Below, piece by piece: positions 1-64,000 of a stretch of DNA of 64,000 nucleotides (positions within the stretch are counted from its first letter, which is position 1; each line of letters starts with the position of its first letter). The DNA comes from Knoellia subterranea KCTC 19937 (GTDB lineage: Bacteria; Actinomycetota; Actinomycetes; Actinomycetales; Dermatophilaceae): contig NZ_AVPK01000001.1 of the NCBI RefSeq assembly GCF_000768685.1, positions 124,001 through 188,000 of the forward strand, in the 5' to 3' direction. Below the pieces are notes generated by a model. That model was not told where the DNA came from, made no database searches, and saw only the letters and a program-made list of their open reading frames with translations. Position numbers and translations under genes: made by a program.

Positions 1-788
<788 letters not shown>

Positions 789-814
789 GTTGTCCCCCAG
801 TCTACGGTTTCGCG

Positions 815-1171
815 TCAGCCGGGAGGCCATTGCATTGACCGGCCTCCGAGCACGTGCAGGTGCGCGTGGAAGACGGTCTGGCCCGCCTCGGCCCCGGTGT
901 TGAAGACCAGCCGGTAGCCGCCGTCGAGGCCCTCGGCCGCGGCCACGTCCCTGGCGAGGCTCACGACGTCAGCCAGCTCCTCGGCGTGGACCGCGAGCGC
1001 ACCGGCGTTCTCGACGTGCCGTTTGGGGACGACGAGGACGTGGGTCGGCGCCTGGGGGTTGATGTCGCGGAAGGCGAGGCTGCGGTCGGTCTCGGCGACG
1101 ACGTCGGGCTCAATCTCGCGGGAAACGAACCGGCAGAAGAGGCAGTCGGACGGAGTCGGCGCTTCGGACAT
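815..1171 (-). CDS. HIT family nucleotide hydrolase
   Basis: Histidine-triad protein of 118 residues, the usual size of Hint-type nucleoside phosphoramidases that hydrolyse AMP-linked substrates in the cytoplasm. The N-terminus carries CLFCRF (first half of a zinc-binding pair in many HIT proteins), the centre has the fold segment PTHVLVVPKRHVEN, and the catalytic triad is the H-A-H-L-H in VFHAHLHVLGGR near residue 105. It lies just upstream of phoH on the same strand. The start codon is an ATG at 1171 with a divergent sigma-factor gene 45 bases away. Exact substrate cannot be inferred. Confidence 0.93.
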   Translation of the reverse strand: MSEAPTPSDCLFCRFVSREIEPDVVAETDRSLAFRDINPQAPTHVLVVPKRHVENAGALAVHAEELADVVSLARDVAAAEGLDGGYRLVFNTGAEAGQTVFHAHLHVLGGRSMQWPPG

Positions 1172-1215
1172 GCTCCGACAGTAAACCGATCACCGCCCCA
1201 GGGCGTCTCACCGGC

Positions 1216-1764
1216 GTGACAATGACACCCGTGGGAACCCGACGTGACGCTGCAGCACGTGCGGCCGCCGATGACGGCGTGTCGACCCTGTATGCCGTCC
1301 AGTGGCGTCCCATGGTTCGGCTCGCCTGGCTCTTCGTGCACGACGACCTCCTCGCCGAGGAGATCGCCCAGGATGCCTTCATCTCGCTCCATCGCAAGTG
1401 GAGCGACGTCCAGGAAGGCCGCGCGACGGCATACCTGCGGCAGTGCGTCGTCAACGGTGCGCGCTCCGCGCTGCGGCACCACAACGTCGAGCGGCGCTAC
1501 CTCGATTCGCTGCGGGACTCCACGCGCCGACTCACGGCCGTCAGCGCCGAGGACTCCGTGATCGCCACCGCGGGTTCGGCCGATCTCTTCGCGCGTCTCC
1601 AGACCTTGCCCGACCGACAACGTGAGGTGCTCGTCCTGCGCTACTACCTCGACCTCAGCGAGGCCCAGATCGCCGAGACGCTCGGGATCGCTCCGGGGTC
1701 GGTCAAGGCCCACGCCCACCGGGGTCTCGCAGCCCTGCGCATCCAGATGGAGGAGCGGCCATGA
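1216..1764 (+). CDS. ECF sigma factor, SigE-like family
   Basis: RNA polymerase sigma-70 factor of the extracytoplasmic-function group, about 180 residues with only regions 2 and 4. Region 2 holds the motif EEIAQDAFISLHRKW (residues about 49-63). Region 4 holds a helix-turn-helix following LPDRQREVLVLRYY, with EAQIAETLGIAPGSVKAH binding the -35 element. The ORF opens GTG at 1216; an ATG two codons later (1222) is an equally good start, and no clear ribosome site precedes either, so it may be leaderless. Its stop overlaps the next gene in an ATGA, so it is coupled to a membrane protein that probably acts as its partner. Confidence 0.92.
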   Translation: MTMTPVGTRRDAAARAAADDGVSTLYAVQWRPMVRLAWLFVHDDLLAEEIAQDAFISLHRKWSDVQEGRATAYLRQCVVNGARSALRHHNVERRYLDSLRDSTRRLTAVSAEDSVIATAGSADLFARLQTLPDRQREVLVLRYYLDLSEAQIAETLGIAPGSVKAHAHRGLAALRIQMEERP

Positions 1765-2846
1765 GCACCCACCTCGACCCGTCCGACACCGAGCGCGAAC
1801 TGCGCGAGGCACTCGCCACGCGGGCGCGGCAGATCCAGCCGTCCGACCGCTTGGACGCCATCCTGCACGAGGCCTCGGCGGTGGAGACGTCGCGTTCACG
1901 GGGTCCATGGCTGGCGGCCGCGGGCGTGGCCGCGGCGGCGGCGGTCGTGGCCGGCGTCGTGTGGGCCGCCCAACCCGACACCGACTCGACGCTGCCGGGC
2001 GGTACGTCGACACCGGCTCCCACGAGCCCGGGCGTCACCGAGCCGGCGCCCAGTCCGACAACCGGCGTCAGCACGCCTCCGCCCTCGACGTCCCCGAGCC
2101 AGAACAATCCGTCAGGGACGCCCGGCGAAACGGGCAATTCCGCTGTGGCACAGGCGATCTACCGCGTCGGCAGCAACGGTGGGGCGAGCGATCGGCCTGG
2201 GCTGGTGCGGGAGTACCGGTCCGTGACGATTCCTGCCTCGGAGGACGCTCGGGTCAAGAGCGCTGTGATCGAGGCGCTGACGCGCACCGACCTGTGGCGG
2301 GGTACGTCGCTGGTGGACTGGGACGTCACTCGGGACTCGATCACGTTGCGGCTCAGCGGCCCTGGCGCGGCGGCGCCCACTGTCGAGGCGGCGAGGTTGG
2401 CGGCATACGCCCTCGTCTGGACGGCACAAGGTGCAGTCGGCCGCGGGGACGTGCCCGTGTCGATCGTCCCCGCTGCCGGCGACACACTCCTCGGCCAGCT
2501 GGACTCCTCGAAGCCCTTCACGCGCGCCGCCACTCCCCCGGATGCGTTGGCCGACATCTGGATCGACACACCCTCCCCCGGAGCTGCCCTCAGCGCCGGT
2601 CGGGCCATCACCGTCCGCGGTCAGGCCGTCGCGTGGGAGGCCAACGTCGAGTGGGAGCTGCGGCGCGGATCGGACGTCGTCGACAACGGCTTCACCACGG
2701 CCTCGATCGGCGCCCCGTCACGCGGGACCTACTCCGTCGACCTCGGGCCGGTCGCGGCCGGGACCTACACCTTCCGGGCCTTCACGACGTCCATGGCCGA
2801 CAGCTCGGTGATGTCGGAGCGCCTCGTCACCTTCACCGTGCGCTGA
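1761..2846 (+). CDS. membrane-anchored GerMN/Gmad2 domain protein
   Basis: Predicted single-pass membrane protein of 361 residues. Residues 1-48 are cytoplasmic, residues about 50-72 form one hydrophobic segment (GPWLAAAGVAAAAAVVAGVV), and a Pro/Thr/Ser-rich linker to about residue 125 leads to an outer part. That part looks like a GerMN domain (about 135-250) followed by a Gmad2 immunoglobulin-like domain (PSPGAALSAGRAITVRGQA to the C-terminus). Start and preceding sigma-factor stop overlap as ATGA. By position it could be an anti-sigma or sensor for the ECF factor, but the short cytoplasmic part has no recognisable zinc-binding anti-sigma motif, so that role is inference. Confidence 0.8.
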   Translation: MSTHLDPSDTERELREALATRARQIQPSDRLDAILHEASAVETSRSRGPWLAAAGVAAAAAVVAGVVWAAQPDTDSTLPGGTSTPAPTSPGVTEPAPSPTTGVSTPPPSTSPSQNNPSGTPGETGNSAVAQAIYRVGSNGGASDRPGLVREYRSVTIPASEDARVKSAVIEALTRTDLWRGTSLVDWDVTRDSITLRLSGPGAAAPTVEAARLAAYALVWTAQGAVGRGDVPVSIVPAAGDTLLGQLDSSKPFTRAATPPDALADIWIDTPSPGAALSAGRAITVRGQAVAWEANVEWELRRGSDVVDNGFTTASIGAPSRGTYSVDLGPVAAGTYTFRAFTTSMADSSVMSERLVTFTVR

Positions 2847-2872
2847 CCCGCCGCCACCCTTGCCTTGTGCGT

Positions 2873-2900
2873 CTGAGGGCGAGCCCTGGCTCGCGCTCAG
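2873..2900. terminator. hairpin between converging genes
   Basis: A 13-bp stem with one mismatch (2873-2885 with 2888-2900) lies in the 68-base gap between the ends of the GerMN protein and rsmE, which converge. No U-tract follows on either strand. Likely a bidirectional terminator of the hairpin-only kind known in actinobacteria. Confidence 0.55.
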
Positions 2901-2914
2901 CCACACGGCAGGGC

Positions 2915-3667
2915 TCAGCGCCAGCGGGACGCGGCGCAGAGGACGGCCAGGGCGGCCGGGCCGGCGCTCGACGAGCGGAGCACGGTGTCGCCGAGGCGGA
3001 CGACGCGACCACCGGCGGCACGCAGGGCCTCGAGCTCCTCCGGGGCGACGCCGCCCTCGGGGCCAACGATCACGAGGACGTCGCCGTCGGCGGGGAGCTG
3101 CTCGGCGGCCAGGGCGGCCAGCGGCTCGGTGGCGTCCTCGTGCAGGACGTAGGCCGTCGCCCCCGCCTCGATGCGGCGCACCAGATCCGCCGTCGTCGCC
3201 GTCTGCGCCAGGGCCGGGCGGCGGGCGCGACGGGACTGCTTGGTCGCCGCGACCAGCACCGCGTCCCACTTGCCGCGGGCCTTCTCGCCGCGCTCCCCGC
3301 GCCACTGGACGATGCTGCGACCGGCCTGCCACGGCACGACCTCGTCGACGCCCAACTCGGTCGCGGCCTCGATCGCCTGGTCGTCCCGGTCGCCCTTGGC
3401 GAGGGCCTGCACGAGTACGAACCGTGGCGACGACTCCGGCTGGTCCTCCACGGTCTCGGCACGCAGGCTGAGCCGGTCCTTCTCGACGGAGACCACCTCG
3501 CCGGTGACGACCCGGCCGGCGCCGTCGGCCAGCCGGAGTCGCTCACCCGGCTGGGTGCGCTTCACGGTGGCGGCGTGACGGCCCTCGGGCCCGTCGAGCA
3601 CGACGACGTCGCCCTCGCGGATCCCATCGAGCGCACCCGCCGGGACGAGGTAGAGGTGCAGGCTCAC
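2915..3667 (-). CDS. rsmE: 16S rRNA m3U1498 methyltransferase RsmE
   Basis: SPOUT-class methyltransferase that makes N3-methyluridine at position 1498 of 16S rRNA using S-adenosylmethionine. The 250-residue length matches the family. The N-terminal PUA-like part includes GPEGRHAATVKRTQPGE. The C-terminal trefoil-knot part has VIVGPEGGVAPEELEAL and RLGDTVLRSSSAGPAAL, the cofactor-binding loops of the family. It begins with GTG at 3667, 32 bases downstream of dnaJ on the same strand, the standard actinobacterial order hrcA-dnaJ-rsmE. Assignment is very secure. Confidence 0.95.
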   Translation of the reverse strand: MSLHLYLVPAGALDGIREGDVVVLDGPEGRHAATVKRTQPGERLRLADGAGRVVTGEVVSVEKDRLSLRAETVEDQPESSPRFVLVQALAKGDRDDQAIEAATELGVDEVVPWQAGRSIVQWRGERGEKARGKWDAVLVAATKQSRRARRPALAQTATTADLVRRIEAGATAYVLHEDATEPLAALAAEQLPADGDVLVIVGPEGGVAPEELEALRAAGGRVVRLGDTVLRSSSAGPAALAVLCAASRWR

Positions 3668-3699
3668 GAGCGCCTCCCCGTGTTACCAGCCATGCGAGG

Positions 3700-4833
3700 T
3701 CAGCGGGCCTTGAACGCGTCGCGCAGCTTGCCGAAGATCGACCCGTCACCGGGGTCAGCAACGCGACCGGTCGGCTTCTCCTCGTTGCGCAGCCTGGCGA
3801 GCTGCCGGAGCAGGTCTTCCTGCTCGGCGTTGAGCTTCGTCGGCGTCTGCACCATCGCGTGGACGATGATGTCGCCGCGTCCCGAACCACGCAGGTGCGT
3901 CACGCCGAGACCGCGCAGGCGGATCTGCTCGCCCGACTGGATCCCGCTGCGCACCTCGAGGTCCTGCACGCCGTCGAACGTCTCGAAGGGGACGGTGGCA
4001 CCGAGCGCGGCCGCCGTCATGGGCAGCTCGAGGGTCGCGTGGAGGTCGTCGCCCTGCCGCTGGAACCGGGGATCACGGCGCACCGCGACCTCGACGTAGA
4101 GGTCGCCCTGCGGGCCATTGCCCGGGCCGACCTCGCCCTCACCGGCGAGCTGGATGCGCGTGCCGGTGTCGACGCCGGCGGGGACGCGAATCGTCATCGT
4201 GCGGCGCGTCCGGACCCGACCGTCACCCGAGCACTCGTAGCACGGGCTCTCGATCACCTGGCCGGTCGCCTGGCAGTTGACGCAGGGACGCGACGTCATG
4301 ACCTGGCCGAGGAAGCTGCGCTGCACCTGCTGAACGGATCCCTGCCCCTTGCAGACCTCGCACGTGCGCGTGCCGGTGCCGGGCTGGGTGCCGGCCCCGT
4401 GGCACGTGGAGCACCCCTCGGCGGTGTCGATCGTCAGTTCCTTCTCCGCGCCGAACACGGCATCGGCGAGGTCCAGGTCGAGGCGGACGAGAGCGTCCTG
4501 ACCACGCGACTGGCGCGACCGCGGGCCGCGCCCCTGGGCCTGCCCGGCCCCCTGACCGAAGAAGGCGTCCATGACATCGCTGAACGAGAAGCCCTGCCCG
4601 AAACCGGCGGCTCCGGCGCCGCCATAGGGGTCGGAGCCCATGTCGTAGTTCTGCTTCTTCGCCGGGTCCGACAGCACGTCATAGGCCTGCGAGACCTTCT
4701 TGAACTGCTCCTCGGCCTCGGGGCCGGGGTTGACGTCGGGGTGGAGCTTGCGGGCGGCACGACGGTAGGCCTTCTTGATGTCGTCGGCGGTAGCGTCGCG
4801 GGCCACGCCGAGGTCGGCGTAGTAGTCGTTCAC
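3700..4833 (-). CDS. dnaJ: chaperone DnaJ
   Basis: Hsp40 co-chaperone that delivers substrates to DnaK and stimulates its ATPase. The J domain (residues 1-70) has the HPD tripeptide in LHPDVNPG. A Gly/Phe-rich segment follows (GGAGAAGFGQGFSFSD). The zinc domain has four cysteine repeats (CSTCHGAG, CEVCKGQG, CVNCQATG, CYECSGDG). The C-terminal peptide-binding domains complete 377 residues, the normal length of type I DnaJ. It begins with GTG at 4833 and lies 60 bases after hrcA, so it is presumably under the CIRCE operator upstream of hrcA. No dnaK or grpE is near; this is the DnaJ2 type that pairs with hrcA in actinobacteria. Confidence 0.96.
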   Translation of the reverse strand: MNDYYADLGVARDATADDIKKAYRRAARKLHPDVNPGPEAEEQFKKVSQAYDVLSDPAKKQNYDMGSDPYGGAGAAGFGQGFSFSDVMDAFFGQGAGQAQGRGPRSRQSRGQDALVRLDLDLADAVFGAEKELTIDTAEGCSTCHGAGTQPGTGTRTCEVCKGQGSVQQVQRSFLGQVMTSRPCVNCQATGQVIESPCYECSGDGRVRTRRTMTIRVPAGVDTGTRIQLAGEGEVGPGNGPQGDLYVEVAVRRDPRFQRQGDDLHATLELPMTAAALGATVPFETFDGVQDLEVRSGIQSGEQIRLRGLGVTHLRGSGRGDIIVHAMVQTPTKLNAEQEDLLRQLARLRNEEKPTGRVADPGDGSIFGKLRDAFKAR

Positions 4834-4893
4834 TGTGGTGGACGTCCTTCGTTGGAATCTGTTGCGGTCACACGGGTCAGGGGTTCAGCTGCG

Positions 4894-5925
4894 TCAGTCG
4901 GCGAGGATCCGGCTGACATAGGTCGCGACGGCACGCACGGCCGCCATCGTCGTCGGGTAGTCCATGCGTGTCGGTCCCACGACGCCCAGCCCGGCCACGA
5001 GGTCCGAGCCGGCGCCGTAGCCGGTCGTGACGAGTGAGGTCGACTGGAGCCCCGCGAAGGGATTCTCGGCGCCGATGCGCACCGCCACGGTGTCACCCTG
5101 CTCCGTCACCGTGCCCAGGAGCTTGAGGAGGACGACGTGCTCCTCCAGCGCCTCGAGCACTGGCCCGATCGACGTGGAGAAGTCCTCACCGGCGCGGATG
5201 AGATTGGACGTGCCGGCCAGCACGACTCGCTCCTCGCGCTGCTCGACGAGCACCTCCGTGAGCTCGGCGGCGATGGCGGCGAGCAGCCCCCGGGCAGCCG
5301 GGTCCACCTGGGTGGGGAGTTCGCCCAGTCCACCCGCCGCGTCGGCCAACGTCTTGCCGACCGTGGCGCCGTTGACGTCGGAGCGCAGCGACGCGAGCAT
5401 CCGCTCCGCCGTCTCCTCCGTCAGGTCGAGGCCTGTCTCGAGAATCCGCTGCTCGACCCGTCCGGTCGTCGTGATGAGGACGACGAGCAGGCGCGTGCCG
5501 CCGAGCGGGACGAGCTCGATGTGACGCACCGACGACCGGGTGAGCGACGGGTACTGCACCACCGCCACCTGACGGGTGAGTGAAGCGAGCAGCCGAACGG
5601 TGCGGTCGACGACGTCGTCGAGGTCGATCGCGCCGTCGAGGAGCGTCGCGATCGCCCGCTTCTCGGCACTGCTGAGCGGCTTGACGCCACTGAGGCGGTC
5701 GACGAAGAAGCGGTAGCCGGCGTCCGTCGGGATGCGGCCGGCGCTCGTGTGTGGGGCCGCGATGAGCCCCTCCTCCTCGAGCGCCGCCATGTCGTTGCGC
5801 ACCGTGGCCGCGGAGACACCCAGCCGATGACGCTCGAGCAGGGCCTTGGATCCGACCGGCTCGGAGGTCTCGACGTAGTCCTGCACGATCGCGCGCAGCA
5901 CCGCGAGCCGACGATCCTCGCTCAT
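4894..5925 (-). CDS. hrcA: heat-inducible transcription repressor HrcA
   Basis: Winged-helix repressor of class I heat-shock genes that binds CIRCE. I chose the ATG at 5925 ([18 protein letters not shown]), giving 343 residues: a strong ribosome site GGGAGGTG lies just upstream, whereas a longer reading from 5973 would start inside the CIRCE operator. The N-terminal winged helix has [12 protein letters not shown] and [18 protein letters not shown]. The C-terminal part has the GAF-like dimerisation region of the family ([18 protein letters not shown]). First gene of the hrcA-dnaJ-rsmE unit, very likely autoregulated. Confidence 0.96.
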
Positions 5926-5946
5926 TCCCCGACACCTCCCGGTCCA

Positions 5947-5973
5947 CTGGCACTCATGCTTGGTGAGTGCCAA
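5947..5973. promoter_or_regulatory. CIRCE operator (HrcA binding site)
   Basis: Inverted repeat CTGGCACTC - nine bases - GAGTGCCAA, matching the CIRCE consensus TTAGCACTC-N9-GAGTGCTAA except at the outer positions. It sits 21 bases upstream of the hrcA start and 22 bases upstream of the GTG proposed for the divergent DUF3097 gene, so HrcA binding could affect both directions. Confidence 0.93.
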
Positions 5974-5995
5974 TTCTACGTCTACCCTCGCGCAG

Positions 5996-6868
5996 GTGAC
6001 GGATCGCTACGGACAGGACGTGCTCGCCGGCGACTGGAAGGCGCCCCGTGGCGGCCGCTCCACGCCTCTGGCCGCTGAGAACGGCGTGGTCGTCGAGGAC
6101 GTCGAGACCGGGTGGGTCGGTGCGGTGGTCCGCGTGGAGAAAGCAGGCGGCATACACGTCGTCCACCTCGAGGACCGGCGCGGACGCACGAAAGCCTTCC
6201 CCCTGGGACCCGGCTTCCACGTCGATGGTCGGCCAGTGACCCTCACCAGGCCCGAGGCCGCAGCGACGGCGCAGCTCACGGCCGCACGGGCGGCCGCCTC
6301 CCGCACCGCGAGCGGTTCGCGGGCCGTCGCCAACGCGCCGGCCAAGGTCGCGAGCGCCTCGCGCATCTTCGTCGAGGGCACGCACGACGCCGAACTCGTC
6401 GAGAAGGTCTGGGGACACGACCTGCGCATCGAGGGCGTCGTCGTCCAACCACTCGACGGGGTCGACGATCTCGAGGCCGCGATCCGCGACTTCGCGCCCG
6501 GGCCGGAGAAGCGGATGGGGGTGCTCGTCGACCACCTCGTCCCGGGCACGAAGGAGACGCGCGTCGTCGAGGCCGCGTCGCGCCTCCAGCCGTGGGCACC
6601 GCACGTCCTCATCGTCGGCCACCCCTATGTCGACGTGTGGCAGTCCGTGCGACCCGAACGTCTCGGCATGAAGCAGTGGCCCGTCATCCCGCGCGGCACG
6701 TCGTGGAAGCACGGCATCTGCGCCCACCTCGGCTGGCCGCACGAGTCGCAGGCCGACATCGCCCGTGCATGGAAGCAGATCCTCGGGACCGTCCGAACCT
6801 ATGCCGATCTCGAGCCGTCCCTGCTGGGCCGCGTCGAGGAGCTCATCGACTTCGTCACCGCCCCGTGA
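5996..6868 (+). CDS. DUF3097 family protein
   Basis: Actinobacterial protein of unknown function, usually beside hrcA. The GTG at 5996 gives a start [14 protein letters not shown], which matches how this family begins; an earlier TTG at 5960 would lie inside CIRCE. Residues 1-70 contain a small beta-rich region ([17 protein letters not shown]). A linker rich in Ala/Arg follows, then a segment [18 protein letters not shown] (about residue 123) that resembles a TOPRIM-type E-G-x-x-D core, followed by [11 protein letters not shown] near the C-terminus. The TOPRIM resemblance is my inference. Placement opposite CIRCE suggests heat-shock-linked expression. Confidence 0.85.
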
Positions 6869-6899
6869 CCGCCCCAACTTTTGCTCCCCATGAGGGCAG

Positions 6900-6940
6900 G
6901 TGAGGGATCCGGAGGCTTCATAGCCCTCCGGACCCCTCAC
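6900..6940. terminator. long hairpin after DUF3097 gene
   Basis: A 16-bp stem with one mismatch (6900-6915 with 6925-6940) and a 9-base loop begins 32 bases after the DUF3097 stop. No U-tract follows. Probable hairpin-only terminator in the 246-base gap before the next gene. Confidence 0.6.
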
Positions 6941-7114
6941 GTTCCCTCCGGTCGCCCACAGCACCCGGTATGCCGGCCGCTCACCTTCTCGGTGCGGCTC
7001 GCCTCGGCAGGGTCGCCCCTGACCGCACCCTGATTCCACCCTCAAGAGGGGATGAATCGGCGTGGCCATGGGTTTCACTGGATGACAGCACCTCGTCCCC
7101 TGAAGGAGGACACC

Positions 7115-7651
7115 ATGACCACGACCCCTCAGCCCGAGTTCCAGGGGCAGAACCCCCAGATCCCGCAGAGCCCCCAGGACCCGCAGTTCGCCCAGGGCGC
7201 GTCGACTCCCCCGCCGTACCAGCAGCCGACCGGCCAGCCCTGGTCGGGGCAGGTCCCGCCCGGTCAGACCACGGCCTACGGCCAGCAGGTTCTCGACCCG
7301 GCACAGCAGCGCCAGTGGGGCATGCTCAGTCACCTCATCGGACTGGGCGCCATGATCTTCAGCGCCGGTGTCGCAGGCTTCGTCGGGTCCCTCGTCGTTT
7401 ATCTGCTCTTCAAGGAGCGTGGCGACTTCGTCCGGCAGCACTCGGCGAACTCGCTCAACGTCCAGATCATGGCTGGCATCGGAAACCTCGTCTCGTGGTT
7501 CCTCATCATCACGGTCATCGGCGCCATCATCGGCATCCCGCTGCTCATCGCCGTCAACGTCTGGGCCTTCGTGGTCCACATCATCGGCGCGATGAAGGCC
7601 AACAAGGGCGAGCTCTGGGACCCGCCGCTGGCCTACCAGTTCGTGAAGTGA
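7115..7651 (+). CDS. DUF4870 membrane protein
   Basis: Small integral membrane protein of 178 residues. The start at 7115 (MTTTPQPEFQGQ) is fixed by the ribosome site AAGGAGG six bases upstream; a longer reading from 7052 lacks one. Residues 1-60 are a Pro/Gln-rich soluble tail. The DUF4870 core starts at QRQWGMLSHLIGLGAM and spans three hydrophobic segments (residues about 75-100, 125-145 and 145-165), with the family signature FVRQHSANSLNVQI between the first two. Function of the family is unknown. It stands alone between two strong hairpins. Confidence 0.88.
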   Translation: MTTTPQPEFQGQNPQIPQSPQDPQFAQGASTPPPYQQPTGQPWSGQVPPGQTTAYGQQVLDPAQQRQWGMLSHLIGLGAMIFSAGVAGFVGSLVVYLLFKERGDFVRQHSANSLNVQIMAGIGNLVSWFLIITVIGAIIGIPLLIAVNVWAFVVHIIGAMKANKGELWDPPLAYQFVK

Positions 7652-7686
7652 GCCGATCGGTTCACTGAGCCAGACCGACGCACTTC

Positions 7687-7726
7687 TTGCGCTGTTGGGA
7701 CCGAATACTCGGTCCCAACAGCGCAA
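7687..7726. terminator. perfect 18-bp hairpin between converging genes
   Basis: Perfect stem 7687-7704 with 7709-7726 and the loop ATAC, between the ends of the DUF4870 gene (+) and an SDR gene (-). It has no U-tract on either strand. Most likely a bidirectional terminator. Confidence 0.75.
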
Positions 7727-7742
7727 GGAGTGGCGTGGGGGG

Positions 7743-8516
7743 TCAGACGCCGCCCTTGAGCAGCAGCCCACCGTCGACGACGACGAGTTGCCCCGTCATC
7801 CAGGCAGCGTCGTCGGAGAGCAGGAACGCCACGACCCCGGCGATGTCCTCGGGCACACCCAGTCGCGCCAGCGGGTAGCCCGCTGCAACCTTCTCCTCAC
7901 GCCCCTCGTAGAGCGCGGTGGCGAACTGGGTCTTCACGACCGCCGGCGCGACGGCGTTGACGCGGACCGTGGGTCCGAGCTCGACGGCGAGTTCCTCCGT
8001 GAGGTGCGTGAGCATCGCCTTGCTCGCACCGTAGAACCCGATGCCGGGCGCCGGTCGCACCCCCGCTACGGACGAGACATTGACGATCGCCCCTCCGCGC
8101 TCCTCGAGACCGCCCGCGACGGCCTTCTGGATCCACGACAACGCCGCGATGCAGTTGACCTCGACGATCTTGCGGGCCGCGTCGAGGTCGAGATCGACCA
8201 GCCGTCCGTATGCCGGGTTGATGCCGGTGTTGTTGACGAGCAGGTTCACGGGTCCGAACCTTTCGGCCACCGCGGCCAGCACCTCGTCCTGATGCGTCGG
8301 ATCGTCAGCGCGGCCCGCAACCGCCATGGCGACGTCCGCTCCGCCGAGGGCGTCGACGGCCTGGTCGAGCGCCTCCTGCTTGCGGGCCGTGATGCAGACC
8401 CGCGCACCCTCGGCGACGAGGCGCTCCGCGATGCCGAGGCCGATGCCACGGCTGGCTCCGGTGACGATGGCGGTGCGGCCCTCGAGCCGCCGGACCGGGG
8501 TGGTGGGCGCGTTCAT
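7743..8516 (-). CDS. SDR family oxidoreductase (FabG-like)
   Basis: Short-chain dehydrogenase/reductase of 257 residues. The start at 8516 (MNAPTTPVRRLEGR) is preferred to an upstream one at 8579 because the family fold begins right after it. NAD(P)-binding glycine motif TGASRGIG lies near residue 20, the structural NNTGIN motif near residue 96, the catalytic Ser in VNVSSVAG, and the Tyr-Lys pair in YGASK. The C-terminal GQLVVVDGG matches 3-oxoacyl-ACP reductase-like members. The substrate cannot be told from sequence. It ends against the hairpin at 7687-7726. Confidence 0.9.
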   Translation of the reverse strand: MNAPTTPVRRLEGRTAIVTGASRGIGLGIAERLVAEGARVCITARKQEALDQAVDALGGADVAMAVAGRADDPTHQDEVLAAVAERFGPVNLLVNNTGINPAYGRLVDLDLDAARKIVEVNCIAALSWIQKAVAGGLEERGGAIVNVSSVAGVRPAPGIGFYGASKAMLTHLTEELAVELGPTVRVNAVAPAVVKTQFATALYEGREEKVAAGYPLARLGVPEDIAGVVAFLLSDDAAWMTGQLVVVDGGLLLKGGV

Positions 8517-8617
8517 GCGCGCCACTCTAGAGAGGGCGGCCGAGACGCCCAGTGGGTGCCGCGGGGCGGACCGGCCCACGTCGACTCCTCCGCCGAGCCC
8601 TGACGCAGGCGCGGACG

Positions 8618-9841
8618 TCAGTTCACGCCGAGGAGGCGTCGCACGACGGTGTCGGCGAGAAGTCGACCTCGGAGCGTGAGCACGACACGGCGATCCCGCA
8701 CGGCCGCCGCCCCATCGACGAGCCCGTCGGCCACGAGCCCGGCCACTGCCCTGCGTCCGGTCTCGTCCAGCGCGTCGATCTCGAGGCCGTCCCGAACGCG
8801 GACCTGAAGGAGCACCTTCTCGTCACGCAGCTGCTCTGCTGTCAAGGTCTCACGCCCCGCAGCGGGAGACGTGCGCTCGGCCAGCCGGCCGGCATACGCC
8901 CTGGGGTGTTTGACGTTCCACCACCGCACGCCGCCGACATGGCTGTGCGCACCGGGACCGACGCCCCACCAGTCCCCGCCGGTCCAGTAGCCATCGTTGT
9001 GGCGGCACCGCCCGGACAGGGTCCTGGTCCAGTTGCTCACTTCGTACCAGTCGAAACCGGCGCCGGAGAGGACCTCCTCGGCGAGTTCGTACTTCGTTGC
9101 CTCGTCGTCGTCATCAGGTCGCTGGACCTCTCCACGGCGCACCTGTGTCGCCAGCTTCGTGCCCTCCTCGACCACCAGCGCGTAGGCCGAAATGTGTTCT
9201 GGCTCAAGGGAAATCGCCGCGTCGAGGCTCGTCAGCCAATCCTCAATGGACTCCCCCGGCGTGCCGTAGATGAGGTCGACGCTCGTCACGAGGCCGGCGT
9301 CGCGCGCGGCGGCCACGGCGCGACCGACACCCTCTGGATCGTGCGTCCGGTCGAGCGTGGCGAGGACGTGGGGCACAGCCGATTGCATGCCGAGCGAGAC
9401 GCGCGTGAACCCGCCGTCGGCGAGTTCGCGCAGCGACTCCGGAGTCACCGAGTCGGGGTTCGCCTCGGTTGTCACCTCCGCGTCGTCGGCCAGACCAAAG
9501 CGATCCCGTATGCCGTCCACGGCCTTCACGAGATCGGCTGCGGCGAGCATCGTCGGAGTTCCTCCGCCGATGAAGATCGTGTCGACCGGAGGCGCGGCAT
9601 CGCCGAGGACGTCGCGGGCCAGGTCGAGTTCGGCCAGCGCCGTGTCGACGAACGACGCCGTGCTCGCCCCGGGTCCGAGCTCGGTCAGCGTGTAGGTGTT
9701 GAAGTCGCAATAGCCGCAGCGCACGCGGCAGAACGGCACGTGCAGGTAGACGCCGAAGGGGCGCTCACCGAGGCCGTGCAGCGCCGACGACGGAAGGTCA
9801 CCCGTGGGCGGTGCGGGATCTCCATCGGGCAGTCTCGGCAT
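8618..9841 (-). CDS. hemW: heme chaperone HemW (radical SAM)
   Basis: Radical SAM protein of the HemW/HemN-like group, now regarded as a heme chaperone for respiratory enzymes. The 4Fe-4S motif is CRVRCGYC (CxxxCxxC, near residue 37). GGGTPT follows, and the C-terminal half has the HemW-type HNDGYW motif and VGPGAHSHV. The CxxxCxxC spacing with an HNxxYW motif separates HemW from true coproporphyrinogen dehydrogenase. I use the ATG at 9841 (MPRLPDGDPAP); a TTG two codons upstream is possible. In actinobacteria hemW normally lies between lepA and hrcA, and it does here with insertions on both sides. Confidence 0.93.
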   Translation of the reverse strand: MPRLPDGDPAPPTGDLPSSALHGLGERPFGVYLHVPFCRVRCGYCDFNTYTLTELGPGASTASFVDTALAELDLARDVLGDAAPPVDTIFIGGGTPTMLAAADLVKAVDGIRDRFGLADDAEVTTEANPDSVTPESLRELADGGFTRVSLGMQSAVPHVLATLDRTHDPEGVGRAVAAARDAGLVTSVDLIYGTPGESIEDWLTSLDAAISLEPEHISAYALVVEEGTKLATQVRRGEVQRPDDDDEATKYELAEEVLSGAGFDWYEVSNWTRTLSGRCRHNDGYWTGGDWWGVGPGAHSHVGGVRWWNVKHPRAYAGRLAERTSPAAGRETLTAEQLRDEKVLLQVRVRDGLEIDALDETGRRAVAGLVADGLVDGAAAVRDRRVVLTLRGRLLADTVVRRLLGVN

Positions 9842-10208
9842 GCCCAAGAGTCTCCCATCGGGTCCACCGCTGGATCTGCATCACCACTGCCTTGGGCTCG
9901 GTGAAGAACTCGCGACTGAAGTTTCCACCTTCCCGTCCGACGCCGGAGTCACCCACTCCGCCGAAGGGCGTTCGGAGGTCGCGGATGAAGAAGCAGTTGA
10001 CCCATACCGTGCCCGCCCGAAGGCGGGACGACACACGATGGGCCCTCGACAGGTTCTCGGTGAAGAGCATGGCGTTGAGCCCGTAGCGGGTGTCGTTGGC
10101 CAGCACGACCGCCTCGTCCTCGGAGTCGAAGCGGTTGACGACACAGACCGGACCGAAGATCTCCTCGCAGCAGGCGGGCCCGAAGGTTGGACCACGCACA
10201 CACCCCAC
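9798..10208 (-). pseudogene. aldehyde dehydrogenase remnant (C-terminal third only)
   Basis: The frame carries the C-terminal part of an aldehyde dehydrogenase of the HpaE/hydroxymuconic-semialdehyde type: EEIFGPVCVVNRFDSEDEA, YGLNAMLFTENLSRAHR, GTVWVNCFFIRDLRTPFGG and SGVGREGGNFSREFF. The cofactor-binding domain and the catalytic Cys and Glu are missing. Similarity stops around 10205, where the frame continues into unrelated sequence without a proper start, and its 3' end runs over the start of hemW. It looks like what is left after a deletion took away the first two thirds of the gene. It cannot be an active enzyme. Confidence 0.85.
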
Positions 10209-10389
10209 ACCGAGGGCCGGGACCTCCGGTGAACAATCGGCGTGTCCAGCGCGACACGCCGACCAGACCAGAAAATGTGGGGAGTTTCGGCTCCAGGGGT
10301 TGCCAACTCACCGGACCCCGACTAGAACTGTTCGTACGCACTCACCTCGGTGAGAGCGTCGGATCAAGAATTTCGGTTCATGATCTGTC

Positions 10390-10424
10390 GAGGGCCTCGG
10401 AAACTCATACTTTCCGAGGCCCTC
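10390..10424. terminator. perfect 14-bp hairpin in intergenic region
   Basis: Perfect stem 10390-10403 with 10411-10424, loop CTCATAC, in the 275-base stretch between the aldehyde dehydrogenase remnant and the ornithine cyclodeaminase start. No intact gene ends next to it, so it may be a leftover terminator of whatever was deleted here. Apart from this hairpin I see nothing recognisable in the stretch. Confidence 0.55.
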
Positions 10425-10483
10425 ACCTTTGCCCGGGACATTTCCCCTCCGATGCGGGACCCGTCGCGACTAGGTTGGCGACC

Positions 10484-11422
10484 GTGCGCATCCTCACCGA
10501 CGCCGACGTCCGCACCTGCCTGCCACCCCTCGTGGAGGTCGTGGATCTCGTCGAGGACGCCCTGTCCGCTCTGGCCGAGGGGCGAGCGGACGTCCCACCC
10601 AAGCCCACCGTTCGGACGTCCCCCGGCATGTTCGCCAACGCCATGCCCGCGGCCTACCCGGAGCGAAACCTGTTGGGCTGCAAGTGGATCAGCGTCGTCC
10701 CGGACAACCCTGTGCGCGGCCTTCCCACAGCAAGTGGCGTCATGGTGGTCAACGACGGAGACACAGGTGTGCCGCGTGCGATGCTTCCGGCCCACGAACT
10801 CACGGCCGTGCGCACGGCCGCAGTGACCGGCGCGTGCATCCGGGCACTCGCCCCGCCTGGCGCAACGATCTCCTACGTCGGCGCCGGCCTCCAGGCCCGC
10901 TCGCACCTTCGCGTCCTCGAGGCGCTCGGCCACTCCGAGGTCCATGTGTGGGCCCGACGTCGTGAAGCGATCGACGGCCTGGTGAGCGACCTCGCGACGC
11001 ACGCACCCGGCATACGCGTCATTGCCTCTCCGTCCCGCGAGGCGGCCGTCCGGGACAAGGAGGTCGTCATCACGGGACTGTCCATCGGACTCACGGACAT
11101 GACGATCCCGGTGACGTGGCCCACGGACGACGCACTCCTGCTCCCGATCGACTACGCGAGCTCGATCGGGGCGGACCTCGCCGAGACGGCCGTCCTGGCC
11201 GCCGACGACCCGCACCAGTTCGCGGCGGTGCGAGCCGTACGGGGGAAGCTCGACGGCTACCCGACGCCGACCACCTGGACCGGGCACCAGGTCCACGCGC
11301 CCAGGCCGACAGGACGACTCGTCATGCAGAACCTCGGCACGGGCATCACCGACCTCGTCGTCGCCGACGCGATCGCCGCGCTCGCCGAAGCGTCAGGAAC
11401 TGGTCAGCTCGTCGACATGTGA
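10484..11422 (+). CDS. ornithine cyclodeaminase / mu-crystallin family protein
   Basis: NAD(P)-dependent enzyme family that includes ornithine cyclodeaminase, alanine dehydrogenase (archaeal) and other imine reductases. The GTG at 10484 (VRILTDADVRTCLP) gives 312 residues, the family length; the open frame upstream to 10187 has no family similarity. The substrate end has FANAMPAAYPERNLLGCKW. The central dinucleotide fold has ISYVGAGLQARSHLRVL with VHVWARRRE after it. Which amino acid or imino acid it uses cannot be said. It is followed closely by the phosphatase gene. Confidence 0.88.
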   Translation: MRILTDADVRTCLPPLVEVVDLVEDALSALAEGRADVPPKPTVRTSPGMFANAMPAAYPERNLLGCKWISVVPDNPVRGLPTASGVMVVNDGDTGVPRAMLPAHELTAVRTAAVTGACIRALAPPGATISYVGAGLQARSHLRVLEALGHSEVHVWARRREAIDGLVSDLATHAPGIRVIASPSREAAVRDKEVVITGLSIGLTDMTIPVTWPTDDALLLPIDYASSIGADLAETAVLAADDPHQFAAVRAVRGKLDGYPTPTTWTGHQVHAPRPTGRLVMQNLGTGITDLVVADAIAALAEASGTGQLVDM

Positions 11423-11432
11423 GCGATCTACG

Positions 11433-12257
11433 ATGGCGGACGTGAGCCAGACGCACAGCGGGGACGAACTGCCACCTCTCCAGCCATCCACGGACCGGTG
11501 GGTCGAGCTCGACGGGGTCGTCAACATGCGCGACTCGGGTGGGCTGCCGACGCGCGACGGAGGCGTGATCCAACCGCACCGGTTGCTGCGCTCGGACAAC
11601 CTCCAGGACCTCAGCGAGGCCGACGTGCGGCAGGTCGTCGAGGTCCTGGGTGTGAGCGACATCGTCGACCTGCGCAGCGACACCGAACTCAGCACGGAGG
11701 GTCCGAGCCCGCTCTGGCATCTCGAGTCGCTGACGCACCATCACCACTCGCTCTTCGGTGGAGATCGGCCCGTCACTGGGGAGCAGGCGCTGGCCCTTCC
11801 TGCTCAATCCGATCGCCCCGTGCGCGACGCCACGTTCTGGGCAGCGCACTACCTGCGCTATCTGGCCGCTCGGCCCGACTCCATCTCCGCGGCACTCGAT
11901 GTCATCTCTCGGAGCACTGGCGCGACGATCGTCCATTGCGCAGCCGGCAAGGACCGGACCGGCACTGTCGTGGCCCTCGCCCTCGACACTGCCGGCGTTC
12001 CTCACGATCTGATCGTCGACGACTATGCCCTGTCGGCCGAGCGGATCGAGCCGATCATGGCACGACTCTTGCCTAGGCCCCTCTATGGCGACGCCCTGCG
12101 CAACCGCAGCCTCGCAGACGAGGCACCACGTCCGGAAACGATGCGGACGATCCTGTCGACCCTTGACAGCGAGTTCGGTGGCGCCCCCGGATGGTTGCGT
12201 GAGCAGGGCTGGAGCGACGCCGACATCGAGCGCCTGCGGGCGAGGCTGACGACGTGA
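11433..12257 (+). CDS. tyrosine-protein phosphatase (IphP type)
   Basis: Protein of 274 residues in the actinobacterial Tyr/Ser phosphatase family (IphP/PtpB-like). The N-terminal NMRDSGGLPTRDG and LLRSDNLQDLSEAD motifs are typical. The catalytic P-loop is HCAAGKDRTG (Cys and Arg of CX5R present, near residue 170). No signal peptide or membrane segment is visible, so it acts in the cytoplasm or is exported without a signal, as M. tuberculosis PtpB is. It sits 10 bases after the cyclodeaminase gene and overlaps the Nudix gene by 4 bases, so the three are likely one transcript. Confidence 0.9.
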   Translation: MADVSQTHSGDELPPLQPSTDRWVELDGVVNMRDSGGLPTRDGGVIQPHRLLRSDNLQDLSEADVRQVVEVLGVSDIVDLRSDTELSTEGPSPLWHLESLTHHHHSLFGGDRPVTGEQALALPAQSDRPVRDATFWAAHYLRYLAARPDSISAALDVISRSTGATIVHCAAGKDRTGTVVALALDTAGVPHDLIVDDYALSAERIEPIMARLLPRPLYGDALRNRSLADEAPRPETMRTILSTLDSEFGGAPGWLREQGWSDADIERLRARLTT

Positions 12258-12844
12258 CGCACGACCCGGAGTCCCGGCCGGACCGGCGCGCGCGTCCCAT
12301 CGTGGACGCCCCCGAGCACGACACCCGCTCACGCAACCGACGGCGCGCGATGCGGGTCCTGCTCGTCGACACGTCCGACCGGCTCCTGCTCTTCCGGGAC
12401 AGCGACCCCGGACTCGCGCCGACGCCGACCTTTTGGATCACTCCGGGAGGCGGGGTCGACCCGGGTGAGACCGATCTCGAGGCGGCCGTCCGCGAAGTCG
12501 CCGAGGAGACCGGCCTGATGATCGCCGAGACCGACCTCGTCGGACCGCTGGCCGAGCGGGTCGTCGTCCACGGCTACAGCGATGTCGTGACGACCCAGGA
12601 CGAGCTCTTCTGGTTCGTGCGGTGCGAGCCGTTCGACGTCTCGACGGCAGGCCACACCGCGGATGAGATCGCGACGATGACGGCCCACCACTGGTGGACC
12701 AGGGCCGAACTCGAGTCGACCGACGAGGACATCTGGCCCCGCGACCTCCTCACGATCTGGGGCCAGATCGGTCCGGATGGCGCTGTCACTGCAGCAATGT
12801 TCGACCTCGGTCACGTGGACGAGTCGACGGTCTCCCCCACCTGA
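12254..12844 (+). CDS. Nudix hydrolase
   Basis: Nucleoside-diphosphate-linked hydrolase of 196 residues starting with GTG in a GTGA overlap with the phosphatase stop. The Nudix box is GGGVDPGETDLEAAV followed by REVAEETGL (residues about 75-98), with all metal-binding glutamates present. An Arg-rich N-terminal segment precedes the fold (SRPDRRARPIV). The later FWFVRCEPFDVS and HHWWTRAELE motifs are normal for the family. The substrate is unknown. Its end is 16 bases from the converging F420-type reductase gene. Confidence 0.9.
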   Translation: MTHDPESRPDRRARPIVDAPEHDTRSRNRRRAMRVLLVDTSDRLLLFRDSDPGLAPTPTFWITPGGGVDPGETDLEAAVREVAEETGLMIAETDLVGPLAERVVVHGYSDVVTTQDELFWFVRCEPFDVSTAGHTADEIATMTAHHWWTRAELESTDEDIWPRDLLTIWGQIGPDGAVTAAMFDLGHVDESTVSPT

Positions 12845-12860
12845 CCACTGCTGGACGGAT

Positions 12861-13304
12861 TCAGCTAGCGTCGACGGGCTCGAGGACGAACACCGGGATG
12901 AGTCGCTCGGTCTTCGTCTGGTACTCCGCGTAGTTCGGGAAGGCCGCAACACACCGCTCCCACCACGCGTCGCGCTCCGCGCCGGCAAGTTCACGAGCCC
13001 GCGCCACCCACGTGCGCGTGCCGTCCTGGACCTCGATGACCGGGTTGCGCCGCAGGTTCGCGTACCACTTCGGGTGCTCCGGAGCCCCGCCCTTGCTGGC
13101 CACCGCGGCATAGAGCCCGTCGTGCTCGACCCGCATGAGCGGCACCTTGCGCACGGATCCGGTGATGCCGTTCATCGTGAGCATCACGACGGGGCGTCCC
13201 TGGATGTCGACGGACTCGGTGGTGCCGGTCGCCTCGATGGTCTCGACCTGCTTGCGGACCCAGTCGCTCGGGCTGGGGACGTATGTTCCGGTGATCGTGG
13301 TCAT
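12861..13304 (-). CDS. F420/deazaflavin-type nitroreductase family protein
   Basis: Protein of 147 residues in the deazaflavin-dependent nitroreductase (Ddn-like) family of split-barrel proteins, which in mycobacteria use cofactor F420. I place the start at the ATG at 13304 (MTTITGTYVPSP). Motifs WVRKQVETIEATG, PLMRVEHDGLYAAVASKGGA and PKWYANLRRNP are the family's cofactor-contacting segments. F420 use is inferred from the family. It is 35 bases downstream of the DUF4442 gene on the same strand. Confidence 0.9.
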   Translation of the reverse strand: MTTITGTYVPSPSDWVRKQVETIEATGTTESVDIQGRPVVMLTMNGITGSVRKVPLMRVEHDGLYAAVASKGGAPEHPKWYANLRRNPVIEVQDGTRTWVARARELAGAERDAWWERCVAAFPNYAEYQTKTERLIPVFVLEPVDAS

Positions 13305-13339
13305 GTCTGTCGCAACACCGCGAGCGCCCTGAGTATTCG

Positions 13340-13801
13340 CTACTTCTTCTTCTCGCTGACGTAGATCGTGATGACACCCTCGACGACGACCGTGCCGTCC
13401 TCGCGAATGGCGCGCACCCGCACCGGCACGTCGCCCGGCTCCTCCCAGTCGGCGGGGTCGGTGTCCGCGGTGCAGAGCAGGTCGGTCGTCGACTTCGCGG
13501 TGTAGGCGACCTCCATGCCCTTGGGGATCCACCGGCGATCCTTGGGCGTCGTCGCCTCCGCGAGGAGGCCCATGGCGGCCTCGAGTCCGTTGCACACGGC
13601 GATCGCGTGGACGGTGCCGATGTGGTTCTGGACGGCGCGACGCTTGGCGATCGTCAGCTCAGCGTGGTGCGGGCGCACCTCACGGATCTGCGGACGGACC
13701 GACCAGAAGTACGGCGCCTTCTGAGCGAAGAGGAAGGAGAACGCCTGCTTCCCGAGGGGCAGGGAGGTGAGCTTCTGGTACAGGGCGAAGGTGTCCGGCA
13801 T
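13340..13801 (-). CDS. DUF4442 hotdog-fold thioesterase-like protein
   Basis: Protein of 153 residues in the DUF4442 group of hotdog-fold proteins (PaaI-like thioesterase superfamily). The diagnostic stretch is QNHIGTVHAIAVCNGLEAA (residues about 60-78), which in hotdog enzymes packs the long helix carrying active-site residues. SLPLGKQAFSFLFAQKAPYF opens the protein. The ATG lies inside one of the window's repeated octamers (13796-13803), which fixes the start codon's surroundings. A C-terminal SEKKK tail is present. The acyl substrate, if any, is unknown. Confidence 0.87.
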   Translation of the reverse strand: MPDTFALYQKLTSLPLGKQAFSFLFAQKAPYFWSVRPQIREVRPHHAELTIAKRRAVQNHIGTVHAIAVCNGLEAAMGLLAEATTPKDRRWIPKGMEVAYTAKSTTDLLCTADTDPADWEEPGDVPVRVRAIREDGTVVVEGVITIYVSEKKK

Positions 13802-13853
13802 ACACCGATGTTACTTCCCGGTATGCCGGCCGGTCGCCACCCGTGGCAATCGC

Positions 13854-13927
13854 CACTGATTGCCACTTCGCACAGTGCGAAGTGGCAATCAGTGCATCGT
13901 GGACACGGTGCGAAGTGGCAATCAGTG
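13854..13927. repeat. 20-bp arm present three times: one inverted, two direct
   Basis: Arm 13854-13873 is the exact reverse complement of 13875-13894, giving a perfect 20-bp stem around a single base. The same 20-mer occurs again in direct orientation at 13908-13927. It ends 13 bases before the lepA stop on the side where lepA transcription exits, so it may act as a terminator with two alternative pairings. No U-tract follows. Confidence 0.85.
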
Positions 13928-13940
13928 GCGCGAGTGGACG

Positions 13941-15806
13941 CTACTTCTTCTTGGGCTCGGCGGCGTCGGAGGACAGCGCTGCGATGAAGGCCTCCGGCGG
14001 AACCTCGACGGTGCCGATGTTCTTCATGCGCTTCTTGCCGGCCTTCTGCTTCTCGAGCAGCTTGCGCTTGCGGCTGATGTCACCGCCGTAGCACTTGGCG
14101 AGGACGTCCTTGCGGATGGCCCGGATGTTCTCGCGGGCAATGATCCGGGCGCCGATGGCTGCCTGGATCGGCACCTCGAACTGCTGCCTCGGGATGAGCT
14201 CCTTGAGCTTGCCCGCCATCATGTTGCCGTAGGCGTAGGCCTTGTCCTTGTGGACGATCGAGCTGAAGGCGTCGACGTTCTCGCCCTGGAGGAGGATGTC
14301 GACCTTGACGAGGTCGGCCGCCTGGTCCCCGGCCTCCTGGTAGTCCAGCGAGGCGTAGCCGCGGGTACGCGACTTCAGCTGGTCGAAGAAGTCGAAGACG
14401 ATCTCGGCGAGCGGCAGCGTGTAGCGCATCTCGACCCGGTCCTCGGAGAGGTAGTCCATGCCGAGCAACTGTCCGCGCTTGCCCTGGCAGAGCTCCATGA
14501 TTGCGCCGATGAACTCGCTCGGTGCCAGGATCGTCGCCCGGACGACCGGCTCGCGCACCTCGGCGACCTTGCCGTAGGGGAACTCGCTCGGGTTCGTGAC
14601 GACCACGACCGATCCGTCGTCCATCGTCACGTCGTAGACGACGTTGGGCTGCGTCGAGATGAGGTCGAGGTCGAACTCGCGCTCGAGGCGCTCACGCACG
14701 ATCTCGAGGTGCAGCAGGCCGAGGAAGCCACATCGGAAACCGAAGCCGAGGGCGGCGGACGTCTCGGGCTCGTAGACGAGGGCCGCGTCATTGAGCTTGA
14801 GCTTGTCGAGGGCGTCGCGCAGGTCCGGGTAGTCGGATCCGTCGATCGGATAGAGGCCCGAGAAGACCATCGGCTTGGGGTCGCGGTAGCCACCGAGGGC
14901 CCCGGCCGCTGGCTTGGCCGAGTTCGTCACCGTGTCACCGACCCGGGACTGGCGCACGTCCTTCACGCCGGTGATGAGGTAGCCGACCTCGCCGACGCCG
15001 AGGCCCTTGCCGGGCACCGGCTCCGGTGAGATGACGCCGATCTCGAGCAGCTCGTGCGTCGCCTTGGTCGACATCATCGAGATGCGCTCACGCGGGTTGA
15101 GGTTGCCGTCGACGACACGGACATAGGTGACGACACCGCGATAGGTGTCGTAGACCGAGTCGAAGATCATCGCGCGCGCCGGCGCGTCCGGGTCACCGAC
15201 CGGCGACGGGAACTGGCGCACGATCTGGTCGAGCAGCGGCTCGACACCGACACCGGTCTTGCCCGACACGAGCAGGCAGTCCTCGGGCTCGCACCCGATG
15301 AGGCCGGCCAGCTCCTCGGCGTACTTCTCGGGCTGGGCCGCGGGAAGGTCGATCTTGTTGAGCACCGGGATGATCGTGAGCTCGTTCTCCATCGCGAGAT
15401 AGAGGTTGGCGAGCGTCTGCGCCTCGATGCCCTGCGCCGCGTCGACGAGGAGGACCGCACCCTCACAGGCAGCCAGCGAGCGCGACACCTCGTAGGTGAA
15501 GTCGACGTGCCCGGGGGTGTCGATCATGTTGAGGATGTAGTTGCCCGACTCCCCCGCCGCGTTGACGCTCTCCCACGGCATGCGCACGGCCTGGCTCTTG
15601 ATCGTGATGCCGCGCTCACGCTCGATGTCCATGCGGTCGAGGTACTGCGCGCGCATGGCCCGGTCGTCGACGACGCCGGTGATCTGGAGCATCCGGTCGG
15701 CCAGTGTGGACTTGCCGTGGTCGATATGGGCGATGATGCAGAAGTTGCGGATCGCCTCCGGCGGCGTGGCGTGCGGCTGCAGCGCGGTGCGGGCGCGGGG
15801 AGACAC
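13941..15806 (-). CDS. lepA: elongation factor 4 (LepA)
   Basis: Ribosome-associated GTPase that back-translocates stalled elongation complexes or assists ribosome assembly. Length of 621 residues is normal. G1 [10 protein letters not shown]3 DTPGHVDF and G4 NKID are intact. The domain order G, II, III, LepA-specific C-terminal domain is visible, the last with [20 protein letters not shown]. It begins with GTG at 15806. The C-terminal [10 protein letters not shown] tail is short and basic. Order lepA-(hemW) is conserved in the phylum. Confidence 0.97.
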
Positions 15807-15895
15807 AGTGGCAAAGTCCTCGTGACGGTGACGAACAGGGAGTCGGGACAGTCTCCCACGTCGGAACCACCCGTCCGAACCGGCGACAAATTGGC

Positions 15896-15935
15896 TACCG
15901 GGCGGTAACGTGCCCGAGGAGGCTACCGCCCGGTA
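15896..15935. promoter_or_regulatory. two tandem TACCGNNCGGTA palindromes
   Basis: TACCGGGCGGTA (15896-15907) and TACCGCCCGGTA (15924-15935) lie 28 bases apart, together also forming a 15-bp inverted repeat (15893-15907 with 15924-15938). They sit in the 156-base region between the divergent lepA and secreted-protein genes, 28 bases before the latter's ATG. The form fits a pair of operator sites for a dimeric repressor such as a TetR-family protein. The regulator is not identifiable here. Confidence 0.6.
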
Positions 15936-15962
15936 GCCCAGATCTCGTGGAGGAACCCGACA

Positions 15963-16586
15963 ATGACGTCTCGCACCACGCTTCGCCGTTCATCGCTCGC
16001 CGTCGCCGCCGCTGGCGCGGCCACCGCTCTCACCTTTGCCGCTGCACCCTCTGCCAGCGCTGCCCCCATTGGGGTCGGCTGGGACGTCAACGTCACCACC
16101 ACCGTGAAGAAGCTCAACCAGCAGATCACCTTCCCGCAGACCCGCTTCCCCGCTCAGGTCGACATCTTCGGCGACGGGTCGATCTCCGGAAACCTCCAGC
16201 TGCCCGACGCCACGAGCACGCTCAAGGTCGGCAGCCTCCCGCTCGCCAAGGTCACCCTGGCCGTCGTCCCGACCAAGCCCGTGTCCGGCAAGCTCACCGG
16301 TCTCGACGTCGTGGCGAACCAGGAGTTCAACATCCACATCAAAAAGATCGAGCCCCTCGGTCTGCCCATCAACCTCGTGGGCAACAACTGCAAGACGGCC
16401 ACGCCCGTCAAGAGCCAGCTGACGGGAACGCTGACGGGCCTGCTCGACCCCTACACCCTCAAGGGTGAATACACGATCCCGAAGTTCTCCAACTGCGGTC
16501 TGAGCACGTGGCTCATCAACCTCGTGATCCCCGGCACGGGCAACACGATGTCCGCCGACTTCACCAACTTCAAGATCGGCAGCTGA
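15963..16586 (+). CDS. secreted protein of unknown function
   Basis: Exported protein of 207 residues. The signal peptide has basic start [14 protein letters not shown], a hydrophobic core rich in Ala and a likely cleavage after SASA near residue 33. The mature part is beta-rich and uncharged, with [29 protein letters not shown] and [13 protein letters not shown]; two Cys could form one disulfide. A ribosome site GGAGGAA precedes the ATG. I do not recognise a named domain; similar secreted proteins seem to occur in other actinobacteria. It is preceded by two palindromic operators and ended by a classic terminator, so it is a tightly controlled single-gene unit. Confidence 0.8.
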
Positions 16587-16600
16587 CCCAGCCGCGACAG

Positions 16601-16650
16601 AACGGGAGGTGTATGCCGTGGGGTCCCCACGGCATACACCTCCCGTTTTT
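16601..16650 (+). terminator. intrinsic terminator built from two inverted octamers
   Basis: Perfect 23-bp stem (16601-16623 with 16625-16647) followed by a run of T, starting 14 bases after the secreted-protein stop. The two arms each contain the window's repeated octamer (GTATGCCG at 16611, CGGCATAC at 16630). This is the clearest L-shaped (hairpin plus U-tract) terminator in the window. Confidence 0.93.
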
Positions 16651-16673
16651 CGTCGTTGAGTAGCGTGAAGCGC

Positions 16674-17102
16674 ATGAGCTACCCCGGCGACTTCCATGGA
16701 CCACTCGACCCGATCTGGGCACCCGACGCCGATGGCGAACCGGACGCGGGCGAGGTCGTGTGGGCGCACGTGCCGTACGAGGAGGACGCGACCCAGGGCA
16801 AGGACCGGCCCGTCCTGATCGTCGGATGGGACGGGGACTGGGTGCTGGGGATGTATCTCACGAGCAAGGACCACGACCGCGACCACGAGCAGGAGCGTCA
16901 AGCGGGCCGGCTGTGGGTCGACGTCGGCCCCGGCGGCTGGGACAGCAAAGGACGCCCGTCGGAGGCCCGCATCAACCGGATCGTCCGCATCGACCCGGCC
17001 ACGATCCGGCGCGAGGGAGCCGTCCTCGATCGGGCGCGATGGGACGAGGTCATGGCCGCGTTCCACCGGATTCAGCCCGAGGCCGGTTCGAACATCGGTT
17101 AA
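16674..17102 (+). CDS. PemK/MazF-like protein
   Basis: Protein of 142 residues with the PemK/MazF-type small beta-barrel of mRNA-interferase toxins. I chose the ATG at 16674 (MSYPGDFHGPLDP), as an earlier GTG at 16656 lies close to the terminator. The fold signature GEVVWAHVPYEEDATQGKDRPVLIVG starts near residue 25 and is split here as GEVVWAHVPYEED and GKDRPVLIVGWD. RINRIVRIDPATIRREG matches the family's later strand. No antitoxin gene adjoins it. Such solitary actinobacterial members may not act as toxins. Confidence 0.78.
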   Translation: MSYPGDFHGPLDPIWAPDADGEPDAGEVVWAHVPYEEDATQGKDRPVLIVGWDGDWVLGMYLTSKDHDRDHEQERQAGRLWVDVGPGGWDSKGRPSEARINRIVRIDPATIRREGAVLDRARWDEVMAAFHRIQPEAGSNIG

Positions 17103-17152
17103 AGACTTGGTCAGTTCCGGCTCCCCCGGTTGCGAGTCGGTGTGCGGACCCC

Positions 17153-17905
17153 TTGGCTGGAAGCGGCTCGGAGCTACCGGGCGCCGGCCTCACCGCCGCC
17201 GCTGCGCTCGTCCTCACGCCGCTCGCGACGCAGACCGCCACTGCGCGGACCGCCTCGAGCGCCCCACCCCGCGCGGCCGCTGCGGTGACCCAGACGCCCG
17301 GCATGGACGTCTCGTCGCACCAGGGCAACGTCAACTGGTCCTACTGGTGGGGTCAGGGCATGAAGTTCGCCTACGTCAAGGCGACCGAGGGCACGAGCTA
17401 CAAGAACCCGTACTTCGCCCAGCAGTACAACGGCTCGTACAAGGTCGGCATGATCCGCGGCGCGTACCACTTCGCCGTCCCCTCGAGCTCGAGTGGAACG
17501 GCGCAGGCGGACTACTTCGTCAACAACGGCGGTGGCTGGTCCCGCGACGGCAAGACCCTGCCGGGCGTCCTCGACATCGAGTACAACCCTTATGGCGCAA
17601 CGTGTTACGGCCTGTCCCAGGCGGGCATGCGCAGTTGGATCGCGGCCTTCACCTCGCGCTACAAGGCACGCACCGGGCGGGACGCCGTCATCTACACGAC
17701 CACGGACTGGTGGACGCGCTGCACGGGCAACACGAGCCAGTTCTCGCAGACCAACCCGCTGTGGATCGCGCGCTACAACACCTCGGTGGGGACGCTGCCG
17801 GCCGGGTGGTCGTACTACACGTTCTGGCAGTACACCGACAGCCCGCTCGACAAGAACCGTTTCAACGGCGACCTGAGCCGGCTCAAGGCCCTGGCTCTCG
17901 GCTGA
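17153..17905 (+). CDS. GH25 lysozyme, secreted; N-terminus uncertain
   Basis: Muramidase of glycoside hydrolase family 25 that cleaves the glycan strands of peptidoglycan. The domain begins at MDVSSHQGNVNWSYWW (catalytic-site Asp) and has LDIEYNPYG (catalytic Glu), AYHFAVP, VIYTTTDWW and TFWQYTDS. Before it, GAGLTAAAALVLTPLATQT looks like the hydrophobic core and cleavage region of a signal peptide. In this frame there is no ATG or GTG and no basic n-region; TTG at 17153 is the only start near. A neighbouring frame has the basic GWKRLGATG immediately before, so a frameshift in the signal sequence is likely. The catalytic domain is clear. Confidence 0.82.
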   Translation: MAGSGSELPGAGLTAAAALVLTPLATQTATARTASSAPPRAAAAVTQTPGMDVSSHQGNVNWSYWWGQGMKFAYVKATEGTSYKNPYFAQQYNGSYKVGMIRGAYHFAVPSSSSGTAQADYFVNNGGGWSRDGKTLPGVLDIEYNPYGATCYGLSQAGMRSWIAAFTSRYKARTGRDAVIYTTTDWWTRCTGNTSQFSQTNPLWIARYNTSVGTLPAGWSYYTFWQYTDSPLDKNRFNGDLSRLKALALG

Positions 17906-17943
17906 GCGCGCTAGCCGCCTGTCGCCAAGCGACGGGGCATGCG

Positions 17944-17978
17944 CGAGGGCCCGTCACCGATGTGGTGACGGGCCCTCG
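17944..17978. terminator. 15-bp hairpin between converging genes
   Basis: Perfect stem 17944-17958 with 17964-17978 and a 5-base loop, between the ends of the lysozyme gene (+) and rpsT (-). No U-tract; bidirectional terminator. Confidence 0.8.
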
Positions 17979-18000
17979 TGCGGTGAGCCAGGCGGCTGGA

Positions 18001-18261
18001 TCAGAGGCTGTTGGCCTTCTTGGCCAGCGCCGACTTCTTGTTGGCCGCGTTGTTCTTGTGCAGAACACCCTTGCTGACGGCCTTGTCGAGCTTCTTGGAC
18101 GCCACCTTGAGCGCGTCCTTCGCCTCGTCAGCCTTGCCGGCCTCCGCGAGCTCGCGGAACTTGCGGACGGCCGTGCGGACGTCCGACTTGATGGCCTTGT
18201 TGCGCTCGGTCGCGACCTTGTTGGTCTTGATGCGCTTGAGCTGGGACTTGATGTTTGCCAC
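18001..18261 (-). CDS. rpsT: 30S ribosomal protein S20
   Basis: Primary 16S rRNA-binding protein of the small subunit, 86 residues, almost entirely helical and Lys/Ala-rich. The GTG at 18261 gives the family's standard start [25 protein letters not shown] and the C-terminal [15 protein letters not shown] are typical. The 228 bases upstream, to the end of holA, hold its promoter and leader and one octamer copy (18448), with no gene. S20 commonly represses its own translation; a short GC-rich hairpin around 18303-18315 lies in the leader, but its role is not shown. Confidence 0.96.
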
Positions 18262-18489
18262 GAAGAGAAACTTTCTGAAGAGGTCGGTGATTGCCGTGAG
18301 AGGGCGGCAGCCGCCGTTCGGGACCGGGAGTGGGGACACCCTTGCGTGAACCGCGACTGGATGAAGCAACGTACGCGCACGACCTGAGCGCGCACGCAAG
18401 GACCAAATTTACCAGCGCGGATGCCTCGCGGGCAAAACGACCATGGCGTATGCCGTCCGCTCGCCTTCGTCGGTCGCCTCGCCTACCGC

Positions 18490-19476
18490 TCAGCAGTCAC
18501 CCTCGGCCTTCTCGCGCGTGATCGTGAGGACCGCGCGCTCGACGGCGTAGACGGGGTCACGACCGCCACCCTTGACCTCGAAATCTGCTGCCGCAACCGC
18601 CTGGAGGGATCGGGCCAGGGCCTCGGCGGTCCACCCGTTGAGGGAACGGCGGGCCTTGTCGACCTGCCACGGAGCCATGCCGAGGTCTCTCGCGAGGTCG
18701 ACGGACCGGCCACGGCCCGCTGAACCGACCTTGATGAGCTGTCGGAGTTGTTGGGCCAGGACTGCCACGATCGGCACGGGGTCGACACCGACCGCGATGG
18801 CATGGCGCAAGAGGCGCAGCGCTTCCCCCGCGTTGCCGGCAACGGCGGCGTCGGCGACTCGGAAGCCGGTCGCCTCCACCTTGCCCCCGTGATAGGTGAG
18901 CACGACCTGGTCGTCGATCGTCCCAGTCGTGTCGGCGATGAGCTGCTGGCAGGCCGCAGCCAGTTCGCGCAGGTCCTTGCCGATGGCGTCGACGAGCGCC
19001 TGGACCGCCTGTGGCGTCGCCCTGCGCTTGGCCCGTCGGAACTCGTTCATGGCGAAGTCGGCCTTGTCGCGATCGGTCTTGATCGCCGGGGCGTCGATGA
19101 CGCGGGCCCTGGACTTCTTGAGGGTGTCGAGGACCTTCTTGCCGCGGTTGCCGCCCTTGTGGGTCACCACGAGGGTGAGGTCCTCCGGCGGCGCAGCGAG
19201 GTACGCAAGGAGGTCCTGCTGGAGCTCGTCGGTCGCCTCGTCGAGGTCGTGGACCACGACCGCTTTGTCGCCGCCGAAGAGCGACGGGCTCGCGTGGACC
19301 ATCAGCTCGCCCGGGTCGTAGGCACTCGCGTGGAGGCGGATGACCTCGACGTCCGGGGTGCGCTCACGGATGGCCTGAAGCGTCTCCGCGAGGCCGCGCT
19401 CGGCGAGCACCTGCTCCGGCCCGGCGATGAGCACGAGCGGTGGCACGCGGCGCTGCACCTCGACGAGATCACTCAC
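18490..19476 (-). CDS. holA: DNA polymerase III subunit delta
   Basis: Clamp-loader delta subunit that opens the DnaN sliding clamp. 328 residues from the GTG at 19476 (VSDLVEVQRRVPPLVL). The AAA+-like N-terminal part has LIAGPEQVLAERGLAETL and HASPSLFGGDKAVVVHDLD; the central part has DLTLVVTHKGGNRGKKVLD and the C-terminal collar domain has LLRHAIAVGVDPVPIVAVL. Upstream of holA in many actinobacteria come comEA and comEC; here a DinG-like helicase stands there instead. Positioned next to rpsT as usual. Confidence 0.93.
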   Translation of the reverse strand: MSDLVEVQRRVPPLVLIAGPEQVLAERGLAETLQAIRERTPDVEVIRLHASAYDPGELMVHASPSLFGGDKAVVVHDLDEATDELQQDLLAYLAAPPEDLTLVVTHKGGNRGKKVLDTLKKSRARVIDAPAIKTDRDKADFAMNEFRRAKRRATPQAVQALVDAIGKDLRELAAACQQLIADTTGTIDDQVVLTYHGGKVEATGFRVADAAVAGNAGEALRLLRHAIAVGVDPVPIVAVLAQQLRQLIKVGSAGRGRSVDLARDLGMAPWQVDKARRSLNGWTAEALARSLQAVAAADFEVKGGGRDPVYAVERAVLTITREKAEGDC

Positions 19477-19514
19477 GGCGGTCACTCTGCCACGAACCCC
19501 CGACGCCGCCCGTC

Positions 19515-19590
19515 GGTCAGGGGTCGTGGGTCGGTCGCTGGTCGCGTGGCCCCTGACCCATGACACGACCCCCGACTGACGCAGTCAGTC
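19515..19590. terminator. overlapping alternative hairpins after the DinG-like gene
   Basis: Two 9-bp stems share the same central GGGG and cannot form together: 19515-19523 with 19550-19558, or 19520-19528 with 19564-19572. A third small hairpin (19574-19590, 7-bp arms) covers the stop codon of the DinG-like gene. All lie in the 108-base gap on the exit side of that gene, so a termination or 3'-end protection role is likely. Confidence 0.5.
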
Positions 19591-21864
19591 GAAGCTGAGC
19601 GTGCTGCCGGTGCCGGCCTCGAGACCCAGTCCCTCGAGGCGGGCGGCAATGACGTCCTTGGGCAGCTCGAGGGACTCGCTCAGCTCCTCAAGATCGAGGC
19701 CGAGCTCGACACCGTCGCGCAGCTCCTCGTCCTCCTGCTCGCTCCACGCGTGCCCCTGCGTGACCGCCGTGCGGGCGGAGGGAGCGGGCGCGGGGGCCGT
19801 CGCCACCGGGCGGGTATCAGTCGCGTCGACTGCGCCCTTGACCTCGGCGTCACCCATCGCCGTGCCCTTGATCGCGCCGGTGAGACCGCGCAGGGCCGGG
19901 TCGGCCACGTCGAGAGGTGGAGGCGCCGTCTGGTCCAGGCGCTGGAGCGCATTGAGCACGAGGTTGCGATCGGACGTCGGCCAGAACGGTGGCAACGAAC
20001 GCTGGAGGAACCCGGCATACCGGGCGCTCATCATTCGCGAGTCGAGGAAGGCGACGACTCCGCGGTCGTCTCCACGTCGGATGAGGCGACCGGCGCCCTG
20101 CGCGAGCCGCAGCGCGGCGTGCGTCGCCGAGACGGCCATGAAGCCGTTGCCGCCCATCTGCGCGATCGCCTGCGAGCGCGCGGAGGCGAGTGGGTCGTCA
20201 GGCCGCGGGAACGGGATGCGGTCGATGATGACCAGTTGGCAGCTCGAGCCGGGGACGTCGACGCCCTGCCAGAGGCTCAGCGTGCCGAAGAGGCAGGTCC
20301 GCGGATCGCGCGCGAACTGCCGCACGAGCGTCGAGATCTGGTCCTCGCCCTGGCACAGAACGGAGAGTTCGCCGTCGAGATCCTTGAGGCGTTCGCGCAT
20401 CTCGTCGGTCGCGGCACGGGCTGCGCGCATCGAGGAGAAGAGTCCGAGGGTACGTCCACCGGCAGCGCGGACGAGGGCCTCGATCTCGTCCATGCTCTCG
20501 GGCGAGGCCCCGTCGCGACCGGGCGGCGGGAGGTGCTTGGCGACGTAGGCGATGCCCTGCTGCGGATAGTCGAACGGACTCCCGACGTCGAGCCCGGTCC
20601 ATTTCGGCGAGCCCTCACCGCGGAGCCCGATCGTGCCGGCGACCGCGTCGAACGTGCCGCCGAGCTCGAGGGTCGCCGACGTGAGCACGACCGTCCGGTC
20701 CTCGAAGATCTTGTCGCGCACGAGCATCGCCACACTCATCGGTGCCACACGCAGGACGCTCCCCCGCCGCGGATCCTTGTTGACCCAGACGACGTCGAGC
20801 TCGCGGTCCTCGAGGATGCGCGAGGCATTCTCGTTGAGCTCGTCGACCGCGACACGGGCGACCTGTCGCGCACCGTCGATCTCGGTGCCGGGCTGCGGTT
20901 TGAGCTCGGACTGCACTTGCCGGGTGGTGTCGCGCAGCCGCGCGAGGGCGAGCCCGAGGTTGTCGGGCATGCCGGTGAGTCGCCCTTCCGGGATCTCGTC
21001 CAGAACCGATTCGAGGAAGGTGGCTGCGTCGTCGATCGTCTCGCTGGAGTCGGCCTGCTTGCCGGCGCGCTTGGCAGCGGTGCGGGCCATCGATGGCGTG
21101 ATCTCGTCGGTGATCGTGGCGGTGACCCTGTCGACGAGCTCGTGGGCCTCGTCGACGACGAGGACATCGTGCTCGGGCAGCATCTGTCGGCCCTCGAAGG
21201 CGTCGATCGCCATGAACGAGTGGTTCGTGACGATGACGTCGACCTCTTTGGCGGCCTCGCGGGAGCGCTCGACGAAGCACTCGGTGACCATGGGGCACTT
21301 GCTGCCCATGCACTCGTGCGCGCTGACGGACACCTGTCGCCAGGCGCGTTCGCTGACGCCGGGGACGAGTTCGTCGCGATCGCCGGACTCGGTCTCACCG
21401 GCCCACTCGCGCAGTCGGACGATCTCCTTGCCGAGCCAGCCGGCCTGCTGGTCGACGTCGCCGACGCTCAGGAGCGAGTCGGCGTCGTCATCGGGGAAGC
21501 CGCCCTCAAGCTTGTGCAGGCAGACGTAATTGCGGCGGCCCTTGACGATCGCATAGGTCGGGCGCCGACCGAGCAGCGGGTGGAGGGAGTCGGCGACGCG
21601 GGGCATGTCACGGTCGACGATCTGCGCCTGCAGGGCCAGGGTCGCCGTGGCGACGACCGCTGGCTTGCCGACGTCCATGGCGTGCTGGACGGCCGGGACA
21701 AGGTAGGCGAGGGACTTTCCGGTGCCGGTTCCCGCCTGCACGAGAAGGTGCTCACCCGTGTCGACGGCATGCGCGACGGCCTTGGCCATCGTCACCTGGC
21801 CGGGGCGTTCGCTGCCCCCGACTCCGCTGACGGCAGCATGCAGAAGGTCGTCGAGAGTCGCCAC
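19585..21864 (-). CDS. DinG-like ATP-dependent DNA helicase
   Basis: Superfamily 2 helicase of the XPD/DinG group, 759 residues. Walker A is GTGTGKSLAYLVP near residue 45. The iron-sulfur cluster cysteines are in NYVCLHKLEGG and CMGSKCPMVTECF. The DEAH box is VVDEAHELVDR. Motif VI lies near LAQGAGRLIRRGDDRG. A C-terminal tail of about 90 residues (HAWSEQEDEELRDGVELG) with acidic and helix-turn-helix-like character follows the helicase core. DinG unwinds D-loops, R-loops and G-quadruplexes; the exact role here is inferred from the family. No SOS box is visible upstream. Confidence 0.9.
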   Translation of the reverse strand: MATLDDLLHAAVSGVGGSERPGQVTMAKAVAHAVDTGEHLLVQAGTGTGKSLAYLVPAVQHAMDVGKPAVVATATLALQAQIVDRDMPRVADSLHPLLGRRPTYAIVKGRRNYVCLHKLEGGFPDDDADSLLSVGDVDQQAGWLGKEIVRLREWAGETESGDRDELVPGVSERAWRQVSVSAHECMGSKCPMVTECFVERSREAAKEVDVIVTNHSFMAIDAFEGRQMLPEHDVLVVDEAHELVDRVTATITDEITPSMARTAAKRAGKQADSSETIDDAATFLESVLDEIPEGRLTGMPDNLGLALARLRDTTRQVQSELKPQPGTEIDGARQVARVAVDELNENASRILEDRELDVVWVNKDPRRGSVLRVAPMSVAMLVRDKIFEDRTVVLTSATLELGGTFDAVAGTIGLRGEGSPKWTGLDVGSPFDYPQQGIAYVAKHLPPPGRDGASPESMDEIEALVRAAGGRTLGLFSSMRAARAATDEMRERLKDLDGELSVLCQGEDQISTLVRQFARDPRTCLFGTLSLWQGVDVPGSSCQLVIIDRIPFPRPDDPLASARSQAIAQMGGNGFMAVSATHAALRLAQGAGRLIRRGDDRGVVAFLDSRMMSARYAGFLQRSLPPFWPTSDRNLVLNALQRLDQTAPPPLDVADPALRGLTGAIKGTAMGDAEVKGAVDATDTRPVATAPAPAPSARTAVTQGHAWSEQEDEELRDGVELGLDLEELSESLELPKDVIAARLEGLGLEAGTGSTLSFD

Positions 21865-21922
21865 CGGATCACCCTATGCCGACCGCCCGACAGCCCTCGC
21901 CCGCCATCCACAGGCCCGTTCT

Positions 21923-21992
21923 CAACTCGCCCATTCCTCCCCTCCGGGACAGTGAATCATTGACGTCCCGGAGGGGAGGAATGGGCGAGTTG
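21923..21992. repeat. 28-bp perfect inverted repeat
   Basis: Arms 21923-21950 and 21965-21992 are exact reverse complements over 28 bases, separated by a 14-base A/T-richer loop. It lies 57 bases past the end of the SDR gene at 22049, on its exit side, and 58 bases before the start of the DinG-like gene. No U-tract. It is the longest perfect stem in the window and may be a terminator or a cruciform-forming site. Confidence 0.9.
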
Positions 21993-22048
21993 GGCACACA
22001 GGTGAGCGGCCGGCATACCGGCGCGTCGGTCCCGGGTTGCGCGAGCGG

Positions 22049-22882
22049 TCAGACGGCGCCGGGCTTCTGCATGAGGCCGCCGTCGGCCATGACCGTCGTC
22101 GCGGTGATGTAGGACGCCTGGTCGCTCGCCGCCCAGCAGACGATCTTGCCCATCTCCTCGGGCGATCCGATGTAGCCGAGCGGGATGGCGGCCTCCAGCG
22201 CCTTCGTCTCCTCGGGCGTGTCGTCGGCGTTGATCGGCGTGTTGATGGCGCCGGGGCCGACGCCGATCATGCGGATGTGGTCGGGGCCGAGCTCGACGCC
22301 GGCGGTGCGGGTCAGCATGCGCATGCCGCCCTTGGAGACGCAATAGGCGAGGTCGCTCGGCATGGGCCAGTCCTCGTGCGTCGATGTGATGTTGATGATG
22401 ACGCCGCCGTCGCCCTGAATGCGCATCTGCTCGGCGGCGAGCTTGGAGCCGAAGACCGCGCCCTTGAGGTTGATGTTCATGAGGAGGTCGTACTTCTCCT
22501 CGGTGAGCGACTCGAGCGTCTCGCCGAACTCGACCCCTGCGTTGTTGACCATGACGTCGAGCCGACCGAACTCCTTGACAGCGGTGTCGACGAGCTTCTG
22601 CAGATCCGCGACCTTGGAGACGTCGGCCTCGCAGCCGACCGCCTCTCCCCCGGCCTTCTCGATGTCCGCGATGATCGCGTCAGTCGCCTCGGGGTGGGAG
22701 ACGTAGTCGATGACGACCTTGGCGCCCTGAGCGGCGGCCTCTCGGACGATGCCCTCGCCGATCCCGGAGTTGCCGCCGGTCACGATGACGACCTTCCCCT
22801 CAAGCGGTCGTATGCCGTCCGCGGCCTCGGTCTTCGCGCTCGCCTTCGTGGTTGCGGGCTTCTTCTTCGGGGCCGGACTCAT
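22049..22882 (-). CDS. SDR family oxidoreductase (glucose dehydrogenase-like)
   Basis: Short-chain dehydrogenase of 277 residues. A Lys/Ala-rich extension (APKKKPATTKASAKTE) precedes the fold. The glycine motif is TGGNSGIG, followed by EADVSKV, NNAGVEFGE and the catalytic Tyr-Lys in YCVSKGG; the C-terminus has VMADGGLMQKPG. The motif set resembles glucose-1-dehydrogenase/stress YhdF-type members. Its ATG overlaps the stop of the upstream glycosidase gene as ATGA, so the two are translationally coupled and may act on related sugars. Substrate unknown. Confidence 0.9.
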   Translation of the reverse strand: MSPAPKKKPATTKASAKTEAADGIRPLEGKVVIVTGGNSGIGEGIVREAAAQGAKVVIDYVSHPEATDAIIADIEKAGGEAVGCEADVSKVADLQKLVDTAVKEFGRLDVMVNNAGVEFGETLESLTEEKYDLLMNINLKGAVFGSKLAAEQMRIQGDGGVIINITSTHEDWPMPSDLAYCVSKGGMRMLTRTAGVELGPDHIRMIGVGPGAINTPINADDTPEETKALEAAIPLGYIGSPEEMGKIVCWAASDQASYITATTVMADGGLMQKPGAV

Positions 22883-25605
22883 GAGTCGATCTCCTCGCGC
22901 AGCTGGTCGGGTGTCGTGCAGATGAGGTGGGCGACAAGTGCCGTCCACCCGGTCTGGTGCGAGGCGCCGAGGCCCACACCGTTGTCTCCGTTGAAGTGTT
23001 CGCTGAACGTCGGGTGCGTGTCCCAGAGCGGACCGCCGGGATACTCGCGCGGCGTGCCCGGCCGACGACCGTCAGCGCCGGGCAGGAAGAGGGAGATGAG
23101 CCGGCTTCGGACGCCGATTGCGGCCTCCTCCAACGGCATTCGCGTCCCAGAGCCTGTCGGGAACTCCACCTCGACATCCCCATCGGCACCCTCGGCGATG
23201 ACGAGCAGCGCATCGAGGATGAGGACATTCGTCGGGAACCAGATCGGTCCCCGCCAGTTGGAGTTGCCACCGAACATGCCGTTGAGTGACTCGCCGGGTG
23301 AGTACTGGATGTGCATCGACGTCCCACCGACCTCGACTTCGACGCCCTCGCGGTAGGCCGCCGACAGCGACCGGATCCCGTGCGGTGAGAGGAACTCACC
23401 TTCGTCGAAGAGCCGCCGCAGCATCGCCTCGAGACGGGTTCGGACGACGGGCGTGAGGCTGTTGTGGACCACGTCGCCGTCCTGGCTGTGGAGCAGCGAG
23501 TCGGTGAGGTCGGGGCGTCGGTCCTGCAGCCAGCGCAGCCGCGACTCGAAGTCGGGCAACTCCTCGAAGGCCCACGCCGGCACGTTGGCGACCGCGATCA
23601 GCGGCAGCAACCCGACAAGAGAACGGACCCGCACCGGAGAGCCGTTGCCGTCCGGGTCGACGAGGACGTCGTAGAAGAACTCGTCGGCGTCGTCCCACAG
23701 CGACACCCCCTCGGTGCCGAACGTCTCCATCGCCTCGGCGATCGAGAAGAAGTGCTCAAGGAAGGTGGTGGCGAGCCCGTCCCAGTTGCGGTCGACCCGG
23801 CTGAGCTCCAACGCCATCCGCAGCATCTGCAAGCACGTGAACGCCATCCAGCTCGTCGCATCCGACTGCTCGAGCCGCCAGCCGTCGGGCACTTCGCGCG
23901 ACCGGTCGAAGACGCTGATGTTGTCCATCCCGAGGAAGCCGCCCTCGAAGAGGTTCGACCCGTCGGAGTCCTTGCGGTTGAGCCACCAGGTGAAATTGAA
24001 CATCAGCTTGGTGAAGACGCGGATGAGGAAGCCGTGGTCGCGCGCGCCGTCGAGGACGTAGACGTGCCAGGCGGCCCAGGCGTGAACGGGCGGGTTGACG
24101 TCGCCGAACTGCCATTCGTATGCCGGGAGCTGGCCGTTGGGATGTTGGCTCCACTCCCGGCACATCAGCATGAGCTGGTTCTTCGCGAACTGGGGGTCGA
24201 TGTGGGCGATGGCGACCGTGTGGAAGGCGAGGTCCCAGGCGGCGAACCACGGGTACTCCCATTCGTCCGGCATCGAGATGACGTCGGCGAGCGCAAGGTG
24301 GGTCCACGAGGTGTTGCGGGCGTACGGCTCGCGAGCGCGCCGGGCCTCGGGTGGCGGCGGGTAGGCCGGATCGCCCTCGAGCCACTCGCGCACGTTGTAG
24401 CGGTACAGCTGCTTGCACCAGTTGAGCCCGGCGAAGGCGCGCCGTGCGACGAGCCGGTCCTCGTCGGCGGTGTGCTCGGGGATGACGGCGCCATAGAACT
24501 CGTCGGCCTCACCGCGCCGAGTCGCGAGCACCTCATCGAAGCCGACACCGAACGCGTCCTCGGCCCGCAGGTCGTCGGACGCACCGTCCACCCACGCGTC
24601 GTCATGGAGGCGCAGCCGGACGCGCACCGTCTCACCGGGAGCGACCGCGTCGAAGTGGTAGTGCAGCCCGACCTTGGTGCCGCGTCCGTCGGTCGCGAGC
24701 AGACTCGGGTCGCCGTGGACGATGGCCTGATCGATGGCGTTCTTGGGGTGGGCGCTGCGGCTGTCCCCCGCATCCGCCCCGAAGACCTCGGCAACGTTGG
24801 TCTCGTTGTCGCAGACAAGGACGTCCGGCGTCCCCTCCGCGAGCAACTCGACGACGCCGATGTGGGCGTGCGTCGCACGCAGCATGACGCACCCCGACGG
24901 CGCGTCCCCGACGACCTCGATCACCGGCTGACGCGTGTCCCGCCCCCACGCCCACGTGTTGCGGAACCAGAACTGCGGCACAAGATCGAGCGGCGCCGGG
25001 TCCGGCCCGTGGTTCGTCGCCTCGAACGTCACGAGCACGTCCCCCGGCGCAGCCTTCGCGTGCGTCGTCACGACATCGAAGAAGCGGTCCTCGGCAAGCA
25101 CCCCGGTGTCGACGAGCTGGAACTCGGGCACGTCGTAACCGCGAGCCGCATTCTCACTGCGCAGGACGGCATACGGGAATGCCTTTTGGGGGTAGCGGTA
25201 GAGATGCTGCGCCCAGGAGTGCGTCGGTGTCGCGTCGAGGTGCCACCAGTACTCCTTGGCGTCCTCGCCGTGATTGCCCTCCTCGTTGGTGAGGCCGAAG
25301 AGGCGCTCCTTGAGTCGGTCGTCCTGCCCGTTCCACATCGCGATGGCGAGGTTGAGGAAGCCGTAGCGGTCGCACAGTCCGGCGATCCCGTCCTCACCCC
25401 ACCGATAGGCGCGGGCGTGGGCGTGGTCGAACGGGAAGAAGTCCCAGGCGTTGCCGTTCTCGGAATAGTCCTCGCGGACCGTCCCCCACTGCCGCCCGGA
25501 GACGAAGGGCCCCCACGCGCGCCACACGTCGCCATCGTGAGGTGAGTTCTCGAGTCGTTGGTGCTCCGCGGTGCTGGGGCGCTGTTCGGGCTCGACAGAC
25601 GTCAT
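22879..25605 (-). CDS. MGH1-like / GH63-type glycoside hydrolase
   Basis: Large cytoplasmic protein of 908 residues with no signal peptide, in the (alpha/alpha)6-barrel group that includes GH63 and mannosylglycerate-hydrolase-like (MGH1) enzymes. The N-terminal region (GRQWGTVREDYSENGNAWD) is followed by a beta-sandwich part and then the barrel with SMPDEWEYPWFAAWDLAFH, GDVNPPVHAWAAWHVY, LFEGGFLGMDNISVFDRS and NSNWRGPIWFPTN. The start at 25605 (MTSVEPEQRPST) was chosen over upstream possibilities because the family begins soon after. Substrate is not known; a glucosylglycerate- or mannosylglycerate-like solute is possible. Coupled to the SDR gene. Confidence 0.87.
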   Translation of the reverse strand: MTSVEPEQRPSTAEHQRLENSPHDGDVWRAWGPFVSGRQWGTVREDYSENGNAWDFFPFDHAHARAYRWGEDGIAGLCDRYGFLNLAIAMWNGQDDRLKERLFGLTNEEGNHGEDAKEYWWHLDATPTHSWAQHLYRYPQKAFPYAVLRSENAARGYDVPEFQLVDTGVLAEDRFFDVVTTHAKAAPGDVLVTFEATNHGPDPAPLDLVPQFWFRNTWAWGRDTRQPVIEVVGDAPSGCVMLRATHAHIGVVELLAEGTPDVLVCDNETNVAEVFGADAGDSRSAHPKNAIDQAIVHGDPSLLATDGRGTKVGLHYHFDAVAPGETVRVRLRLHDDAWVDGASDDLRAEDAFGVGFDEVLATRRGEADEFYGAVIPEHTADEDRLVARRAFAGLNWCKQLYRYNVREWLEGDPAYPPPPEARRAREPYARNTSWTHLALADVISMPDEWEYPWFAAWDLAFHTVAIAHIDPQFAKNQLMLMCREWSQHPNGQLPAYEWQFGDVNPPVHAWAAWHVYVLDGARDHGFLIRVFTKLMFNFTWWLNRKDSDGSNLFEGGFLGMDNISVFDRSREVPDGWRLEQSDATSWMAFTCLQMLRMALELSRVDRNWDGLATTFLEHFFSIAEAMETFGTEGVSLWDDADEFFYDVLVDPDGNGSPVRVRSLVGLLPLIAVANVPAWAFEELPDFESRLRWLQDRRPDLTDSLLHSQDGDVVHNSLTPVVRTRLEAMLRRLFDEGEFLSPHGIRSLSAAYREGVEVEVGGTSMHIQYSPGESLNGMFGGNSNWRGPIWFPTNVLILDALLVIAEGADGDVEVEFPTGSGTRMPLEEAAIGVRSRLISLFLPGADGRRPGTPREYPGGPLWDTHPTFSEHFNGDNGVGLGASHQTGWTALVAHLICTTPDQLREEIDS

Positions 25606-25642
25606 GCCCCCACCTTGGCATGTGGCTGCGAGAATGTCCGGG

Positions 25643-28237
25643 ATGACTTCGCATCCGTTGGCCGAACGCGCCCTGACTTCCGTGACAACGGATCCCGACA
25701 CTCTGTATGCCGTGTTCTCGGCCTGGGCGGCCGAGTCCGGTATCGAGCTGTACCCCCACCAGGACGAGGCCGTCATCGAGGTGGTGTCGGGCCGGCACGT
25801 GGTGCTGGCGACGCCGACGGGGTCGGGCAAGTCACTCGTGGGAGTGGCGGCGCACTTCGCGGCGTTGGCCGGTGACCGGGTGTCGTTCTACACGGCGCCG
25901 ATCAAGGCGCTCGTCAACGAGAAGTTCTTCGCGCTGTGCGAGGTGTTCGGCGCGGAGAACGTGGGCCTGCTGACCGGTGACGCCTCGGTCAACGCGGATG
26001 CGCCGATCATCGCCTGCACGGCGGAGGTGCTCGCGAATATCGCTCTGCGAGAGGGCTCTTCGGCAGATGTCGGGCTCGTCGTGATGGACGAGTTCCACTA
26101 CTACGCCGACGGTCAGCGCGGCTGGGCGTGGCAGGTGCCGCTGCTCGAGCTGCCGCAGGCGCAGTTCCTGCTCATGTCGGCCACGTTGGGTGACATGAGT
26201 CGGATCTCCGAGGATCTGGAGCGGCGCACTGGCCGCGACGTGGCCTTCGTGACGACGGCCGAGCGTCCGGTGCCGCTGTCGTTCACGTGGTCGCTCACTC
26301 CCCTGCCGGAGATGGTCGAGGAGATTGTCACGACCCACCAGGCACCGGTCTACGTCGTGCACCCGACGCAGCAACTGGCGTCGGAGTTCGCTGCCTCGCT
26401 GACGAATCTGCGGCTGCTGTCGAACGAGGAGAAGGCGGCGATCGCGGAGCGGTTGGCCCCGGTGCGATTTGCCGCCGGGTTCGGCCGGACGCTCTCCGGG
26501 CTGCTGCGCCGTGGCATCGGCGTGCACCACGCCGGCCTGCTCCCCCGCTATCGACGCATCGTCGAGCAGCTCGCCCAGGCGGGCCTGCTCAAGGTCATCA
26601 GTGGCACGGACACGTTGGGCGTGGGCATCAACGTCCCGATCCGGACGGTGCTCTTCACCGGGCTCGCGAAGTTCGACGGGTCGCGAGACCGGATCTTCCG
26701 CTCGCGGGAGTTCCACCAGATCGCGGGTCGGGCGGGGCGGGCCGGCTTCGACACGAGCGGCACGGTCATCGTGCAGGCGCCACCGCACGTCATCGAGAAC
26801 GAGCGCGCGCTCGCCAAGGCCGGCGACGACCCCAAGAAGCTGCGCAAGGTCCAGCGCAAGAAGGCCCCGGAGGGCTCGATCGTGTGGACCGAGCAGACCT
26901 TCGACAAGCTCGTCGGGAGCGAGCCCGAGGCGTTGACGTCGAAGATGCGCATCGACAACGCGATGATCCTCAACCTCATGGCGCGCCCGGGCGACCCGGT
27001 GCGCGCGGTGAGCCGGCTGGTGCGCGACAACCACGAGACGCACGTCGGTCAGGCCAAGCTGGCGCGTCGCGCCATCCGCCTCGGCCGATCGCTGCTCGAC
27101 TCGGGCGTGGTCGTGCGACTCCCCGAACCGGCCGCCGACGGGCGCACGGTCGAGCTCACCGTCGACCTCCCTGCCGACTTCGCCCTCAACCAGCCGTTGG
27201 CGCATTTCGCACTGGCCGCGCTCGACCTCCTGGACGCAGACTCCCCGACCCACGCGCTCGACGTCGTGTCCGTCATCGAGGCCGTCCTCGACTCTCCCCG
27301 GCCGGTGCTGCGAGCACAGCAGTGGGCGGCCCGCGGCGAGAAGATCAACGAACTCAAGGCCGAGGGCGTCGACTACGACGAGCGCACCGCGATCGTCGAG
27401 GAGATCACCTGGCCGCGCCCGCTCCTGGAACTGTTGGAGCCGGCATACGAGACGTATCGGCAGACGCACCCGTGGCTGCCGGACGACGCACTCGACCCCA
27501 AGAGCATCGTCCGCGAGATGTGGGAACAGGCGATGAGCTTCGCCGACCTGATCCGGCGCTACGGGCTGGCTCGCTCCGAGGGCGTCGTGCTCCGCTACCT
27601 GTCCGACGCCTATCGGACGCTGCGGCAGACCGTCCCGGAACAGCACCGAGACGAGGAGCTCGACACTCTCATCGAGTGGCTCGGAGAGACGATCCGCCAG
27701 ACCGACTCGTCGCTCATCGACGAGTGGGCCGCCCTGACCGACCCCGAAGCCGTGGCGAATGCCGCCGCTGCCCACGGCGATGCTCCCCCACCTCCGCGCC
27801 CGATCACGGCCAACGAGAGGGCTTTTCGCGCGATGGTGCGTCGGGCGATGTGGCGTCGCGTCGAGCTCGCGTCACTCGACGACATCGAGCGGCTCGCCCA
27901 ACTCGATCGTGACGCCGTCGCGGTCCCCGAGGACGGGCGCTCGGTCGTCATGGATCTCGATGCGTGGGATGTCGCACTCGGTGCCTACTGGGACGAGCAC
28001 GGGTCGATCGGGACGGACGCCGATGCCCGCGGTCCATCGCTGCTTCAGGTCGAGCCGGCGCGCGACGTCGTCCCCGGTCTCGATGACGATGAGCCGCACC
28101 GGATCTGGCGCGTGCGTCAAGTTCTCGCCGACCCGGCCGACGACCGCGACTGGGTCATCGAGGCCGTGGTCGATCTCGACGCGAGCGACGCTGCAGGTGA
28201 GCTCGTCCTCGCGACCACGGCCCTCCGCCGCCTCTGA
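25643..28237 (+). CDS. DEAD/DEAH RNA helicase, Ski2-like with DUF3516
   Basis: 864-residue helicase of the Ski2/Mtr4-like group (actinobacterial HelY relatives). The ATG at 25643 (MTSHPLAERALTS) lies 37 bases from the divergent glycosidase start. Walker A TPTGSGKS is near residue 60, the DExH box is MDEFHYYADGQRGW, and motif VI is QIAGRAGRAGFDTSG near residue 365. The remaining 450 residues match the DUF3516 region, with SEGVVLRYLSDAYRTL and a C-terminal acidic beta part. Likely unwinds structured RNA. Not adjacent to the usual tat/pafBC genes of HelY, so I leave the symbol blank. Confidence 0.9.
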   Translation: MTSHPLAERALTSVTTDPDTLYAVFSAWAAESGIELYPHQDEAVIEVVSGRHVVLATPTGSGKSLVGVAAHFAALAGDRVSFYTAPIKALVNEKFFALCEVFGAENVGLLTGDASVNADAPIIACTAEVLANIALREGSSADVGLVVMDEFHYYADGQRGWAWQVPLLELPQAQFLLMSATLGDMSRISEDLERRTGRDVAFVTTAERPVPLSFTWSLTPLPEMVEEIVTTHQAPVYVVHPTQQLASEFAASLTNLRLLSNEEKAAIAERLAPVRFAAGFGRTLSGLLRRGIGVHHAGLLPRYRRIVEQLAQAGLLKVISGTDTLGVGINVPIRTVLFTGLAKFDGSRDRIFRSREFHQIAGRAGRAGFDTSGTVIVQAPPHVIENERALAKAGDDPKKLRKVQRKKAPEGSIVWTEQTFDKLVGSEPEALTSKMRIDNAMILNLMARPGDPVRAVSRLVRDNHETHVGQAKLARRAIRLGRSLLDSGVVVRLPEPAADGRTVELTVDLPADFALNQPLAHFALAALDLLDADSPTHALDVVSVIEAVLDSPRPVLRAQQWAARGEKINELKAEGVDYDERTAIVEEITWPRPLLELLEPAYETYRQTHPWLPDDALDPKSIVREMWEQAMSFADLIRRYGLARSEGVVLRYLSDAYRTLRQTVPEQHRDEELDTLIEWLGETIRQTDSSLIDEWAALTDPEAVANAAAAHGDAPPPPRPITANERAFRAMVRRAMWRRVELASLDDIERLAQLDRDAVAVPEDGRSVVMDLDAWDVALGAYWDEHGSIGTDADARGPSLLQVEPARDVVPGLDDDEPHRIWRVRQVLADPADDRDWVIEAVVDLDASDAAGELVLATTALRRL

Positions 28238-28278
28238 GTGATCCACCCGCTCCTCAGCCGCTGACGCATCTCACGCGT

Positions 28279-28396
28279 CCCGAAGTCACCCAATCGGACA
28301 CCCCGCCGTACCCAGACGTGTCCAATTGGGTGACTTCGGGACGGGGCTGGGTCCCCACGCCTGTCCAATTGGGTGACTTCGGGACGGGGCTGGGTC
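28279..28396. repeat. 22-bp arm present three times: one inverted, two direct
   Basis: Arm 28279-28300 is the reverse complement (one mismatch) of 28319-28340, and that arm recurs at 28362-28383. The two direct copies are longer than the arm: the identity runs 35 bases (28319-28353 and 28362-28396). The block fills the gap between the converging ends of the DUF3516 helicase and the acetyltransferase locus, and the last copy covers part of the latter's stop codon. Likely a double terminator or a recombinogenic repeat. Confidence 0.9.
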
Positions 28397-29479
28397 AGCC
28401 GCGGGGGTCGGGGGTGAGGATGCGGTCGTCGAGGCGGCGGGCCATGGAGATGCTGTCGCGCTCGTCGCCGGGCGCAACTCGAATGGCTCCGAGTACGCGC
28501 CCGGTCTCGCGGTAGCCGCACGCCTCGTAGAACGCCGTCGTCCCTGTCCCGCTGCGGACGTCGAGGGTGAGGATCTCGACGCCGGCCTCGCGGGCGACAC
28601 GGTGCACGCCGGCCATGAGAAGCCTGCCGAGGTTGCGGCCACGCAGCTCTGGGTCGGTCATGACACGACCGACGCACTGCGTGTGGTCGAGCAGCGGGTT
28701 CGTGCCGCGCACGATGAAGGCCAGTCCCAGAACACGCGCGTCCGCTCCGGAACGGAGCAGCACGGCGATGGTGTGGCCACTCGCCATCGACCCCCGTGGC
28801 CCCGGAGCGCTTCTTCGACTCGATCACGAGGTGCACCCGGCAGGAAGCCCACAGCTCCCCCAGCATCGTTGGTCCGCATCCACAGGTCGAGCACCTGCTC
28901 GCGAGTCGCGTCGTCGAAGGCCGAGGTCACGGACTCGATGCGGGGCGACACGAAGATCGTCGACGGCGCTTCGTCCGGCAGGTCGTCGTTGAGCCGACGC
29001 GTTCCGACCCGTTCGAATCCCGACGCCAGCGCGGTCTTCACGGACGGGACGTTGACCTCCTTGACGAGCGCCTGCACCGGAAGGTCGGGCAAGTGCTCGA
29101 GGGCGTGCGCCGCCGAGGCTCGCGAGATCTCCTTGCCCAACCCCTGCCCCAGCCGGTCGAACACCAGCCGGTAATAGAGGTTGAGGAAGTGCACGCCGGG
29201 ATCACCCTGGATCTCGCGCAGCCCGCCGACGCCGATGACGTCACGCGTCGCACGGTCCTCCACCACCCAGAAGCCGAATCCCCGCTCGTCCCAATGCTTT
29301 TGGGTCGACTCGAGGAACTCCGCGGCGTCGTCGTCCGTGGGCGACATCGCGTGCGGTGCGTGCCAGTACGTCCGTGGATCACGGTGGAGGGCCACCCACG
29401 CATCCCGGTCGGACACAGTCGGCGGGCGGAGCGTCAGGTGTGCGGTCTCGACGACGGGAGGAAACGGCATACCGGGCAT
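28395..29479 (-). pseudogene. tandem GNAT acetyltransferase with a frameshift
   Basis: Two GNAT acetyltransferase domains in one locus but in different frames. The first, from ATG 29479 or 29470 (MPFPPVVETAHLTLRP), is RimJ-like with GLGKEISRASAAHAL. It continues into the start of a second domain (REQVLDLWMRTND) and runs out of frame near 28795, after RVEEALRGHGG. The rest of the second domain, with TDPELRGRNLGRLLMAG and YEACGYRETGR, is in another frame ending at 28395. Adding one G to the run of five (28791-28795) rejoins them. Either a real null mutation or a sequencing error. Confidence 0.8.
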
Positions 29480-29486
29480 CTTATTG

Positions 29487-30080
29487 CTAGTAGTTCGCAA
29501 TAATGCCGCTGGCAGCCACGTCGCGACGGAGCAACCCGAAGACCCATGAGTCGGACACGACGCCGTCGACGATGCAGTCCTCGCGCAGCGTCCCCTCGCG
29601 GACGAACCCGAGCTTCTCGAGGACGCGGCCGCACGCGATGTTGCGGGTGTCGGCCTCGGCCTGGACGCGGTTGAGGTCCCACGAGCCAAAGGCCCAGTCC
29701 AGCAGCGCGCCCGCCGCCTCCGTCGCGTATCCGTGCCCCCACGACGCCTCGGTGTAGACGAAGCCGAGCGAGGCACTGCGGAAGTCGGGGTTCCAGTCGG
29801 TCAGGCTGACCCAACCGAGGAACTCCCCGTCCTCCATCCGCTCGACGACGACGCGCACCCCGAACCCGGATCGGGCCGCCTCGGCGCTGCGCTCGACGAA
29901 CCGCCGAGACAAGGACCGGTCGGTCCACGGCGAGGAGTCCCAGTAGCGCAGCACGTGGGCATTGCTCATGAGGTCGAACACGGCGTCGCCATCACTGTCC
30001 ACAACCGGTCGCAGGCGCAACCGCGACGTCTCCAGCGTCGGCGTGCGCAGCGAACCCACACCCTCCCCCGATTCGGTCAC
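29487..30080 (-). CDS. GNAT family N-acetyltransferase (RimJ-like)
   Basis: Acetyl-CoA-dependent acetyltransferase of 197 residues, RimJ/RimL type, 5 to 17 bases upstream of the frameshifted acetyltransferase locus on the same strand. TLETSRLRLRPVVDSDGDAV is the typical opening, HVLRYWDSSPWTD the acceptor-side segment, and YATEAAGALLDWAF the acetyl-CoA-binding helix; NIACGRVLEKLGFVREG is the conserved C-terminal motif. Substrate unknown. It ends five bases before hflX stops, on the same strand, so it may be read through from hflX. Confidence 0.88.
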   Translation of the reverse strand: MTESGEGVGSLRTPTLETSRLRLRPVVDSDGDAVFDLMSNAHVLRYWDSSPWTDRSLSRRFVERSAEAARSGFGVRVVVERMEDGEFLGWVSLTDWNPDFRSASLGFVYTEASWGHGYATEAAGALLDWAFGSWDLNRVQAEADTRNIACGRVLEKLGFVREGTLREDCIVDGVVSDSWVFGLLRRDVAASGIIANY

Positions 30081-30084
30081 GGAA

Positions 30085-31569
30085 TCAGACGGCCTTGTAT
30101 GCCGTGAGCTCGGCCGCGAGGTCGGCGTTCACCCTCGCGGTGACGCGCGTCCCCTCGCTGACGTGCTCGCTCGCGAGGATCTCGCCCTCCTCGTGGAGTC
30201 GGCTGACGAGATCACCCCGGTTGTAGGGCAGGAGCACGTCGACGCTGATGTCGGGCTGCGGCAGCTCATCGGCGATGAGCCGCACCAGGGCATCCATGCC
30301 CTCGCCGGTACGCGCGGAGACCGCCACGACGTGCTTCTCGTTGCGCAGGAGCCGGTCGACGACTTCGGGGTCGGCGATGTCGGCCTTGTTGACGACGATG
30401 ACCTCCTTGACGTCGGTCGCGTCGACGTCGGCGAGGACCGCGCGCACGGCCGAGATCTGTCCCTCGGGGTCGGGGTGCGAGCCGTCGACGACGTGGAGCA
30501 GCAGGTCGGACTCGGCCACCTCCTCGAGCGTGGAACGGAAGGCCTCGACGAGCTGGTGTGGCAAGGCCCGCACGAACCCGACGGTGTCGGTGAAGGTGAA
30601 CTCGCGACCGTCCGGAGTCTCGCCGCGGCGCACGGTGGGGTCGAGCGTGGCGAACAGCTGGTTCTGCACGAGGACGCCAGCGCCGGTGAGCCGGTTGAGG
30701 ATCGAGGACTTGCCGGCGTTCGTGTAGCCCGCGATCGCGACGCTCGGGATGCCGTTGGCGCGCCGCGACCCGCGCTTGGTGTCGCGGTGCGTCTTCATGC
30801 CGGCGATGTCGCGCTTGAGCTTGGCGATGCGGCTGTTGATGCGGCGCCGGTCGAGCTCGATCTTGGTCTCACCCGGACCACGCGAACCCATGCCCTGACC
30901 GCCAGCGGCCTGACCACCGGCCTGCCGGGACATCGACTCACCCCAACCGCGCAGACGCGGCAGGAGGTACTGCAACTGCGCCAGCTCGACCTGCGCCTTG
31001 CCCTCCCGGGACTTGGCGTGCTGGGCGAAGATGTCGAGGATCAGCGCGGTCCGGTCGATGACCTTGACCTTGACGACGTCCTCGAGGGCACGCCGCTGGG
31101 ATGGTGCCAGCTCGCTGTCGGCGATGACGGTGTCCGCGCCCTCGCTGATGACGATGTCGCGCAGCTCCTCGGCCTTGCCCTTGCCCAAATAGGTTGCGGT
31201 GTCGGGCTTCTGGCGTCGCTGGATGACGCCCTCGAGGACCTCGGCGCCTGCGGTCTCGGCCAGGGCGGCGAGCTCACGCAACGAGTTCTCGGCGTCGACG
31301 AGGGTGCCCTCGGACCAGACGCTGGCGAGGACGACGCGCTCGAGTCGCAGTTGCCGGTATTCGACCTCGGTGACGTCCTCGAGCTCGGTCGAGAGTCCCG
31401 CGACGCGACGCAGCGCCGCGCGCTCCTCGCGCTCGAGCTGGTCGCCGTCGTAGAGCGCCGAGGGTCGGGTGCCGTCCTCGTCGCCGTCGAGCAGGTAGCC
31501 GTCGTCGTCGTAGGCGTCGTCGGAGAGCGCCTCGGCCTGGCCGGAGAAGATGTCGTGTCGTGCAGTCAT
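30085..31569 (-). CDS. hflX: ribosome-associated GTPase HflX
   Basis: GTPase that binds 50S subunits and splits stalled ribosomes after stress. 494 residues. The N-terminal HflX domain contains GKGKAEELRDIVISEGAD, then a helical linker (GPGETKIELDRRRINSRI), then the G domain with G1 GYTNAGKSSILN, G3 DTVGFVRALPH and G4 NKADIAD. An acidic extension of about 55 residues (SDDAYDDDGYLLDGDEDG) precedes the family core, longer than in E. coli. Its ATG is 21 bases from the divergent methyltransferase start, leaving room only for overlapping promoters. Confidence 0.95.
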   Translation of the reverse strand: MTARHDIFSGQAEALSDDAYDDDGYLLDGDEDGTRPSALYDGDQLEREERAALRRVAGLSTELEDVTEVEYRQLRLERVVLASVWSEGTLVDAENSLRELAALAETAGAEVLEGVIQRRQKPDTATYLGKGKAEELRDIVISEGADTVIADSELAPSQRRALEDVVKVKVIDRTALILDIFAQHAKSREGKAQVELAQLQYLLPRLRGWGESMSRQAGGQAAGGQGMGSRGPGETKIELDRRRINSRIAKLKRDIAGMKTHRDTKRGSRRANGIPSVAIAGYTNAGKSSILNRLTGAGVLVQNQLFATLDPTVRRGETPDGREFTFTDTVGFVRALPHQLVEAFRSTLEEVAESDLLLHVVDGSHPDPEGQISAVRAVLADVDATDVKEVIVVNKADIADPEVVDRLLRNEKHVVAVSARTGEGMDALVRLIADELPQPDISVDVLLPYNRGDLVSRLHEEGEILASEHVSEGTRVTARVNADLAAELTAYKAV

Positions 31570-31590
31570 GTTCCCTCTAGGGTCTCACCT

Positions 31591-32214
31591 ATGACCGACA
31601 CGGGGCGAACGGATTCCGGAGACCACTACTTCACCGCCCGCCCCGCCACACCCGATGAGCGCCGCCCCCTCGACGTCACCCTGGCCGGCCGTCGCGTCAC
31701 CGTCGAGGTCGCGCCGGGCATCTTCAGCCCCGGCGGCCTCGACAAGGGCACGGCGATCCTGTTCGACGAGGTCCCAGATCCCCCGCCGTCGGGTCGTTTC
31801 CTCGATGTCGGCTGCGGCTGGGGCCCGATCGCGCTGACGCTCGGGCTGCTCTCCGAGCACGCGGAGGTTCTCGGCGTCGACGTCAACGAACGCAGCGTCG
31901 ATCTCACGAACCGCAACGCCGCCGCCCTCGGACTCGGCCACGTGCGCGCGGTGACGCCGGACGCGGTCGGCGACGACACGGCATACGACCTCATCTGGTC
32001 CAACCCGCCCATTCGCATTGGCAAGGCGGCCCTGCACGACTTGCTGCGCACCTGGTTGCCGCGACTCGCGCCGGGCGGCGAGGCCTACCTCGTGGTCCAG
32101 AAAAACCTCGGGTCCGACAGTCTCCAGCGCTGGATCGAATCAGATCTGGGTATGCCGTGTGCCCGCTTTGCGACGAACAAGGGCTTTCGCGTCCTCCACG
32201 TGACCCACCCCTAG
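31591..32214 (+). CDS. RsmC-like class I methyltransferase
   Basis: SAM-dependent methyltransferase of 207 residues resembling the catalytic half of RsmC (m2G1207 of 16S rRNA). The SAM site is FLDVGCGWGPIALTLG near residue 72, the second acidic motif is VLGVDVNERSVDL, and the substrate motif is SNPPIRIGK (NPPxR/H type for guanine-N2). The E. coli protein has a duplicated N-terminal domain missing here, as in other short actinobacterial homologues. Short divergent region with hflX. The rRNA target is inference. Confidence 0.85.
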   Translation: MTDTGRTDSGDHYFTARPATPDERRPLDVTLAGRRVTVEVAPGIFSPGGLDKGTAILFDEVPDPPPSGRFLDVGCGWGPIALTLGLLSEHAEVLGVDVNERSVDLTNRNAAALGLGHVRAVTPDAVGDDTAYDLIWSNPPIRIGKAALHDLLRTWLPRLAPGGEAYLVVQKNLGSDSLQRWIESDLGMPCARFATNKGFRVLHVTHP

Positions 32215-32227
32215 CCTCGCGTACCTG

Positions 32228-32250
32228 AGCGGTCCCGGTTTGGGCCCGCT
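32228..32250. terminator. short hairpin between converging genes
   Basis: A 9-bp stem with one mismatch (32228-32236 with 32242-32250), loop GGTTT, in the 56-base gap between the methyltransferase end and the dapF end. Weak bidirectional terminator candidate. Confidence 0.45.
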
Positions 32251-32270
32251 GGGGCACACGAGGCCGGGTT

Positions 32271-33179
32271 TCAGAGGGTGCTGAGGTCGATCACGCCGTC
32301 GGCGACGAGGGCGGCGGGACCCGCGAGCTCGACCTCGTGGTTGAGCAGGCCGCGCACCCGCAGGCGCCCGCCGAGGACGTCGACCGTCCAGTCCTGCGTC
32401 GGCTCGTCGTGGCCGGCCCAGAAGCTCGTCGCGAGCGCGGCAGCACACACACCGGTGCCGCAGGACCGCGTCTCACCGACGCCCCGCTCGTGGACGCGCA
32501 TGGCGATGTGACCGTCGCCGAGCACCCGAACGAACTCGACGTTCGTGCCGCGCGGCGGGACGGGACGCACCTGAGGAGCGTGGAAGAGGTCGAGCGCCGC
32601 CAGGTCCACTGATTCGGGCAGCGCCACGACCGTGTGCGGATTGCCCATGTCGACGGACAGCGCCGACCAGGGCTCATCGTCGACACCGTCCGAGCGCAAC
32701 TGCACGAGAGCGTCGAACCCGTCCGCCTCGGCGGTCGAGGGCTCAGCGAGCCGCCAGGGGCCCATGTTCGTCGCGACGAGGTCTCCCTCGAAGCGGATGC
32801 CCTTGATGCCCCCGCGCGTGGCGATGGCGAACTCGTCATCCGTCTCGAGGCCCTCGCGCCGCAGATAGGTCGCGAACACGCGCGTGCCGTTGCCGCACAT
32901 CTCGGCGACGGACCCGTCGGCATTGCGGTAGTCCATGAACCACGCGGCCCGATCCGCCTGCGCGCGCACGAACTCGTCGTCCGAGGACGCAGTCGGCACG
33001 ACGCGGATGACGCCGTCGCCGCCGATGCCGGCGTGGCGGTCGGCGAGTCGACGCACGAGCTCCTCGCCGAGGTCGAGGCGGGCATCGACGTCGGGCAGCA
33101 GGACGAAGTCGTTCTCGGTCCCGTGGCCCTTGGTGAAGCGCCACTCCCGGGGTTCGCGCGTCTGCGTCATGTCAGCCAT
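32271..33179 (-). CDS. dapF: diaminopimelate epimerase
   Basis: Interconverts LL- and meso-diaminopimelate for peptidoglycan and lysine synthesis. 302 residues; a second ATG at 33170 is also possible. Both catalytic cysteines are present, in EMCGNGTRVFATYL and TRSCGTGVCAAALA, the two-base mechanism of the family. Substrate-binding segments include FTKGHGTENDFVLLPD and VDMGNPHTV. The start overlaps the miaA stop by 8 bases, so def-miaA-dapF read as one unit, the conserved order downstream of miaB. Confidence 0.95.
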   Translation of the reverse strand: MADMTQTREPREWRFTKGHGTENDFVLLPDVDARLDLGEELVRRLADRHAGIGGDGVIRVVPTASSDDEFVRAQADRAAWFMDYRNADGSVAEMCGNGTRVFATYLRREGLETDDEFAIATRGGIKGIRFEGDLVATNMGPWRLAEPSTAEADGFDALVQLRSDGVDDEPWSALSVDMGNPHTVVALPESVDLAALDLFHAPQVRPVPPRGTNVEFVRVLGDGHIAMRVHERGVGETRSCGTGVCAAALATSFWAGHDEPTQDWTVDVLGGRLRVRGLLNHEVELAGPAALVADGVIDLSTL

Positions 33180-34107
33180 TGTCCGTGATGGCGCGTTGGA
33201 CGTGGGCCACCGCCGCCCCGACTCCGTCGGCCGAGCTCGAATCGAACCACGTGATGCGAGGATCCGGCCGGAACCACGACTCCTGACGGCGCGCGTAGCG
33301 CCGGGTCAGTTGGGCCGTCTCGGCCTGTGCCTCCTCGGCCGTCATCGTGCCGTCGATCTCGGCGAGCGCCTGGGCGTAGCCCAACGCTCGTGACGCCGTG
33401 CGCCCGCGCCGGATCCCCTGCGGCACAAGGCGCTTCACTTCCTCGATCAGGCCATCTGTCCACATCTGGACGACCCGTGCATCGATCCGCTCGTCGAGGA
33501 GGTCACGCGGTGGCCGCAGGCCGACCATGACCGTCGGGTGCAGGTGGCGGCGCTCGGGCATCGTCGCGCTGAAGGGGCGACCGGTGATCTCGATGACCTC
33601 GAGCGCACGCACGAGGCGACGCACGTTGTGGCGACCGATCGCTTGAGCTGCGTCGGGATCGCGAGCCAGCAGCCCGGCATACGTGGCTTCTGCGCCGTTC
33701 TCCTCCGCCTCGGCCTCGAGGCGTGCCCGAACGTCCGGATCGGTGGGCGGGATCTCGAGGTGGTCGAGGGCCGCCCGGACATAGAGCCCCGAGCCGCCCG
33801 CGACGATGGGGTGGAGTCCGCGGGCGCGGATGTCATCGATGTCGGCGCGCGCCTCGACCTGGTAGCGCGCAATCGTCGCCTCGTCGGTGACGTCGAGGAC
33901 GTCGATCTGGTGGTGCGGGATCCCGCGGCGCTCGGCCAACGGCAGCTTGGCGGTGCCGATGTCCATGCCGCGATAGAGCTGCATCGCGTCGGCGCTGACG
34001 ATCTCGCCACCGACGGCCTCGGCGAGGCGCAGCGCCAGCTCGGATTTGCCGCTGGCGGTCGGTCCGACAACCGCAATGACGACCGGGTCGTCAGCGGGCA
34101 ACGTCAT
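33172..34107 (-). CDS. miaA: tRNA dimethylallyltransferase MiaA
   Basis: Adds a dimethylallyl group to N6 of A37 in tRNAs reading UNN codons. The ATG at 34107 gives 311 residues (MTLPADDPVVIAVVG). The P-loop is GPTASGKSELALRL, and DAMQLYRGMDIGTAKLP is the tRNA/substrate motif. IARYQVEARADIDDI and RALGYAQALAEIDG follow. MiaB, which thiomethylates the product, lies about 1.1 kb away in the same cluster. The start overlaps the end of def by 17 bases. Confidence 0.95.
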   Translation of the reverse strand: MTLPADDPVVIAVVGPTASGKSELALRLAEAVGGEIVSADAMQLYRGMDIGTAKLPLAERRGIPHHQIDVLDVTDEATIARYQVEARADIDDIRARGLHPIVAGGSGLYVRAALDHLEIPPTDPDVRARLEAEAEENGAEATYAGLLARDPDAAQAIGRHNVRRLVRALEVIEITGRPFSATMPERRHLHPTVMVGLRPPRDLLDERIDARVVQMWTDGLIEEVKRLVPQGIRRGRTASRALGYAQALAEIDGTMTAEEAQAETAQLTRRYARRQESWFRPDPRITWFDSSSADGVGAAVAHVQRAITDNG

Positions 34108-34750
34108 CCTTGGCGCGGTCCTCGACGTGACCACCCTCGGCGATCAACTCATCGTCGTAGTCGTCCTCGTCGACGTCGTCATGTCCGAACGGGTCTCGGT
34201 CCTGGCCGGGCATCCACGTGAGACCGGGGGTGCCCCAGTCGTTGGCCTTGACCGCCTTCTTGGCCTTGCGCGCCCACTTGCCCTGGAGCCGGTCGACGTA
34301 GAGGAAGCCGTTGAGGTGGTCGTACTCGTGCTGGAACATGCGCGCGAACCAGCCGGTCGCGGTGTAGGAGATCTCGTTGCCGTCGAGGTCGAGCCCCGTC
34401 AGGGTGGCCGTCTCGCCGCGACGCAGCGGGAAGGACTCCCCCGGCACCGAGAGGCAGCCCTCGGACTCGTCGTGGGGGTCGGGGTCCCCGGCCAGGGGCT
34501 TGCTCGCCGTCACGAACGGGTTGATGACGACGCCGCGCGGCGGGATGCCGTCCCGGTTGTCCATCTGCCACGTGAAGATCCGCAGACCGACGCCCACCTG
34601 CGGGGCGGCCAGGCCGACACCGCGCGCGGCGTCCATCGTTTCGTACATGTCGGCGACGAGCTCACGAATGCCGTCGTCGATGACCTCGACGGGTACGGCG
34701 CGACGGTGGAGCACCGGTTCGCCGGTGATGGTGATGGGACGAATCGTCAT
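34091..34750 (-). CDS. def: peptide deformylase with acidic tail
   Basis: Removes the formyl group from nascent N-terminal formyl-Met. The ATG at 34750 (MTIRPITITGEPVL) gives 219 residues. The three metal-site motifs are present: GVGLAAPQVG, EGCLSVPGE (Cys ligand) and QHEYDHLNGFLY (HExxH). After the core, about residue 190, comes a strongly acidic tail (DDVDEDDYDDELIAEGG), longer than usual, encoded partly in the overlap with miaA. The tail's role is unknown. Confidence 0.94.
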   Translation of the reverse strand: MTIRPITITGEPVLHRRAVPVEVIDDGIRELVADMYETMDAARGVGLAAPQVGVGLRIFTWQMDNRDGIPPRGVVINPFVTASKPLAGDPDPHDESEGCLSVPGESFPLRRGETATLTGLDLDGNEISYTATGWFARMFQHEYDHLNGFLYVDRLQGKWARKAKKAVKANDWGTPGLTWMPGQDRDPFGHDDVDEDDYDDELIAEGGHVEDRAKDDVAR

Positions 34751-34859
34751 GGGGTCATTGTCGCAAAGATCGCAGGTTGGTCGGACCCTGCCATGGCTTC
34801 GGGGCGATCCGTGAGGCAGAGTGGGGAGTGTCCCGATCCCCGAGAAGTGAGGAGCGACC

Positions 34860-35030
34860 ATGAGCATGTTCGACAAGGCCAAGGACCTGGCGGGCGAGCA
34901 CGCCGACAAGGTGGAGGGCCTGAGTGATCAGGGCCTCGAGAAGGCTGGCGAGTTCGCCGAGAGCAAGGGCATCGACGCCGACAAGGTCGAACAGGGCAAG
35001 GACTTCCTGGACGACAAGATCGGCGAGTGA
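34860..35030 (+). CDS. small Rv0909/MT0933-like antitoxin family protein
   Basis: 56-residue protein, short and charged, beginning MSMFDKAKDLAGEHADKVEG. It matches the pattern of the MT0933-type antitoxin family (Rv0909 of M. tuberculosis): a repeated D-K-A/x-D-K helical pattern with LEKAGEFAESKGIDADKVEQ. No toxin gene of the Rv0910 type adjoins. A ribosome-like GGAG lies 7 bases before the ATG. A strong hairpin terminator follows. The family assignment is by resemblance; antitoxin function without a partner is doubtful. Confidence 0.75.
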   Translation: MSMFDKAKDLAGEHADKVEGLSDQGLEKAGEFAESKGIDADKVEQGKDFLDDKIGE

Positions 35031-35047
35031 CGTCCCACTGACGGCCG

Positions 35048-35084
35048 AGAAGGCCCCGACCACCGTGCGTGGTCGGGGCCTTCT
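35048..35084 (+). terminator. 16-bp hairpin after the small antitoxin-like gene
   Basis: Perfect stem 35048-35063 with 35069-35084, loop CGTGC, beginning 18 bases after the stop of the 56-residue gene. A weak T-rich tail follows. Confidence 0.82.
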
Positions 35085-35116
35085 GCTGTCCGGGGCGATC
35101 GCTGCCAGAGCAAGGG

Positions 35117-35199
35117 AAACGGGTCCTGAGCAAGGGAACAGTTCCCTTGCTCAGGACCCGTTTAGCGGGGAACCCGTAAAAAGTGAGGCGGGTGGGGTG
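35117..35199 (+). repeat. 84-nt structured intergenic element, copy 1
   Basis: A perfect 23-bp stem (35117-35139 with 35141-35163, one central A) is followed by a second small hairpin (TTTAGCGGGG paired with CCCGTAAA, G bulged) and the tail GAGGCGGGT. The same arrangement occurs inverted at 63070-63153. An extra partial copy of the arm, GAGCAAGGGAA, precedes it at 35108. It lies between the converging ends of the small antitoxin-like gene and miaB. Function unknown; terminator, mobile REP-like unit or structured RNA are all possible. Confidence 0.85.
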
Positions 35200-35221
35200 A
35201 AAAGCCGAGCGGGTATGCCGG

Positions 35222-36739
35222 TCAGGCGCCGCAGGCGGGTGCGCTCATCGGGGCCGTGGCCGGCTTGCCGATCGACGGCATGCCGAGGCTGACCGCGGGC
35301 TTGCCCGGCACGGGGGCGTCCTGCAACGCCTCCCACGCGTCACCACCACGGGTGCGGCGGACGGCATACGTTCCGCCGTCGAGGGCACTGTCCGCGACGA
35401 GGTGGTGCGGCGCACCGTAGGTGACGTCCACGCTGACCATGTCACCCGGACGCGGAACGTCACCGCCTTCGGGGAGGGAGAAGTGGACGAGCCGGTTGTC
35501 GCGGGCGCGACCGCTCATGCGTGCGGTCTCGGCGTCCTTGCGCCCCTCGAACGGGGCGACAAGAACCTCCACCGTCGTCCCCTCAAGGGCGCGGTTCTCA
35601 GCCCAAGACACCTTGTCCTGGAGGGCGACGAGCCGCTCGAAGCGCTCCTGCACGACCGCCTTGGGGATCTGGTCCTCCATCGTCGCCGCGGGGGTGCCGG
35701 GACGGATGGAGTACTGGAAGGTGAAGGCGCTCGAGAAGCGCGACGCCTCGACGACGCGCAGCGTCTCGGCGAAGTCCTCCTCGGTCTCGCCCGGGAACCC
35801 GACGATGAGGTCGGTCGTGATCGCGGCGTCGGGGATCTGCTCGCGGACGCGGTCGATGATCCCGAGGAACTTCTCGTTGCGGTAGGAGCGACGCATCGCC
35901 TTGAGGACTCGGTCCGAGCCGGACTGGAGCGGCATGTGCAGGCTCGGCATGACGTTCGGCGTCTCGGCCATCACGGTGATGACGTCGTCGGTGAACGCCG
36001 CGGGGTGCGGACTCGTGAACCGGACCCGCTCCAGGCCCTCGATCTCGCCACAGGCCCGCAGCAGCTTGCCGAACGCGAGGCGGTCGCCGAACTCGACGCC
36101 GTAGGTGTTGACGTTCTGACCGAGCAGCGTGATCTCGACGACGCCCTGGTCGACAAGCGCCTGAATCTCGGCGAGGATCTCGCCCGGCCGGCGGTCGGTC
36201 TCCTTGCCGCGCAGGCTCGGCACGATGCAGAACGTGCACGTGTTGTTGCAGCCGACGGAGATCGAGACCCACGCGGCATACGCGGAGTCACGACGGGTCG
36301 GAAGGGTCGACGGGAAGGTCTCGAGCGACTCGAGGATCTCGACCTCGGCGCGCTTGTTGTGCCGGGCCCGGTCGAGCAGCGCCGGCAGGCTGCCGATGTT
36401 GTGCGTGCCGAAGACGACATCGACCCACGGGGCCTTCTGGACGATCGTCGCGCGGTCCTTCTGCGCCATGCAGCCACCGACGGCGATCTGCATGTCGGGG
36501 TTGCGGGTCTTGGCGGGACGCAGCTGGCCCAGGTTGCCGTAGAGCTTGTTGTCGGCGTTCTCGCGCACCGCGCACGTGTTGAAGACGACGACGTCAGCCG
36601 TCTCGGGGCGATTGGTGGCCGGCAGGCTCGCGAGGTCGACATAGCCCGCCGTCTCGAGCAGGCCCGCGAGGCGCTCGGAGTCGTGGACGTTCATCTGGCA
36701 GCCGTGCGTGCGCACGTCGTAGGTCTTCAGATCACTCAT
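35222..36739 (-). CDS. miaB: tRNA-2-methylthio-N6-dimethylallyladenosine synthase MiaB
   Basis: Radical SAM methylthiotransferase acting on i6A37 tRNA after MiaA. The ATG at 36739 ([15 protein letters not shown]) gives 505 residues. The N-terminal UPF0004 domain has Cys ligands in [18 protein letters not shown] and VGGCMAQ. The radical SAM motif is CNNTCTFC near residue 160, followed by [11 protein letters not shown]-terminal TRAM-like domain ([14 protein letters not shown]) and a 45-residue Ala/Pro-rich tail complete it. Confidence 0.96.
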
Positions 36740-36774
36740 GGCACCGTCAAGGGTACGTCCTGGACGACGCGCAG

Positions 36775-37716
36775 TCAGACGCCCCAGAGTGCGGCGACAT
36801 GGCGCGCGTCGGTGCCGCAGCAGCCACCGACGACGTCGAGTCGAGGCAGCCGGGCAGCGAGCTGCTCGTGCGTCGTCACGAGGTCGTCGAGGTCCCCCTC
36901 GTCGAGCTCTTCGGCTGCGTCGAGCTCGGCGTGCGACTGGCGTGAGGCGTTGACCCTCAACCCGGTGACCCGAGCAGCCCAGCTGTCGTCGTCGCGCAGG
37001 GCCTCCGCGATGTGGCTCGGGTGGGCGCAGTTGATGAGGAAGCCATCTGGTGCGGCGTTGGCCCACAACTCCTCGGCGGCGTCCGCGAGAGTCGTACCGT
37101 CCGGCAGTCGCCCGTCGGTCTCGACGGTGAATGCCACCCCCACCCGGACACCGACGTTGCGAGCCGCACTGACGATTCCGATGGCCTCGGGCACGGTGGT
37201 GAGCGTGTAGGCCGTGATGCGCTCCAGTCCGCCCTCGGCGAAGGCTGCGATCTGCATCCGGTGGTACTCCGCGAACTCGTTTGCGGTGGCACGTTCACCC
37301 GCGACGTAGCCATCACCCCGGGGCCCGATGGTGCCCGACAACTCCACCTCTCCCGAGGGCTCGAGGAACTCGACGAGCCCGGCAAGGTGAACGGCACTGT
37401 CGATGTTGATCCGGCGCACATCGTCGCGGGATCCACCCAGGGACGTGACCCAGTCGGGGTTCGCGCGCCACGTCGGCGTCTCGAGCAGTAGGTTCGCACC
37501 GGCGCGGTCGGCGATCCGCGCATAACCGGCGTAGTAGGCACTCAGGAGGGCCCGACCGTCGGTGCTGTCGAGCAGCGGATAGGCGGCAAACCCCGGCAGG
37601 TCCAGACCGTGATGGAAGATCAGGTCCGTTTCGAGCCCACCGTCGGTGACCCACCGCGGCCCGGATGGCTCCGTTGCCGAATCAGGTGCCCGCACGACCG
37701 CATCGACGTCTGTCAT
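36775..37716 (-). CDS. mmuM: homocysteine S-methyltransferase
   Basis: Zinc-dependent transfer of a methyl group from S-methylmethionine (or SAM) to homocysteine, yielding methionine. The start at 37716 ([11 protein letters not shown]) has a good ribosome site GGGAGGT upstream; the longer reading from 37752 does not. 313 residues. [11 protein letters not shown] opens the barrel; zinc ligands are in INCAHPSH and [11 protein letters not shown]. It lies 35 bases upstream of miaB on the same strand, but is not normally part of that cluster. Confidence 0.92.
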
Positions 37717-37842
37717 CTCGGACCGACCTCCCTGTTGCGGTTCGGAGTGCATCCAGCGTGTTCTCGGTCGCCCCCGGCGACCAGACCCGAGGTGCCCAGA
37801 TCCGCTAGTGCTCGGGGGTCATTTCCATGCGGTCACCGCAAT

Positions 37843-37894
37843 AGTTGACACGACAATCAATCTCTGTCACCGTCTTACTTGAAACAACAACTAC
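37843..37894. promoter_or_regulatory. promoter region of the YceI gene with repeated TTGA-ACAA half-sites
   Basis: The 196-base gap before the YceI gene is less G+C-rich than its surroundings. It holds two similar stretches 34 bases apart: AGTTGACACGACAATCA (37843-37859) and ACTTGAAACAACAACTA (37877-37893), sharing 11 of the first 14 bases. They resemble imperfect MarR-type operators. TTGACA inside the first could also be a -35 hexamer, but I see no well-spaced -10. Confidence 0.4.
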
Positions 37895-37912
37895 TCCCCC
37901 GAAGGACACACC

Positions 37913-38551
37913 ATGGGCCTGTTCAACCGCTCCAAGAAGACCGTCACCCCCGCCGCCGTCGCCCCGACCGCGACCATCGCCACCGAGCCGACGTCGAGCT
38001 TCGTCTCCGACATCTCCGGCGACTACGCCCTCGACGCCAGCCACAGCCGCCTCGGCTTCTCGGCCCGCCACGCGATGGTCACCAAGGTCCGCGGCAACTT
38101 CGAGGAGTTCGAGGGCACGGCCCACGTCGACACCACGACCCCGGCCAACTCGACGGTCAACGTCACCATCCAGGCCGGCTCTGTCACGACCGGCAACGAG
38201 CAGCGCGACGGCCACCTCAAGACCCCGGACTTCTTCGACATCGAGAACCACCCGACGATCACCTTCACCTCCACGAACGTGGTGCGCGACGGTTCCGAGT
38301 GGGCCATCACCGGCGACCTCACCATCAACGGTGTCACCAAGCCGGTGACGATCGACTTCGAGGAGACGGGCTCGGCCAAGGACCCCTACGGCAACACCCG
38401 CATCGGCTTCGAGGGCTCGACCACGATCGACCGGACCGACTGGAACCTGAACTTCAACGCCGCCCTCGAGACCGGTGGCGTTCTCGTCAGCGAGAAGGTC
38501 AAGGTCGAGTTCGACATCTCCGCGATCGCCCAGGTCCCGGCTGCCGTCTGA
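37913..38551 (+). CDS. YceI family protein
   Basis: Lipocalin-like YceI-domain protein of 212 residues that binds isoprenoid-type lipids in characterised members. The ribosome site GAAGGA precedes the ATG. Residues 1-35 are a charged, Thr/Pro-rich lead (MGLFNRSKKTVTPAAV) without a clear signal peptide, so unlike the E. coli protein it seems cytoplasmic. The domain has DYALDASHSRLGFSARHAM, VRGNFEEFEGTAHVD, FFDIENHPTITFTST and ITGDLTINGVTKPV. Stress-linked expression is common in this family. Confidence 0.92.
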   Translation: MGLFNRSKKTVTPAAVAPTATIATEPTSSFVSDISGDYALDASHSRLGFSARHAMVTKVRGNFEEFEGTAHVDTTTPANSTVNVTIQAGSVTTGNEQRDGHLKTPDFFDIENHPTITFTSTNVVRDGSEWAITGDLTINGVTKPVTIDFEETGSAKDPYGNTRIGFEGSTTIDRTDWNLNFNAALETGGVLVSEKVKVEFDISAIAQVPAAV

Positions 38552-38574
38552 TCCGAGCATCGGCCAGGAGCAAC

Positions 38575-38610
38575 CCGAAGGGCGTGGACCATCCGGTCCA
38601 CGCCCTTCGG
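38575..38610. terminator. 16-bp hairpin between converging genes
   Basis: Perfect stem 38575-38590 with 38595-38610 and a 4-base loop, between the ends of the YceI gene (+) and recX (-). No U-tract; bidirectional. Confidence 0.82.
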
Positions 38611-38639
38611 CATGTGCGCCTCCCTCGGCCGCTGCCGGA

Positions 38640-39344
38640 TCAGTCGCGCTGGTGCTCGAGAGCGTCGGCGAGGGCCTCACGGATGACGCGCATCGACACC
38701 TCGGACGGGTAGCCCTTGCGCGCGAGCATCCCGGCGAGGCGGCGCATCTGGACGGTGCGGTCGAGGCCGTGGAGGCGTCGGAGTCGCTTCTCGACGAGCT
38801 CGCGAGCCCGGTCCTCCTCGTCCGCCGGGTCGACGTCGTCGAGGACGATCTCGGCGACCTCGTCGGACACGCCCTTCTGGCGGAGGTTCTGCGCCAGTGC
38901 GCGCCGCGCCAGACCACGTCCCGCCTGCTGCGACCGAACGAGCATGCCGGCGTAGGCCTCGTCGTCGACGAGGCCAACCTCTTCCATCCGGTCGAGGACC
39001 GCCGCCGCGACGTCCGGATCGCAGTCCCGCTTGGCCAGAGCCTGTTCGAGCTGAGCCCGAGACTTCGGTGAGTTGGTCAGCTGCCGCAGCACGATCTGCC
39101 GTGCGACGTCGTGGGCGTCGGGCTCGACGCCCACGACCGCCGTGTCCGGGGGCGGCGGAACGGGCGTGGCGCCGCGGCGGGAACGACCCTGCCGCTGACC
39201 ACCTCCGGGCGATCCCCGCCGTGAGGAGCGCCCGCTCGCCACCGGGTCCGACTGCCGCTCCACAACGGCGCGCAGCTCCTCCGTGGACGGGGTCGCCCCC
39301 GCCGCCCACTCGGGCGGCGGGGACGATGCGTCAGCGAATCCCAC
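38640..39344 (-). CDS. recX: recombination regulator RecX
   Basis: Binds the RecA filament and limits its activity. The frame starts with GTG at 39344 and gives 234 residues. The conserved RecX part begins near residue 80 (ARQIVLRQLTNSPKSRAQ) and has the three-helix repeats LDRMEEVGLVDDEAYA, GLARRALAQNLRQKGV and RRLAGMLARKGYPSEV. The first 75 residues are a low-complexity Pro/Arg/Gly stretch (RQSDPVASGRSSRRGSPG) not seen in E. coli RecX. It follows recA by 41 bases on the same strand. Confidence 0.93.
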   Translation of the reverse strand: MGFADASSPPPEWAAGATPSTEELRAVVERQSDPVASGRSSRRGSPGGGQRQGRSRRGATPVPPPPDTAVVGVEPDAHDVARQIVLRQLTNSPKSRAQLEQALAKRDCDPDVAAAVLDRMEEVGLVDDEAYAGMLVRSQQAGRGLARRALAQNLRQKGVSDEVAEIVLDDVDPADEEDRARELVEKRLRRLHGLDRTVQMRRLAGMLARKGYPSEVSMRVIREALADALEHQRD

Positions 39345-39386
39345 TGTGACAGAACCGATCTCGCGAGTTCAGTCGATCGAATCGAC

Positions 39387-40448
39387 TCAGAAGTCGACCG
39401 GGACCTCGGGGACGACCTCGAGCGGAGTGTCGACCCGCGGGCCGACCCCGAGCTTCTCCTTGACCTTCTTCTCGATCTCGTCGGCGAGGTCCGGGTTGTC
39501 CTTGAGGAACGTGCGAGCGTTCTCCTTGCCCTGACCGAGCTGGTCCCCCTCGTAGGTGTACCAAGCGCCGGCCTTGCGGACGAAGCCGTGCTCGACACCC
39601 ATGTCGATGAGGCCACCCTCTCGGGAGATGCCCTGCCCGTAGAGGATGTCGAACTCGGCCTGCTTGAACGGCGGGGAGACCTTGTTCTTGACGACCTTGA
39701 CGCGGGTGCGGTTGCCGACCGGGTCGGTGCCGTCCTTGAGCGTCTCGATGCGGCGGACGTCGAGCCGGACGGAGGCGTAGAACTTCAGCGCCTTGCCACC
39801 GGTGGTCGTCTCGGGCGAGCCGAACATGACGCCGATCTTCTCGCGGAGTTGGTTGATGAAGATCGCCGTCGTCCCGGTGTTGCTCAGGGCGCCGGTGATC
39901 TTGCGCAGCGCCTGGCTCATGAGGCGAGCCTGGAGACCGACGTGGCTGTCGCCCATCTCGCCCTCGATCTCGGCGCGGGGCACGAGTGCGGCGACGGAGT
40001 CGATGACGATGATGTCGAGGGCGCCGGAGCGGATGAGCATGTCGGCGATCTCGAGCGCCTGCTCACCGGTGTCGGGCTGGGACACGAGCAGGTTGTCGGT
40101 GTCGACACCGAGCTTGCGTGCGTACTCCGGGTCGAGCGCGTGCTCGGCGTCGATGAAGGCCGCGATGCCGCCGGCCTTCTGCGCGTTGGCGACGGCGTGC
40201 AGGGCGACGGTCGTCTTGCCCGAGCTCTCGGGGCCGTAGATCTCGACGACGCGGCCGCGGGGCAGACCGCCGATGCCGAGGGCGACGTCCAGGGAGATCG
40301 ACCCGGTGGGGATGACCTCGATGGGCGGACGCACGTCGTCGCCGAGGCGCATGACCGCGCCCTTGCCGTGCTGCTTCTCGATCTGGCCGAGGACCATGTC
40401 CAGGGACTTGCCACGGTCGTTCGTGTTCTTGACGGCTGGTGCAGCCAT
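39387..40448 (-). CDS. recA: recombinase RecA
   Basis: Central recombinase that pairs homologous strands and activates LexA cleavage. The ATG at 40448 ([15 protein letters not shown]) gives 353 residues. Walker A is [14 protein letters not shown], with [17 protein letters not shown] and the L2 loop segment [18 protein letters not shown]. The C-terminal acidic part ([15 protein letters not shown]) is present. No intein. Upstream lie an SOS box and two DnaA-box-like 9-mers in a 271-base gap, so it is very likely under LexA control. Confidence 0.97.
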
Positions 40449-40582
40449 TGTCGCCACCTGCTCTTCCTGTGTCGTTCGATGTGCGCGCCCGCCGGCGACC
40501 CATGCTCGCGGTCGGTCTCGTCGCGATCTCGGGTCAGACGCTAGGTCGTCGCACCGACAGCCGTCTGCAGCTGCCGTGAGTC

Positions 40583-40620
40583 TGTGGACAAGCGCTGCCG
40601 GATCGGCGACCTGTGGACAA
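40583..40620. promoter_or_regulatory. two DnaA-box-like 9-mers upstream of recA
   Basis: TGTGGACAA occurs exactly at 40583-40591 and again at 40612-40620, same orientation, 29 bases apart. It is the reverse complement of TTGTCCACA, the high-GC actinobacterial DnaA box. No other exact copy was seen in the window. They lie between recA and its SOS box. Confidence 0.6.
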
Positions 40621-40627
40621 CAGTAGA

Positions 40628-40641
40628 CGAACACGTGTTCG
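40628..40641. promoter_or_regulatory. SOS box (LexA site) of recA
   Basis: Perfect palindrome CGAACACGTGTTCG, matching the actinobacterial LexA consensus CGAAC-N4-GTTCG. It lies about 187 bases upstream of the recA start, consistent with a distant promoter as in mycobacterial recA. Confidence 0.9.
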
Positions 40642-40673
40642 ACGCCGGAAGCGACGCGCCGACACGCCGAGAC

Positions 40674-40698
40674 GGGTTTCGCGGTGGCCGCGAAACCC
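40674..40698 (-). terminator. 11-bp hairpin after the ElaA-like gene
   Basis: Perfect stem 40674-40684 with 40688-40698, 3-base loop, 22 bases past the stop of the ElaA-like gene, which is transcribed leftward toward recA. It would separate that gene from the recA promoter. Confidence 0.72.
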
Positions 40699-40719
40699 TC
40701 AGCTGACGGGCTTCTCGCG

Positions 40720-41163
40720 CTACCCGCGCCGCATCGACACGTGCGGAATGCCGTCCTCCACGAAGCCGCGACCCGACACCTCGAACCCGAACCCGGCATA
40801 CCAGTCGACGAGGTGCGCCTGCGCGTCGAGGACGACGGGCCGCTCCCCCGCGAGGCCGAGGGCAACCCGAACGAGCTCGGCACCCACCCCGGCACCACGA
40901 GCCCCTCGCGCCGTCGCCACCCGCCCGATCCGCATCGCCTCACCGTCGTCGAGGAGGCGCAGCGTCGCCACCGGATCACCGACCTCCCCCTCCGCCCAGA
41001 CGTGCCACGTACCGTCCTCGACGTCACGACCGTCGAGGTCGAGATAGGGGCAGTCCTGCTCGACGACGAACACGTCCGAGCGCAGCGCCCACAACCGATA
41101 GGCCACGAGCGGGTCGAGGTCGGCGAACCGGGCGTGCCGGATGTCTTGCGTCGAGGGAGCCAC
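40720..41163 (-). CDS. ElaA-like GNAT acetyltransferase
   Basis: N-acetyltransferase of 147 residues resembling E. coli Ela[19 protein letters not shown] and [10 protein letters not shown] are the ElaA-type opening. [20 protein letters not shown] leads into the acetyl-CoA loop [15 protein letters not shown], and [19 protein letters not shown] closes the fold. Substrate unknown. Divergent from the RNase H gene by 56 bases. Confidence 0.9.
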
Positions 41164-41219
41164 GCCGCCACCCTAGGCACCCCGACCGCCCACGCCACCA
41201 ACTGGCAGACTCCTGCGCC

Positions 41220-42104
41220 GTGACGATCATCGCGGCAGCAGACGGCTCAGCACTGGGCAACCCCGGACCGGCAGGGTGGGCCTGGTACGCGGACGACGAC
41301 CACTGGGCCGCCGGCGGCTGGCCGTACGGCACGAACAACCAGGGCGAGCTGACCGCCGTCCTCGACCTGCTCGAGCAGACCGCGGACATCGACGACGACC
41401 TCGTCATCTATTGCGACAGTACCTACGTCATCAAGTCGATCACCCAGTGGATGCCGGGCTGGAAGCGCAAGGGCTGGAAGAAGGGCGACGGCAAGCCGGT
41501 CATGAACCTCGAGATCATGCAGGCCCTCGACCGCGCCATGACCGGTCGCCGGGTCCGCTTCGAGTGGGTCAAGGGACACTCCGGTCACGAGCTCAACGAG
41601 AAGGCGGACCGGCTCGCGAACGGCGCGGCGACGGCATACCAGGAAGGTCGGGAACCGGACCACGGGCCCGGGTGGGCCGGCAACGCTCCCGGCACCGTCG
41701 CGGCCCGACCCGCTCCGGCGCAACCGGCCCCGGAACCCGATCTCTTCAGCGAACTCGACGCGCAGCCCAGCGACGAGGAGCAGGTCATCGCCCTCGAGCG
41801 CGCGCTGCTCAGCGACGACGTGCGCAGCGACCCGGCCGCGGTCGCCGCGATGCTCCACCCCCAGTGGACCGAGGTCGGTCGCTCCGGACGGCTCTGGACC
41901 CGCGAGGAGATCCTCGACGAGATCGCTCCCCTCGAGGAGCCTGTCACCCTTGACGTCCTTGCCTGTATGCCGGCCGCCCCCGACACGATGTTGCTCACCT
42001 GGCGCTCGGTGACGGACTCGGGCTCGACGCTGCGCTCCTCAGTGTGGGTTCGGACCAACGGCAACTGGCAGCAGCTCTTCCACCAGGGGACCGCGGAGGC
42101 CTGA
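41220..42104 (+). CDS. rnhA: RNase HI fused to a SnoaL/DUF4440-like domain
   Basis: Degrades the RNA strand of RNA-DNA hybrids. The GTG at 41220 ([16 protein letters not shown]) gives 294 residues. The RNase H part (residues 1-145) has the acidic residues in [21 protein letters not shown] and the terminal [11 protein letters not shown] Pro/Ala linker ([14 protein letters not shown]) joins it to about 110 residues of a small NTF2-like fold ([30 protein letters not shown]) like DUF4440. Typical bacterial RNase HI is about 155 residues, so the fusion is extra. The second domain's role is unknown. Confidence 0.88.
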
Positions 42105-42125
42105 CGCGCTCCGGGACGCACCGAC

Positions 42126-43133
42126 TCAAAGACGTGACGAGAGGTGGTCGACGATCGCGACGGCCGGCCCCGAGCGGGCCGCGAGGTGGCCCGTGCCCGC
42201 CCAGAGGTGGACGAGGTCGGGCTGCCCAGTGGCCTTGCCATGGGCGCGCAGCGGCGCAGTGAGGAAGTGCACCTGCGGATAGGCCGCCGGGGCGACCTCG
42301 GTGAAGACCTCGGTCCATGACGTCACGAGCGCGCGGGCGCTGCGCCCGGTGAACGCCCGCGTCACCACGGTGTCGGTGCGCTGGGTCAGTTCGTGGCGGT
42401 GCACGTCTGCGGTGCCGGCCTCGTCGGCACGGAGAAACGCCGTGCCGCACGCCACCGCGTGGGCACCGGCAGCGACGAGCCCGGCCACGTGGGCGGGATC
42501 GGCCACTCCACCCGCGGCGATGACGGGCAGGGACGTGAGCTCCCGGACACTGTGCAGGAGCAAGCGTGTCGGTGCCTGGTGGAGGCCCGTGTCGACGGGA
42601 CCGCCACGGTGCCCGCCGGCCTCCCATCCCTGCGCCACGATTCCGTCGACGCCGAGCTCGTCGGCCCAGGCGGTCTCACTCGCGTCGTTGACGGTGACCC
42701 ACACCTCGATGCCCGCAGCGCGCAACCGGTCGACGACGTCGGCGGGCGGCCAGGCGAAGGCGAACGACACGACCGCCGGCCGCTCGCTCACGACCACCTC
42801 GATCTTGGCGTCGAACGAGTCGTCCCCGTGGATGGGCTCACCCAGCGTCACTCCTGCCTTGTCGGCAAGCGGCTGGAGGCGCGTCGCGTACTCGAGGACG
42901 CGCGCGGCACTGCCCGGCTCATAGGGACTCGGAGCAAAGAGGTTCACACCGAAGGGCGCGGCCCCGGCAGCCGAACGCAACAGGACGATGTCGTCACGCA
43001 ACCGATCGGGCGTGAGATAGGCACCGGCGAGGAAGGCAAAACCTCCCGCGGACGTGACCGCCGCCGCGAGCGCGACCGTGCTGGGTCCCCCGGCCATGGG
43101 CGCGAGGACGACGCGACGGTCGAGGACGGTCAT
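42126..43133 (-). CDS. nitronate monooxygenase family protein
   Basis: FMN-dependent oxidoreductase of 335 residues in the nitronate monooxygenase / 2-nitropropane dioxygenase family. Opening LAPMAGGPSTVALAAAV, then GGFAFLAGAYL, VDGIVAQGWEAGGHRGG and VIAAGGVADPAHVAGLVAAG with the phosphate-binding glycines. It detoxifies propionate-3-nitronate in known members; activity here is by family. Its start overlaps the stop of the DUF3046 gene as ATGA. Confidence 0.9.
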   Translation of the reverse strand: MTVLDRRVVLAPMAGGPSTVALAAAVTSAGGFAFLAGAYLTPDRLRDDIVLLRSAAGAAPFGVNLFAPSPYEPGSAARVLEYATRLQPLADKAGVTLGEPIHGDDSFDAKIEVVVSERPAVVSFAFAWPPADVVDRLRAAGIEVWVTVNDASETAWADELGVDGIVAQGWEAGGHRGGPVDTGLHQAPTRLLLHSVRELTSLPVIAAGGVADPAHVAGLVAAGAHAVACGTAFLRADEAGTADVHRHELTQRTDTVVTRAFTGRSARALVTSWTEVFTEVAPAAYPQVHFLTAPLRAHGKATGQPDLVHLWAGTGHLAARSGPAVAIVDHLSSRL

Positions 43134-43369
43134 GCGCGCCGGTGCGCCGCGCGCTTGTGGGCGTCGTCGCGGCCGAGTCGGCGTTCGATCGGCACGTCCA
43201 TGTCGTCACACAGAGCGAGCCACACCAGCCGTGGGTGCTCGCCCGCGTCGAGGGCCTGGAGCACGGTGCGGCCGCCGAGGACCTCGAGCACGTGATCGCG
43301 CGCGAGGGTGGACGCGTAGGTCTCGCCGAACTCGTCGTTCATCAGCGTCCAGAAGTGGCTGATCCGCAT
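43130..43369 (-). CDS. DUF3046 protein
   Basis: 79-residue actinobacterial protein of unknown function, commonly found near recA/recX. The start at 43369 (MRISHFWTLMNDEFGET) matches the family opening; HVLEVLGGRTVLQALDAG and RLVWLALCDDMDVPIERRLG are its core. Here it is translationally coupled to the nitronate monooxygenase gene rather than to recA, which lies 2.7 kb away. Confidence 0.9.
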   Translation of the reverse strand: MRISHFWTLMNDEFGETYASTLARDHVLEVLGGRTVLQALDAGEHPRLVWLALCDDMDVPIERRLGRDDAHKRAAHRRA

Positions 43370-43477
43370 GCCGCGGAGTCTGTCACACGCCCCCGACGGG
43401 CCTCTCCGTCCGTGCCCCTGCGGGAGGGGACACGCCTCGCACTGCGTTCCCGCGCATTCCTTTGTAGGGTCATCGTC

Positions 43478-44065
43478 ATGCCGGAACCCACGGAGCCCGA
43501 CCCGCGTCGGGATGTCGTCCTCGATGCGACGACGCTCAAGGCGCTGACCCACCCCCTGCGCCCCCGCATCCTCAGCGCCCTTCGGCTCCACGGGCCGGCA
43601 ACCGCCTCGAGTCTGGCCGCCCACCTGGGCGTCAACACCGGAGCCACGAGCTACCATGTCCGCCAACTCGCCGAGGCAGGGTTCGTCGTCGAGGCCACCG
43701 AGCTCGGCAACGCCCGCGACCGTTGGTGGCGCGCGGCCCACGCGCGGACCCTCTTCGACACCCATGACGCGGACCAGGAGACGTCGGCGGCCTATCTGTC
43801 TGCCGTCGCGGCCGGCTATGCCGAGAACGCCCAGCGCGCCATCGCCGAGATCGCCACCCTCCCGCCCGAGTGGGAGGACGCGGGGACCTTCAGCAACTTC
43901 ACGCTGCGGCTCACGCCGGAGGAGACGACGACCCTCATGGGTGAGATCACGGCCGTCATTCGCGGCTACCGGTCGCACCAGGGCGCGCAGGACGCTCCCG
44001 ACACCGCCCGCCCGGTGTCGGTCAATCTCGAGGTCTTCCTCGCCCCCGGGATGTCCTCGGAGTGA
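43478..44065 (+). CDS. ArsR-like HTH transcription regulator
   Basis: Regulator of 195 residues with an N-terminal winged helix: ALTHPLRPRILSALRLHGPA, SLAAHLGVNTGATSYHVRQL, then the wing EATELGNARDRWWRAAH. The rest is a helical sensor or dimerisation part (ETSAAYLSAVAAGYAENAQ, FTLRLTPEETTTLMGEI) common to MFS-linked regulators of this group. It overlaps the MFS gene (GTGA), so it probably controls that exporter and its own unit. No operator was identified in the 108-base upstream gap. Confidence 0.9.
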   Translation: MPEPTEPDPRRDVVLDATTLKALTHPLRPRILSALRLHGPATASSLAAHLGVNTGATSYHVRQLAEAGFVVEATELGNARDRWWRAAHARTLFDTHDADQETSAAYLSAVAAGYAENAQRAIAEIATLPPEWEDAGTFSNFTLRLTPEETTTLMGEITAVIRGYRSHQGAQDAPDTARPVSVNLEVFLAPGMSSE

Positions 44066-45315
44066 GCTCGTCCACGCGCCCGAGTCGGCGCAGTCTGTAC
44101 GGCATGCTCGTGGCCTCGAGCGTGTCCGTCGTGGGCACCCGTGTGTCGACGATCGCCCTCCCGTTCCTCGTGTACTCGGAGACCGATTCGGCCGCGATGA
44201 CCGGTCTCGTGCTCACCGCCGAGATGGCGCCCTATGTCGTGTCGAAGGCGCTCGGTGGACCGCTCATCGATCGCCGCGGACCGCGCCTCATCAGCGTCGT
44301 GGGAGACCTCCTGAGCGGGGCCTTCCTCGTGCTCATCCCGATCCTGTATGCCGTGGGGCAGCTCGACCTTCCGGAGCGCCTTCCGCTGTTGCTCGGCCTC
44401 GTGGGCCTCGCCGGCGCCTTCCGCGGACCGGGTGACGGGGCCCGCAACGCGATGATCCCGGCCGTGTCGGACGCGACCGGGATGGCGGTCGAGCGACTCA
44501 CCGGACTCGACAGCACGGTGGACCGCGCGAGCCGGCTCCTCGGCGCGGGCATCGGCGGTTTCCTCGTCGCCGGATTCGGTGCCGCACCGACCGTGGCGAT
44601 CACGGCCGCAACCGCCTTCCTCAGCGCCCTGGTGGTCGCCCTCTTCATCCCGCCGGTCGTCCTCGGCAGCAGTGACGAGACCGGCTCCTACCTGAGCCAG
44701 TTGCGGACCGGAGCGAACTTCCTCCGCCAGGACCGGCTCCTGCGGTCGATCCTCGCCATGATCACGGTGACGAACCTGCTCGAAGCGGCCTACATCGGCG
44801 TCATGCTGCCCGTGTGGGCGCTGCGCAACGGCTACGACGCGAGCCTCGTCGGGCTCCTCGGTGTGCTCTATGGCGGCTCGGCCGTCCTGTCGAGCCTGGT
44901 CGCCACGTCCATGGCCGGGCGGTTCAGCCGACGCGTGGCTTTCCTCCTCGGGTGCACCCTCACGGGAGCGCCGCGCTACCTCGCGCTCGCCCTGGGTGCC
45001 CCGCTGTGGCTCATCGTGGCGTCCAACGTCGTGGCCGGACTCGGGTCCGGATTCGTCAACCCGACGATCAACGCCCTCTTCTTCGAGCGGGTCCCGCGCC
45101 ACATCATCGGTCGGGTCGGGTCGCTCGCCGACGCGCTCGCCTGGGCGGGCCTGCCCATCGGCGGTGTCGTCGGCGGAGCCGCGGTGACGGCGATCGGGGT
45201 CTCACCGGCTCTCGGTGTGGCCGGTGCGGCCTACCTCATGTCGACCACGGTGCCTGGCCTGCGGCCCGAGTGGCGCGAGATGGATCGAGTCAGGACGCCT
45301 GTCAGTCGCAGGTGA
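44062..45315 (+). CDS. MFS transporter
   Basis: Membrane exporter of the major facilitator superfamily, 417 residues with about 12 hydrophobic segments, starting with GTG in the overlap with the HTH regulator. Motif A-like GGPLIDRRGPRLISVVGD lies after the second segment, and its counterpart FSRRVAFLLGCTL in the second half. Similarity is greatest to putative drug-efflux proteins of the same regulator-transporter pairs. The substrate is not known. Confidence 0.88.
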   Translation: MSSSTRPSRRSLYGMLVASSVSVVGTRVSTIALPFLVYSETDSAAMTGLVLTAEMAPYVVSKALGGPLIDRRGPRLISVVGDLLSGAFLVLIPILYAVGQLDLPERLPLLLGLVGLAGAFRGPGDGARNAMIPAVSDATGMAVERLTGLDSTVDRASRLLGAGIGGFLVAGFGAAPTVAITAATAFLSALVVALFIPPVVLGSSDETGSYLSQLRTGANFLRQDRLLRSILAMITVTNLLEAAYIGVMLPVWALRNGYDASLVGLLGVLYGGSAVLSSLVATSMAGRFSRRVAFLLGCTLTGAPRYLALALGAPLWLIVASNVVAGLGSGFVNPTINALFFERVPRHIIGRVGSLADALAWAGLPIGGVVGGAAVTAIGVSPALGVAGAAYLMSTTVPGLRPEWREMDRVRTPVSRR

Positions 45316-45330
45316 GAGGCTTGCCCCCTC

Positions 45331-48300
45331 ATGACGGCTGACGTTCTCGACCGCTTCTCCCCTGCCACCGCGGCGTGGTTCCGGGACTCCTTCAGTGCGC
45401 CGACCGACGCCCAGGCTGGCGCGTGGCAAGCCATCAGTTCGGGCCACCACGCCCTCGTCGTGGCCCCCACGGGGTCGGGCAAGACCCTGTCGGCCTTCCT
45501 CTGGGCACTCGACCGGCTCGCCGCCGAGCCGGTCCCGGAGGAGAAGCTCAAACGGTGCCGTGTCCTCTATGTCTCACCGATGAAGGCCCTCGCCGTCGAC
45601 GTCGAGCGCAACCTCCGCAGCCCTCTCGTCGGCATCGGCCACGCGGCCACCCGGCTGGGTCTGCCCACGCCCGACATCACCGTCTCGGTGCGCAGCGGAG
45701 ACACCCCGGCGGGCGAGCGACGCGCGTTCGCCCGAACCCCGAGCGACATCCTCATCACGACCCCGGAGTCGCTGTTCCTCCTCCTCACGTCCCAGGCCCG
45801 GGAGGCGTTGCGCGGCGTCGAGACGGTCATCCTCGACGAAGTGCACGCCGTGGCGGGCACCAAGCGCGGCGCCCACCTCGCCCTGTCGCTCGAGCGGCTG
45901 GACGCCCTCCTCGACACCCCGGCGCAGCGCATCGGACTATCGGCCACCGTCGAGCCGGTCGACGAGGTGGCCCGCTACCTTGCCGGCGGCCGACCGGTCG
46001 ACATCGTCCGGCCGCCGTCGACCAAGCAGTGGGATCTCGACGTCGTCGTCCCGATCGCCGACATGTCCTCACTCGGAGAGGTGATCGAGGACGACCTCAG
46101 TGGTCCCGCAGCCGGTGCCGAACGCCGGGCCTCCATCTGGCCGCACGTCGAGGAGCGGATCGTCGATCTGGTTGCGGCACACCGGTCGACGCTCGTCTTC
46201 GCCAACTCCCGACGTCTCGCTGAGCGCCTCACGGCCCGGCTCAACGAGATCTGGGACGAGCGATTGGAGGCCGCCGCGGCCAGCGTCTTCGACGTGGTCG
46301 ACGGCGGAGGCGACGAGGTTTCGGAGGCGGGCGGACGGCATACCGGATCGGTTCGGACGCCCGCCCAGGTCATGGCGCAGTCGGGCGCATCGGCGGGGGC
46401 ACCGCCCGTCCTGGCCCGGGCGCACCACGGTTCGGTGAGCAAGGAGCATCGCCAGCTCATCGAGGAGGACCTCAAGGCCGGACGGCTCCCCGCGGTCGTC
46501 GCGACGAGCAGTCTCGAACTCGGCATCGACATGGGTGCGGTCGACCTCGTCATCCAGGTCGAGTCGCCGCCGTCCGTCGCGAGCGGACTCCAACGGGTGG
46601 GCCGCGCCGGACACCAGGTCGGTGCCGTGTCGCAGGGCGTCCTCTTCCCGAAGTTCCGTGGCGACCTCGTGCAGACGGCGGTCGTCGTCGAGCGGATGCG
46701 GTCCGGTGCCATCGAATCGCTTCGTGTCCCGGCCAACCCCGTCGACGTCCTCGCCCAGCAGATCGTCGCGATGACCGCCCTCGACGAGTGGACCGTCGAC
46801 GAGGTCGAGCAAGTGATCCGTCGGGCGGCACCCTTCGCCTCGCTCCCCCGATCGATCCTCGAGTCGGTGCTCGACATGCTGTCCGGGCGCTACCCGAGTG
46901 ACGAGTTCGCGGAGCTGCGCCCCCGCATCGTCTGGGACCGCATCGGCGGCGTCCTCTCCGGCCGACCCGGCGCCCAACGCCTGGCCGTCACCTCCGGTGG
47001 CACCATCCCGGACCGCGGTCTGTATGCCGTGTTCCTCGCCTCCGGTGAGGGCACCGGTCGGAGGGTCGGTGAGCTCGACGAGGAGATGGTCTACGAATCG
47101 CGGGTGGGCGACGTCTTCACCCTCGGCACCTCGACCTGGCGAATCGAGGACATCACCCACGACCGCGTGCTCGTGACGCCCGCACCGGGTCAACCCGGGC
47201 GGCTCCCGTTCTGGAAGGGCGACCAGCTGGGTCGGCCGGCCGAACTCGGTCGAGCCGTCGGCGCCTTCGTGCGCGAGGTCGCCGGTGCGACGCCGGAGCG
47301 CGCTCGAGAGCGGGTCACGGCCGCCGGGCTCGACGAGTGGGCGACCGACAACCTGCTCGCCTACCTCGACGAGCAGCGCACGGCCACGGGCCACGTCCCG
47401 GACGACCGCACCATCGTCATCGAACGGTTCAGGGACGAGATTGGCGACTGGCGGGTCGCTGTCCACAGTCCGTTCGGCGGTCAGGTCCACGCTCCGTGGG
47501 CGCTGTGCGTCTCGGCCCGCATGCGCGAACGGTTCGGGGTCGACGTCCAGGCGATGCACGGCGACGACGGCATCGTCTTCCGACTCCCCGACCTCGAGTT
47601 CGACGGTGAGGGCTCGTCCGGGCGCGGAGCCTCGGCCGAGCTGCTCGACCTCGTCCGCCTCGACCCCGACGACGTGCACGACCTCGTCACGGGAGAGATC
47701 GGCGGTTCGGCACTGTTCGCGGCCCGTTTCCGAGAGTGCGCCTCACGTGCCCTGCTGCTGCCGCGGCGGCGTCCCGACCGGCGCCAACCTCTGTGGCAAC
47801 AGCGGCAACGCGCCGCCCAACTGCTCGAGGTGGCGAGCCAGTACGCCTCCTTCCCCATCGTCCTCGAGACGGTGCGGGAGTGCGTCCAGGACGTCTTCGA
47901 CGTCCCCGGTCTCACGGCGCTGATGTCCTCGATCGCCTCGCGCGAGGTGACCCTCGTCGACGTCGAATCGGTGCAGCCGTCACCCTTCGCCCGATCGCTC
48001 ATGTTCGGCTACGTCGCCCAGTTCCTCTACGAGGGCGACTCGCCGCTCGCCGAGAAGCGCGCAGCCGCCCTGTCCCTCGACCCCACCCTGCTCGCCGAGC
48101 TCCTCGGCCGGGGCGAGGGCCTGTCCCTGCGTGACCTCCTCGACCCCGAGGCGATCGCCCGGACCGAGGCCGAGATCCAGCGCCTGGCCGAGGACCGGCG
48201 GTGTCGCCACGCCGAGGACGTCGCCGACCTGCTGCGCACCCTCGGTCCGCTCTCCCTTGTCGAGATCGAGCGGCGCACCCGCGATGACGCCACCACCCGC

Positions 48301-50082
48301 GACGTCGGTTCGTGGCTCGTCGATCTCGAGGGTGCCCGGCGGGTCATCCGGGTGCGCATCGCCGGCGAGGAACGGTGGGCGGCGATCGAGGACGCCTCAC
48401 GGCTGCGTGACGCCCTGGGCGTGTCCCTGCCCGTCGGTGTGCCGCAGGCGTTCCTTGAGCCTGTTTCGGATCCGCTGGGCGACCTCGTCGCCCGCTACGC
48501 GCGCACCCATGGACCGTTCCCGGCGCACGCCGTGGCCCAGTGGTGGGGCGTCGGCCCGGCGGTGGCTCTCGACGCGCTGCGCCGACTCGCCGCCGCCGGA
48601 CGCGTCGTCGAGGGCGAGTTGCTCCCGACCGAGAGCGGCGGAGGGCAGCACGGCCTCGACCACTGTGACGCCGAGGTGCTCCGGACGCTGCGCCGCCGAT
48701 CGCTCGCGGCGCTGCGAGCCGAGGTCGAGCCCGTGGCCGCCGTCGAGCTCGCGAGGTTCCTGCCGTCGTGGCAGTCGGTCGGTGGTGGTCTGCGTGGCCG
48801 CGACGGTCTCCTCCGCGTCATCGAGCAACTCGCAGGTGCCGTGCTGCCGGCAAGCTCCCTCGAGAGTCTTGTCCTGCCGGCCCGGGTCGTCGACTACTCC
48901 CCCGCTCTCCTCGACGAGCTCATGAGTGTCGGCGAGGTCGTCTGGCGCGGCCACGGCTCCCTGCCGGGTGACGACGGGTGGATCTCCCTGCATCTCGCCG
49001 AGACGGCCGACGTCACGATGGCTCCGCCGGACACCGCCGAACTCGGGGACCGCGCCCGAGCGCTCCTCGAGATCCTGTCGCGGGGCGGTGCCTACTTCTT
49101 CCGCGCCCTCGCCGACCAGGTCGAGGGGGCCGATGCCGAGATCGTCGACGACCTCTGGTCCCTCGTGTGGTCCGGTCACGTCGCGGGTGACACGTTCGCG
49201 CCCGTGCGAGCCCTCCTCGCGGGCGGACGGACCGCACACAAGCGGTCCGCGAGCGGACCACGAACGTCCCGGTATGCCGGCCGCCCCGGTTCCCTGGGCA
49301 CGCTCGGTGGTCGTCGGGGTGCCTCACGCCCGTCGGCCGTCGCCCGGCAGGCACCGGCCGTCGTCGCGGGTCGATGGTCTCTCCTGCCAGAGGTCGAGTC
49401 GGACGCGACGATCCGTGGCCTCGCTGCGGCGGAGGTCCTCCAGGACCGCTACGGCGTGCTGACGCGTGGCAGCGTCGTCGCCGAGGACATCCCGGGAGGC
49501 TTCGCAGCTGTCTATCGCGTGCTCGCGGCCGCCGAGGAGTCCGGTCGGGTGCGGCGCGGCTACTTCGTCGAGTCCCTCGGTGCCGCTCAGTTCGCGACCA
49601 CCGGTGCGATCGACCGGATCCGGGCCCATGCCCGCCAGCCCGGGGCGAGCCTTGACGGCAGCCAGCCGGCGCTGGTCCTGGCCGCGACCGATCCCGCCAA
49701 CGCCTACGGTGCTGCCCTCCCCTGGCCCGATCGCCCCGTGGCCGACGGCGAGAGCGATGACGCGGGCGGCAATGCGTCTCCCGGGCGACGGGGTCACCAG
49801 CCGGCCCGCAAGGCAGGCGCCCTCGTCGTCCTCGTCGACGGCGACCTCATCCTCTATGTCGAGCGCGGCGGCAAGACACTCCTGTCGTGGACCGACGACC
49901 CGGCACGACTCCAGGCGGCCGCCGACGCGCTCGCCCTCGCCGTCCGCGAGGGTGCACTCGGACGACTCACGGTCGAGAAGGCCGACGGCGGCGCGATCCT
50001 CGGGTCGGGCCATCCGCTCGTCGACGCCCTCGCGCGGGCCGGCTTCCATGCCACCCCGCGCGGGCTGCGCCTGCGGCGCTGA
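45331..50082 (+). CDS. lhr: ATP-dependent helicase Lhr
   Basis: Very large superfamily 2 helicase of 1583 residues, the full-length Lhr form. Walker A APTGSGKTLSAFLWAL is near residue 45, the DExH box VILDEVHAVAGTKRG near 167, and motif VI LQRVGRAGHQ near 424. The winged-helix and beta-barrel part of Lhr-core follows, then a long C-terminal region with repeated winged-helix units (VAQWWGVGPAVALDAL) ending HPLVDALARAGFHATPRG. In mycobacteria Lhr is DNA-damage-inducible; no SOS box is evident here. It lies 12 bases before a DNA glycosylase gene, the usual pairing. Confidence 0.95.
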   Translation: MTADVLDRFSPATAAWFRDSFSAPTDAQAGAWQAISSGHHALVVAPTGSGKTLSAFLWALDRLAAEPVPEEKLKRCRVLYVSPMKALAVDVERNLRSPLVGIGHAATRLGLPTPDITVSVRSGDTPAGERRAFARTPSDILITTPESLFLLLTSQAREALRGVETVILDEVHAVAGTKRGAHLALSLERLDALLDTPAQRIGLSATVEPVDEVARYLAGGRPVDIVRPPSTKQWDLDVVVPIADMSSLGEVIEDDLSGPAAGAERRASIWPHVEERIVDLVAAHRSTLVFANSRRLAERLTARLNEIWDERLEAAAASVFDVVDGGGDEVSEAGGRHTGSVRTPAQVMAQSGASAGAPPVLARAHHGSVSKEHRQLIEEDLKAGRLPAVVATSSLELGIDMGAVDLVIQVESPPSVASGLQRVGRAGHQVGAVSQGVLFPKFRGDLVQTAVVVERMRSGAIESLRVPANPVDVLAQQIVAMTALDEWTVDEVEQVIRRAAPFASLPRSILESVLDMLSGRYPSDEFAELRPRIVWDRIGGVLSGRPGAQRLAVTSGGTIPDRGLYAVFLASGEGTGRRVGELDEEMVYESRVGDVFTLGTSTWRIEDITHDRVLVTPAPGQPGRLPFWKGDQLGRPAELGRAVGAFVREVAGATPERARERVTAAGLDEWATDNLLAYLDEQRTATGHVPDDRTIVIERFRDEIGDWRVAVHSPFGGQVHAPWALCVSARMRERFGVDVQAMHGDDGIVFRLPDLEFDGEGSSGRGASAELLDLVRLDPDDVHDLVTGEIGGSALFAARFRECASRALLLPRRRPDRRQPLWQQRQRAAQLLEVASQYASFPIVLETVRECVQDVFDVPGLTALMSSIASREVTLVDVESVQPSPFARSLMFGYVAQFLYEGDSPLAEKRAAALSLDPTLLAELLGRGEGLSLRDLLDPEAIARTEAEIQRLAEDRRCRHAEDVADLLRTLGPLSLVEIERRTRDDATTRDVGSWLVDLEGARRVIRVRIAGEERWAAIEDASRLRDALGVSLPVGVPQAFLEPVSDPLGDLVARYARTHGPFPAHAVAQWWGVGPAVALDALRRLAAAGRVVEGELLPTESGGGQHGLDHCDAEVLRTLRRRSLAALRAEVEPVAAVELARFLPSWQSVGGGLRGRDGLLRVIEQLAGAVLPASSLESLVLPARVVDYSPALLDELMSVGEVVWRGHGSLPGDDGWISLHLAETADVTMAPPDTAELGDRARALLEILSRGGAYFFRALADQVEGADAEIVDDLWSLVWSGHVAGDTFAPVRALLAGGRTAHKRSASGPRTSRYAGRPGSLGTLGGRRGASRPSAVARQAPAVVAGRWSLLPEVESDATIRGLAAAEVLQDRYGVLTRGSVVAEDIPGGFAAVYRVLAAAEESGRVRRGYFVESLGAAQFATTGAIDRIRAHARQPGASLDGSQPALVLAATDPANAYGAALPWPDRPVADGESDDAGGNASPGRRGHQPARKAGALVVLVDGDLILYVERGGKTLLSWTDDPARLQAAADALALAVREGALGRLTVEKADGGAILGSGHPLVDALARAGFHATPRGLRLRR

Positions 50083-50094
50083 GACGAGGGAACG

Positions 50095-50961
50095 ATGCCC
50101 GAAGGCGACACCGTGTGGCGCACGGCCGACCGACTGCACCGCGCCCTCCGTGGCGGGACGGTGACGGTCAGCGATCTGCGCTTTCCCGAGGTGGCCACCG
50201 TCGACGTGCAGGGCAGCGTGACGACCGAGGTCGTGAGTGTGGGCAAGCACCTGCTGCATCGTCTCGACTGCGGACGGACGATCCACTCGCACCTGCGCAT
50301 GGAGGGCCAGTGGCGGTTGGAGCGCCCCGCGGACGCTGCCCGCTGGCTCCGCCGAGCCGATCTGCGCGCTGCCGTCGGGACAACCGACTGGATCGCGCTC
50401 GGGCTCCGGCTGGGACAGCTCGACGTCCTCCCCACGGCACGCGAGCACGAGGTCGTGGGCCACCTCGGACCCGATGTGCTCGGTCCGACCTGGGATGCCG
50501 CGGAGGCCACCCGTCGCCTCTCGGCGTCCGATGCCCCCATCGGCGCCGCCTTGCTCGACCAGACGCTCCTTGCGGGGGTCGGGACGCTGTGGGCGGCCGA
50601 ATCCCTCTTCCTCGAACGCCTCGGCCCATGGACCCCGGCAGACCAGCTCGACCCGAAGGCTGTCGCGGACCTCGTCACCCGGATCCACCGACTCATGGAC
50701 CACGCCCGGAAGGTGGGAGTGCAGTCGAGCACCGGTTCGCGACGGCGCGGCGACGAGGTTCACGTCCATGCCCGGTCGGGTCTGCCCTGCCGTCGTTGCG
50801 GTGGACCGGTGAGGGTGTCTGCCATCGGGCCGGCCGGCCGCGAACGCTCGATGTTCTATTGCCCCACCTGTCAGGGCGGACGGGCACCGCATGACGACGG
50901 ACACGCCCAACGACCTCTGGGCGCGTCACGCAGCGGCCGCCGCGTTCGGACCGGACCCTGA
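50095..50961 (+). CDS. Fpg/Nei family DNA glycosylase
   Basis: Removes oxidised bases and cuts the abasic site. 288 residues. The catalytic Pro2-Glu3 is intact in MPEGDTVWRTADRL. The H2TH region is around LLDQTLLAGVGTLWAAES, and the zinc finger has CRRCGGPVRV and YCPTCQ near residue 250. The motif MPEGDTVWR places it with Nei rather than Fpg. The 25 residues after the finger are disordered. It is read with lhr, suggesting a repair pair. Confidence 0.93.
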   Translation: MPEGDTVWRTADRLHRALRGGTVTVSDLRFPEVATVDVQGSVTTEVVSVGKHLLHRLDCGRTIHSHLRMEGQWRLERPADAARWLRRADLRAAVGTTDWIALGLRLGQLDVLPTAREHEVVGHLGPDVLGPTWDAAEATRRLSASDAPIGAALLDQTLLAGVGTLWAAESLFLERLGPWTPADQLDPKAVADLVTRIHRLMDHARKVGVQSSTGSRRRGDEVHVHARSGLPCRRCGGPVRVSAIGPAGRERSMFYCPTCQGGRAPHDDGHAQRPLGASRSGRRVRTGP

Positions 50962-50966
50962 CCGGT

Positions 50967-51001
50967 GTGGCTCGGGGCGGCGACTGACCGCCCCGAGCCA
51001 C
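50967..51001. terminator. 14-bp hairpin between converging genes
   Basis: Perfect stem 50967-50980 with 50988-51001 and a 7-base loop, between the ends of the glycosylase gene (+) and the metalloprotease gene (-). No U-tract. Confidence 0.8.
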
Positions 51002-51010
51002 GTCGTCAGT

Positions 51011-53410
51011 TCACTCGCGGCGCGGCGGACGGCGCCCGTCATCCGTGACGGCCGGCGGCGCCTGCTTGGAGGCCGCGCCAGCCGGGCTCGACTGGAGCGT
51101 CGGGAAGTTGTAGCTCGTCCCCGTCACCGTCACGGGGAACGTGCCTGCCGCCGACTTGGTCCCGACCCTGATCGTCAGCGAGCCGAGCGTCATGGACTGC
51201 CCCGGGGCGAGGACGTGGTTGACCGAGTCACCCGGACCCTTGGCCGGCGAGATCCGGATGTCGGGGTAATCACCGACGTTCGGCGACCACTGCTCGACCA
51301 AGTGGACGGTGACGCCCTCCTTGTCGAGGTATTGGTCGTAGCCGGACTTCACCCGGGCGTCGATGGCCACGAACTTGCCGGCCCTCCCGCTGGGCACTGC
51401 CAGCAACTGCGTGCCCGTCACACCGATCGGTGCCAGCGTGTAGGTGGAGCCGCTCGTCTTGTGTATCCGCACCTGCCCGGGATCGATCCAGCCCGCCATG
51501 AGGCGATTCACGGCCACCGTCGAGTCCGGCAGACCCTGCCCGCCCGAGTTCGCATGGCCACCGCTCATGAGGTCGACGACGTTGTTGTATTCGTCGCCGC
51601 TGCCGTCGTCCCAGTAGGAGTGCCACCACGACAGCATGTGGCCGAGCTCGTGGTCGGTGACGTTGAAGAAGGCGTTGGGCGTCCCCTGCTTGAGGATGGA
51701 CGTCGACGTGATGACGCCGTCGCGCTGGTTAGAGGGATAGGTGGCCGAGCCGCCACGGGCATAGCCGGGGCCGGCGAGACCCGAGGCCCCGAACTCGTTG
51801 GCCTGGTACCAGATGCTGAGGGCACCGTCGTAGCCTGCCGCCTGGGTCCTCGCGGCCGATCGATTGAGGCACTCCTCCTTCGTGGCCGTGGTGATGACCG
51901 GAGCGCCGACGTCAGTGAAGGTCTGGGTGTAGCGGTTGCGGCTCAGCGACTCGTAGAACGTGCGGACCGCACCGTTGAGGTTGGCCACCATGGCGGATCG
52001 GTTCAGCGCAGGCGCACCCGACGGCGCGCAGAACAGGACGGCAATCCGGTCCTGTCCGGTCGCGTAGCCCAGGTAGCGGGGCACGACGGTCGTGAGGCCC
52101 ACCCCATCGGTCGGGAAGTAGCCGGACACATCGACGATGACGTGGGTCAGTCCTTCCGGCCCGGTCTGGGCCTGGATTCCGCCAAGGGGTGAGCCGACGA
52201 TGGCGCCGTTGGCAACGGTCTGCCGCGCGGCGTAGTTGAGACTCGACGACGCCGGTGCAGCCTGCTCAGCCGGCCAGACCGTGAGGTAGCCGCCCTGATA
52301 GGACCCCGTCACCGTGACATTGGTGACCGCCGCTCCCGGCCCGAAGGGCACCGTCGCGGTGCCTCCCCGCCGTTGCTGGGTGACGTTGAACTCGGCCGGT
52401 CGATCACCAACGAAACCGTCGCCGAAGTCCCACCCGCTGCGGTAGTAGTCGCCGTAGGGCGCGCGGGTGTCCACGATGCGCACCGGGGTCAGCGGGACGT
52501 AACCACTCGTGGGCGAGAGATAGCCCGTGATGTCCACGATCACGTCGGTATAGCCTGCGGCGTTGTAGATCTGGATGCGGCCGCCCGTCCCGACCGTTGC
52601 GAAGAGGCTGTTGGCCACCGTCTGGCCGCGGCCCATGTTGACCGATGACGTGCCCGGCCGGGTCGCGCCATAGGGATAGATCGTCAACCACGACGACGCC
52701 GCCGAACTCCGCGTGGCCGTGACCGTCAGCGCCACGGCCAGCGCGTTCGTCGGGACGCCGTTGCCGGTCACGGTCAGTGCCCGGGTCTGACCGGCCCCGA
52801 TCTGCCCGCTGCCGCGGGTGTCGAGCAGTCGTCGCGGCGTGAGCGGCGTGACGCCCGAGCCGGTCGGGAACCAGCCCGTCACGTCGACGATGACGTGGGT
52901 CGAGCCCCCGCCGTAGTTGCCCACATTGAAGCGCTCGAGTGAGTCGACGCCCACGACGACAGTGTTGGCGACCGTGGCACCGCGGACGAAGTTGACCGTC
53001 GAGGTCGAGGGTGCCGCCTGACCGGCCGGCCACACCTTGAGCCACCCACCGGTCGTCGGCTGGGTGGCGGTGACGTTGAGGGCGACGGAGCCGACCCCGG
53101 AGGTCGGGATGCCACCACGCCCGCCCGCGGTGATTGCTCGCACGGTCCCGTTGCCGAACTTGGTCGCGGAGCGGCTGTCATAGAGACGGGTGGGTGCGAT
53201 GGCCTGGAAGCCGAACTTGGGCGCGGCCACCACGGCCGCAGGGGCCGCCTCGAGCGCTGGCACCGCTGTCGGCCGCGCCTGGGCGCTCGAACCGACCACG
53301 GCGCTGGCCACGACCGCACTGGCAACCGCCACAGCCGCCCACACGGACCGGCGCCGACGCCGATTCCCCTGTCCCGAGTGCCAATTCGGTCCCGCAAGCA
53401 TTCGTCGCAT
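51011..53410 (-). CDS. secreted zinc metalloprotease with three repeat domains
   Basis: Exported protein of 799 residues from the ATG at 53410. A basic lead (GNRRRRRSVWAAVAVA) and hydrophobic core form the signal peptide, with cleavage near SAQA. Three repeats of about 100 residues follow, each with a P-x-R-L/I-x-D-T/S-R motif (APTRLYDSR, TPRRLLDTRG, TPVRIVDTRAP) and ending VIVDVTGWFPT, VIVDITGYLSP or VIVDVSGYFPT. The C-terminal half is a metzincin-like protease: zinc motif DHELGHMLSWWHS and a Met-turn-like VVDLMSGGH. Repeats of this type occur in actinobacterial surface proteins; ligand unknown. Confidence 0.85.
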   Translation of the reverse strand: MRRMLAGPNWHSGQGNRRRRRSVWAAVAVASAVVASAVVGSSAQARPTAVPALEAAPAAVVAAPKFGFQAIAPTRLYDSRSATKFGNGTVRAITAGGRGGIPTSGVGSVALNVTATQPTTGGWLKVWPAGQAAPSTSTVNFVRGATVANTVVVGVDSLERFNVGNYGGGSTHVIVDVTGWFPTGSGVTPLTPRRLLDTRGSGQIGAGQTRALTVTGNGVPTNALAVALTVTATRSSAASSWLTIYPYGATRPGTSSVNMGRGQTVANSLFATVGTGGRIQIYNAAGYTDVIVDITGYLSPTSGYVPLTPVRIVDTRAPYGDYYRSGWDFGDGFVGDRPAEFNVTQQRRGGTATVPFGPGAAVTNVTVTGSYQGGYLTVWPAEQAAPASSSLNYAARQTVANGAIVGSPLGGIQAQTGPEGLTHVIVDVSGYFPTDGVGLTTVVPRYLGYATGQDRIAVLFCAPSGAPALNRSAMVANLNGAVRTFYESLSRNRYTQTFTDVGAPVITTATKEECLNRSAARTQAAGYDGALSIWYQANEFGASGLAGPGYARGGSATYPSNQRDGVITSTSILKQGTPNAFFNVTDHELGHMLSWWHSYWDDGSGDEYNNVVDLMSGGHANSGGQGLPDSTVAVNRLMAGWIDPGQVRIHKTSGSTYTLAPIGVTGTQLLAVPSGRAGKFVAIDARVKSGYDQYLDKEGVTVHLVEQWSPNVGDYPDIRISPAKGPGDSVNHVLAPGQSMTLGSLTIRVGTKSAAGTFPVTVTGTSYNFPTLQSSPAGAASKQAPPAVTDDGRRPPRRE

Positions 53411-53503
53411 CACGCGCCCCTGTCCTGTGCGGGGCCCGCCTCCGACCCCCGTCCGCCCAACTCTGGCATGACAGCGGAGAACGTGCGGGCAAAGTCTCAA
53501 ACC

Positions 53504-54121
53504 TCAGCCCGGCGCGCTGTCCGGGCGACGCGCCACCTTCGCGAGAATCTCCTCCACGATGTCGGTCTTGGCGTCCGCGTAGTCCTGGACGGAACGCCAC
53601 CGGCGGGTCGCGAGCGACCGCTTCACCGCGGCATACCGGCTCCGGTCGTCATCGTGCACACGCAGCCAATCACGCAGGCCGAGCAGGCGCGCGATCTCCG
53701 CCGAGCCCAGGTCGGGTGACAGCACATGCAGGTTGATGTCGTGGGGCGCGCCGCGGTCACGGCGTTGGTAGAGGACGCGATGCTCCAGCCAGTCCGGCTC
53801 CCGGATCTGCAACCCATAGCCCACTGCCTCGAGGGCCGGCACGTAGGCATCCTCGTCCGCCGAGTCGGGCACCTGCAGGAGGATGTCGATGATCGGCTTC
53901 GCCGGCAGCCCCGGCACCGATGTCGAGCCGACGTGGTCCACCGCCAGGGCCACCGGACCCAGGGCCGACCTGATCACCTCGGCGTCGGTCGCGAACCACT
54001 CCGCCCAGACCGAGTCGGGGTCCTCGATGATGACCGGCACCGACCACGGAGGCCGACGTTCGCCGACGACCGGATCGGGCCGCGCGGGCGCCGTATCGTC
54101 AGGGTCCGGCTGCTGCGTCAC
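53504..54121 (-). CDS. GrpB/UPF0157 nucleotidyltransferase-fold protein
   Basis: 205-residue protein of the GrpB family, a nucleotidyltransferase-like fold of unknown activity. VDHVGSTSVPGLPAKPIIDILL is the signature, seen here as DHVGSTSVPGLPAKPIID. It has the GS...D/I-D pattern of the superfamily. GAPHDINLHVLSPDL and LRDWLRVHDDDRSRYAAVK follow. A Pro/Asp-rich lead of about 30 residues precedes the fold. It ends 93 bases before the metalloprotease start on the same strand. Confidence 0.88.
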   Translation of the reverse strand: MTQQPDPDDTAPARPDPVVGERRPPWSVPVIIEDPDSVWAEWFATDAEVIRSALGPVALAVDHVGSTSVPGLPAKPIIDILLQVPDSADEDAYVPALEAVGYGLQIREPDWLEHRVLYQRRDRGAPHDINLHVLSPDLGSAEIARLLGLRDWLRVHDDDRSRYAAVKRSLATRRWRSVQDYADAKTDIVEEILAKVARRPDSAPG

Positions 54122-54153
54122 GGTGCCGACCCGAGCCCTAGTCGGTGATCCGG

Positions 54154-54462
54154 TCAGGCGGCGGAGGCCGAGACGACCGCGCCGCGGTCGCCCACCGGCA
54201 GGGACACCGGCGCACTGAGCGACTCGACGTGCGCAACTCGACGGGTCACATCGTCGAGGACGACCGACATGGGGACCTCGAGCGCCTCACAGATCGCACC
54301 GAGCAGCTCGGAGGAGGCCTCCTTGACGCCGCGCTCGACCTCGCTGAGATAGCCGAGGGAGACGGAGCCGGCGGCAGCCACGTCGCGCAGGGTTCGGCCC
54401 TGCTGCTGACGCCGCTCGCGCAGCACTTCACCCAGCTCGTGGCGGAGCAGAATCGTCGTCAT
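54154..54462 (-). CDS. clgR: HTH regulator ClgR
   Basis: Cro/CI-type transcription factor of 102 residues, ClgR-like: activator of clpP and other protease genes in actinobacteria. [20 protein letters not shown], then the helix-turn-helix [20 protein letters not shown], and [18 protein letters not shown]. The last ends in an Ala-Ser-Ala-Ala tail like the ClpXP-recognised C-terminus of ClgR. Start ATG at 54462 with ribosome site GGGAGG. Located in the conserved order pgsA-cinA-clgR. Confidence 0.9.
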
Positions 54463-54579
54463 CGGGACCTCCCTTCGTCTGGGTGCTCGTCGTTGGTGTC
54501 CACGCTACAACGCATGGGGCACATCACGTCGAAGTGTTCCGGATCGCCGGCTATTCCCGCAGGTGGGAGGGCATGCCGG

Positions 54580-55080
54580 TCAGCGCGTGACGGGCGTGTC
54601 GGAAGCCGACCCGGTGAGCAGTTCCCCCAGGAGGTCGAGGACCGCGGCCACGGTCTGCTGCCGGTTCGCCTCCCTGTCGCCGTCGAGCGCCAACGCCCTC
54701 GTGGTCGCCGCGTCCGCCCAGGGACCAGCAGCCGCAATGAAGACGGTGCCGGCCGGCATACCCTCCGACGGTCCGGGACCGGCGACTCCGGTCGTCGCGA
54801 CGCCAACGTCCGCACCGAGGAGGCGGCGCGCCCCCTCGGCCATCTGCGCGGCCACCTCGGCGTCAACCGGTCCAGTCTCGGCCAACCGCGCCGCGTCCAC
54901 CGACAACACCGAGGCCTTGACGTCGGTGGCGTAGGCCACCACCCCGCCGCGGACCGTGTCGGACGACCCCGGGACGGACGTGAGAGCGGCCGACACGAGC
55001 CCGCCGGTCAACGACTCGGCGGTGGCCACGGTGAGCCGACGCCCGACGAGGGCGGCCACCACCGTCTCCGCGGTCGTCAC
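54580..55080 (-). CDS. cinA: CinA C-terminal domain protein (nicotinamide-nucleotide amidohydrolase)
   Basis: PncC/CinA-type amidase of 166 residues that deamidates nicotinamide mononucleotide. The GTG at 55080 overlaps the pgsA stop. Motifs TVATAESLTGGLVSAALTS, GGVVAYATDVKA and GVATTGVAGPGPSEGMPAG are the family's catalytic Ser, Lys and nucleotide-binding segments. This stand-alone C-terminal form is usual in actinobacteria. A link to competence was historical and is not implied. Confidence 0.93.
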   Translation of the reverse strand: MTTAETVVAALVGRRLTVATAESLTGGLVSAALTSVPGSSDTVRGGVVAYATDVKASVLSVDAARLAETGPVDAEVAAQMAEGARRLLGADVGVATTGVAGPGPSEGMPAGTVFIAAAGPWADAATTRALALDGDREANRQQTVAAVLDLLGELLTGSASDTPVTR

Positions 55081-55733
55081 GGCTCGCGCCGCTTCTCCCG
55101 TGCTGCAGCGCGTGCGGCCTTCTTGGCAAGGGCTCGCGGACTGGTGCGCCGCAGCCGGAACGCGTCGTTGACGTAGTCGATGCCCGTCACGACGGTGACC
55201 ACGAGTGCCGCGATGAGTGTGATGAGCGCGATGGCGTCGAGCACGCCCGTGAGGGGCAGGGAGAACCGCGGGATGACATAGAAGCCCAGGGCGAGCGCCT
55301 GGAGCATCGTCTTCACCTTGCCACCGCGACCCGCGGCCATGACCCCATGGCGGATGACCCAGAAACGCATCGCGGTGATGCCCCACTCGCGCACGAGGAT
55401 GACGCCCGTGATCCACCACGGGATCTCGGCCAGCAGCGAGAGACCCACGAGGGCCATCGTCACGAGCGCCTTGTCGGCAATGGGGTCGGCGACCTTGCCG
55501 AAGTCGGTGATGAGGCCGCGGCTGCGCGCGATGTCGCCGTCGATGCGATCGGTGATCATGGCGATGGCGAACACGACGAACGCCCACCAGCGTGCGGCGG
55601 CCGAGTCGCCATCACCCCACAGCAGCAGCCATCCGAAGACCGGCACCAGCAACAGCCGCAGCACGGTCAGGGCGTTCGCGACGTTCCACGCGCTCGGGGC
55701 CACCCGAGCGACCGGCGTGGGCCGGTCGGTCAT
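55077..55733 (-). CDS. pgsA: CDP-diacylglycerol-glycerol-3-phosphate phosphatidyltransferase
   Basis: Membrane enzyme making phosphatidylglycerol phosphate, the first step to PG and cardiolipin. 218 residues with about five hydrophobic segments. The CDP-alcohol phosphotransferase motif D-x2-D-G-x2-A-R-x8-G-x3-D-x3-D is complete in the stretch beginning [13 protein letters not shown] basic C-terminal tail ([15 protein letters not shown]) lies in the cytoplasm. Start and stop overlap rimO and cinA, so the genes are coupled. Confidence 0.92.
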
Positions 55734-57130
55734 GCCAGGTCCGCAACGAGGTCGATGCCTTCGGTCGCGATGACCGTCGCCATGACCGTCTCTCCCACCT
55801 GCGCGTCCACGTCCACGACACGCGTGATCCCGTCGACGTCCGGCCCTTGGTGCTCGGCGCGACCGACAATCTCGCCGGTGTCCTCGTCACGTCCTTCGAC
55901 GAGGACCCGCACGGTCTCGCCGATGCGGTCCTCGGCGCGCTGCGCTGTGAGTTCCTCGACGAGGTCGGTGATCCGGGCGACGCGTTCGGCGATGGCTTCG
56001 GGAGCCACCTTGTCCGGCAGGAGCTCGCCCTCGGTGCCGTCCTCGTCCGAGTAGCCGAAGACACCCACCACGTCGAGTCGGGCGGCGGTGAGGAACTCGG
56101 CCAGTTCGTCGACCTCGGCCTCGGTCTCACCGGGGAAACCGACGATGACGTTGCTGCGGATGCCCGCCAGGGGCGAACGCCGACGCACGTCCTCGATGAG
56201 GCCCAGGAACGAGTCGGTGCCGCCGAACCGACGCATCCGGCGCAGCAGGGGCGAGGAGGCGTGCTGGAACGACAGGTCGAACCACGGCATGACCTCGGGG
56301 ATCGCGACCATGGTGTCGAGCAGGCCCGGGCGCACCTCGGCGGGCTGGAGGTAGGAGACGCGGACCCGCTCGATGCCGTCGATGTCCGCGAGCTCGGGCA
56401 GGAGTGCGTCCATGAGGGCGAGGTCGCCGAGGTCCTTGCCGTAGGACGTCGAGTTCTCACTGACGAGGAAGAGCTCGCGCACGCCCTCACCGGCGAGCCA
56501 GCGTGCCTCCTCGAGGACGTCCGTGGGTCGCCGCGAGACGAACGAGCCGCGGAACATCGGGATGGCACAGAACGCGCACCGACGGTCGCAGCCGCTGGCG
56601 ATCTTGAGCGGAGCCCACGGGCCGCTGTCGAGGCGGGCGCGGGGTGCAGCGTGGCCGGGCAGGGCGACCTCGGCCGACGCCTCCTGGCGTGTCACGGGTG
56701 AGAGCGGGAGCAGCTTGCGGCGGTCGCTGGGGACGTGACTTTTGACCGACCCACCGTCGAGGATGGTGCGCAGGTGCGTCGACATGTCGGCATAGGAGTC
56801 GAAGCCCAGCACGGCATCCGCCTCGGGCAGCTCGTCGGCCAACGTCTGCCCGTAGCGCTCGGCGAGACAACCGACGGCCACGACCTTCTGTGTCCGGCCG
56901 GTCTCCTTGAGGCTCGAGGCCTCGATGAGGCTGTCGATGGAGTCCTTCTTGGCCTGCTCGACGAAGCCGCACGTGTTGACGACCGCGACATCTGCCTCGG
57001 CCGCGTCCTCGACGAGGGTCCACCCGCCGGCGGCCAGGCGTCCGGCCAGTTCCTCGGAGTCGACGTCGTTGCGAGTGCATCCCAGGGTGACGACGGCCAC
57101 CGAACGCGTGGTGGTGTCAGGGGCAGGCAT
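55730..57130 (-). CDS. rimO: ribosomal protein S12 methylthiotransferase RimO
   Basis: Radical SAM enzyme that thiomethylates an Asp of ribosomal protein S12. 466 residues. N-terminal Cys ligands in [29 protein letters not shown] and AVGCLAERY; radical SAM motif CDRRCAFC followed by [10 protein letters not shown]-terminal TRAM domain with [13 protein letters not shown]. The GCxRNxxD and SIDSL features separate it from MiaB. It overlaps pgsA by four bases. Confidence 0.95.
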
Positions 57131-57203
57131 GACTCCACTCTAGTTGCGTACGCACCGGGGTCCGGACCGCACGCCGGTGGCGGGCGTGACCTACGTTGGA
57201 GCG

Positions 57204-58391
57204 ATGACGTCGATCTCCGCCCGCATCGCCGAACTCCTCGAGACCCACCCCGTCTGGGACGGCCACAACGACCTCCCCTGGGAGGCACGCAAGCAGGTCT
57301 CCTACGACCTCGATCGTCTGGACGTCGGCGGCGACGTCGCGACGACACACACCGACCTCCCCCGCATGCGTCGCGGCGGCATGGGTGCCCAGTTCTGGTC
57401 GGTCTACGTCGATGCGAAGTGGGCCGGGGAGAGGGCTGTTCGCGCCACGCTCGAACAGATCGACTTCGTCCGCACCATGACGAGCCGGTATGCCGGTGAG
57501 CTGGCTTTCGCGGTCAGTTCCGCCGACGTGGTGGCCGCCCGCGAGTCGGGACGCATCGCGTCCCTCATGGGGGCCGAGGGTGGTCATTCGATCGACTCCT
57601 CGCTCGGGGCTCTGCGCATGCTGCACGAACTCGGCGTGCGCTACATGACACTGACGCACAACGACAACGTCCCGTGGGCCGACTCGGCGACGGACGAGCC
57701 GGTGCTGGGAGGCCTCTCCCCCTTCGGTCGCGAGGTCGTGCGCGAGATGAACCGGATCGGGATGGCGGTCGACCTGTCGCACGTCTCGGCCGACACGATG
57801 CGCCACGCCCTCGACACGACGGAGGCGCCGGTGATGTTCTCCCACTCGTCGGCCCGGGCCGTGTGCGACCACCCGCGCAACGTGCCCGACGACGTGCTCG
57901 AGCGCCTCCCCGACAACGGCGGACTCTGCATGGTGACCTTCGTGCCGAAGTTCATCTCCCCCGCGATTCGCGAGTGGGATCTCGAGGCAGCCGACGCAGC
58001 GGAAGCCGAGGGGATCCACTGGGCCGACTACGCGGCATACACGCCGTTCCTGGAGCGCTACCGCGAGACGCACCCGCAGCCGGTCGCGACGGTCGACGAC
58101 GTCGTGGCCCACGTCGAGCACGTGCGCGAGGTCGCGGGGGTCGACCACATCGGGCTGGGCGGCGACTACGACGGTGTGGGCGTGCTCCCGGAAGGTCTGG
58201 AGGACGTCTCGACCTACCCGCGGCTGCTCGAGGCGCTGGCCGAGCGTGGCTGGTCCGACGAGGACCTCGGCAGGCTCACGTGGGGCAACGCGCTGCGGGT
58301 GCTCGAAGGCGTCGAGGCGGCGTCGCGCGAGCTGAGTGCCATCCGCGGTCCGAGCGTCGCGACGATCGAGGAGCTCGACGGCGAGGTGTGA
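57204..58391 (+). CDS. membrane dipeptidase (M19 family)
   Basis: Zinc-dependent renal-dipeptidase-type enzyme of 395 residues that cleaves dipeptides, cytoplasmic as no signal is seen. The ATG at 57204 ([15 protein letters not shown]) is preferred to a GTG at 57144. The metal motif HxD is in [12 protein letters not shown], with [42 protein letters not shown] and [11 protein letters not shown] supplying other ligands. It is divergent from rimO by 73 bases. Confidence 0.92.
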
Positions 58392-58397
58392 ACCCGG

Positions 58398-59117
58398 TCA
58401 GCGCTGGTTGCTGCGCATGACGGTCAACGCGACGAGGCGCGAGATGACCATGGCGACGTACATGACGCCCGCGAGCTGCTCGATGATCGCCACGGCGCGG
58501 GCCTGAGCCCCGACCGGCAGAACGTCCGAGAGGCCGACGCTGGTGAGGTTGGCGCCCGAGAGATAGAGGAGCTCGAGGAAGGTTCGATGCTCCGCGTCGG
58601 CGTGACCCACGAATGAGCCGGGCCAGAGCGTCTGCACCGCCAGGAACAGGTAGGCGAACGCGAAGAGCAGCACGGTGAAGGCAGCGCCGACGGCGAAGAG
58701 CTCGTCCTTGGTGACCCAGGCGTCCTCGAACATGTAGGAGACGAGGCCGTACGCCGTGTAGAAGTAGAAGACGGACAGGGCGGTGTGCGCGAGGGCGACC
58801 ACGAGGGTGTTGTCGTCCGAGATCGTCGACCAGACCTCGAGGATGCCGGCCGGCAGGCCGATGCCGATCGAGAGCCACGTCAGCGCTGGTGTGCTGCGCA
58901 CGGTGAAGACGGCGATGGTCAGAGCGATCAGGCTGAGGACCGTGAGAGCCACGCGGCCGTAGCGCAACTCCTGGAGCCAGGGCAGGAGGACGATGACGAG
59001 CAACTGGACGGCGAGAAGGAACGCCGACGGCTGCTTGCGGAGGACTGCGGCCCAGCGCTGGCCCCGGGTGGGTGGCTCGCGCAGGTCATCCCAGAGCGTC
59101 GTCTCCATGCTCGTCAC
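58398..59117 (-). CDS. two-TM ion channel-like membrane protein
   Basis: Membrane protein of about 239 residues (a second ATG lies at 59108). Hydrophobic segments run at residues about 30-50, 52-75, 78-100, 105-130 and 140-165, and the last two around 175-235 flank a pore-like loop. The loop is LLYLSGANLTSVGLSDVLPVG, shown in part here as GANLTSVGLSDVLP, resembling the K+ channel filter TTVGYGD but with GLS instead of GYG. It belongs to the Ion_trans_2-like group; selectivity is uncertain. It ends six bases after the dipeptidase stop, convergent. Confidence 0.7.
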   Translation of the reverse strand: MTSMETTLWDDLREPPTRGQRWAAVLRKQPSAFLLAVQLLVIVLLPWLQELRYGRVALTVLSLIALTIAVFTVRSTPALTWLSIGIGLPAGILEVWSTISDDNTLVVALAHTALSVFYFYTAYGLVSYMFEDAWVTKDELFAVGAAFTVLLFAFAYLFLAVQTLWPGSFVGHADAEHRTFLELLYLSGANLTSVGLSDVLPVGAQARAVAIIEQLAGVMYVAMVISRLVALTVMRSNQR

Positions 59118-59161
59118 TCTAGGCGTCGGTCGGGTGCCGCGGTCCGACCTACGATGACGAC

Positions 59162-60244
59162 ATGCACCAGTCCGCCTGGGTGTTGGCTCCCCTCACCCTC
59201 GTCGCCGTCCTCGCCTTCAGCGCCTCCACCAAGATCGGCAAGGGCGAGTCCCTGCGCAAGATCGTCCGGAACCTTCGCCTGTCCGATCGCATCCTTCCCG
59301 TCCCGCTGGCCCGGGCCATCCCCTGGATCGAGCTGGCCATCGCCGTGGGGCTGCTCACGCCGTGGCGGTGGACCTTCGCGGCAGCGGCTGCTGGGGCCGC
59401 TGTGCTCATGGTGGTCTACTGGCTCCTCATCGCGAGAGGCATGACGCTGACGCCGCGCCCGATGTGTGGGTGCTTCGGGCAGGCCGGCGACCACGGCATC
59501 TCCTGGCGCACACTCCTGCGCAACACCCTGCTCGTTGCGGCCGCCGTGGCCTCGGTGGCGCTGGCATGGACCGGACGCACCGGCTGGTCAGCCGTCTCGG
59601 CGTTCACGTCGGGCGACTGGCTGTGGCTCGCTCTCGCGGCGGTGGCATCGGTCGTCACCGCTCTGGTCCTCGGCAGCTTCGGTCCGGCGCCGGAGTCACC
59701 CGCATCGGACCCCGTCTCGCCCACGAAGGCCGAGTCCGGGGAGCGCATTCCGGGCGGAGACGCACAGGGGGCCGCGGACGACGACGGCGACTACGTCCGC
59801 GAGCCGATCCCGCGTGCCGTTCTGATCGACGACGGCACACCGGTCACGCTGCGCGAGTTGGCCGCCGAGCGCGCTCAGTTGCTCGTCCTGGTCGACTGCT
59901 ACTGCGCCTCGACCCAGGAAATCACTCCACACATCGCCGGATGGGATGAGCGACTCGACCTCGTCGACGTCCGAACCGTCTTCGCTGTGCCCTACAAGTC
60001 CGAGTACTTGCGGACACCCGTCGAGAACCCCCTGCTCGACCACGCCAAACTCACGTGGGACACGCTGGGGGTGGAGTACTCACCCGCGGCAGTGCTCCTC
60101 GGGGCCGACGGGCTCCTCGCCGGTGGCCCCGTCTCCGGTGTGGAGGAAGTGACCCAGTTCGTCGCCGACGTCGAGGCACAACTGTCCGAGGGCGATCCTG
60201 AGGTGGTCGACTCTGATTCACCACCGTCAACCGACCGGCCCTGA
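59162..60244 (+). CDS. MauE/DoxX-like membrane protein with thioredoxin-like tail
   Basis: Membrane protein of 360 residues. The first 190 have about five hydrophobic segments and the MauE/DoxX-like part: ASTKIGKGESLRKIVRNL, ARAIPWIELAIAVGLLTP and the Cys motif PMCGCFGQAG. After an acidic linker (PGGDAQGAADDDGD), residues 220-345 look like a periplasmic thioredoxin-like domain (LLVLVDCYCASTQEITPH), with CxC rather than CxxC. MauE proteins supply oxidising or reducing power to periplasmic enzymes; the partner here is not evident. Confidence 0.78.
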   Translation: MHQSAWVLAPLTLVAVLAFSASTKIGKGESLRKIVRNLRLSDRILPVPLARAIPWIELAIAVGLLTPWRWTFAAAAAGAAVLMVVYWLLIARGMTLTPRPMCGCFGQAGDHGISWRTLLRNTLLVAAAVASVALAWTGRTGWSAVSAFTSGDWLWLALAAVASVVTALVLGSFGPAPESPASDPVSPTKAESGERIPGGDAQGAADDDGDYVREPIPRAVLIDDGTPVTLRELAAERAQLLVLVDCYCASTQEITPHIAGWDERLDLVDVRTVFAVPYKSEYLRTPVENPLLDHAKLTWDTLGVEYSPAAVLLGADGLLAGGPVSGVEEVTQFVADVEAQLSEGDPEVVDSDSPPSTDRP

Positions 60245-60256
60245 CCGGCCGGACGG

Positions 60257-63019
60257 TCAGCGGCGACCGGTGAGCTCCCAGGCGTCCTCACTGTCGTCGT
60301 CCTCGTCGTCCCACGACTCGACCTGCGGGCGGCGGTCCAGGTCGGCCTGTACGGCGTCGGCGCCATACCGATCGACCGGAACCTGCTGCGTGTCCGCCGA
60401 TGAGGGAGCCGGGTCAGCCAGGTCAGCCGATTCAGCGTTGTCGTAGCCCTCGGCCTCATCCACGGCCTCATTGTCGAACGCGTTCTCGGCCGTCGGCACG
60501 TCCTCGCCCCGCAGCAGCGCGAGCGTCGTCGGCAGGTCGTCGGGACGCACGAGCACATCACGCGCCTTGGAGCCCTCGGACGGACCCACGACACCGCGTG
60601 ACTCGAGGAGGTCCATGAGTCGGCCGGCCTTGGCGAAGCCGACCCGCAGCTTGCGCTGGAGCATCGACGTCGAGCCGAACTGCGACGTGACGACGAGTTC
60701 GGTCGCCTGCAGCAGCAGGTCGAGGTCGTCGCCGATGTCGTCATCGATCTGCTTCTTGGCCGCGGCGACGGTGACGTCCTCGCGGTAGGTCGGCTTGAGC
60801 TGCCCGGTGACGTGGCCGACGATCTCCTGGATCTCGGTCTCGGTGACCCACGCGCCCTGGACACGCATCGGCTTGCTCGCCCCCATGGGGAGGAACAGCG
60901 CGTCACCCTGACCGAGGAGCTTCTCGGCACCCGGCTGGTCGAGGACGACCCGGCTGTCGGCGAGTGACGAGGTCGCGAACGCCATGCGGCTCGGCACGTT
61001 GGCCTTGATGAGACCCGTGACGACGTCGACCGACGGGCGCTGGGTCGCGAGGACGAGGTGGATGCCGGCGGCCCGAGCGAGCTGGGTGATGCGGACGATC
61101 GACTCCTCGACGTCACGCGGCGCGACCATCATGAGGTCGGCGAGCTCGTCGACGACGACGAGAAGGTAGGGGTAGGGCTGGATGACCCGCTCCGAACCGG
61201 GCAGCGGCTGGACCTTGCCGGCCTTGACCGCCTTGTTGAAGTCGTCGACGTGCTTGTAGCCAAAGGCCGCGAGGTCGTCGTAGCGCGCATCCATCTCGCG
61301 CACGACCCACTGGAGCGCCTCGGCCGCCTTCTTGGGGTTCGTGATGATCGGGGTGATGAGGTGCGGGATGCCTTCGTAGGCGGTGAGCTCGACCCGCTTG
61401 GGGTCGACGAGCACCATGCGCACCTCGTCCGGGGTCGACCGCATGAGGATCGACGTGATCATCGAGTTGACGAAGCTGGACTTTCCGGAACCCGTCGCAC
61501 CGGCGACGAGAAGGTGCGGCATCTTCGCGAGGTTGGCGATGACGTAGCCGCCCTCGACGTCCTTGCCGACACCCATGACCATCGGGTGGTGGTTGTCGCG
61601 GGCGACCCGGCTGCGCAGGACGTCGCCGAGGCAGACCATCTCCTTGTCCGGGTTCGGGATCTCGATGCCGATGGCGGACTTGCCGGGAATCGGGCTGAGG
61701 ATGCGCACATCGGCCGAGGCAACGGCATACGCAATGTTCTTGGAGAGCGCGGTGACGCGCTCGACCTTGACGCCGGGGCCGAGCTCGACGATGTAGCGCG
61801 TGACCGTCGGACCGCGGGTGAATCCCGTGACCTGCGCGTCGATGCCGAACTCGTCGAGCACGGTCGTGAGCGCCTCGACGACGCGGTCGTTGGCCTCGGA
61901 ACGCTCCTTGTGCGGAGCGCCCTGCTTGAGCGCCGAGTTGTCGGGCAGCGTGTAGGTGATGTCGCCGGCGAGCGAGAGCTGCTCGACGCGCTGCGGCAGC
62001 GGCGTCGTCGGCGGCGCCTCGAGCTTGACCGGCTCCGCGGGCACCTTGGCGGCGGGAGCGAGGACACCGGGAGCCGTCGGGCGCTTCTCCCCCGGGCGCG
62101 GACCGCCCTCCTCCTGGGCGGGCGGGGCGGCGTTCGGACGCGGCTTCCGGCCCTTGCGTCCGTCCTCGTAGTCGACGATCGCGGCCTGTTCGTACGCCTC
62201 GTCACCCTCGAGGGGCTCGTCGGACAGGGCGCGCTTGCGGCGGGGCTTCCGTGCCGTCGTCGCCTCGGTCTCGTCCTCATCGGTGTATGCCGGGTGGCCC
62301 AGCAGCAGGGCCCGCAGCTGGTCGAGACGGTCCGGGATCTCGTGCACGGGCGTGGCAGTGAGGACGAGGAACCCGAAGATGCCGAGCAGGATGAGCAGCG
62401 GGATCGTGCCGTAGATCGAGACCGCGGCCTCGAGCGGGCTCGACGCGAGGAAGCCGATGATGCCGCCGGCCGCACGCATGCCGTTGGCGCCGGCCGGCGG
62501 CTCCGGAATGCCTGCTGCGACGTGGACGATGCCGCAGGTCGCGAAGGCGAGCAGCGTCGTGCCGATGGCCATGCGGTTGGTCGCGGGGTGCTCACGCGGC
62601 GTGCGCCACAGGTGGAGACCGAAGAGGAGCAGGACGAGCGGCACGGCGTACGCGACCCGGCCGAAGGTTCCGGCAACCACGGCGTGCGTGGCGTCACCGA
62701 CAATGCTGTTGAGGCCCCACCACTCGCGGGCGGCGACGACCACGGCGAGGAGGAGCAGGGCCAGGCCGGCTCCGTCGCGGCGGTGCTCCGGCTCGAGGTC
62801 GTGACCCGCGTGCGAGACGCGCCGCACCGTCCCACCCGTGGCGTGTGCCAGCCCCATCCAGGCGCCGCGCACCACGGCGACGGGCATGGGGGTGCCGCCC
62901 TTGGCCGCCTTCTTGCGGTTGGCCGGTCGGGCGGGTGCGCGCCGGTTCGCGGGCCGCGAGGAGGCGGTACGCGAAGGGGCCGTGCGCGAGCGCGCGGAGG
63001 TAGTCGAACGGGTCGCCAT
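60257..63019 (-). CDS. ftsK: DNA translocase FtsK
   Basis: Septal ATPase that pumps DNA during chromosome segregation. 920 residues. A basic N-terminal tail (PANRRAPARPANRKKAAKG) leads to four membrane segments in the first 260 residues. The linker is Pro-rich. The motor has Walker A VAGATGSGKSSFVN near residue 505 and Walker B LLVVVDELADLMMV near 620; the gamma winged-helix domain is around residues 765-825 (LLQATELVVTSQFGSTSML). An acidic C-terminus follows. Upstream lies the second copy of the ~84-nt element, then rnj. Confidence 0.95.
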   Translation of the reverse strand: MATRSTTSARSRTAPSRTASSRPANRRAPARPANRKKAAKGGTPMPVAVVRGAWMGLAHATGGTVRRVSHAGHDLEPEHRRDGAGLALLLLAVVVAAREWWGLNSIVGDATHAVVAGTFGRVAYAVPLVLLLFGLHLWRTPREHPATNRMAIGTTLLAFATCGIVHVAAGIPEPPAGANGMRAAGGIIGFLASSPLEAAVSIYGTIPLLILLGIFGFLVLTATPVHEIPDRLDQLRALLLGHPAYTDEDETEATTARKPRRKRALSDEPLEGDEAYEQAAIVDYEDGRKGRKPRPNAAPPAQEEGGPRPGEKRPTAPGVLAPAAKVPAEPVKLEAPPTTPLPQRVEQLSLAGDITYTLPDNSALKQGAPHKERSEANDRVVEALTTVLDEFGIDAQVTGFTRGPTVTRYIVELGPGVKVERVTALSKNIAYAVASADVRILSPIPGKSAIGIEIPNPDKEMVCLGDVLRSRVARDNHHPMVMGVGKDVEGGYVIANLAKMPHLLVAGATGSGKSSFVNSMITSILMRSTPDEVRMVLVDPKRVELTAYEGIPHLITPIITNPKKAAEALQWVVREMDARYDDLAAFGYKHVDDFNKAVKAGKVQPLPGSERVIQPYPYLLVVVDELADLMMVAPRDVEESIVRITQLARAAGIHLVLATQRPSVDVVTGLIKANVPSRMAFATSSLADSRVVLDQPGAEKLLGQGDALFLPMGASKPMRVQGAWVTETEIQEIVGHVTGQLKPTYREDVTVAAAKKQIDDDIGDDLDLLLQATELVVTSQFGSTSMLQRKLRVGFAKAGRLMDLLESRGVVGPSEGSKARDVLVRPDDLPTTLALLRGEDVPTAENAFDNEAVDEAEGYDNAESADLADPAPSSADTQQVPVDRYGADAVQADLDRRPQVESWDDEDDDSEDAWELTGRR

Positions 63020-63069
63020 GCTCCGACCCTAGGCCACAACCACACCAATCACATGGAGCACACGCGCAC

Positions 63070-63153
63070 CACCCAAACCCGCCTCCCCTTTTACGGGGCC
63101 CCCGCTAAAGGGGTCCCGAACAAGGGAACTGTTCCCTTGTTCGGGATCCCTTT
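63070..63153 (-). repeat. 84-nt structured intergenic element, copy 2
   Basis: Inverted copy of the 35117-35199 element. Stem 63107-63129 with 63131-63153 (23 bp, one mismatch) around a central T. Read on the minus strand the second hairpin (TTTAGCGGGGGCCCCGTAAA) and the tail GAGGCGGGT follow. Three stem pairs differ from copy 1 on both sides so that pairing is kept. It lies between the end of rnj and the start of ftsK, in the same direction as both. Confidence 0.85.
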
Positions 63154-63194
63154 CCGGGGTTCAGCGATGCGCGACGCTGGTGTCGGCAGGTGCG

Positions 63195-64000
63195 TCAGGC
63201 CTCGATGACGACGGGGATGATCATCGGGCGGCGGCGAATCTTGCGCCCGACCCACCCGCCCACAGAGCGGCGCATGACCTGCTCGAGCTGGTACGTGTCG
63301 CTCACGCCCTGGGCCGTGGCGTCGTCGAGGGCCTTGGTCAGCTGCGGCATGACGTCGTCGAAGATCACGTCGTCCTCGACGAAGCCGCGCGCCGTGATTT
63401 CCGGCCCGGCGACGATCTTGCCCGTGCTCGAGTCCATGACGACGATGACCGAGATGAAGCCCTCGTCGCGCAGGATCTGGCGGTCCTTGAGCAGCGCCTC
63501 GTCCGCCTCCCCGACCGACGAGCCGTCGACGTAGACGTAGCCACACGGCACGGCACCCGCGACCTTGACCTTGCCGTCGACGAGGTCGACCACGACGCCG
63601 TCCTCGACGACGACGACACCCTTGGGGTGGACACCGGTCGCGAGGGCCAGGTCGGCATTGGCCCGCAGGTGCCGCCACTCGCCGTGCACCGGCATGACGT
63701 TGCGCGGCTTGACGATGTTGTAGCAGTAGAGGAGCTCCCCCGCGCTCGCGTGACCGGACACGTGCACCTTGGCGTTGCCCTTGTGGACGACGTCGGCACC
63801 GAGGCGCATGAGGCCGTTGATGACGCGATAGACGGCGTTCTCGTTGCCCGGGATGAGCGAGGAGGCCATGAGGACGGTGTCGCCCTCACCCACCTCGATC
63901 TGGTGGTCGCGGTTGGCCATCCGGGACAGGGCCGCCATGGGCTCGCCCTGCGAGCCGGTGCAGATCAACGTGACCTTGTTGTCCGGCAGGTCGCCGAGCT
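63195..64000 (-). CDS. rnj: ribonuclease J, C-terminal part
   Basis: Metallo-beta-lactamase/beta-CASP ribonuclease with 5'-exonuclease and endonuclease activity, here missing its N-terminal catalytic half beyond the right edge. The visible frame opens LGDLPDNKVTLICTGSQGEP and includes the beta-CASP motifs SSLIPGNENAVYRVING and HVSGHASAGELL, then PVHGEWRHLRANADLA, and the C-terminal dimer domain with DEGFISVIVVMDSS. Next gene is ftsK, a conserved neighbour. Confidence 0.95.
   Translation of the reverse strand, partial: LGDLPDNKVTLICTGSQGEPMAALSRMANRDHQIEVGEGDTVLMASSLIPGNENAVYRVINGLMRLGADVVHKGNAKVHVSGHASAGELLYCYNIVKPRNVMPVHGEWRHLRANADLALATGVHPKGVVVVEDGVVVDLVDGKVKVAGAVPCGYVYVDGSSVGEADEALLKDRQILRDEGFISVIVVMDSSTGKIVAGPEITARGFVEDDVIFDDVMPQLTKALDDATAQGVSDTYQLEQVMRRSVGGWVGRKIRRRPMIIPVVIEA

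Follow-up and report, generated by a model that had tools for sequence, protein, structure and literature searches.

Two copies of the octamer GTATGCCG face each other in the stem of a hairpin between two genes of the window, by which we mean the whole 64-kb stretch of DNA that was analysed. Does this pair act as a terminator, and what does it tell about the role of the octamer itself? The original prediction had described inverted copies at 16611 and 16630, stem arms of 23 bases and a T-run, and this description turned out to be exact. The locus is composed as follows.

15963..16586, + strand: 207-aa ORF with no Pfam match, stop 14 nt before the hairpin
16601..16647, + strand: perfect inverted repeat with 23-base arms round T16624, predicted intrinsic terminator hairpin
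16601-16623: 5' arm (AACGGGAGGTGTATGCCGTGGGG); 16624: centre T; 16625-16647: 3' arm
16611..16618, + strand: octamer GTATGCCG within the 5' arm
16630..16637, - strand: octamer (reading CGGCATAC on the + strand) within the 3' arm, convergent with the 5'-arm copy
16646..16650, + strand: T5 run, predicted terminator tail, the first two T also paired in the stem
16665..17102, + strand: MazF/PemK-like gene downstream of the hairpin on the same strand

The secondary structure was evaluated by RNA folding. The hairpin RNA reaches -53.7 kcal/mol (z -11.1), a value that none of 200 shuffles equals. The minus strand folds comparably (z -11.2); a long T-run behind the stem is absent on that strand. Like intrinsic (Rho-independent) terminators, the element combines a GC-rich stem (22 bp), a short loop (3 nt) and a T-tail (T5) and lies directly past a gene, 14 nt behind the 207-aa ORF. 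Unlike usual intrinsic terminators, the core of its stem is an invariant word found genome-wide, while the outer stem covaries.

The covariation is seen in the congeners. Orthologues of the 207-aa ORF carry a similar hairpin on their 3' side in three of the eight (G076, G077 and G079). The octamers are identical there, and stem positions 1, 6 and 10 are changed on both sides such that pairing is retained. Across the four sequences these changes are compensatory with a single mispair, at position 11 in G077. In G073 and G074 an inverted pair is located immediately before the MazF-like gene; the 207-aa gene was not found there. No inverted pair was found in the stretches retrieved around the locus from G072, G075 and G078. 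Provided the predicted terminator works, the MazF/PemK-like gene would be insulated from the gene upstream. Taken alone the element is an ordinary hairpin; it is unusual as a member of a genome-wide system.

Abundance, flanks and conservation of the octamer

The window contains 42 copies of GTATGCCG compared to 1.2 expected from a second-order Markov model, which gives the octamer the highest z of all 8-mers in the window. The copies, and a second inverted pair formed by two of them, are located as follows.

+ strand, GTATGCCG: 1290, 6968, 8208, 9508, 13821, 16611, 18448, 22810, 24118, 25705, 30097, 32150, 35213, 41965, 44346, 47022, 49272, 57488, 62285
Minus strand, GTATGCCG: 1427, 2401, 6148, 8890, 11008, 13796, 16630, 20013, 22011, 25167, 27441, 29465, 31979, 33675, 35362, 36274, 40794, 41632, 46336, 53629, 54754, 58033, 61723
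13796..13828: second inverted pair, divergent (CGGCATAC at 13796, GTATGCCG at 13821)

The whole genome from which the window is taken (G000, 3,566,056 bp in 33 contigs) has 2,444 copies, evenly distributed over both strands (1,233 and 1,211). The reversed word, used as control, is found 54 times (22 and 32). The octamer thus shows the copy number and strand neutrality of DUS/USS-type uptake signals (about 1,000 copies or more). It occurs 31 times as often as expected, its 24 one-base neighbours 0 to 2.9 times.

We sampled 858 kb of this genome using gene calls of our own (771 genes). The sample comprises 553 copies, of which 399 are genic, 141 intergenic and 13 located at gene edges. The density amounts to 1.41/kb between genes and 0.53/kb within genes, with a mean spacing of 1,532 bp. 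Two reading frames account for 310 of the 399 genic copies. The codons used are costly: 39 of the 63 ATA codons and 169 of the 902 TAT codons in the called genes lie inside octamers.

To evaluate conservation, the initial 36 kb of the window were compared to eight congeners, which gave 13 to 25 aligned octamers per congener. Between 61 and 80% of the aligned octamers are intact, compared to 29-34% of permuted words. Conservation is hence about twice that of permuted words and exceeds that of the surroundings, as in a DUS/USS-type signal. A signal of this type would be expected to be scarce in recently acquired DNA. Eight of the nine octamer-free gaps longer than 6 kb in the own sequence are below mean GC. 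When recently acquired genes were probed by GC3, low-GC3 genes were not tag-poor, which does not support the expectation. Two octamer-free stretches stand out by length, G000:C1:209843-224975 (15.1 kb, GC 0.625) and 415882-429063 (13.2 kb, GC 0.648), at a sample mean of 0.690. They are perhaps genomic islands.

Sequence preferences extend beyond the octamer. Among the own sites, 49% have T at position +8 and 42% at +18 (background 15.5%), and A is enriched at -11 to -7 and at -5. The share of T at +18 is 52% between genes and 36-47% in those five coding frame classes that comprise at least 13 sites; the preference is absent in the sixth frame class, which has 5 sites. The maximum among 11 control words is 21%. 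As the preference at +8 and +18 is largely independent of the reading frame, it suggests that the DNA is what is read, in double-stranded form and through contacts spaced by about a helical turn. The commonest intergenic extension of GTATGCCG in the own genome is T followed by C.

The congeners display the same extended motif; they have homologous sites in common and are hence not independent. At loci named for other genera (109 sites) the motif is weak, with T in 35% at +8 and 23% at +18. It is likewise weak in G178 (29% and 25%) and hardly seen in G089 or in f19, a second family of the order.

Close pairs and their terminator features

According to the original prediction, inverted octamer pairs should be commoner than chance across the genome. 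We counted close pairs (gap 0-30 bp) in the whole own genome and derived the expectations from random placement based on copy counts. There are 53 convergent and 35 divergent pairs, where 13.0 each are expected, and 3 direct pairs compared to 26.0 expected. Inverted order is thus found in 88 of the 91 close pairs. The excess is confined to inverted order, direct neighbours are avoided, and the genome-wide count bears out the prediction.

The flanks of 43 distinct pairs among the 88 were inspected for T-tails, with 4,000 random intergenic spots serving as control. At least five T within the 8 bases behind the stem on either strand are present in 11 of 23 convergent and 2 of 20 divergent pairs (control 4.6%). 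Lowering the threshold to four T gives 18 of 23 and 5 of 20 (control 19.4%). If one mismatch is allowed, pairing continues for a mean of 5 bases outside the octamers, compared to 1 base in the control. The view that paired octamers may serve as terminators is therefore one that the T-tails back for the convergent order.

In the 858-kb sample 23 neighbouring pairs with a gap of up to 40 were found among the 553 copies. All 16 convergent ones and six of the seven divergent ones are intergenic. None of the 21 intergenic pairs with known neighbours lies between divergent genes, compared to 122 of 466 gaps of at least 30 bp. A strict hairpin-plus-T rule without mismatches yields 28 strand-wise predictions in the sample, nine of which contain paired octamers in their stems; the hairpin of the window is counted twice among these. 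With a looser rule it is 10 of 54 predictions; this rule did not place the hairpin of the window among those behind genes, whereas the strict rule does.

Close inverted pairs in excess, some of them terminator-like, are a trait which GTATGCCG has in common with DUS/USS-type signals. T-tails, intergenic placement and covariation in congeners make it very probable that the convergent pair at 16601-16650 is a terminator. Divergent pairs truly exist too, yet termination does not account for their excess.

Dialects and candidate uptake genes in related genomes

By LepA, the nearest named relatives are Tetrasphaera australiensis (90%), Terrabacter, Janibacter and Intrasporangium; judged from these names, the own family is most likely the Dermatophilaceae/Intrasporangiaceae group. 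We surveyed 186 genomes of the own family, representing 53 genera. GTATGCCG is found at 120/Mb or more in 107 of them, at less than 30/Mb in 62 and at intermediate density in 17. A one-base variant is rich in 16 of the 79 genomes under 120/Mb, namely GGATGCCG in five and GTACGCCG in 11.

GGATGCCG genomes: G017, G018, G034, G035, G178 (698 to 1,248 per Mb)
GTACGCCG genomes: G002, G003, G004, G012, G013, G014, G015, G083, G087, G088, G089 (207 to 930 per Mb)

G004 is the lowest and a borderline case among the latter. Taken together, 123 of the 186 genomes (107 and 16) have one of the three words, which amounts to a shared word with dialects, and 63 have none of them; these counts hold at the cut-offs used for rich genomes (120/Mb and a fivefold or greater excess over the reversed control), which were set after the counts were known. 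Left uncounted were several g46 genomes (GTACGCCG about 5 times) as well as G104 and G167, where GGATGCCG reaches 5 to 7 times the control and a density of about 150 and 220 per Mb. G153 and G158 show a weak excess of GGATGCCG (about 4 times).

Some genomes are mixed. G036 and G037 have about 690-700 copies of GGATGCCG and 380-396 of GTATGCCG per Mb, and G143 and G146 have 625 and 836 copies of GTATGCCG together with 865 and 1,011 of GTACGCCG. Replacement of one word by another is therefore not always complete. A switch within a single genus is seen for G083 with 19 copies of GTATGCCG and 1,463 of GTACGCCG, compared to 3,681 and 1,062 copies of GTATGCCG in its congeners G084 and G085.

Pair excess in the dialects is weak. 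In 420 kb of G178 (GGATGCCG) 7 convergent, 6 divergent and 1 direct pair were found, with about 3.1, 3.1 and 6.2 expected. The same amount of G089 (GTACGCCG) has 6, 1 and 4 with about 2.1, 2.1 and 4.2 expected (expected direct pairs in the G000 sample: 5.6). In these 420 kb each, the strict hairpin-plus-T rule yields no prediction with an octamer pair and the looser rule one per genome. G089 moreover has nearly equal densities between genes (0.89/kb) and in coding regions (0.80/kb).

The second family f19 has up to 4,831 copies of GGATGCCG, compared to 248 of the reversed word (G276). It is not uniformly enriched, as G250 has 485 and 149. CGGCATCC ranks among the top three 8-mers of the Microbacterium- or Microbacteriaceae-named loci L093, L102, L113 and L117 and is not among the top three in the named Leifsonia, Curtobacterium and Rhodoluna loci. 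Hence f19 is probably, though not surely, Microbacteriaceae. Loci named for other families have 0-2 copies of GTATGCCG.

Other words were noted in passing. CGAAGGGG is abundant in octamer-poor genera (32 vs 4.2, 31 vs 3.7 and 11 vs 2.1 expected), the sets being L161 and L162 (g27), L165 and L166 (g35) and L045 (Janibacter sp. Soil728). In 13 other sets it occurs at 0-1.1 times expectation. GAAGGGGG, which overlaps CGAAGGGG, is found in both orientations, genic as well as intergenic. CGAAGGGG is possibly a fourth, unrelated tag. In Serinicoccus (L066 and L069) the top 8-mer is AATGGTTG with 4 and 5 copies at an expectation of 0.01-0.02; it may be a short repeat of local extent.

Concerning the uptake machinery, ComEA (SLBB+HHH) and ComEC are encoded in the own genome. 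ComEC is near universal in the family (180 of 186 genomes) including tag-poor genera and therefore does not track the tag; it is ruled out as the factor doing so. The marker of type IVa pili, PilM_2, was found in seven of the 186 genomes and not in G000. A type IVa pilus is thus disfavoured as the uptake machine and Tad/Flp pili would be likelier. A tad/flp cluster is present at L131:10661-14041 and 15645-16454 with two TadE-like genes, one of them slightly under the Pfam cut-off, and two T2SSF genes. TadA is there as a C-terminal piece alone, and an integrase-like ORF (rve, under the Pfam cut-off) is located nearby. This is the sole tad locus found in the approximately one quarter of the genome that was read, so a further one may exist.

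The genes comEA-comEC and holA-rpsT-lepA are neighbours in many actinobacteria. Here comEA-comEC (L160:3011-6453, contig C14) is located apart from holA-rpsT-lepA (window:13941-19566, contig C1).

Tad-dependent transformation is known in Micrococcus luteus, according to excerpts of PMC4322843 and of the review PMC6370729. The literature matches listed include no competence experiment in the genera surveyed here.

A probable self-tag and the readings that compete with it

The original prediction had taken terminator behaviour as a point in favour of the octamer being a functional tag. This idea gains further weight from the dialects, from conservation and from the extended motif present in most reading frames. 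We consider it likely, with a probability of roughly 70%, that GTATGCCG is a strand-neutral, genome-wide DNA self-tag kept for sequence-preferring uptake and recombination by analogy to DUS/USS, and that the pair at 16601-16650, one of the 53 convergent pairs of the genome, has been co-opted as a terminator. A putative receptor would recognise the DNA duplex by the GTATGCCG core, the A-rich stretch on its 5' side and the T at +8 and +18. Tagged DNA of kin would be favoured on import via ComEA/ComEC, probably by filaments of the Tad/Flp type. Recombination would spread and preserve the tags, which may explain why they are conserved despite the costly codons. Where two tags converge just past a gene, a GC-rich hairpin would result, the T-tail would come from the A-rich stretch 5' of one tag, and RNA polymerase would presumably stop; structure, place and covariation of the hairpin at 16601-16650 are consistent with this step. 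The terminators thus look like a secondary use or by-product of a genome-wide tag. In some lineages receptor specificity may have drifted by single bases, giving rise to GTATGCCG, GGATGCCG and GTACGCCG as dialects; in others the tag system may have been lost or replaced.

Genome-wide density and a motif that extends at the DNA level would also suit a chromosomal protein without any role in uptake (nucleoid, segregation, or an orphan methyltransferase combined with biased repair, a mechanism proposed for cyanobacterial HIP1), whose binding or modification site the octamer would be, with terminators reusing a common word. This reading gains from the fact that uptake receptor and competence are assigned to GTATGCCG by analogy, and it has a precedent in HIP1, an abundant octamer without a demonstrated uptake role as far as excerpts of PMC4390886 tell. 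We nevertheless regard it as rather unlikely: the word is non-palindromic, direct pairs are depleted while inverted ones are in excess, and single-base dialects as well as a convergent order with A-rich flank and T-tail closely match DUS/USS. An oriented motif for recombination or segregation in the manner of Chi or KOPS would agree with a length of 8 bp and high abundance. Orientation was judged in contiguous stretches; whole-genome strand balance alone is uninformative. The strands are even in all four stretches of 200-400 kb, with 114/123 (400 kb) and 66/63 (200 kb) in the own genome, 185/202 in G178 and 157/174 in G089 (400 kb each). Orientation of this kind is hence disfavoured, inverted pairing would be left unexplained, and the reading is highly unlikely.

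That the octamers are merely a family of terminators or REP-like mobile repeats is suggested by the resemblance of convergent pairs to terminators. Set against this, 399 of 553 sampled copies are genic, and 23 close pairs in all are found among the 553. A purely terminator role is thus rejected for most copies, which are mostly single and genic. The flanks lack a long common repeat and share nothing past positional preferences, on which grounds a REP or mobile element is rejected too; we give the whole reading hardly any chance. The concentration of 310 of 399 coding copies in two frames could hint at a compositional artefact that codon usage produces at high genomic GC. This is rejected on the use of the rare codons ATA and TAT, on the higher density between genes and on the absence of the word in 40-kb samples of relatives with even higher GC, e.g. 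g27 and g46, so that its probability is practically nil.

For the self-tag reading the known uptake signals are the closest comparison; the papers are cited for what their excerpts state. Uptake-sequence dialects and inverted pairs are described for Neisseriaceae (PMC3630211), and so are copies that are strongly conserved and spaced about 1.5 kb apart (PMC2397512). The +- pair order is favoured because the 5' A-tract supplies the tail (PMC1852404), and uptake signals occur within terminators of both Neisseriaceae and Pasteurellaceae (PMC13020248). The neisserial DUS (AT-GCCGTCTGAA and variants, receptor ComP) resembles GTATGCCG by thousands of copies, strand neutrality and about one copy per 1.5 kb. 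Dialects a few bases apart, terminator-linked inverted pairs, a commoner +- order and high conservation are likewise common to both (PMC3630211, PMC2397512, PMC1852404). In contrast, GTATGCCG is another word, is actinobacterial and is known here from sequence alone, and 63 of the 186 family genomes lack GTATGCCG, GGATGCCG and GTACGCCG altogether. As the pilus marker PilM was not found, the system cannot be classed as neisserial DUS-ComP. The neisserial AT-DUS (ATGCCGTCTGAA, PMC3630211) and GTATGCCG both contain ATGCCG, probably by chance.

The Pasteurellaceae USS (AAGTGCGGT and extended flanks) shares with GTATGCCG a core with weaker downstream positions about a helical turn apart, and some of its inverted pairs sit in terminators (PMC1852404). 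GTATGCCG differs from it in the word, in single preferred T positions instead of A/T tracts, and in that nucleotide sequence is the source of what is known here. The cyanobacterial HIP1 (GCGATCGC) is, in the excerpts of PMC4390886, similar to GTATGCCG as a very abundant octamer of unproven function. It is palindromic and discussed together with methyltransferases, whereas GTATGCCG is not its own reverse complement and forms inverted-pair hairpins.

Titles and abstract openings of the literature matches listed, which comprise neither subscription papers nor preprints, contain no report of GTATGCCG, GGATGCCG or GTACGCCG or of any actinobacterial uptake sequence. The single paper found to contain CGGCATAC is a Ralstonia typing paper. 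The uptake signals described in the literature found belong to Neisseriaceae and Pasteurellaceae.

On a wider scale we lean towards the view that actinobacteria of at least two families may own a sequence-specific self-recognition. It would comprise an octamer tag with single-base dialects (GTATGCCG, GGATGCCG, GTACGCCG, perhaps the unrelated CGAAGGGG in Janibacter-like genera), a receptor on a filament of the Tad/Flp type instead of type IVa and reuse of the tag in terminators. If true, uptake signals would have originated independently once more and, judging by the literature found, for the first time outside Proteobacteria. Should uptake be driven by the tag, transformation that is sequence-specific and has dialects would have arisen anew in high-GC Gram-positives using a different pilus, and the contrast of G083 to G084 and G085 within one genus would make the receptor findable. 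Genetic access to actinobacteria of soil and sludge would be a further benefit.
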